Part shown: one piece after another, positions 1 to 23,690 of the stretch
Layout: every line of letters starts with the position of its first letter
How positions within the stretch are numbered: the stretch's first letter is position 1
Position numbers and translations under genes: made by a program
Notes under the pieces: generated by a model
What the model saw: only the letters and a program-made list of their open reading frames with translations
The model's database searches: none
What the model was told of the DNA's origin: nothing
From: a virus
Reading direction: 5' to 3' (one strand)
Virus record (IMG/VR): IMGVR_UViG_3300028840_003425
Location: 1-23,690 of that record
DNA: 23,690 bases

Positions 1-1
1 A

Positions 2-136
2 AAATTATGCAATGAATTAAGTGGATTAAATATAAATACATATAATATAGTTGAAAAAACTGATGCAGCAGACATGAATCAAGATGAAATTGATGAATTA
101 TTGGTTAATATAATAAAAAAAATTAAAAAAAATTAA
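2..136 (+). CDS. C-terminal fragment, possibly toprim-type primase
   Basis: This is an open frame entering from the left edge and ending with TAA; 44 residues are visible. It contains DAADMNQDEIDELL followed by a Lys-rich end. An aspartate-rich phrase of the form (K)DPADLS-x-EEI close to a basic tail is common at the end of toprim domains in phage primases, and a replicative helicase lies about 2.7 kb downstream. That resemblance is the only argument, so the function is a guess; the existence of a coding end is more certain. The gene is followed immediately by the promoter-like region at 133-183. Confidence 0.5.
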   Translation, partial: KLCNELSGLNINTYNIVEKTDAADMNQDEIDELLVNIIKKIKKN

Positions 137-183
137 CTTTTTTTTAAAAAAATGTAGACTTTTTAAATAAATGGTAGTATAAT
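133..183 (+). promoter_or_regulatory. Promoter with T8A7 upstream element
   Basis: A run of eight T then seven A (138-152) is followed by TAGACT (155-160), a 17-nt spacer and a perfect TATAAT (178-183). This is a good sigma70-type promoter with an A-tract upstream. The 21-nt block at 133-153 recurs identically at 1558-1578, before the next transcription unit, which supports a regulatory role. It would drive the small-ORF operon starting at 245. Transcription would start near 190, so the palindrome at 195-224 would lie in the leader. Confidence 0.6.
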
Positions 184-194
184 TAATAATATAA

Positions 195-224
195 AGTTAA
201 TAAAGTTTATAAACTTTATTAACT
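195..224. promoter_or_regulatory. Perfect 30-bp palindrome (operator or leader hairpin)
   Basis: Fifteen bases starting AGTTAATAAAG are followed by their exact reverse complement, with no spacer. It sits just downstream of the TATAAT at 178-183 and ends seven bases before the AAGGAG of the first small ORF. As DNA it is suited to a dimeric repressor or activator; as RNA it would fold into a long AT-rich hairpin in the 5' leader. There is no T-run after it, so terminator function is unlikely. Confidence 0.6.
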
Positions 225-244
225 AAAAATAACAAGGAGCAAAT

Positions 245-460
245 ATGAATTTAACAATTAAGCAATTAAAACAAATTTTATTTGAAATTGATGATGAAGA
301 AATCACTGTTAAAGAACTAAGACAAAAATTAAATGAAATAAATGATGTTTTATATGAAAAAGAATTTAGTGATATTTATGATTTAACTAATAGTATTAAA
401 AAAAATTTAGACAAAAAATGTAGTAATTTTGAATCAAAAATAAACAAGGAGCAAATATGA
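245..460 (+). CDS. Small acidic/helical early protein, unknown
   Basis: 71 residues, starting at ATG behind AACAAGGAGC. The N-terminal half contains a repeat-like arrangement, TIKQLKQILFEIDDEE then ITVKELRQKLNEI, which looks like two short amphipathic helices; the whole protein is predicted to be helical and charged. I do not recognise a family. Its stop overlaps the next start (ATGA). The segment coding CSNFESK (417-440) is nearly identical in DNA to 1321-1344 in another small ORF of this operon. Its place right behind the promoter suggests an early accessory protein. Confidence 0.6.
   Translation: MNLTIKQLKQILFEIDDEEITVKELRQKLNEINDVLYEKEFSDIYDLTNSIKKNLDKKCSNFESKINKEQI
417..440 (+). repeat. 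24-nt direct repeat copy 1 (copy 2 at 1321-1344)
   Basis: The 24 bases starting AATGTAGTAATTTTG recur at 1321-1344 with a single mismatch. Both copies are read in the same frame and encode C-(S/G)-N-F-E-S-K. The likely cause is a partial duplication, or a shared ancestral motif, between two neighbouring small ORFs. Confidence 0.5.
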
Positions 461-783
461 GAACAATTAAAATTGAAGCAATAAAAGAGCCTATTGCCTA
501 TATAAAGGATAAGTATGAGAGAGAAGAACATTATAGAAACAGAATAAATTCAAAAAAAGAATTTAATTTATTAGTCGAAAAGCTCAACGGAAAAAAAATT
601 ATTATAACCAGAATTAATCAAGCATTAGAAGTATATCGATATGCAGGATCAAACTATTTGGGGAATCCTCCAAAATTTTACGCAGCTGTATTAGTAGAAA
701 ATACAGATGAAAAAGATGTATTCTTTTTAACTTTAGAAACTTGTTATAAAAGTGTTGATGAATGGGTAGTTTGTCAACAATAA
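457..783 (+). CDS. Hypothetical small protein, 108 aa
   Basis: The gene starts at an ATG overlapping the previous stop, with a ribosome binding site (AACAAGGAGCAAAT) almost identical to that of the first gene. The product is 108 residues: a basic, helical N-terminus (about 1-50), then a mixed beta-type half with hydrophobic stretches such as FYAAVLVENT and DVFFLTLETCY. There is no signal peptide, membrane segment or catalytic motif that I recognise. It belongs to the small early operon with shared leaders; function unknown. Confidence 0.6.
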   Translation: MRTIKIEAIKEPIAYIKDKYEREEHYRNRINSKKEFNLLVEKLNGKKIIITRINQALEVYRYAGSNYLGNPPKFYAAVLVENTDEKDVFFLTLETCYKSVDEWVVCQQ

Positions 784-807
784 CTTAAAACAAACAAGGA
801 GAAAAAT

Positions 808-1086
808 ATGAGAAAAATAGAAGTGTATGAAAAAGATGGATTTGTTATATTTGATAATAGCAAACATCCAGTTTGGTTTGAAGAAAATAATAAGAAATAT
901 GCGTTAAAATTAATAAATAAGATAAAAGTAAGAGAAGATCAATATGATGAATATTATGAAATAATTGGTTATCCATATCAATTACAATTAGATACTGTAG
1001 ATGGAAACTGGTATATAGGCGAATATGAATTATGGATGGAAGAAATTGAACAAAAGAGGGAAGGTGTTAATCAATGTTTAAATTAA
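808..1086 (+). CDS. Hypothetical small protein, 92 aa
   Basis: 92 residues behind AACAAGGAGAAAAAT, the third near-identical ribosome binding site in a row. The protein is acidic and rich in Tyr and Trp (for example DEYYEIIGYPYQLQLDTV and GNWYIGEYELW), looks beta-rich and is soluble. The segment KHPVWFEENNKKYALKLI resembles a small beta-barrel core, but I cannot name a family. The next ORF starts inside its 3' end (1074), so the two are probably translationally coupled. Confidence 0.6.
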   Translation: MRKIEVYEKDGFVIFDNSKHPVWFEENNKKYALKLINKIKVREDQYDEYYEIIGYPYQLQLDTVDGNWYIGEYELWMEEIEQKREGVNQCLN

Positions 1087-1217
1087 TTAAAAGATTTTTA
1101 GATAAAAGATATATAAATAAATTAGATTATGCAATGCTAGACAAGGTAACAAAAGGAAAGAAAAAAGAAAGAAAGACAGAATATATAAAAGATTATGGAT
1201 GGATTATAAAAAAATAA
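1074..1217 (+). CDS. Small basic protein, 47 aa
   Basis: The ATG at 1074 lies inside the end of the previous gene, 13 nt before its stop finishes, behind GAGGGAAGG. The 47-residue product is strongly basic, beginning MFKLIKRFLDKRYI and containing a KGKKKERK cluster, with a likely amphipathic N-terminal helix. The overlap, ribosome binding site and continuity with the operon support a real gene. Nucleic acid or membrane-surface binding would fit the composition, but nothing specific is visible. Confidence 0.5.
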   Translation: MFKLIKRFLDKRYINKLDYAMLDKVTKGKKKERKTEYIKDYGWIIKK

Positions 1218-1229
1218 AGGGATAAAATT

Positions 1230-1478
1230 ATGATAATAGAAGGACAAGGTAAATTAAATTACAGAGGATACTACAGCGAAGAAATAAAAAGAAAATTATG
1301 GGAATATGGACTTGATGGAGAATGTGGTAATTTTGAATCAAAAAGAGAATTAAATATAAAAGAAATAGAAAAAATAGCACAAATTATATCTAAACACGAT
1401 GGAATTTACACTTATTACAAACAATGGTACTCAAAACCTATTCAAAGTTGGCGATTATGTTATAGTTTTGAAAAATAA
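1230..1478 (+). CDS. Hypothetical small protein, 82 aa
   Basis: 82 residues, start ATG behind AAAGGGAT. Last gene of the first operon; it ends 12 nt before the tandem terminators. The sequence is mixed alpha/beta with many Tyr and Trp (GYYSEEIKRKLWEYGL, YTYYKQWYSKPIQSWRL). The ECGNFESK segment is shared with the first ORF of the operon (see the repeat at 417-440). No known domain recognised. Confidence 0.55.
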   Translation: MIIEGQGKLNYRGYYSEEIKRKLWEYGLDGECGNFESKRELNIKEIEKIAQIISKHDGIYTYYKQWYSKPIQSWRLCYSFEK

Positions 1479-1490
1479 AAATAATATTTA

Positions 1491-1528
1491 GGCTGAAAAC
1501 TGATGCTCAAAGTTTTTAGCCTCTTTGT
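1491..1528 (+). terminator. Intrinsic terminator 1 of a tandem pair
   Basis: GGCTGAAAACT pairs with AGTTTTTAGCC (11 bp with one G-U), around a 9-nt loop, followed by TCTTTGTT. It begins 12 nt after the last stop of the first operon. The U-tract is imperfect, which may explain the second terminator just after it. Confidence 0.75.
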
Positions 1529-1533
1529 TATTT

Positions 1534-1559
1534 CCCCCATATTTATATGGGGGTTTTTT
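1534..1559 (+). terminator. Intrinsic terminator 2 of a tandem pair
   Basis: CCCCCATA pairs with TATGGGGG (8 bp) around a 4-nt loop and is followed by six T. This is a textbook rho-independent terminator and one of the few GC-rich spots in the window. Together with the hairpin just upstream it insulates the first operon from the transcription unit starting at about 1600. Confidence 0.9.
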
Positions 1560-1608
1560 AACTTTTTTTTAAAAAAATTATACTTCTAGTTAATATATAT
1601 AATAAAGG
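1558..1608 (+). promoter_or_regulatory. Promoter-like region: T8A7 block plus GTTAATATATATAAT motif
   Basis: The region repeats the 21-nt T8A7 block of 133-153 and adds GTTAATATATATAATAAAGG (1589-1608). The core GTTAATATATATAAT is found again, perfectly, at 4309 and 10700. It includes TATAAT (1598-1603), but that box abuts the ribosome binding site, so the leader would be only about 10 nt. No good -35 box is at the normal distance. A phage-specific promoter, or one needing an activator, is an inference. Confidence 0.5.
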
Positions 1609-1618
1609 AGCAAAAATT

Positions 1619-1915
1619 ATGATGATTGAATATTATGAAGAAGATATAAAAAAATGGACTGAAAAAATATCTAATATTTACAGCAACAATATTTTATTTA
1701 TTGATGGTTCTGAGTTGGTAATAGAAAATTTAGAGAATAATTCTTATAAATCTTCAGGTAATTTAGCAAAAGAATATTCATTTTTTCTATCCTATATACC
1801 TGAATCAAAATTCAGAATAGATTTCCATAAAAATATAGCCGTTTTTAAAAAAAGAGAAAATAAAAATGAATTAAGACAAGATATAATTGATGAGTTGATG
1901 GAGGAGTACGAATGA
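1619..1915 (+). CDS. Hypothetical acidic protein, 98 aa
   Basis: 98 residues; ATG at 1619 (another ATG follows directly) behind AAAGGAGC. The protein is acidic with a C-terminal helix NELRQDIIDELMEEYE; the middle (NNILFIDGSELVIENL and SSGNLAKEYSFFLSY) looks beta-rich. There is no membrane segment and no known motif. Its stop overlaps the ATG of the glycosylase-like gene (ATGA), so the two are translationally coupled and may act together. Confidence 0.55.
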   Translation: MMIEYYEEDIKKWTEKISNIYSNNILFIDGSELVIENLENNSYKSSGNLAKEYSFFLSYIPESKFRIDFHKNIAVFKKRENKNELRQDIIDELMEEYE

Positions 1916-2412
1916 GACTTTGGAACTATGAATTATTACCAGAATTACCTCAACAATGGTTATTAGGACAACACAGAGAATGTTGCGCTTTACGCGGTTT
2001 AGGTTGGGGCAAAAAACATAAAATTGTAAATTATGTTTTTAATAATAATTACATGACATTATATAAATATCATTTCTCAGTAATGCGATTATTACAAAAT
2101 AAATATAATAGCAATATTAATGAGAAGTGGTTTAATGCTTTTTATCGTGGAAAAAAATTAAGATACAGCATTATTTTGCCTAATTTTAATATTACAACAC
2201 AAGAAAATTATCTTGAACATGATAATAATTATTATATTGAATGCTGTAATATTTTAATAGAAAAATTTGAAAATAAGTTTAATAAAACACTAAATATAAA
2301 ATATTTATATTTAATAGAAAATTTTCTTAATCTAAGAGATATAAAAAATAATACAATAAAGAAGGAATTATGTTATATAACTGTAAATTCTGTAATAAGA
2401 AAGTTAAAATGA
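1912..2412 (+). CDS. Pyrimidine-dimer DNA glycosylase/endonuclease V-like protein
   Basis: The N-terminus begins MRLWNYELLPELP and continues QQWLLGQHRECCALRGLGWG, then KKH and NYVF; near residue 106 is an EHDNNYYIECCNILIEKF element. This pattern (RLW, LPxxxLLGQHRECCALRGxGW, KHxxVxYVF, EHDxxYxxEC) matches, from memory, the Pyr_excise-type family related to T4 endonuclease V, which cuts UV-damaged DNA at cyclobutane dimers. The typical protein stops near that last element; here about 40 extra residues follow, rich in Asn and Ile, ending in Lys. The gene is coupled to the preceding ORF by ATGA and overlaps the next start (2370) by 43 nt. Family call fairly sure; enzymatic activity inferred. Confidence 0.7.
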   Translation: MRLWNYELLPELPQQWLLGQHRECCALRGLGWGKKHKIVNYVFNNNYMTLYKYHFSVMRLLQNKYNSNINEKWFNAFYRGKKLRYSIILPNFNITTQENYLEHDNNYYIECCNILIEKFENKFNKTLNIKYLYLIENFLNLRDIKNNTIKKELCYITVNSVIRKLK

Positions 2413-2582
2413 TAGAGGAAAAGAGAATAATTATTGGAGAAAAATATATTAAATTATCTATGTTCTGCCCTAATCACAATGGAATTAGTTATTCTGTTGT
2501 TTTTGATTTGAGAATATGGTTAATTGAAGTGAGTCGAATATGTGCAAGCTTCCAAAAGATGAAAAAACATACCGATATATAA
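2370..2582 (+). CDS. Small protein with CxxC and CPxH, possible zinc ribbon
   Basis: 70 residues, ATG behind GAAGGAATT, overlapping the end of the glycosylase-like gene. The N-terminus has CKFCNKK, and about 25 residues later FCPNHNG, giving a C-x2-C ... C-x2-H arrangement typical of a small treble-clef or zinc-ribbon fold. The second half (VVFDLRIWLIEVSRICASF) is hydrophobic and helical. No family recognised; metal binding is inferred only from spacing. The next gene starts at 2540, inside its end. Confidence 0.5.
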   Translation: MLYNCKFCNKKVKMIEEKRIIIGEKYIKLSMFCPNHNGISYSVVFDLRIWLIEVSRICASFQKMKKHTDI

Positions 2583-2860
2583 AAATGTTTATAGATTGTT
2601 TAAATGATAAAGTTCTGACATATAAATTAGAAAATACTATTCAAGCTCGTGAAATACAACACCACCTCCAAATTAATAACATAACTAATGATTACAAAAA
2701 TAATGAAGCCAACATTTGGATAAAAGAATATGCTAAAGACTTTAGAAATTATATAGACACAATGAAAAATTTTATATTTCATTTTAGAGATCAAATTGGA
2801 GATTATGATAATTTTTGTATAATTGTAGATATTTACAACGAGAAAAATAATGATAAATAA
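2540..2860 (+). CDS. Hypothetical protein, 106 aa, next to helicase
   Basis: 106 residues with ATG at 2540 and a modest ribosome binding site (TTGAAGTGAG). It overlaps both neighbours: the zinc-ribbon-like ORF upstream and the helicase start at 2850. The sequence is mostly helical and polar (YRYIKMFIDCLNDKV, IQHHLQINNI, RNYIDTMKNFIFHF). No family is recognisable. A gene in this place, coupled to DnaB, could be a helicase loader or regulator, but that rests on position alone. Confidence 0.5.
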   Translation: MCKLPKDEKTYRYIKMFIDCLNDKVLTYKLENTIQAREIQHHLQINNITNDYKNNEANIWIKEYAKDFRNYIDTMKNFIFHFRDQIGDYDNFCIIVDIYNEKNNDK

Positions 2861-4286
2861 AATAAACACGATAAAACAAAAGCTAATAATAACAGGGCTT
2901 ATTACTAGTAATGAATTTTGTAAAGAGATTATACCAATTTTAAATTATAATAGAGAATTAACAAACGAAATATTCAGCAATTACTATAAAGTTACTTTAA
3001 ATTGGTGTATTGATTATTACAAAAAATATAATAAATCTCCTAAAAGATATATACAAAAAATATATAAAAATAGTTATGAAAAGGCTGAATATGATGATGA
3101 AGATTATAAACTAATTGAAGAATTTTTAAACAATTTATCCGATAAATTTGAAAGAGATAAAAATTATAATGAGCAATATACAATAGATCAAGCATTATTA
3201 TTTTTAAGAGAAGTTAATTTAAAAATATTAAAAAAACAAATTAGTGATGTTCAAGATATTGCAACTGCTGAGAGGGCTGTAGAAGAATTTCGACATATAA
3301 AAAAAGAAACTGATCAAATTGAAAGTTTCGATTTATTTAATGATTTAACTGAAATTGATGATGCTTTTAATGAAGAAAAAGATAATTTATTCAAATTACC
3401 TGGTATTCTCGGCAATACTTGTTATTATTTTCAAAGAGGTGATCTAATTAGTTTTACAGCTCCAGCAAAAAGAGGGAAAACATGGGCATTACAAGAAATA
3501 GCTATCCTAGCTTTATTAAATCATCTTAGAGTTGTATTTTTTAGCTTTGAAATGTCTAAAAAACAATGCAAAAAAAGATTATATCAATCTTTATTAGCGG
3601 AAGTTAAAAGAATAAAAAAAGGTCAAGAAAGTATTGAAGTTAAAATACCTAAATTTTCTTATGATTCAGATATAGAGAAATATATTATTGATTATAATGT
3701 AAAAGAAAAATATGGAATTAGCGCAGATAAAGTTAAAAATAAATTAAAAGCGATAAAAACTCAAGCGAGAGGTGGAAATTTAAAAGTTATTTGTCCGCCT
3801 GCTTATAGTATGTCAGTTAGACAAAGTGAAAGAATATTGGATGATATGGTATTGGATGGATTTGTGCCTGATGTTGTTATATATGATTATGCAGATATTA
3901 TCGAGCCTGAAAGAAAAAATGAATACAGGCATCAAATTGATAGTGTATGGAAAGGATTAAAAAGAGTAGCACAAAAAAAACATATAGCAGTATTTACAGC
4001 CAGCCACAGCAACAAAACAACTTTCGAAAAAGATATTAATGAAGGGGATGTTGTTGAGGACAGTAGAAAATTGAATCATGTCAGTATAATGATGGCAATT
4101 AATCAGAAAGCTGAAGAAAAAAAACTTGGTTTAGCAAGACTATCTATATTAGTTCATCGCCATGAAGATTTTAATAAAACAGATAATTTTGTAATATTAC
4201 AGAATTTAAGTATTGGCAAATTTATGCTAGACAATAAATTTGAAAAAGATGTTCATTATGAACTGCCTAAAAAAAAGAGGAGATAA
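2850..4286 (+). CDS. DnaB-like replicative DNA helicase
   Basis: 478 residues. The N-terminal helical region (about 1-170) resembles the DnaB N-domain and linker. The RecA-type motor follows: Walker A APAKRGKT (204-211), FFSFEMSKKQ (the DnaB motif after Walker A), Walker B VVIYDYADII with Asp346, then the sensor-like VFTASHSNK and DSRKLNHVSIMMAINQ. The order and spacing fit hexameric replicative helicases, which unwind ahead of the fork and recruit primase. It is the last gene of the second unit; the ATG overlaps the previous stop, and intergenic DNA with a repeated motif and a tRNA-like RNA follows. The C-terminus is Lys-rich (KKKRR). Confidence 0.9.
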   Translation: MINKINTIKQKLIITGLITSNEFCKEIIPILNYNRELTNEIFSNYYKVTLNWCIDYYKKYNKSPKRYIQKIYKNSYEKAEYDDEDYKLIEEFLNNLSDKFERDKNYNEQYTIDQALLFLREVNLKILKKQISDVQDIATAERAVEEFRHIKKETDQIESFDLFNDLTEIDDAFNEEKDNLFKLPGILGNTCYYFQRGDLISFTAPAKRGKTWALQEIAILALLNHLRVVFFSFEMSKKQCKKRLYQSLLAEVKRIKKGQESIEVKIPKFSYDSDIEKYIIDYNVKEKYGISADKVKNKLKAIKTQARGGNLKVICPPAYSMSVRQSERILDDMVLDGFVPDVVIYDYADIIEPERKNEYRHQIDSVWKGLKRVAQKKHIAVFTASHSNKTTFEKDINEGDVVEDSRKLNHVSIMMAINQKAEEKKLGLARLSILVHRHEDFNKTDNFVILQNLSIGKFMLDNKFEKDVHYELPKKKRR

Positions 4287-4308
4287 TTTTAAAATTTTAT
4301 TTGTTGCG

Positions 4309-4327
4309 GTTAATATATATAATAAAG
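4309..4327 (+). promoter_or_regulatory. Promoter-like motif GTTAATATATATAAT, copy 2
   Basis: The 15-nt core is identical to the copies at 1589 and 10700. It lies in a 174-nt gap after the helicase and ends about 10 nt before the outer stem of the tRNA-like RNA, so a transcript starting here would begin almost at that RNA's 5' end. No -35 consensus is visible. Confidence 0.5.
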
Positions 4328-4337
4328 AGGGGAATTA

Positions 4338-4439
4338 AAAAACAAGGTAGTTTAATGTAAGAATACCAATTTTATTTTTTAGGGTAATTATTGGTTTTTT
4401 AAAATTGGAGGTGCTGGTTAAAGTCCAGCTCTTGTTTTT
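4338..4439 (+). ncRNA. tRNA-shaped RNA with a ~33-nt anticodon loop
   Basis: A full cloverleaf can be drawn. The acceptor stem AACAAGG (4341-4347) pairs with TCTTGTT (4430-4436), extendable by three A-T pairs. T8 and A9 follow; the D stem is GTTT with GAAT (4350-4364), loop AATGTAA. The anticodon stem is CCAAT (4366-4370) with ATTGG (4404-4408), variable loop AGGT, and T stem GCTGG with CCAGC (4413-4429), loop TTAAAGT. Departures from a tRNA: the anticodon loop is 33 nt instead of 7 (its stem can extend to 9 bp), the D loop lacks GG, T-loop C56 is A, and no CCA is encoded. Options are a tRNA with a small insertion or intron, a tRNA mimic or decoy, or a decayed tRNA. The pairing is seen; any function is inferred. 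Confidence 0.55.
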
Positions 4440-4460
4440 ATTAAATAAAAAGGTATAAAT

Positions 4461-4832
4461 ATGAAAAAATTAGTTATTGCTATTGATTTTGATGGTACTA
4501 TTGTAGAAAATGAATATCCAGAAATTGGAGGATTAAAACCTGATGCAAAAAAAGTTATAAATAGATTACATAGTAAAGGTCATACTATTATAATTTGGAC
4601 TTGTAGATGCAATCAACATCCTGAATATGATGATTTGAGTGATATGAAATGGTTTTTATTTGATAATGAAATTAAATTTGATTGTGTTAATCAAAATGAT
4701 AAAAATATTGTTCAATTTGGATGTTTTCCGAAAATTTATGCTAATGTTTTTATTGATGATAGAAATATTAGCGGAATACCTTCTTGGATAGAAATAGAAA
4801 AAATTATAAATGAAATGGCTGAAGGAAAATAA
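4461..4832 (+). CDS. HAD-superfamily phosphatase-like protein
   Basis: 123 residues, ATG behind AAAAAGG. Motif I is AIDFDGT with Asp9 (nucleophile) and Asp11; motif II is the Thr in IIIWTCR; motif IV is the pair Asp99-Asp100 in VFIDDRN. This is a minimal HAD fold without a large cap, the type often found in phages next to nucleotide-metabolism genes and related to the 3'-phosphatase half of T4 PseT. Substrate unknown: a nucleotide or nucleic-acid end phosphate is the natural guess given ThyX nearby. The next gene begins 2 nt after its stop. It could be translated from the same transcript as the tRNA-like RNA. Confidence 0.75.
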   Translation: MKKLVIAIDFDGTIVENEYPEIGGLKPDAKKVINRLHSKGHTIIIWTCRCNQHPEYDDLSDMKWFLFDNEIKFDCVNQNDKNIVQFGCFPKIYANVFIDDRNISGIPSWIEIEKIINEMAEGK

Positions 4833-4834
4833 TT

Positions 4835-5773
4835 ATGAAAATTACTATTATTGGTAGTGGTATTGCTGGTTGTATGGCAGCTAATTATTTTAAAAATGAA
4901 GATATTACTATTATAGAAAAAAATAATAAAGTGAGCTTTAATTACGAACACAATGCTATTATGAGGATGAAGGATGTTAGTGCTGGTTTAATATTAGGAA
5001 ATAAATTAAAAAAAATAAAAATAGAAAAAAATTATTTATTTAACAAAAAACTTTTTAATAAACCTAATATATTGATGAAAAATAAATATTCTTTAAAAGT
5101 GTCTAATAAATTGTGTAATCGATCTATTGATAATTTTGATAATAGTTTTAGATATATTTTTGCTGATAAGAATAATCCACTTGAGAGATTTAATGTAATT
5201 TATGGTTCTGAGATTATTAGTTTTAATGAATTTGATGGAAATATTTTTATAAGTACTATTCCATTGCCTGATATATTAAAAATATTAAAAATAAATCACG
5301 ATATTGATTTCAATATTTTAAAAAAATCAATTAAAATTATTAAATTAAAATTAAATATAAATACAAGCAATTTATATCAAACTATATATATAGTAGATGA
5401 TTATTATAATGCTTATAGAGCTACTTTACAAGATGGAGAAATAATATTTGAATTTATTTATAAAGATGATTGTGATTATTTTAAAGAGATGTGTGAATTG
5501 CTTTATTATTTTGGCTTAAAGTATTGTGATGAGGAATATGAAATATTGGATAATAAAAATGGAAAAATAATAGAAATAGATGATGAATGGAGAAAAGGTA
5601 TAATAGCAGAATTAACAGAAAAATATAATATATATAGTCTAGGCAGATATGCTATTTGGAAACCTGGATTGATGATTGATGATTTGGTACAAGACTTAAA
5701 AATAATTTCAAAAATGATTAATATAAGCAAAAAAAGGAGAAAATATGAAAGTATATTTAATCAATTACACTAA
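4835..5773 (+). CDS. FAD-dependent oxidoreductase-like protein
   Basis: 312 residues. The N-terminus MKITIIGSGIAGCMAANYF carries the Rossmann dinucleotide motif G7-x-G9-x-x-G12, and Glu28 in ITIIEKN sits where FAD or NAD ribose is bound. Downstream, NIFISTIPLPDIL resembles the substrate-site strand of amine-oxidase/UDP-galactopyranose-mutase-like flavoproteins, and YSLGRYAIWKPGLMIDDLVQD resembles the second FAD contact near the C-terminus. Substrate unknown. It stands between a HAD phosphatase and ThyX, with a 29-nt overlap into ThyX, suggesting nucleotide, sugar or base modification chemistry; that is inference. Flavin-fold call fairly sure. Confidence 0.7.
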   Translation: MKITIIGSGIAGCMAANYFKNEDITIIEKNNKVSFNYEHNAIMRMKDVSAGLILGNKLKKIKIEKNYLFNKKLFNKPNILMKNKYSLKVSNKLCNRSIDNFDNSFRYIFADKNNPLERFNVIYGSEIISFNEFDGNIFISTIPLPDILKILKINHDIDFNILKKSIKIIKLKLNINTSNLYQTIYIVDDYYNAYRATLQDGEIIFEFIYKDDCDYFKEMCELLYYFGLKYCDEEYEILDNKNGKIIEIDDEWRKGIIAELTEKYNIYSLGRYAIWKPGLMIDDLVQDLKIISKMINISKKRRKYESIFNQLH

Positions 5774-6500
5774 AGATGCAAAAGAACTTTTAATTTTTAG
5801 TAAAAAAACAAGATTAAAGATGAATGTTAATAGCTTTGAAGATATTAAAAATATGAGTGAAGAAGAAAAAAATAAAGAAATTGATTATGTTTTTGGTACT
5901 ATTGGCAGTAGTTGGGAATTTATTGATTATACTTTTTTGATAGAAGGAGTGACAAGAGCTTTCACACACCAGTTAGTAAGACATAGAGTAGGAGTATCGT
6001 TCGCACAGCAAGCACAACGTGTTGTAAACATGAGTGATTTTGAATATATTAGTACTGGAAATATAAAAAATAATGAAAAATTTTTTGAGATTTACAAAGA
6101 TGGAATGGATATGATTAATAAATATTATGAAATTTTAATAAGAAAAGGAGCGCACCCACAAGACGCAAGGGGAATTTTACCAACTAATATAACTACTAAT
6201 ATTTTAATGAAAATAAATTTAAGAAGCCTTTCCAGTATGCTAAATACTAGGCTTTGCATAAAAGCACAAGATGAATTTCAGGATGTGGCTAGAGAATTAA
6301 GAAAAAAAACTTTAGAAATACATCCATGGACAAAAAAAATATTACAAGTTCATTGCGTACAACACGGTAATTGTGCTTTTCCTAATTATGAAGATTGTCC
6401 AATAAAAAAGAAAAATTTAATTAAAAATTTTGATAGAAAAAAAATATTAAATGTTTGGGAATCAAAAAGATCAGAATATCAACCAAAAGAGGATAAATAA
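5745..6500 (+). CDS. thyX: Flavin-dependent thymidylate synthase ThyX
   Basis: 251 residues, ATG behind AAAAAGGAGAAAAT, inside the 3' end of the FAD gene. The signature lies in QLVRHRVGVSFAQQAQR. ThyX enzymes make dTMP from dUMP using FAD, NADPH and methylene-tetrahydrofolate. The family motif is RHR-x7-S followed by QR; here there is one extra residue and Ala stands directly before QR where Ser is usual, so the catalytic-loop Ser is absent or shifted. The C-terminus has several Cys (HCVQHGNCAFPNYEDC), as some phage ThyX proteins do. The enzyme would supply thymidylate for this very AT-rich genome. Confidence 0.9.
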   Translation: MKVYLINYTKDAKELLIFSKKTRLKMNVNSFEDIKNMSEEEKNKEIDYVFGTIGSSWEFIDYTFLIEGVTRAFTHQLVRHRVGVSFAQQAQRVVNMSDFEYISTGNIKNNEKFFEIYKDGMDMINKYYEILIRKGAHPQDARGILPTNITTNILMKINLRSLSSMLNTRLCIKAQDEFQDVARELRKKTLEIHPWTKKILQVHCVQHGNCAFPNYEDCPIKKKNLIKNFDRKKILNVWESKRSEYQPKEDK

Positions 6501-6502
6501 CA

Positions 6503-6802
6503 ATGACTGTACCTGATTTATTAAAAGAAAAAGCTGATTTATTTGAAAAAAAAGGAAAAGAATACGGTAATACATATAAAGATTTTGGCAAAGTTTTAGA
6601 ATCTTTAGATATAAAAATTAAAACAAAAAATAAACATGATTATAATAAGATTGGTATTTTCTTTATGATGATACACAAATTTATGCGTATTTCAAAAACT
6701 TTATTCACAAATACTCCGAGCATAGATTCAATCAAAGATTTACAAGTTTATTCTGCTATGCTTGAAGAAATTTTAATTGAAGAGGATTATGAAAATGGAT
6801 AA
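6503..6802 (+). CDS. MazG/DUF-type nucleotide metabolism-like protein
   Basis: 99 residues starting 2 nt after thyX. The pattern KKGKEYGNTYKDFGKVL, then a K-x-x-R element (MIHKFMRISK) and IDSIKDLQVYSAMLEEIL follows the phage family in which E-Y-G-n, K-x-x-R and D-s-x-x-D-l-x-x-Y appear in that order. These are small all-alpha MazG-like or DUF6378/DUF1599-type proteins often found beside thymidylate or deoxynucleotide genes. Family memory is imprecise, so only a general role in deoxynucleotide handling is suggested. The next gene starts inside its 3' end. Confidence 0.5.
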   Translation: MTVPDLLKEKADLFEKKGKEYGNTYKDFGKVLESLDIKIKTKNKHDYNKIGIFFMMIHKFMRISKTLFTNTPSIDSIKDLQVYSAMLEEILIEEDYENG

Positions 6803-7178
6803 AAAAAATAGAGAACTTATTTATAAAAATAAAAAATATAAAAATGATGAAAGATTTAAATTAGATTATAAAATAAAAAACTTTTTTCATGGCGCTTTAA
6901 AAATGAAAAGAAAAAATAAGAAATATAGAAAAAATAGCAAATATGAAAAAATTCTCGGATATTCAAGAGAAACTCTAATTTATCATATAGAAAATAGATT
7001 TGAAGAAGGAATGTGCTGGAATAATTATGGAGAGTGGCATTTGGATCATATAATTCCAAAATCTTTATTTAATTATGAAACTATTTATTGTCCTGAATTT
7101 TCATCTTGTTGGAGCCTTCAAAATTTACAACCTCTTTGGAAAAAAGATAATCTAAAAAAATATAATAAGGTAAATTAA
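6795..7178 (+). CDS. HNH endonuclease
   Basis: About 127 residues. Start chosen at the ATG at 6795, 9 nt after GAAGAGG; an in-frame ATG at 6789 and a TTG at 6777 are less well spaced. A very basic N-terminus (KNKKYKNDERFKLDYK) precedes a LGYSRETLIYHIENRF element and the HNH core: WHLDHIIPKSLF, then CWSLQNLQPLWKKDNLKK. These are the residues of the beta-beta-alpha metal fold that nicks or cuts DNA. Such genes in phages are often free-standing homing endonucleases or packaging/recombination nucleases. It sits just before the polymerase gene, a typical homing site, but no intron or intein is seen. Confidence 0.8.
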   Translation: MDKKNRELIYKNKKYKNDERFKLDYKIKNFFHGALKMKRKNKKYRKNSKYEKILGYSRETLIYHIENRFEEGMCWNNYGEWHLDHIIPKSLFNYETIYCPEFSSCWSLQNLQPLWKKDNLKKYNKVN

Positions 7179-7180
7179 AA

Positions 7181-10100
7181 ATGCAAAATTTTGTACATTT
7201 ACATAATCACGATGAATATTCTGTTTTGGATGGATACGGAAAATCTGAGGATTATGCTAAAAAAGCTAAAGAATTAGGTTTTACACACTTATCAATGAAT
7301 AACCATGGCAATATAGATGGTTTAATAACTTTTCAAAAAGCCTGTAATAATAATGGAATTAAACCTATTTTCGGTTGTGAAGCCTATATAGTAAAAGATT
7401 TAAATATTAAAGAAAAAGGAGATAAAAGAAAACACATAAATATTTTAATTAAAAATGAAATAGGTTGGCAAAATTTACTAAAATTACTCTCTATTGCTAA
7501 TATAGAGGGTTTTTATTACAGACCAAGAATTGATCCAAAAGTTTTAAAAAATAATTTAGAAGGGTTAATAATAACTACCGCTTGTACTAGTTCTTTTATA
7601 TTAGCTGAATGGGGCTTTAAACTTATGCAAGATATTTATTATAAACTCGAAGAAGATTTTTATTTTGAAATAATGCCTCATGAATTAAAAGAACAAGTTG
7701 AATTAAATAAATATATAATGACTATAAGAAATTTATTTCCAAAATCTAAAATAATAGCTACAAATGATTGCCATTATATAGAAAAACACCAACACTTAAC
7801 TCAAGAAGTATTATTAGCAATACAAGCTAGAAAAAAATGGAATGATAAAGATAGATGGAAATTAAATGTTACTGGTTTATATTTAAGAGGTTATAAGGAA
7901 ATGGTAAGAGCTTTTATAAAACAAAATTGTTTGGATTTGGAAATAATTTTAAAAGCTTTAAAAAATACAAATGAAATTGCTGAAAAATGTGAGAATTTTT
8001 ATATAAAGGAAACACCTGTAAATTTACCTAAAGTTCCAATTTTAAAAAAAGAAAAAGATGAGGAAGCTTTAAAAAGATTATGTGATGAAGGATTTACAAA
8101 TAAAATTAAATATAATTATAAAAAAATAAAAAAATTAAAAGAATATGAAGAAAGATATAATTTTGAATTAAATCAAATTATAAAACAAGGATTTGCAAAA
8201 TATTTTTTAATTGTATGGGAATTAGTTAATTGGTGTAAAAATAATAATATTATGGTTGGTGCTGGAAGGGGAAGCTCTGGAGGCAGTTTAATTTGTTATT
8301 TGTTGAATATTACTGCTGTTGATCCTTTGGAGTTTGATTTAATTTTCGCTAGATTTATCAGCCCTGCTAGAATAGATTTACCTGATATTGATATGGATTT
8401 TGAAGACAGGAAAAGAATATTGATAAGGAAACATTTAGAAAAATTGTATGGAAAATATAATGTGGCTGGAGTTAGTACTTTTTCCAGAATGAAAGGGAAA
8501 GGTGCTGTGCGTGATGTTAGTAGAGTTTTTGATATTAATTTGTTTGAAGTTAACAAGGCTTGTGAATGTATTGTTACTAGGTCTGGTGGTGATGAGAGAG
8601 CTAATTATACTATAGAAGATGCTTTCAGTAGTTTTGAGGATGGTAAGAAATTTAAAAAAAAATATCCTAAAGTAACAAAATTAGCCATAGAATTAGAAGG
8701 GCAAATTAGGCATAAAGGAGTGCACGCAGCAGCAATGTGTATTTCAAAAGACGACTTAAGAAAAGGATTCAGAACTAATCTTCAAATCGGAAAAGATGGT
8801 GAATATATTGTTAACTGGGAAAAATACGACATTGAACATAATGGTATTATGAAGCTGGACGTTTTGGGGCTTAATGCTTTAACTGTTTTAAGTGAAACTA
8901 AAAGATTGGTTAAATTAAATCATAATATAGACTTAAATTTTGAAAATCTTAATTTGGATGATAAGAGATGTTATGAGGAATTTTCTAAAGGAAACACAAT
9001 AGGTTGTTTTCAAGTCGGCTCTTTGGGGTTAGCAAAATATTGTAAACAATTAGGAATAGAAAATTTTGATATGCTTGTTAATGCTACTTCTTTGTATCGC
9101 CCTGGTACTCTTAGAAATGGAATGGCTACTGAATTCATTAAAAGAAAAAAAGGAGAAGTGAAAACAACTTATATACATCCAATATTAAAAGAATTAACTA
9201 AAGAAACATACGGAATAATTTTGTACCAAGAACAAGTAATGAGATTTATGTATGATTTGGCTGGTTTAGGGTGGAGGACTTGTGATACTGTTAGAAAAGT
9301 TATCAGTAAATCACAAGGTGATGCTCAATTCATGAAATTTAAAAAAGATTTTGCTGAGGGATGTGTTAAAAAAAATACTTTGGATAAAGAAACTGCTGAA
9401 AAATTATGGGATGAATTAAGTAGTTTTGGTTCTTATAGTTTTAATAAAAGTCACGCTGTTGAATACAGCATGATTACTTACTGGGATATGTATTGCAAAG
9501 TTCATTTCCCTAAAGAATTTATTTGTGCTTCTTTAAGTTTTTGCGGAGATGATAAAAAACAAGATTTAATAAAAGAAGCTTTAAGAATAAATTTAGACAT
9601 AAGACCTCCCAAAGTCGAAATAAGTAAAGCTAAAGATTGGATAATTAAAGAAGATGTGCTATATGCACCTTTTATTGAGATTAAAGGATTAGGAGAAAAA
9701 ACTTGTAAATTGGCTGAAGAATATAGGAAAAAATATAATAATGAAGGTTTTTTTGAAAATAATAAAAAAAAGAAAGAAAAAATTTTGACTAAAAGATTTG
9801 TTAATATATTAGAAGAAATAAATGCTTTTTCTGATGTTGAGATTGATGATGATTTTGCTGAAAAAATAGAGAAATATTTTCAATTTTCTTTTGTTAAAGA
9901 CCCCAGCAGAAAATATACAAAAATATTAGAAATACTTAATTTAAAATTATCTAAATTATCTGATATAAATTTTAATAAAAATTTAAAAGAAAAAAAATAT
10001 TATTTTGTTAAAATTACTGAAATAAGATTTAGTTACAAAAATGAAAAAAGTGGTGGTATGGTTTATGGATATGTTGATGATAGAAGTAGCAATTGTATGA

Positions 10101-10348
10101 TAATTTTTAATAGAGATTTGTATGATTCTAAAAAAGAAGAAATTGAACATGCTGCTGAAAAATATGCCATTATAGAAGTAAATAGCACTAACAATAATTT
10201 TTCAGCTGTTAATTGTAGTAATATATTTTTTGAAGAAGATTTAATAAATGCTAATTTTAAAGGATTGAAATTAAATTTAATTAAATCTAAAAGATATAAA
10301 GTTAAAGATATTATTGAATGTAAGGAGTGTGATTTACATAAAGAATAG
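7181..10348 (+). CDS. dnaE: DNA polymerase III alpha subunit (DnaE-like), fused to start of a UDG
   Basis: 1055 residues. Residues 1-200 are a PHP domain (HLHNHDEYS, NNHGN, GCEAY, DCHYI), with most metal ligands kept, so proofreading there is possible. The polymerase core has GRGSSGGSL, PDIDMDFEDR with Asp402 and Asp404, and KLDVLG with the third Asp560. FNKSHAVEYS and a helix-hairpin-helix (EIKGLGEKTC) follow, then an OB-type region near 975-1040. The end, ECKECDLHKE (Cys1047, Cys1050), is not polymerase: it looks like the first iron-sulfur cysteines of a family-4 uracil-DNA glycosylase, the rest of which lies in another frame at 10342-10704. No separate exonuclease subunit is in the window. 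Confidence 0.92.
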   Translation: MQNFVHLHNHDEYSVLDGYGKSEDYAKKAKELGFTHLSMNNHGNIDGLITFQKACNNNGIKPIFGCEAYIVKDLNIKEKGDKRKHINILIKNEIGWQNLLKLLSIANIEGFYYRPRIDPKVLKNNLEGLIITTACTSSFILAEWGFKLMQDIYYKLEEDFYFEIMPHELKEQVELNKYIMTIRNLFPKSKIIATNDCHYIEKHQHLTQEVLLAIQARKKWNDKDRWKLNVTGLYLRGYKEMVRAFIKQNCLDLEIILKALKNTNEIAEKCENFYIKETPVNLPKVPILKKEKDEEALKRLCDEGFTNKIKYNYKKIKKLKEYEERYNFELNQIIKQGFAKYFLIVWELVNWCKNNNIMVGAGRGSSGGSLICYLLNITAVDPLEFDLIFARFISPARIDLPDIDMDFEDRKRILIRKHLEKLYGKYNVAGVSTFSRMKGKGAVRDVSRVFDINLFEVNKACECIVTRSGGDERANYTIEDAFSSFEDGKKFKKKYPKVTKLAIELEGQIRHKGVHAAAMCISKDDLRKGFRTNLQIGKDGEYIVNWEKYDIEHNGIMKLDVLGLNALTVLSETKRLVKLNHNIDLNFENLNLDDKRCYEEFSKGNTIGCFQVGSLGLAKYCKQLGIENFDMLVNATSLYRPGTLRNGMATEFIKRKKGEVKTTYIHPILKELTKETYGIILYQEQVMRFMYDLAGLGWRTCDTVRKVISKSQGDAQFMKFKKDFAEGCVKKNTLDKETAEKLWDELSSFGSYSFNKSHAVEYSMITYWDMYCKVHFPKEFICASLSFCGDDKKQDLIKEALRINLDIRPPKVEISKAKDWIIKEDVLYAPFIEIKGLGEKTCKLAEEYRKKYNNEGFFENNKKKKEKILTKRFVNILEEINAFSDVEIDDDFAEKIEKYFQFSFVKDPSRKYTKILEILNLKLSKLSDINFNKNLKEKKYYFVKITEIRFSYKNEKSGGMVYGYVDDRSSNCMIIFNRDLYDSKKEEIEHAAEKYAIIEVNSTNNNFSAVNCSNIFFEEDLINANFKGLKLNLIKSKRYKVKDIIECKECDLHKE

Positions 10349-10704
10349 GTGATGAAGGATTTGAAAGAATAGATTTTCACGTTACTAGCGTTATAAAATG
10401 TTATCCTTCTATAACAAAAACGCCAACAACAACACAAATAAAAAAATGTTCTAAATGGTTAAATAAAGAAATAAAGGAAATTAAACCTCCTTATATATTA
10501 GCATTAGGAAACACATCTATAAAATATTTTTTAGGAGAGAATTCAGGTATTATGAATAAATGTGGCACTACTGAGTGGAATAATGATGTTGGGGCTTGGA
10601 TTTGTTGGTGTATTCATCCAGTTAGTGTACTTTATGACGCTAAAAATAAAGAATTATTTAAAAAAGGTATAAAAAATTTTATAAAAAAAATAAAAAATGG
10701 TTAA
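10342..10704 (+). pseudogene. Uracil-DNA glycosylase (family 4/5-like) remnant, frameshifted
   Basis: This frame has no start codon near its beginning and lies one frame off the dnaE end. It reads FHVTSVIKCYPS, then CSKWLNKEI, PPYILALGNTSIKYFLG and CIHPVSVLYD. These are the third and fourth iron-sulfur Cys, the LGN strand and the HP motif B of uracil-DNA glycosylases. Cys-x2-Cys is at the end of the dnaE frame, but motif A (GEAPG) and the PFVG segment, normally about 55-70 residues between them, are absent. A deletion of non-triplet length inside a DnaE-UDG fusion explains both the missing part and the shift. The product should be inactive as a glycosylase. An assembly error is the alternative. 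Confidence 0.7.
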
Positions 10705-10720
10705 TATATATAATGAAGGA
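10700..10720 (+). promoter_or_regulatory. Promoter-like motif GTTAATATATATAAT, copy 3
   Basis: The same 15-nt core as at 1589 and 4309, here overlapping the stop of the UDG remnant and followed directly by GAAGGAG of the next gene. It would start the recombination operon. The TATAAT box (10709-10714) is so close to the ribosome binding site that a transcript would have a leader of roughly 10 nt. No matching -35 box. Confidence 0.5.
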
Positions 10721-10727
10721 GTGAAAA

Positions 10728-11171
10728 ATGAATTATGAAAAAGATTTAGAAATAGATAAAAATGATTTAGACAATATATTTGTCAAACAACCAATATTAG
10801 CAATGAAATATCAAGAATTATTGGCAAAAAAACAGACAGAAAGAGATGATCTTAAATTAGAATTGGAGGTGTTAGAAGCTGAAATTGATAAAGAAATAAG
10901 AAACAAATATACAAAAAAACCTCCAGAAGTTGAAATAAAAAATATGGTAATAATGGATAAAAAAAGAATTGCAAAAATAAAAGAACACAACAAAATTATA
11001 GAGGAATATAATATTTTAAAAGGTGCAGTTAATAGTTTCGAACATAGAAAAAAATCATTGGAAAAATTAACTGAATTATATATAGCTGGATATTTTAGTA
11101 CAGTCAAACAGAATACAAAAGAAAATTCAATTCACAATAAACAGAAATCTAATTTAAAAAGGAAAAAGTGA
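10728..11171 (+). CDS. Coiled-coil protein, UvsY-like recombination mediator candidate
   Basis: 147 residues behind GAAGGAGTG. N-terminal KDLEIDKNDLDNIFVKQPI is followed by long heptad-like helices (about 25-60 and 75-125) containing LELEVLEAEIDKEI and EHRKKSLEKLTEL, and a basic tail. Phage proteins with this plan (ExD-x-x-x-L-D, two helices, a lengthy middle, then a HRK-x-x-L-x-x-L end) often stand directly before a gp32-like protein and a RecA/UvsX protein and have been annotated as UvsY-like mediators that load recombinase on ssDNA. The same order is seen here. Coiled coil is visible; the mediator role is from context and memory. Confidence 0.55.
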   Translation: MNYEKDLEIDKNDLDNIFVKQPILAMKYQELLAKKQTERDDLKLELEVLEAEIDKEIRNKYTKKPPEVEIKNMVIMDKKRIAKIKEHNKIIEEYNILKGAVNSFEHRKKSLEKLTELYIAGYFSTVKQNTKENSIHNKQKSNLKRKK

Positions 11172-11329
11172 TGGATTTTTTATTTAATTTACTCATGGTA
11201 GTTTTAGGAGTTATTTTAACTCCTATTATATTATACATTATTTTTAGAATTATATCCAAGGCGATATTTAAGAGTTTTAATGAAGAAATTAAAGGAGATA
11301 AAAATGTCAAAAACAAGAAAAAGATTTAA
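11171..11329 (+). CDS. Small single-TM protein, 52 aa
   Basis: ATG at 11171 overlaps the last base of the previous stop, behind AAAAGGAAAAAG. The 52-residue product has one strong membrane helix (residues about 3-30: LFNLLMVVLGVILTPIILYI) and then a basic, soluble tail ending KNKKKI. The positive-inside rule suggests the tail is cytoplasmic. Its last 26 bases overlap the ssDNA-binding protein gene. The embedded position in a recombination operon is unusual; a membrane tether or a lysis-related role are options with no direct evidence. Confidence 0.5.
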   Translation: MDFLFNLLMVVLGVILTPIILYIIFRIISKAIFKSFNEEIKGDKNVKNKKKI

Positions 11330-12353
11330 AAATCTATCTGAAAAAACACAAAAACATTATAAAGATAGAAACAAATACGGAACAGGTAAAAATTATTATG
11401 AATTACCTGATAATATGGAAGAATTTAAGCCTAAAGAAGGAGTGAATAAAATTGATATAATTCCTTATATAGTGAAAACAGATCAAGACCCACAACAAGA
11501 AAAAGGTGAAGGCGCTTATGTACTTTATGTATGGGTTCACAAAAATATAGGGATTAATAAAAATCAATTTGTGTGTTTGTCTAAAAATTTTGATAAACCT
11601 TGTCCTATTTGCGAAGAAGTTGAAGAATTAAAAAATTCTGGTGATAGTGAATTAGAAGAGTTAGGGGAAATATACAAAGCCAAACAAAGAGTTTTGTATA
11701 ATGTAAAACATAAAGGTGAAATTAAAATATTTGAAGAATCACATTTTTCATTTCAAAAAACTTTATTAGAGGAGTCTTTGGATGATAGTACTGGAGATGT
11801 TATTACTTTTGCTGATCCTGATGATGGCAAGACTATCAAATTTACCGACAGCGGTGTTTGGAATGATAGATTCAAAAGGTTTAGATTTTTAGATAGAGAA
11901 GAAGAAATAACAGATGAAGAATTGGATGAAGCTGTTTCACTTGAAGAATTATTAACTGTGTATACTTATGATGAGTTAAAAAATTATTTTCATTCAGCTA
12001 ATATAAAAGATGATGATGAAGAAATTGATGATGAAGAAATTGATGATGAAGAAATTGATGATGAAGAAATTGATGATGAAGATGACAATGAAATCGAAGA
12101 AGATGATGAAGAAGAAGATTTACCTAAAAAAAGAAAAAATAAATCAAAGAAAAAAAATCATAAAGAAATTGATGATGAAGATGATGACGAAGAAGAAAAA
12201 CCTAAAAGAAAAAGAGAAAAATTAACAAGCAAGAAAAAACCAAAATGTCCATATGGTTATTCATTTGGCGCTGATCATGATTCTGAGGACGAGTGTGATG
12301 AATGCGATGAAGATTTATGGGGATGGTGTGCTGCTGAGAAAAGAAAAAAATAA
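11304..12353 (+). CDS. gp32-like single-stranded DNA-binding protein
   Basis: 349 residues from the ATG at 11304 (AAAGGAG 5 nt before); an in-frame ATG at 11280 lacks a ribosome binding site. The core has a zinc-site pattern His79-x11-Cys91-x8-Cys100-x2-Cys103 (CLSKNFDKPCPICEE), closely like the H-C-C-C zinc site of T4 gp32. From about 230 comes a very acidic region with DDEEI tandem repeats and Lys-rich blocks; acidic tails of SSBs recruit replication partners. The last 30 residues hold another Cys cluster (CPYGYSFG, DECDECDED, WGWC), seen in related phage SSBs. It would coat ssDNA in replication and recombination, next to the RecA-like gene. Confidence 0.85.
   Translation: MSKTRKRFKNLSEKTQKHYKDRNKYGTGKNYYELPDNMEEFKPKEGVNKIDIIPYIVKTDQDPQQEKGEGAYVLYVWVHKNIGINKNQFVCLSKNFDKPCPICEEVEELKNSGDSELEELGEIYKAKQRVLYNVKHKGEIKIFEESHFSFQKTLLEESLDDSTGDVITFADPDDGKTIKFTDSGVWNDRFKRFRFLDREEEITDEELDEAVSLEELLTVYTYDELKNYFHSANIKDDDEEIDDEEIDDEEIDDEEIDDEDDNEIEEDDEEEDLPKKRKNKSKKKNHKEIDDEDDDEEEKPKRKREKLTSKKKPKCPYGYSFGADHDSEDECDECDEDLWGWCAAEKRKK
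12012..12086 (+). repeat. 15-bp tandem repeat in the SSB acidic tail
   Basis: Four exact copies of GATGATGAAGAAATT plus a degenerate fifth, coding (DDEEI)n. Being a multiple of three, copy-number changes would lengthen or shorten the acidic tail without breaking the frame. A similar DDEDDDEEE block follows at about 12170. Confidence 0.85.
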
Positions 12354-12363
12354 GGATTAGATT

Positions 12364-12537
12364 ATGTTAATAACAAGTAATGAATTTAAAGATAGATTAG
12401 AAAAAATGAATGTTTATATCAGTAAAATTCCTATCAATAGATTTATAAAAGAAAATGGTGGGAAAAAAATTGGTAATAAATGGTACATTGATGAAGAATA
12501 TCTTGAAAAATTTTTAGAAGGGAAAACTAATGAGTAG
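12364..12537 (+). CDS. Small helix-turn-helix/excisionase-like protein, 57 aa
   Basis: ATG at 12364, 10 nt after the SSB stop, behind AAGGATTAG; the TAG stop overlaps the recA-like start. The 57 residues read SNEFKDRLEKMNVYISKIPI, then a turn and KKIGNKWYIDEEYLEKFLEG. The second half has the G-x-x-W-x-I/V-x-x-x-x-L-x-x-F/W layout of MerR/excisionase-type winged helices, where a helix-turn-helix is followed by a beta wing. It may bind DNA, or act as a partner of SSB or recombinase given the tight linkage. Family not certain. Confidence 0.5.
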   Translation: MLITSNEFKDRLEKMNVYISKIPINRFIKENGGKKIGNKWYIDEEYLEKFLEGKTNE

Positions 12538-13576
12538 TGCATTGACTAAACAGATAAAGAAAAGAGCAAGATCAAAAAAAGATAATCCAGAACAAATCGT
12601 CAAATTTTTTAATACTGGATGTACTCTCCTTGATCTTGCTCTAGGAGGTGGGTTTGCTCAAGGAGCTTTGATAAATATTATCGGAGATAAAAGCTCTGGT
12701 AAAACCTTATTAACTGTAGAATGTTTAGCTAAAAATAAATTAGACATGAATAGTAAATTAAAAATTATTTATGATGATGCTGAAGCTGCATTTAATTTTA
12801 ATACTGAAGAAATGTATGGAGTTGAATTTTTTGATGAAGATTTTCCACGCAGCAATACTATTGAAGATTTTGATCTTAATTTTAATAAAAATATAAATAA
12901 ATTAAAAGATGATGAAAAAATGATTTACGTGTTGGATAGTTTTGATGCTATTGGTAGTTTAGCTGAGAACGAAAAAATTGTTGAAAATAGAAAAAAACAT
13001 GAAGACGGTAAAAAAGAAACTGGTGATTATAACATGGCTAAACAAAAAAAATCAGGTCAATATTTTAGGGAAATGGTCAAATATATGCGTAAAAAGAAAT
13101 GTAGCTTACTAATTATTAGTCAAGTAAGAGAAAATATTGGAGTTATGTTTGGTGCTAAATATACTAGATCGGGTGGTAAAGCTCTAGATTTTTACGCTAG
13201 TCAAGCTATATGGCTAGCTGAAACAGCAAAAATGATTAAAATGGATCGTGCTATTGGTATTAGAGTTAAGGCTCGCATTACTAAAAATAAATGTTGGAAG
13301 CCTTTTAGAGAATGTTTTTTTGATATATTGTTCGATTATGGAATTGATGATGTTACTAGTAACATAAATTATCTATATGATTTAATTGATAAAATAGGAA
13401 AATTAAAAAGTAAAAGAGAAAAAGTTGAATGGGATAATAATGAATATACTGTATCTGGATTAGTTAATTATATAGAAGAAAATAATTTGGAAGAAGAATT
13501 AAAAAAAAGAGTAATAGAAAAATGGAATAAAATTGAAGACTCTATTTCCCCAAACGAAAGAAAGAAAAAATATTAA
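12530..13576 (+). CDS. RecA/UvsX-like recombinase
   Basis: 348 residues. FFNTGCTLLDLALGGGFAQG leads to Walker A GDKSSGKT (52-59), then YDDAEAAF (the catalytic Glu strand), Walker B MIYVLDSFDAIGS (Asp136), and LLIISQVREN like the L2-adjacent motif of RecA. The compact size and lack of the RecA C-terminal domain fit phage recombinases (UvsX class), which form filaments on ssDNA and pair homologous duplexes. Its start overlaps the small HTH gene (ATGAGTAG). Neighbours upstream (mediator-like, SSB) and downstream (nuclease, SbcC-like) complete a recombination module. Confidence 0.88.
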   Translation: MSSALTKQIKKRARSKKDNPEQIVKFFNTGCTLLDLALGGGFAQGALINIIGDKSSGKTLLTVECLAKNKLDMNSKLKIIYDDAEAAFNFNTEEMYGVEFFDEDFPRSNTIEDFDLNFNKNINKLKDDEKMIYVLDSFDAIGSLAENEKIVENRKKHEDGKKETGDYNMAKQKKSGQYFREMVKYMRKKKCSLLIISQVRENIGVMFGAKYTRSGGKALDFYASQAIWLAETAKMIKMDRAIGIRVKARITKNKCWKPFRECFFDILFDYGIDDVTSNINYLYDLIDKIGKLKSKREKVEWDNNEYTVSGLVNYIEENNLEEELKKRVIEKWNKIEDSISPNERKKKY

Positions 13577-13595
13577 TTTTTAAGGAATAAATTTA

Positions 13596-13961
13596 ATGAA
13601 AACTAGCAGTCGAAAAGCGAAAGGTAGAAAATTACAAAAATATATCTGTTCTAGGATTGCTGATATTTTTGACCTAAATTATGATCAAGAAGATGATAAT
13701 TGCGCTATACATAGTAGAGAAATGGGGCAAAGTGGAACTGATGTAGTTTTGAGGGGTGATTTAAATAAAAAATTTCCTTTTAGTGTTGAATGTAAAAATA
13801 CAGAAAAATTAAATCTATATGAAGCCATAGGACAAGCAAAAAGTAATCAGAAAAATAAATTCTGGTTATTAGTACATAAAAAAAATCACAAAGAACCAAT
13901 AGCAATTATGGATTGGAAAACTTTTGAATATTTAATAAGGGAGTTAAAAAATGATTTCTAA
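13596..13961 (+). CDS. PD-(D/E)XK nuclease, Holliday-junction resolvase-like
   Basis: 121 residues behind TTAAGGAATAAATTT. The N-terminus is basic (SSRKAKGRKLQKYI), followed by SGTDVVL with Asp49 and FSVECKN with Glu65-x-Lys67. This D...ExK order is the catalytic metal site of restriction-endonuclease-fold nucleases, and the small size with a helical C-terminal half (YEAIGQAKSNQKN, containing the Gln often present) is typical of phage resolvases or recombination nucleases. Downstream it overlaps the SbcC-like gene by 11 nt. The role in branched-DNA processing is inferred from fold and neighbours. Confidence 0.7.
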   Translation: MKTSSRKAKGRKLQKYICSRIADIFDLNYDQEDDNCAIHSREMGQSGTDVVLRGDLNKKFPFSVECKNTEKLNLYEAIGQAKSNQKNKFWLLVHKKNHKEPIAIMDWKTFEYLIRELKNDF

Positions 13962-14856
13962 TTTAAATATTAAAAATTTTCAAAGTCATGAAAATACTAA
14001 TTTAAGCTTTCATAAAAATATAAATGTTATTGTTGGTAAGAGCGATTCTGGTAAAACTGCGATTATAAGAGCTTTAAATTGGTTGCTAAAAAATAGACCT
14101 GCTGGAGATAGTTTTATACAATTTAATAAAGATAAAATTATAGTAGAATTAAAAATAAATGATAATAAAATAAAAAAAATAAAATCTAAAAAAGAAAATA
14201 AATATATTATAGATAAAAAAACTTATAAAGCTTTTGGTGCTGATGTGCCTGATGATGTTAATAATATTACATTATTTAATCCCATCAATATTCAATATCA
14301 ATTAGACCCTCCTTTTTTACTCAGCAAGAGTCCTGGTGAAATTAGTAAGTATATAAATAAAATAATTAAATTTGATGTTATTGATGAGGCTTTGTTTGAT
14401 GCTGAGAAAATGAAAAGAGAATATAAAAATGAAGAAAAAATATTAAAAGAACAAGTTGAAGATTATACTAATAAAATGAACAATTTAAATTGGTTAGAAA
14501 AAGCAATTAAAGAATTTAATAAATTAAATATTAAATACAATAATTATTTAAAAGAAGAAGATAAAAATAAAAAATTTTTCAATACAATAATATCATTAAA
14601 AAATATAGATGAAGAAATAAAAGAAATAAATAAAATATTAAAAATAAAAAATAAAGTAGACATATTATTTAAAGATGCTGATAATCATAAAAAACAAAAA
14701 AAGAAAAATGAAATATTAAATAATATGATAATTAACATAAAATCAGTACAAGAATCTATTGATAAAAAAACTAATAAAATTAAAAATCTAAAAAATAAAT
14801 TAGATGAAATTATGCCGAATATTTGTCCATTGTGTGGTAATAAATATGAAAAATAA
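13951..14856 (+). CDS. SbcC/RecF-like half ATPase ending in a CPLC zinc-hook motif
   Basis: 301 residues. Residues 1-45: LNIKNFQSHENTNLSFHKN and Walker A GKSDSGKT (29-36), as in SbcC/Rad50. Next, a Q-loop region (INIQYQLDPPFLLSKSPGE), a coiled coil from about 150 to 285, and at the very end CPLCG (Cys292, Cys295), like the zinc hook at the tip of Rad50. No signature motif or Walker B is present: the second half of a normal SbcC is absent. Such half proteins are common in phages, so this is likely a genuine short form rather than a break. It may bind DNA ends with partners, but ATP hydrolysis by it alone is doubtful. Confidence 0.8.
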   Translation: MISNLNIKNFQSHENTNLSFHKNINVIVGKSDSGKTAIIRALNWLLKNRPAGDSFIQFNKDKIIVELKINDNKIKKIKSKKENKYIIDKKTYKAFGADVPDDVNNITLFNPINIQYQLDPPFLLSKSPGEISKYINKIIKFDVIDEALFDAEKMKREYKNEEKILKEQVEDYTNKMNNLNWLEKAIKEFNKLNIKYNNYLKEEDKNKKFFNTIISLKNIDEEIKEINKILKIKNKVDILFKDADNHKKQKKKNEILNNMIINIKSVQESIDKKTNKIKNLKNKLDEIMPNICPLCGNKYEK

Positions 14857-15934
14857 TAAATTTATAGTTAATGGCTCTAATACTAATCACAACACACATC
14901 CAGATAATCCAATGAGCCCTATAAAAAAATTATATAGATACATAAAATTATATTACAAAAAATATAAAGATTTTCCATCCTTCAATAATATGCGAAAACA
15001 TTTAGATGTACAAAGATATAAATTGATAGAATTATTAAGAAATTTAGAGCATAGAAATTTAATTATAAGAAAAGTAAGCCATTATTATTTACCAGAAATG
15101 CTTCAAGAAAAAGATAATGATGTTAAAGAAATAAAGATAAATAAAAAGAAAACAAAAAAAATACAATTAAACAAAGCTATTTTAATATTTAAAATATTTT
15201 GTGCTATTATTGGATTTATTACATTTTATATTAGTATTATTTATAGTTATAAATGGTTTAGAAATTTATTAAATATTCCTAATTCTATATTATTTAGTTT
15301 TGCTATTGTTGGATTTTTAATAATCAGTTTTGAATTAATTATATATTTTGTGAATAATAAAAAATATATAATAAGCAGTTTATTTATTTTTTTATGGATA
15401 ATTACTACATTATTCAGTATGTCTAGCACATTAGCAGGACAGCAAAAAGAAATGTTAAAAACTAAAATTAAAAATTATGATATTGAAGCTAATAATAAAT
15501 TAATTATACTTAATGAAATAGATAAACAAATAAATGAAACTGAAACTGAAATAAAAGCAAAAAGAATTGAACGAACTAAATTATTACAATTTTTAAATTC
15601 TATAGATAATTATGAAGAAAATAAAAAACAATATAAAGATATAAATTATAGAATTTATTTAAAAAATAAAGATTTAAAAGAAATGTCAATTAAATTAACT
15701 GAATTAAAAAATAAAAAAATAAGTATGTTAAATAAAGGTTTAAATTTAGATAAAAAAGAAGAAGTTGATTTTTTTAAATGGTTAGAGACTATATTTAAAA
15801 TTAAAGATTATATATTTCAATTTTGGTTATATTTATTTCCTGCTATATTTATAGATTTAATATGTCCTATTTGTTTTAGTATAGTATTTTTTTTAAGAGG
15901 AGTAAAAAATGAGCACAGTACAAAAAATCAATAG
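14846..15934 (+). CDS. Winged-helix, four-TM, coiled-coil membrane protein
   Basis: 362 residues from the ATG at 14846, which overlaps the SbcC stop; an in-frame ATG at 14804 has no ribosome binding site. Residues 24-82 look like a LexA/GntR-type winged helix (SPIKKLYRYIKLYYKKYKDF, then DVQRYKLIELLRNLEHRNLI). Then come a basic linker, membrane helices at 110-134, 147-169 and 174-194, a long coiled coil (200-300) and a last helix at 325-350. A cytoplasmic DNA-binding head on a membrane stem is an unusual architecture for a phage. It might tether DNA or a regulator to the membrane. Family unknown. The next gene starts inside its 3' end. Confidence 0.65.
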   Translation: MKNNKFIVNGSNTNHNTHPDNPMSPIKKLYRYIKLYYKKYKDFPSFNNMRKHLDVQRYKLIELLRNLEHRNLIIRKVSHYYLPEMLQEKDNDVKEIKINKKKTKKIQLNKAILIFKIFCAIIGFITFYISIIYSYKWFRNLLNIPNSILFSFAIVGFLIISFELIIYFVNNKKYIISSLFIFLWIITTLFSMSSTLAGQQKEMLKTKIKNYDIEANNKLIILNEIDKQINETETEIKAKRIERTKLLQFLNSIDNYEENKKQYKDINYRIYLKNKDLKEMSIKLTELKNKKISMLNKGLNLDKKEEVDFFKWLETIFKIKDYIFQFWLYLFPAIFIDLICPICFSIVFFLRGVKNEHSTKNQ

Positions 15935-16073
15935 TCCTTCTATTTTAAAAAATTGTATTTATAAAAATGGTAATTTTTGTAAATTTAGTAAATTTAAACC
16001 TCCTAATTGTAATTTTTATAAAAATCCAGGTTTTTGTATTGTAGATGAGATTATAAAAAATTTTAAAAAATAG
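15909..16073 (+). CDS. Cys-rich small protein with duplicated motif, 54 aa
   Basis: ATG at 15909 behind AAGAGGAG, overlapping the preceding gene by 26 nt. The 54 residues contain four Cys in an internal repeat: NCIYKNGNFC and NCNFYKNPGFC, that is N-C-x-(x)-Y-K-N-x-x-F-C twice. The spacing suggests a small zinc- or disulfide-stabilised knot. Basic overall (KFSKFK, IIKNFKK). The gene is clearly placed and has a good ribosome binding site, but I know no family. It is followed within 20 nt by a structured RNA region. Confidence 0.55.
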   Translation: MSTVQKINSPSILKNCIYKNGNFCKFSKFKPPNCNFYKNPGFCIVDEIIKNFKK

Positions 16074-16084
16074 AGGAGATAAAA

Positions 16085-16152
16085 AAACATGCAAAATGGT
16101 AATATAATGATATTGCCTCCCCCCCTACTCCAGTTTTGCATGTTTCTGGAGT
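16085..16152 (+). ncRNA. Structured C-rich leader/attenuator-like element
   Basis: Strand 16085-16096 (AAACATGCAAAA) is exactly complementary to 16134-16145, a 12-bp stem that hides the ATG of the 24-codon ORF. ACTCCAG (16127-16133) pairs with CTGGAGT (16146-16152) as a 7-bp hairpin followed by TTATTTTAT, like a weak terminator; its loop is the 3' arm of the first stem. CCTCCCCCCC (16116-16125) can pair with GAGGAG (16073-16078), the local ribosome binding site. Several competing folds are possible, as in attenuators and riboswitches. Complementarity is seen; function is inferred. Confidence 0.5.
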
Positions 16153-16163
16153 TTATTTTATAA
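16089..16163 (+). CDS. 24-codon ORF with a Pro triplet (possible leader peptide)
   Basis: MQNGNIMILPPPLLQFCMFL and four more residues, ending TAA. It has a ribosome binding site (GAGGAG) 10 nt upstream, but the start codon is inside a 12-bp stem. The triple Pro, coded by part of a C-tract, is a ribosome-stalling type of sequence. Together with the surrounding hairpins it looks like a leader peptide regulating downstream genes (154-aa protein, histidine kinase). It could also be a chance ORF in a terminator. Confidence 0.35.
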   Translation: MQNGNIMILPPPLLQFCMFLEFIL

Positions 16164-16173
16164 GGAAATAATT

Positions 16174-16245
16174 GTGCAATATTTATTACAATTTTTGATT
16201 ATTATTGTTTTTATTATTTTTGTGTATATATTTAATGAAATATAA
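16174..16245 (+). CDS. 23-aa single-TM micropeptide (GTG start)
   Basis: GTG at 16174 behind TAAGGAAATAATT. It codes for a 23-residue, almost wholly hydrophobic peptide (QYLLQFLIIIVFIIFVYIF, then NEI), long enough for one membrane crossing. The next gene has its own AAGGAGA 9 nt after this stop. Very short TM peptides in bacteria and phages are often type I toxins or regulators of membrane proteins; here a histidine kinase lies 480 nt downstream. With no homology to lean on, confidence is modest. Confidence 0.4.
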   Translation: MQYLLQFLIIIVFIIFVYIFNEI

Positions 16246-16262
16246 TTTTTTAAGGAGAAGAT

Positions 16263-16727
16263 ATGAAATTAAGTAAAAAAGAATTAAAAGACATTATTTT
16301 GTTAGTAGGAGGTGATAAAAATAGCGAAGTACAGCAATATATTGTTGCTTTGGCTTTTGCTGCTGAATGTGATGATGCTAAGGAATGTGCTTGTTTAGCT
16401 TTATCAACATTTTTAAGTGAATTAAATAATCCAGATTTATTTCCTCTAACTACTGATAAGAGTTATGATGCTTTAATTCGCTTAAGACCTTTAGAGATAA
16501 TTTATTTAGGTTATAATGGTAATAAATTTATTGTTGATAAGGGGATGAGTGTTTTGGGAATGGTGTCTATTGGAAGTTATAAAAAAGACAAACAAAAATA
16601 TCCTAAAATTACAATGGATATGGATGTTGAAGAAAAAAGATTATTACAGATAGCAAAAAGATTACCAAACTCATTATTAGATACAATAATTCCACCAGAT
16701 ATGGCTCCAAAAAAATGGTGGAATTAA
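16263..16727 (+). CDS. Hypothetical protein, 154 aa, coupled to histidine kinase
   Basis: 154 residues behind TTAAGGAGAAGAT. N-terminal helices (KKELKDIILLVGGDKNSE, IVALAFAAECDDAKECACLA) with three Cys are followed by a mixed region (RPLEIIYLGYNGNKFIVDKG, MSVLGMVSIGSYKK) and a C-terminus with PPDMAPKKWWN. Soluble; no known domain. Its stop codon is directly followed by the ATG of the histidine kinase with no gap, so the two are co-translated and likely work together, perhaps as signal partner or substrate. That is inference. Confidence 0.6.
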   Translation: MKLSKKELKDIILLVGGDKNSEVQQYIVALAFAAECDDAKECACLALSTFLSELNNPDLFPLTTDKSYDALIRLRPLEIIYLGYNGNKFIVDKGMSVLGMVSIGSYKKDKQKYPKITMDMDVEEKRLLQIAKRLPNSLLDTIIPPDMAPKKWWN

Positions 16728-17939
16728 ATGAATTTAAATGTTGATTATGATGATATTCATAAAAGAATGCAAGTTTTAGTAGGAATATTAGTTACTTCGA
16801 TTTTATTTATAATAGCAACTAATAATCTATTTAGAATAATAATCAACAAATTAAAATTTACTCATTTATATAGTCATGTTATTTTGTTATATATTTGTTG
16901 TATAATATTATTCATGACTATATTTTTTATTAATAAATACATGCAAATTATACAATTATTGTGTTTTATGTTCATACTTATTTTGAGTGTTTATGAAACT
17001 TTATTGGGTGATTTTCACGATGTACTTTTTTTGACATTAGTAAGCACATATTTTATAAAATATCATATTGTAAAGAAAAATTTAATTTTTAATTTAATAA
17101 TTATTTTTATAATATATTGTTTTTTATTGTTTGTAAAAATTATATTTTTCAATAAATTCGATGAATCATTTTTTCAAATAATAAATAAAATAATAACTTC
17201 AGTTGGAGTTTTTATATTATTTAATGGCGCTTATTATTTTGAACAAAAAATTATAAATCAAATATTATTACAAGATCAGGTATTAATTAGTATAGGCAAA
17301 CAATCAGCAATGTTAATGCATAATATTAAAAATTCATTATATAAAATAACTGCGCTAGATGATTCTTTGTCACAAGATGATGATATAATTGAACACCTTA
17401 GAATGAGAACTGCATTGGTTGATGATGTAATATTTAAAGTTAGGGATGCGACCGACAGAATAACTTCTAATAATTTAATTCCGAATAAAGTTTCAATAAA
17501 TGAAATAATAAGAAAAATTAAAAATAGTTTTATGCTTGATAAAAAAAATAGTGATATCAATATTATTATAAAAGATAATCATATTATTATAGTAAATGGA
17601 ATATATATAATAATTTTTTATATGATTAATAATATAATTATAAATTCAATACAAGCTAATGCAAAAAAAATAGTAATAGAAACTATTGAAGAAGATAAAT
17701 ATAATGTTTTGAAAATAAAAGACTGGGGCGATGGAAATAAAATATGTAATAAATGTTCAGATAAAAAATGTATAAATTGTAAAAAATATAGAGCTGGCAA
17801 AACTACAAAAAAACAAGGTACTGGATTAGGGATAATTAATGTGCAAGAGACGATGAATGAATTAAATGGCAAAATGTTAATAAATACTAAATTAAAAAAA
17901 GGTACAACTATATATTTATATTTTAGGAGGACAAAATGA
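16728..17939 (+). CDS. Membrane sensor histidine kinase with Cys4 insert
   Basis: 403 residues. About six membrane helices fill residues 15-166. A dimerisation/phosphoacceptor helix follows with MLMHNIKNSLYKI, His198 in an H-x-x-K-N-x-L box like NtrB-type kinases. The ATPase domain has an N-box (NNIIINSIQANAKK), G1 DWGDG (332-336) and G2 GTGLG (364-368). Between G1 and G2, in the ATP lid, is a C-x2-C-x4-C-x2-C cluster (Cys340-Cys351), probably zinc-binding. All core elements look intact, so autophosphorylation is plausible. There is no receiver domain or response regulator in the window. Histidine kinases are rare in phages; it might signal into a host two-component pathway. Confidence 0.85.
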   Translation: MNLNVDYDDIHKRMQVLVGILVTSILFIIATNNLFRIIINKLKFTHLYSHVILLYICCIILFMTIFFINKYMQIIQLLCFMFILILSVYETLLGDFHDVLFLTLVSTYFIKYHIVKKNLIFNLIIIFIIYCFLLFVKIIFFNKFDESFFQIINKIITSVGVFILFNGAYYFEQKIINQILLQDQVLISIGKQSAMLMHNIKNSLYKITALDDSLSQDDDIIEHLRMRTALVDDVIFKVRDATDRITSNNLIPNKVSINEIIRKIKNSFMLDKKNSDINIIIKDNHIIIVNGIYIIIFYMINNIIINSIQANAKKIVIETIEEDKYNVLKIKDWGDGNKICNKCSDKKCINCKKYRAGKTTKKQGTGLGIINVQETMNELNGKMLINTKLKKGTTIYLYFRRTK

Positions 17940-18160
17940 TCAGGATTTATTATGCAAATGATGAGGAAATTGGTTCAGTTAATTTTAAAATGTGTCCTTA
18001 TCACCCTTTAAATATTGGACAAAAATTAAATTTTATTTCTTGTATAAATAAAAACGTTAAAAATTATAAATATGAAATAATTGATATTGAAACTGAAATT
18101 TCTGTAAACGGATATAATGTTATAGAAACTGTGGAAAGGGTGTATTTATCGCTTATATAA
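17936..18160 (+). CDS. Hypothetical beta-rich protein, 74 aa
   Basis: 74 residues; the ATG overlaps the kinase stop (ATGA), behind TTAGGAGGAC. The sequence is compact and beta-rich with two Cys (YHPLNIGQKLNFISCINK, YEIIDIETEISVNGYNVIET). It resembles small phage proteins with a single beta-barrel, but no family can be named. It is the last gene of the plus-strand half; its final 15 nt overlap the end of the minus-strand micropeptide gene. Confidence 0.55.
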   Translation: MIRIYYANDEEIGSVNFKMCPYHPLNIGQKLNFISCINKNVKNYKYEIIDIETEISVNGYNVIETVERVYLSLI

Positions 18161-18214
18161 TAAAACAACTGCAATTATAGTTAATATAATTATAAAAATA
18201 ATAACATATACCAT
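18146..18214 (-). CDS. 22-aa single-TM micropeptide
   Basis: The minus strand reads MVYVIIFIIILTIIAVVLLY then KR and stop. It has an excellent ribosome binding site (AATAGGAGTTGT) that overlaps the stop of the upstream STAS-like gene. One membrane helix with a positive end is all there is. It is the last gene of the minus-strand operon and overlaps the convergent gene by 15 nt. Its resemblance to the 23-aa peptide at 16174 is only in size and hydrophobicity. Confidence 0.5.
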   Translation of the reverse strand: MVYVIIFIIILTIIAVVLLYKR

Positions 18215-18225
18215 TACAACTCCTA

Positions 18226-18627
18226 TTATTCATCTCCGAAAGGTTTTACACCTTGGTGCCATAATAGTTCTTCGGCAAGTTTCATACTTCTTACTATCTC
18301 TATAGTTATTTGGCTTAATTCTTGATATTTTTGTATTCCTAATTTTGTAAACCCTATGCCTCTCACAATAAATATTATCATTTCTAATTTTAATTCAAGT
18401 AATTGAATGTCGATCTCATCCAATAACCAATGTATTTGTACATCTGAAGCCATATAAGAATCCTTAACATCACTAATTATATATTTAGCTCCTCTTTCTT
18501 TTATTATTTTTATAGTTTCGTTTATAGCTTCTTTAAAATTATTTTGATTTAATTCATCTCTCCAAGTTTGCATAACAGCATTCCATTTTTTTAAATAAAA
18601 AACACTACAATTATCATTTTCTATCAT
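18226..18627 (-). CDS. STAS/SpoIIAA-like domain protein
   Basis: 133 residues. The order WRDELNQNNFKEAINETIKII, then RGAKYIISDVKDSYMASDVQ, IHWLLDEI and LELKLEMIIFIV matches, from memory, a STAS-like family. In that family, a helix, a strand with LvDv(s/r), xx-s-x-e-(d/v)-Q-x-W and a second strand (glkkiAvV) form a small alpha/beta fold, ending in eeAl.WL (here KLAEELLWHQ). STAS-type proteins work in partner-switching with anti-sigma kinases or as small ligand sensors. Such a gene in a tail operon is unusual. The start overlaps the previous gene's stop (ATGA). Fold call moderate; function open. Confidence 0.55.
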   Translation of the reverse strand: MIENDNCSVFYLKKWNAVMQTWRDELNQNNFKEAINETIKIIKERGAKYIISDVKDSYMASDVQIHWLLDEIDIQLLELKLEMIIFIVRGIGFTKLGIQKYQELSQITIEIVRSMKLAEELLWHQGVKPFGDE

Positions 18628-19364
18628 TTTATACTCTTTTCTAAATAAGATATATCATATTTACTTTCAATAACTACATTATAATAATTAATTAGATGAT
18701 TTACTAATTCAGTAGCTACATGTAATAATCCAAATTTTCCTTTCATATATGCTTCAGCCCCTCCAAAATTATTACTCATAGCATATTCTTCAATCGTATC
18801 TAAAAAATCCATTATTGTATTTCTACTTTTATCTTTTAATATTTCATAATCTCTTGGACTTTGGAATATAAATTTATTTAGTCTTGGAAAAACTGTATCA
18901 TAGTATAATGGTACAAGTTCTTCTTTTACATTTTTGAATTCACTATAATTTTTATTAGATTCAAAAAATATCATTATCCTTCTTTTTAATTTAACCATAT
19001 AGCATTCATCTTTACCAACATAACTATTAGCTAATATTATATATTTATCTTTTTCTACACTAATTTGTAATTTTTCTGCAGTAATACGCATAAAATAACT
19101 GGCCTCACTAAATGTTCTCATGGCCATTTTAATTTCATCAAGCATCAATTTTTGTATTTCTAATTTTTCTTTTTCAATTAATTTTTTATGTTCTTCTTCT
19201 GCAATTTTTTGTTTATTTTGTTTAAAATATAAAAATTTATCTAAATATTTAGAAAAATATTTCACTATTAAATAAATAATTAAAATTATTATCAACAATA
19301 TTATTGTATTAAAAAATCCTATTTCTTGTATATATCTTATAATATCAAATTTTTCAAATTCCAA
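18624..19364 (-). CDS. TM-anchored coiled-coil protein, 246 aa
   Basis: 246 residues, behind AAGGATAAT on the minus strand. One membrane helix (16-37: GFFNTIILLIIILIIYLIVK) is followed by a charged coiled coil (about 48-80) and a soluble C-terminal domain of about 160 residues (EASYFMRITAEKL, ECYMVKLKRRIMIFFE, VVIESKYDISYLEKSIK). No known family recognised. The single N-terminal helix and coiled coil suggest a membrane-tethered cytoplasmic domain. It is coupled to the STAS-like gene by a 4-nt overlap and lies 4 nt after the tail protein, so all share one transcript. Confidence 0.6.
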   Translation of the reverse strand: MEFEKFDIIRYIQEIGFFNTIILLIIILIIYLIVKYFSKYLDKFLYFKQNKQKIAEEEHKKLIEKEKLEIQKLMLDEIKMAMRTFSEASYFMRITAEKLQISVEKDKYIILANSYVGKDECYMVKLKRRIMIFFESNKNYSEFKNVKEELVPLYYDTVFPRLNKFIFQSPRDYEILKDKSRNTIMDFLDTIEEYAMSNNFGGAEAYMKGKFGLLHVATELVNHLINYYNVVIESKYDISYLEKSIK

Positions 19365-19368
19365 AATA

Positions 19369-21144
19369 TTATCCTTGTCCGCTTATTGCCATTAAACATT
19401 TTCTTGAAGTTGCACCAGCTCCTCCTGGAAATGTTGCAGGTAAAGTACTATCATAAACACGTGGTATTGCATAAGCATGATTTGTAGTGGCAGTAGCTTC
19501 AGACTCATAAACACTAACAGAAGCATTAAAAGCAAATGCTAACCAATATCTTTTCCCCTCTACTAACATTATTGATTCAATAAGGTCTCTTATTACTTCA
19601 TTTCGTGTATTAGGTGTTGTTAATGTAAGTTCAGCTGTTTCTGCAATTTTCGTTCCTGGATAATATGCACCATTATCTGCATATATACCAACTATTCCTA
19701 AAGTTCCACCAGTAAAAGCAGCCATTCCAATTAACATCTTATCAATATTTGTGGTAGCTTTTGAATACCAAGAGTGCGCATATAAATAATTCGTAGTTGT
19801 TGCGGAAGCAGATGTATATGTAATTGTCTGTCCGGCGACATTAAAACCTTCAGTGTCTAAATAATTTTGACTTAAACTTGGAGCCTTCATTTTTGCAAAT
19901 ATACTGCTTGGAGTACTATCTGTATAAAATGTCCATAATACTCTATACCAATTGCCTCCAACTTGATATCTTGTATAATTTTTTGTAATTTCGAACATAG
20001 TTTCCAAATCTAATTGATCTGTTGCTAGGGTTGGTGACCATGTTGCTGGAATTGTTGGAGTTAGTGTACTTAAAGCTTGTAAACTTACAGCTAAAGTATC
20101 CTCTCTAATAACAACAAAATACCAAGCATCAGCAGTTAATCCACTTATAGCCCCTAAATTTTGTTGACTTATAGATGTACCAAAAATTATGCTTTGATTT
20201 AATGTTACATTTCCTCCAGTAACATAAAGCCTTCCAATAACATCATCACTAACAGTAGGATCAGCAAAACTTAAAGTTCCATTACCATCAGTTTGCATAA
20301 ATTCACCAGGTGCTCCATCTTCAATTGGAAAACTATATTTTTGAGGAAAATTATATAATAAAGGAGTAACGCTAGTTACAACAGAACTAGCCACAACGAA
20401 CTCAGCTATACACTTTTCATCACTAGAATTATAATAACCGCCTCTAACCTCATCTAAAGTAGGTGCATCAGTACTAGCTCCATAACTACCAGTATCAATA
20501 TTATTATCAATACTATTAGTATTTCCATCGCAAAACAAATACCAAGTACCGTCACTAATACTAGGAAAGCCCCCAGACCCCCATGTAAAAGTTCTATCAC
20601 TAGTTTCTATTATATCATATATAATATCATTACTATTAACAAATCTAAAACGACTATATTGCTTTACTGTGGGGGGGTTATTTCCATTTTGTACAACATC
20701 TAATCTTTCTCCAGTACCGAGTAACATTGATTCTTTTAATGGTCTATAAGTTCTTTCTTCCCATGCAGTACCATTCCAAAAAAATGTTATTTCCTCTCCT
20801 GGTGTAGTTACTTTTCCGTTTGGGTGTCCTGTTACATTTGCACTACTAGCTGCATCGTTAATTATAGTAATTTCGAATCCATCTCCATAACTACCTGGAT
20901 AAGTCAAAGCACAATCAGCACTTATAGTAGCTATTATTATTTGTCTTCTGGATGTACTTGGTATTACATAACTGGTGCCTGTTATACCTGTTACTACAGG
21001 ACTATATGCAGAATTAGTAATAACATATTCACTTATTTTATCCATTGTTATAGATTTATCTGTTAGACTTTGCCTATTGTGTAATATATCTGCTCCTGTT
21101 GGGGTTGTTGTAGGAGGCATATCACTTAATGTTCTATTTGCCAT
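19369..21144 (-). CDS. Tail fibre/appendage-like protein
   Basis: 591 residues, ATG behind AAAGGAGTAAAAAA. The N-terminus MANRTLSDMPPTTTPTGADI is typical of phage tail-fibre openings; the rest is rich in Thr, Ser, Gly and Asn with long beta-type segments (QIIIATISADCALTYPGSYG, GNGTLSFADPTVSDDVIGRL, LYAHSWYSKATTNI, TLGIVGIYADNGAYYPGTK). The C-terminal third looks like a jelly-roll carbohydrate-binding region. There is no chaperone gene directly after it. The downstream position relative to baseplate genes supports a receptor-binding or adhesion role. A G7/C7 homopolymer lies in the coding DNA (20671-20677). Confidence 0.75.
   Translation of the reverse strand: MANRTLSDMPPTTTPTGADILHNRQSLTDKSITMDKISEYVITNSAYSPVVTGITGTSYVIPSTSRRQIIIATISADCALTYPGSYGDGFEITIINDAASSANVTGHPNGKVTTPGEEITFFWNGTAWEERTYRPLKESMLLGTGERLDVVQNGNNPPTVKQYSRFRFVNSNDIIYDIIETSDRTFTWGSGGFPSISDGTWYLFCDGNTNSIDNNIDTGSYGASTDAPTLDEVRGGYYNSSDEKCIAEFVVASSVVTSVTPLLYNFPQKYSFPIEDGAPGEFMQTDGNGTLSFADPTVSDDVIGRLYVTGGNVTLNQSIIFGTSISQQNLGAISGLTADAWYFVVIREDTLAVSLQALSTLTPTIPATWSPTLATDQLDLETMFEITKNYTRYQVGGNWYRVLWTFYTDSTPSSIFAKMKAPSLSQNYLDTEGFNVAGQTITYTSASATTTNYLYAHSWYSKATTNIDKMLIGMAAFTGGTLGIVGIYADNGAYYPGTKIAETAELTLTTPNTRNEVIRDLIESIMLVEGKRYWLAFAFNASVSVYESEATATTNHAYAIPRVYDSTLPATFPGGAGATSRKCLMAISGQG
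20671..20677. repeat. G7 homopolymer in tail-fibre gene
   Basis: Seven G in a row on the plus strand (C7 in the gene) in an otherwise very AT-rich window; it codes for the Pro-Pro of NNPPTVK. Such tracts can slip during replication, which would switch the fibre gene off or truncate it. Confidence 0.6.
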
Positions 21145-21163
21145 TTTTTTACTCCTTTATTTA

Positions 21164-21781
21164 TTAACTTGGGCTTAAAATCATAAATCCACCATCATCT
21201 AAATATAAAAATCCATCATCATCCAATATTAAAGTATCAGCTAAAATTAAACCAACGCCAGACGGTAAAACTTCAAATAATAAATCTTCAGCAATCTCAT
21301 CAGGCTGTTGTAATTCTAATATACCACCATCATCCAATTCCATCAATCCACCATCATCCAACTCCATATCAAACATCAAATATACGCCGATATCTCCATC
21401 AGTCCACAATTGAACTTTAGCTGGATATATCGGAACGTATTGAACATCTGTAGCATTATATAATGCGGTAGCTGTTTTTATTAGAGCCTCAGGTGTAGCT
21501 GCACTCTTATTTATTTCGGCTTTTACTTTAAGTAACGTTCTATAACTCTCGTCATCCCGTCCATCTCTCTCTAATCCTAATATTTCACCAATTATATCTA
21601 ATTGAACGCCCTTAGCAGTATCTATTGTAAAATTATCTCTTATCTCAAATATAGCAGTTTCTAATTCATCAGCCTTAGCATTCATAGCTTCAACTATTTT
21701 TCTAAACTTTTCTTTGTCTTTATATTGTTGTATTAGAAATTGTAAATTATAATTATAATCATCAATTTTTTGTATACTCAT
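21164..21781 (-). CDS. DUF2612-like baseplate/tail protein
   Basis: 205 residues. LQFLIQQYKDKEKFRKIVEA, then ETAIFEIRDNFTIDTAKGVQ, LDIIGEILGLERDGRDDESY and RTLLKVKAEINKSAATPEAL reproduce the pattern D-T-A-x-G-x-Q-L-D-x-x-G-x-x-x-G-x-x-R, D-D-x-x-Y-R-x-x-L of DUF2612 tail proteins, which sit after baseplate J in many phages. The C-terminal 70 residues hold four L-D-D-(G/D)-G-type repeats (MELDDGGLMELDDGGILEL; YLDDGGFMIL), probably a small beta-solenoid or adhesion tip. The fourth position of the baseplate gene order (W25, J, this) supports the assignment. Confidence 0.75.
   Translation of the reverse strand: MSIQKIDDYNYNLQFLIQQYKDKEKFRKIVEAMNAKADELETAIFEIRDNFTIDTAKGVQLDIIGEILGLERDGRDDESYRTLLKVKAEINKSAATPEALIKTATALYNATDVQYVPIYPAKVQLWTDGDIGVYLMFDMELDDGGLMELDDGGILELQQPDEIAEDLLFEVLPSGVGLILADTLILDDDGFLYLDDGGFMILSPS
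21189..21365 (-). repeat. Repeated CCA(C/T)CATCATC units coding LDDGG motifs
   Basis: Four near-identical units on the plus strand (about 21189, 21213, 21324 and 21348) arranged as two close pairs about 110 bp apart. They encode the LDDGG/LDDDG repeats at the C-terminus of the DUF2612-like protein. The arrangement suggests a pair that was duplicated. Confidence 0.6.
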
Positions 21782-21790
21782 TTTTTTTCC

Positions 21791-21868
21791 TTATGGTAAA
21801 TCTTGTACAACAATTCTGTCTATACTAAATTGTGCTAATTCTCTATCGTTAATAGTTATTACTAATAT
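21791..21868 (-). pseudogene. Detached C-terminal end of baseplate J-like protein
   Basis: The frame reads VITINDRELAQFSIDRIVVQ, then DLP and stop, with no start codon. Baseplate-J proteins of this type normally end with a strand of the form nI-x-I-x-x-x-E-x-A-x-F-x-x-x-x-I-x-V. It lies one frame off the J gene, whose product stops early at SLDISNNY, and between the two the usual stretch (about 40 residues) is missing. A non-triplet deletion would give exactly this. Confidence 0.6.
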
Positions 21869-23108
21869 CTAAACTCCAATTAACTATAGCCTCTTTTATC
21901 AATTGATCTCCATTAGTTGGATAGCTTTCCTCATCATATAAATCCCTACTAACTTGTACGTGAATGTAGACAGATTCTGGACGGCTGAATTTTATTGTTT
22001 GGGGGTTGCCTTGAGAATCTGTTACAATTTCCGTAGTATTACCAAAAGATTGAATCCCTGATGGTTGAGTTTCCCATATTTTGTCTGCTACTTCTTGGTC
22101 ATCCCCTCCTTGTACCACTGTTTCAAAACTGTGAGGTGGACGTCCTTCACCATCCGTAACATCAGTTCTATTACTAAATACTCTAGCATTAGTAACATTC
22201 TCAACATCATTCAATAAAGCAGCAGCAATAGCTTCATCAGTAGCGTTCCCCTTTATAATACTTCTTTCACGTCTTAATCTCAACTCATCGTCAGTTTCCG
22301 TAGCCCTTCCAGTAATACCAGCGTCAGGATTATTAACTCCATTCCATCCAGTAACAGGAGTTTGTATTATGTTTAAATTATTTGCTGGTAGCGTATTCGC
22401 TCCTTTTATTGTACAGGTGAAATCTCCTTGATTCCATATTTGATCAATACTCATATCAGCACCAACATCAAAACTAAAAACTACACTTAAATCTTCTAAA
22501 GTCATATTTTCATTTAAACTATTCACTGTAACCGTACCTGTCCAACTTCCAGCGTCAATTAAAGCCTTAATTTCATCCAACACATCAACTTTAGTGTCTC
22601 CAATTTGAGCAATATAATCATAATTAGTAGCATTAATTGTTACTGTATATGTATTACTTACTGTAAGCGTTTCTATACTAACTACGCCTTTACTGGCTGT
22701 AGTTTTACTTACAGTAACACTATTATCTAAACTATAATCTATTGTAGTATTTTGCTGTCTGGCTAGTTTACCTGCTGGGATTACAGTATTGTTAGTAGCA
22801 TTTAGTAACACATCTTTTACTTCAGTAGCCGTTTCTTCTAATCTAGTTATAGCATTCTCAGCAACAACAGCATCCAAACTAGTACCGCTAGCTTTATTAG
22901 GATCACGGCTATTATATATCTCCTCAGCCCCATCCCATAAATCAGCTTCTCGTTTAGCCAGTAATCCGATCAATTGTCCAAAAGGTTGATCAGCCTCAAC
23001 ATCTATATCATCCCCAAAAATTTCTTTAAAATCTATTTCTAATTCTGATATTATTTCCGCTAATGTTTTTTTATTAAAGCCTGTTGCTGTAACATATATT
23101 TCACTCAT
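21849..23108 (-). CDS. Baseplate J-like protein, C-terminus truncated by frameshift
   Basis: 419 residues, ATG behind GGGGAGTG. The N-terminus (LAEIISELEIDFKEIFGDDI, DVEADQPFGQLIGLLAKREA, DPNKASGTSLDAVVAENAIT) and middle (NNTVIPAGKLARQ; TGRATETDDELRLRRERSI) match the Baseplate_J/gp47 family, wedge proteins that join the baseplate hub to the periphery in contractile tails. The protein stops at AIVNWSLDISNNY, shortly after the LIKEAI helix; the expected final segment is present in a different frame just downstream (21791-21868). The loss may disturb function, or the sequence may carry an assembly error here. Confidence 0.85.
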   Translation of the reverse strand: MSEIYVTATGFNKKTLAEIISELEIDFKEIFGDDIDVEADQPFGQLIGLLAKREADLWDGAEEIYNSRDPNKASGTSLDAVVAENAITRLEETATEVKDVLLNATNNTVIPAGKLARQQNTTIDYSLDNSVTVSKTTASKGVVSIETLTVSNTYTVTINATNYDYIAQIGDTKVDVLDEIKALIDAGSWTGTVTVNSLNENMTLEDLSVVFSFDVGADMSIDQIWNQGDFTCTIKGANTLPANNLNIIQTPVTGWNGVNNPDAGITGRATETDDELRLRRERSIIKGNATDEAIAAALLNDVENVTNARVFSNRTDVTDGEGRPPHSFETVVQGGDDQEVADKIWETQPSGIQSFGNTTEIVTDSQGNPQTIKFSRPESVYIHVQVSRDLYDEESYPTNGDQLIKEAIVNWSLDISNNY

Positions 23109-23111
23109 ATT

Positions 23112-23471
23112 CTAAACACTCCCCTCTATAATTTCACCGCTCTCAATTCTAACTTCAAAATTAGCACTATATTTTCTAGCGGAAGTATCAAAACTAGCAT
23201 TAAAACTAACTATTTCCACAATCTCAGGGATACTATTTAATTCACGAATAAATAAACCATTAACAATATTTAAATCAGGGTTTTTGACCAATATTTGCTC
23301 ATAATATGGAATACCCAAATCTACATTCAACCACCACTCACCAATAAAAAAACTTAATTTAGTTTCTATTTTTTGTGCTACGTATTCTGTATCAGTTTGC
23401 GTAAATCTTAAATTTCCTGTTGAGGTTATTGCTAGGTCTTTTGTTATCGGGTCTAAATATAAACTTTTCAT
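23112..23471 (-). CDS. gpW/gp25-like baseplate wedge protein
   Basis: 119 residues. YLDPITKDLAITSTGNLRFT, then a helix (TEYVAQKIETKLSFFIGEWW) and WLNVDLGIPYYEQILVKNPD fit the gp25/W family (Mu gp46 type): in it, a Q-x-x-x-x-x-L-x-x-x-x-G-E-W-x-x-x-x-x-x-G-x-P segment is diagnostic. The protein has the family's usual length and is a wedge component that in T4 relates to sheath initiation. The start overlaps the previous stop (ATGA) and the gene is followed 3 nt later by the J gene. Confidence 0.88.
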   Translation of the reverse strand: MKSLYLDPITKDLAITSTGNLRFTQTDTEYVAQKIETKLSFFIGEWWLNVDLGIPYYEQILVKNPDLNIVNGLFIRELNSIPEIVEIVSFNASFDTSARKYSANFEVRIESGEIIEGSV

Positions 23472-23690
23472 TCAGCTTCTACCTTATTTTGTCCAGCATC
23501 AGTAATAGTAACAGTAACAGAAAAACTACAAGGATTAAATGGTGGCGTACTTTCAGTTCCATTAACTGTAAAAGTACCATTATCGTTTTTACGCATAACC
23601 TCACTACCATCATTTTTAACTTTTATTGCTGTGGCATTTATTGTGCCACTACCGCTCGCATTTTGACAAGTTCCTTGACTAGCTCCAGTT
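23468..23690 (-). CDS. C-terminal part of a tail/baseplate-associated protein
   Basis: Open frame entering from the right edge, 73 residues visible, ending TGA that overlaps the W/gp25 start. The sequence is rich in Thr, Ser, Gly and Asn with beta-type stretches (TINATAIKVKNDGSEV, NDNGTFTVNG, CSFSVTVTITDAGQNKVEAE) and two Cys. In Mu-like order the gene before W/gp25 is the spike (gp45-like), so it may be the end of a spike or another baseplate piece. That is from position, not from motif. Confidence 0.55.
   Translation of the reverse strand, partial: TGASQGTCQNASGSGTINATAIKVKNDGSEVMRKNDNGTFTVNGTESTPPFNPCSFSVTVTITDAGQNKVEAE

Follow-up and report, generated by a model that had tools for sequence, protein, structure and literature searches.

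A phage encodes an RNA that keeps the acceptor, D and T arms of a tRNA but has, where the anticodon stem-loop should be, a hairpin of 43 nt in which no anticodon is presented. On one side of it lies a repeated promoter-like motif, and on the other the HAD-FAD-ThyX-DnaE genes. The RNA should be either a tRNA that has been given a new, non-decoding role or a tRNA gene that was broken only recently. Here, we ask how far its own features, its relatives and the known systems that it resembles distinguish between the two.

Setting and detection of the tRNA-like RNA

The RNA lies in a virus record of 23.7 kb with a G+C content of 25.6%, the whole of which we call the window. The source is a tailed bacteriophage, and the genes of the window include those for a DnaB-like helicase, ThyX, a DnaE-type DNA polymerase, a single-strand-binding protein, baseplate components and a RecA-like protein; DnaE, RecA and the ribosome-binding sites point to a bacterial host. 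Between the end of the helicase gene (4286) and the start of the HAD-like gene (4461) there are 174 bases, which harbor the RNA as a solitary element, outside any tRNA array (Table 1). A U-rich stretch follows, and then the genes for the HAD-like protein, an FAD-binding protein, ThyX and the DnaE-type polymerase, the HAD start codon being placed 24 nt 3′ of the RNA and equipped with its own ribosome-binding site, AAAAAGG. Elsewhere in the window, a tandem repeat of 15 bases, GAAATTGATGATGAA, at 11991-12225 gives the single-strand-binding protein (gene at 11280-12353) an acidic DDEEI repeat, and a phage-encoded membrane-type histidine-kinase-like protein (HATPase_c, E 7.4e-9) occupies 16728-17939.

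Table 1. Positions of the tRNA-like RNA, its parts and its flanking features in the window
Feature	Position	Strand	Basis or remark
Promoter-like motif GTTAATATATATAATAAAG, with TATAAT at 4318-4323	4309..4327	+	1 of 3 repeat copies
tRNA-like RNA, full cloverleaf including discriminator U73	4341..4437	+	RF00005, descriptor
Acceptor stem, 5′ strand AACAAGG	4341..4347	+	7/7 pairs with 4430-4436 UCUUGUU
D arm GUUU-AAUGUAA-GAAU; A14, A15, G18, U19, A21	4350..4364	+	
Anticodon arm, CCAAU/AUUGG 5 bp extended to 9 bp (CCAAUUUUA/UAAAAUUGG), 25-nt loop	4366..4408	+	constrained fold
T arm GCUGG-UUAAAGU-CCAGC; U54, U55, A56, A58	4413..4429	+	
Acceptor stem, 3′ strand, and U73; U-rich trailer, CCA not encoded	4430..4437	+	
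HAD-like protein gene, first after the tRNA-like RNA	4461..4832	+	PHROG 1238, E 4.7e-30

The RF00005 tRNA model matches the RNA with 42.9 bits, against a gathering cut-off of 29; the E-value is 3.4e-6 when the whole window is compared with all 4227 Rfam families and 8.1e-10 for RF00005 alone, and tRNA is the sole Rfam family matched anywhere in the window. We also composed a cloverleaf descriptor, with 7/7 acceptor pairs, a D stem, A14 and A21, a 5-bp anticodon stem with a loop of 7-60, a variable loop of 3-6 and a 5-bp T stem with a UUNRA loop, which matches once in the window and never when it is run on 200 random windows generated by a Markov-1 (dinucleotide-matched) model. The tRNA-like RNA is more than chance. 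ARAGORN makes no call on it, either at default settings or in intron mode; when the threshold is also relaxed (-ps90), intron mode yields a call at 4340-4438 that is labelled 'tRNA-Stop (tta), intron of 26'.

The cloverleaf reads AACAAGG / UA / GUUU-AAUGUAA-GAAU / A / CCAAU-33 nt-AUUGG / AGGU / GCUGG-UUAAAGU-CCAGC / UCUUGUU / U73, with four intact stems of 7/4/5/5 bp, in which every pair is standard, and with AGGU as the variable loop. The cloverleaf of the original prediction, which had been drawn without database searches, is thus confirmed in all its stems by the RF00005 match and the descriptor, and its 33-nt anticodon loop, 4-nt variable loop, D loop without GG, A56 and missing CCA had each been read correctly.

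The promoter-like motif that had been noticed upstream also proves to be a genuine repeat. Its 19 bases, GTTAATATATATAATRAAG, occur at 1589-1607, 4309-4327 and 10700-10718, with 0, 0 and 1 mismatch among the three copies, and there are no further copies in the window; 0.25 would be expected at ≤3 mismatches. The copies at 1589 and 10700 each directly abut the ribosome-binding site of the gene that follows, and a strong terminator-like hairpin precedes the copy at 1589, an arrangement in keeping with a phage promoter whose leaders are very short. The repeated motif is probably the promoter of this phage, in which case the start site would be expected at approximately 4329-4330, some 12 nt before the acceptor stem. 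A leader of about 12 nt is of normal length for RNase P.

A tRNA body with a replaced arm

Beyond the stems, the features that hold a tRNA together in three dimensions can be read from the sequence: U8, A14, A15-U48, G18-U55 and U54-A58 are all in place. The original prediction held that both partners of the 19-56 tertiary pair had been lost. This part of it has to be revised, given that the D loop AAUGUAA retains G18, that the next position is U19 and that position 56 is A, so that U19 and A56 can pair. The G19-C56 pair is near-universal in tRNAs. Among 512 distinct class I phage tRNAs, which were collected by scanning contigs recruited by two tRNA patterns and other loci, the scan setting no condition on position 19 or 56, the pair is G-C in 496, A-U in 7 and U-A in 4, with 3 of these 4 coming from the pattern that fixed A56 and left position 19 free and the 7 A19-U56 tRNAs being incidental; the other 5 keep C56 and have irregular D loops, in which the automatic choice of position 19 is not G. 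All 11 phage tRNAs without C56 (in L140, L171, L178, L190, L213, L222, L227, L231, L234, L235 and L236) have a Watson-Crick pair at 19-56, and all encode NCCA or a near version of it. Because these 11 remain Watson-Crick without exception, U19-A56, a replacement that is shared with 4 of the 512, is a compensation rather than a loss. Covariation, one of the checks named with the original prediction, thus speaks for the RNA at this tertiary pair and is limited to it because no long-loop homologue was found for the arm. Taken together, the body looks constrained rather than decayed and would have been under selection until recently or still be so. More generally, the coordinated swap at 19-56 (11/11) offers a simple test by which living odd tRNAs of phages might be told from decayed ones.

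Energy-based folding gives a less tidy picture: the cloverleaf has −17.1 kcal/mol and the minimum-energy fold −21.1, the latter keeping the acceptor stem and T arm, with the strands of the D and anticodon arms merged into one rod. Phage tRNAs with an encoded CCA likewise fold only in part into cloverleaves, so that the rod-like minimum is not decisive. Two other interpretations of parts of the RNA were set aside. A hairpin scan lists the T arm as a terminator, yet it lies inside the cloverleaf and runs into the operon; and a remnant of an integration site (a tRNA 3′ half at attP) is at odds with the whole cloverleaf, its location within the replication operon and the window, in which no integrase was noticed.

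The departure from a tRNA is confined to the anticodon arm. The 33-nt loop exceeds the normal one by 26 nt, as does, approximately, the arm as a whole, and CCAAUUUUA pairs with UAAAAUUGG without interruption, so that a 9-bp stem closes a 25-nt A/U-rich loop. Nine pairs in the exact class I register are rarely obtained by segment shuffling (P 0.0011; 5 bp, P 0.05), although the 4-bp extension beyond the 5-bp stem is weak evidence alone, being found in 6% of the shuffles (P 0.06), and the stability of the hairpin is ordinary, with 252 of 1000 shuffled loops as good. Instead of the 7-nt anticodon loop with U33 and a purine at 37 by which a decoding tRNA is recognized, there is a 33-nt loop within a 9-bp extended stem; any anticodon is buried in that stem, and hence the RNA in its present form is unable to read codons. 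As for the loop itself, three ideas were rejected: an antisense action on phage start regions, for which the best duplex is weaker than for nearly all shuffled loops; selection for hairpin stability, which is no greater than that of shuffled loops; and a small reading frame (AGGG...UUG GUU UUU UAA), which is too short and was taken as chance.

Relatives and rival origins

Of the relatives that share the gene order, L009 (with L081 and L091) is nearest, its DnaB being ~40%, HAD 52% and RecA 50% identical to the window's proteins; between its DnaB and HAD genes, there is no tRNA but a different structured non-coding stretch of ~450 nt. This stretch (L009:7490-7960; the same in L081 and L091) has a fold z of −3.0 and matches no Rfam family even at permissive E-values. 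An identical phage fragment, L089, covers the genes to the right of 10.7 kb and ends short of the RNA. An RNA with the insert is present in 0 of 28 related records, one distant record having a tRNA elsewhere; nor was any homologue of the RNA recovered at related loci sought by DnaB and by the FAD protein alone, by blastn against phages or with an exact T-arm pattern. Two patterns run against IMG/VR yielded no homologue with a long loop, the long-loop pattern retrieving mostly class II tRNAs and the A56 pattern normal U19-A56 tRNAs and fragments, and a combined pattern run against 84,980 bacterial and archaeal genomes gave 3 chance or unrelated matches and no homologue. These patterns fix D-arm letters, so that more diverged homologues would be missed. 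Across 2.57 Mb of phage DNA, a real long anticodon loop was seen in no further class I tRNA, and none of the ~520 phage tRNAs collected has a comparable class I arm. The search for homologues that had been proposed for this RNA was fruitful for its U19-A56 pair, which has counterparts in phage tRNAs, and fruitless for its long loop.

Some of the matches were set aside on inspection. The pattern matches in L237-L239 were discarded because RF00005 does not match at those places, and the long-loop match in L205 seems to be a class II tRNA parsed in the wrong register. A 103-nt tRNA without an encoded CCA in a phage tRNA array (L171:5813-5915, and L173 from 381 onward; RF00005, 44.7 bits) is missed by ARAGORN and has ~30 extra nt in the anticodon/variable region; it was not accepted as a long-loop homologue because there is no clean way to assign the additional bases to the anticodon loop. 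In at least 93 phage contigs (80 distinct sequences; within L114-L232, e.g., L116, L118, L132, L136 and L229), there are tRNAs of class II shape that have the anticodon UAU, A37, A73 and a variable arm of ~21-33 nt; since tRNAs for isoleucine normally belong to class I, the identity of these tRNAs and their possible decoding of AUA would be worth a study.

We favor, with a probability of roughly 45%, the reading that the RNA is a tRNA-derived, non-decoding product of the phage. The lone insertion falls exactly in the anticodon loop and leaves all else undamaged, which points to selection on the body; counting against a function are the lack of an insert-bearing homologue in the searches, the unremarkable insert and the lowest-energy folds, which disrupt the D and anticodon arms. 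The main rival, and a serious one, is that a class I phage tRNA was recently disabled by a 26-nt insertion in the anticodon loop and, with no further decay yet, is functionless now. This would account for the missing homologues and for an insert without special structure, ATTGG occurs twice, 14 nt apart, as could result from slippage or duplication, and the RNA neither decodes nor is accepted by ARAGORN at default settings. However, the stems and tertiary pairs are still perfect, which would leave very little time since the disabling event; only about one in 10 random insertions would strike the 7-nt loop; and a conserved promoter-like motif precedes the gene. Decay, as considered in the original prediction, thus survives only in the form of a recent single hit, the supposed loss at 19-56 being a replacement by U19-A56 and the stems being perfect.

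The remaining explanations appear far less probable. It is unlikely that a member or relic of the class II phage tRNA(UAU) group has been misread here as class I, with U34A35U36 in UUUAUUU and the rest forming a variable arm. The RNA has UUUAU at 32-36 and, at 97 nt, a length within that of 93 such tRNAs (87-99 nt), and AUA is a common codon in the phage (54 per 1000); the same D arm, UAGUUUAAUG, is not evidence for this assignment because it was the search pattern. Against it, only 3 of 5 anticodon-stem pairs would form (−5.1 kcal/mol vs −17.1 for the class I reading), and U37 and U73 replace A37 (93/93) and A73 (91/93); this poor energy and these missed conserved positions already disfavor the class II parse. 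More improbable still is a decoding tRNA from which a 26-nt intron is removed, as the original prediction had envisaged: a plausible 7-nt loop would result if the ends were joined at certain points, e.g., UUUAUAA with anticodon UAU and A37, and ARAGORN in relaxed intron mode accepts 26 nt, although it reads the anticodon as UUA. Group I introns are hundreds of bases long. The introns of bacterial tRNAs are self-splicing group I introns (PMC4090602), for which 26 nt is far too short, and RF00028 has no match in the window; nor is there a bulge-helix-bulge, the 9-bp helix running straight through the expected splice sites in the constrained fold. Moreover, the DnaE, RecA and ribosome-binding sites of the phage indicate a bacterial host, and U73 does not suit isoleucine. 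The least probable explanation is the decoy or evasion tRNA directed against host anticodon nucleases. Phage tRNAs with changed anticodon loops have been proposed to be nuclease-resistant (PMC10264068), but those tRNAs are functional, their loops being altered by point changes, whereas the anticodon stem-loop that the nucleases recognize is wholly replaced here, which makes the decoy suggested at the outset hard to sustain.

How, then, might a tRNA-derived, non-decoding RNA be made? Transcription would begin at the repeated motif, ~12 nt ahead of the acceptor stem, and RNase P would trim the 5′ end, reading the stack of acceptor and T arm and the D-T contact rather than the anticodon. RNase Z or exonucleases would then trim the U-rich 3′ side, CCA being added afterwards. 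The product would be a stable, scaffold-like RNA displaying the 25-nt A/U-rich loop, and the processing would also provide the following mRNA with a processed 5′ end; the RNA might act via its loop, or only mark the 5′ end of the replication-gene mRNA. Such processing is compatible with the recognition by RNase P of the D-T contact and of the junction between leader and acceptor (PMC12630138), and with engineered tRNA scaffolds, in which an insert in the anticodon arm is tolerated and the fusion is recognized and processed in E. coli (PMC3753655). A bolder version, which is possible but doubtful, has a natural tRNA scaffold at the head of a DNA-replication operon, with the complete body and its compensated pair kept only to fold, process and protect the replacement hairpin, so that the RNA would act in trans or serve as a punctuation mark for RNase P. 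The tRNA-mimic leader of the HAD operon put forward in the original prediction is in keeping with the order of motif, RNA and HAD gene and with the intact body.

Comparison with known systems

Phage tRNAs and pseudo-tRNAs are already known, and this single copy may prove to be ordinary decay; a freshly broken tRNA gene would likewise be ordinary. The phage tRNAs with U19-A56 (L234 Arg-UCU, L235, L236 Thr-UGU and L190) share with the RNA the cloverleaf, U8, A14, A15-U48, G18-U55 and U19-A56, and those in L234-L236 also its UAGUUUAAUGU D arm. By contrast, their anticodon loops are of 7 nt and their CCA is encoded, whereas the RNA has a 33-nt loop (9-bp stem), has no CCA and stands alone before an operon. 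The pseudo-tRNA tRNA-Other of Bacillus cereus (PMC3399842) is likewise tRNA-like, inactive in translation and perhaps in another role. As described, however, the two are set apart: tRNA-Other is chromosomal and, according to the literature cited for it, has a CCA anticodon, whereas our RNA is phage-borne and has an enlarged arm.

The tRNA-like domain of tmRNA also combines a tRNA-like body with a replaced anticodon arm, but the acceptor of the RNA lacks G3-U70 and its D arm has a base-paired stem; Rfam gives no tmRNA model match in the window, and no reading frame of at least 20 aa lies within the RNA. Intron-containing tRNAs of archaea and eukaryotes (PMC4090602) have a comparably short insertion in the anticodon loop and differ by the bulge-helix-bulge, which is missing here, and by the setting, which is that of a bacterial virus. 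Within the part of the literature covered, a small non-intronic insertion in an arm is not reported for any bacterial or phage tRNA. In its design, the RNA resembles the engineered tRNA scaffold (PMC3753655), which keeps the acceptor, D and T arms and bears a foreign hairpin in place of the anticodon stem-loop; that scaffold is man-made, and the RNA would be its putative counterpart in nature. If it is made and processed, it would represent a natural case of a tRNA body carrying another hairpin, so far only engineered, and the roles of phage tRNAs would widen beyond codon supply and nuclease evasion.
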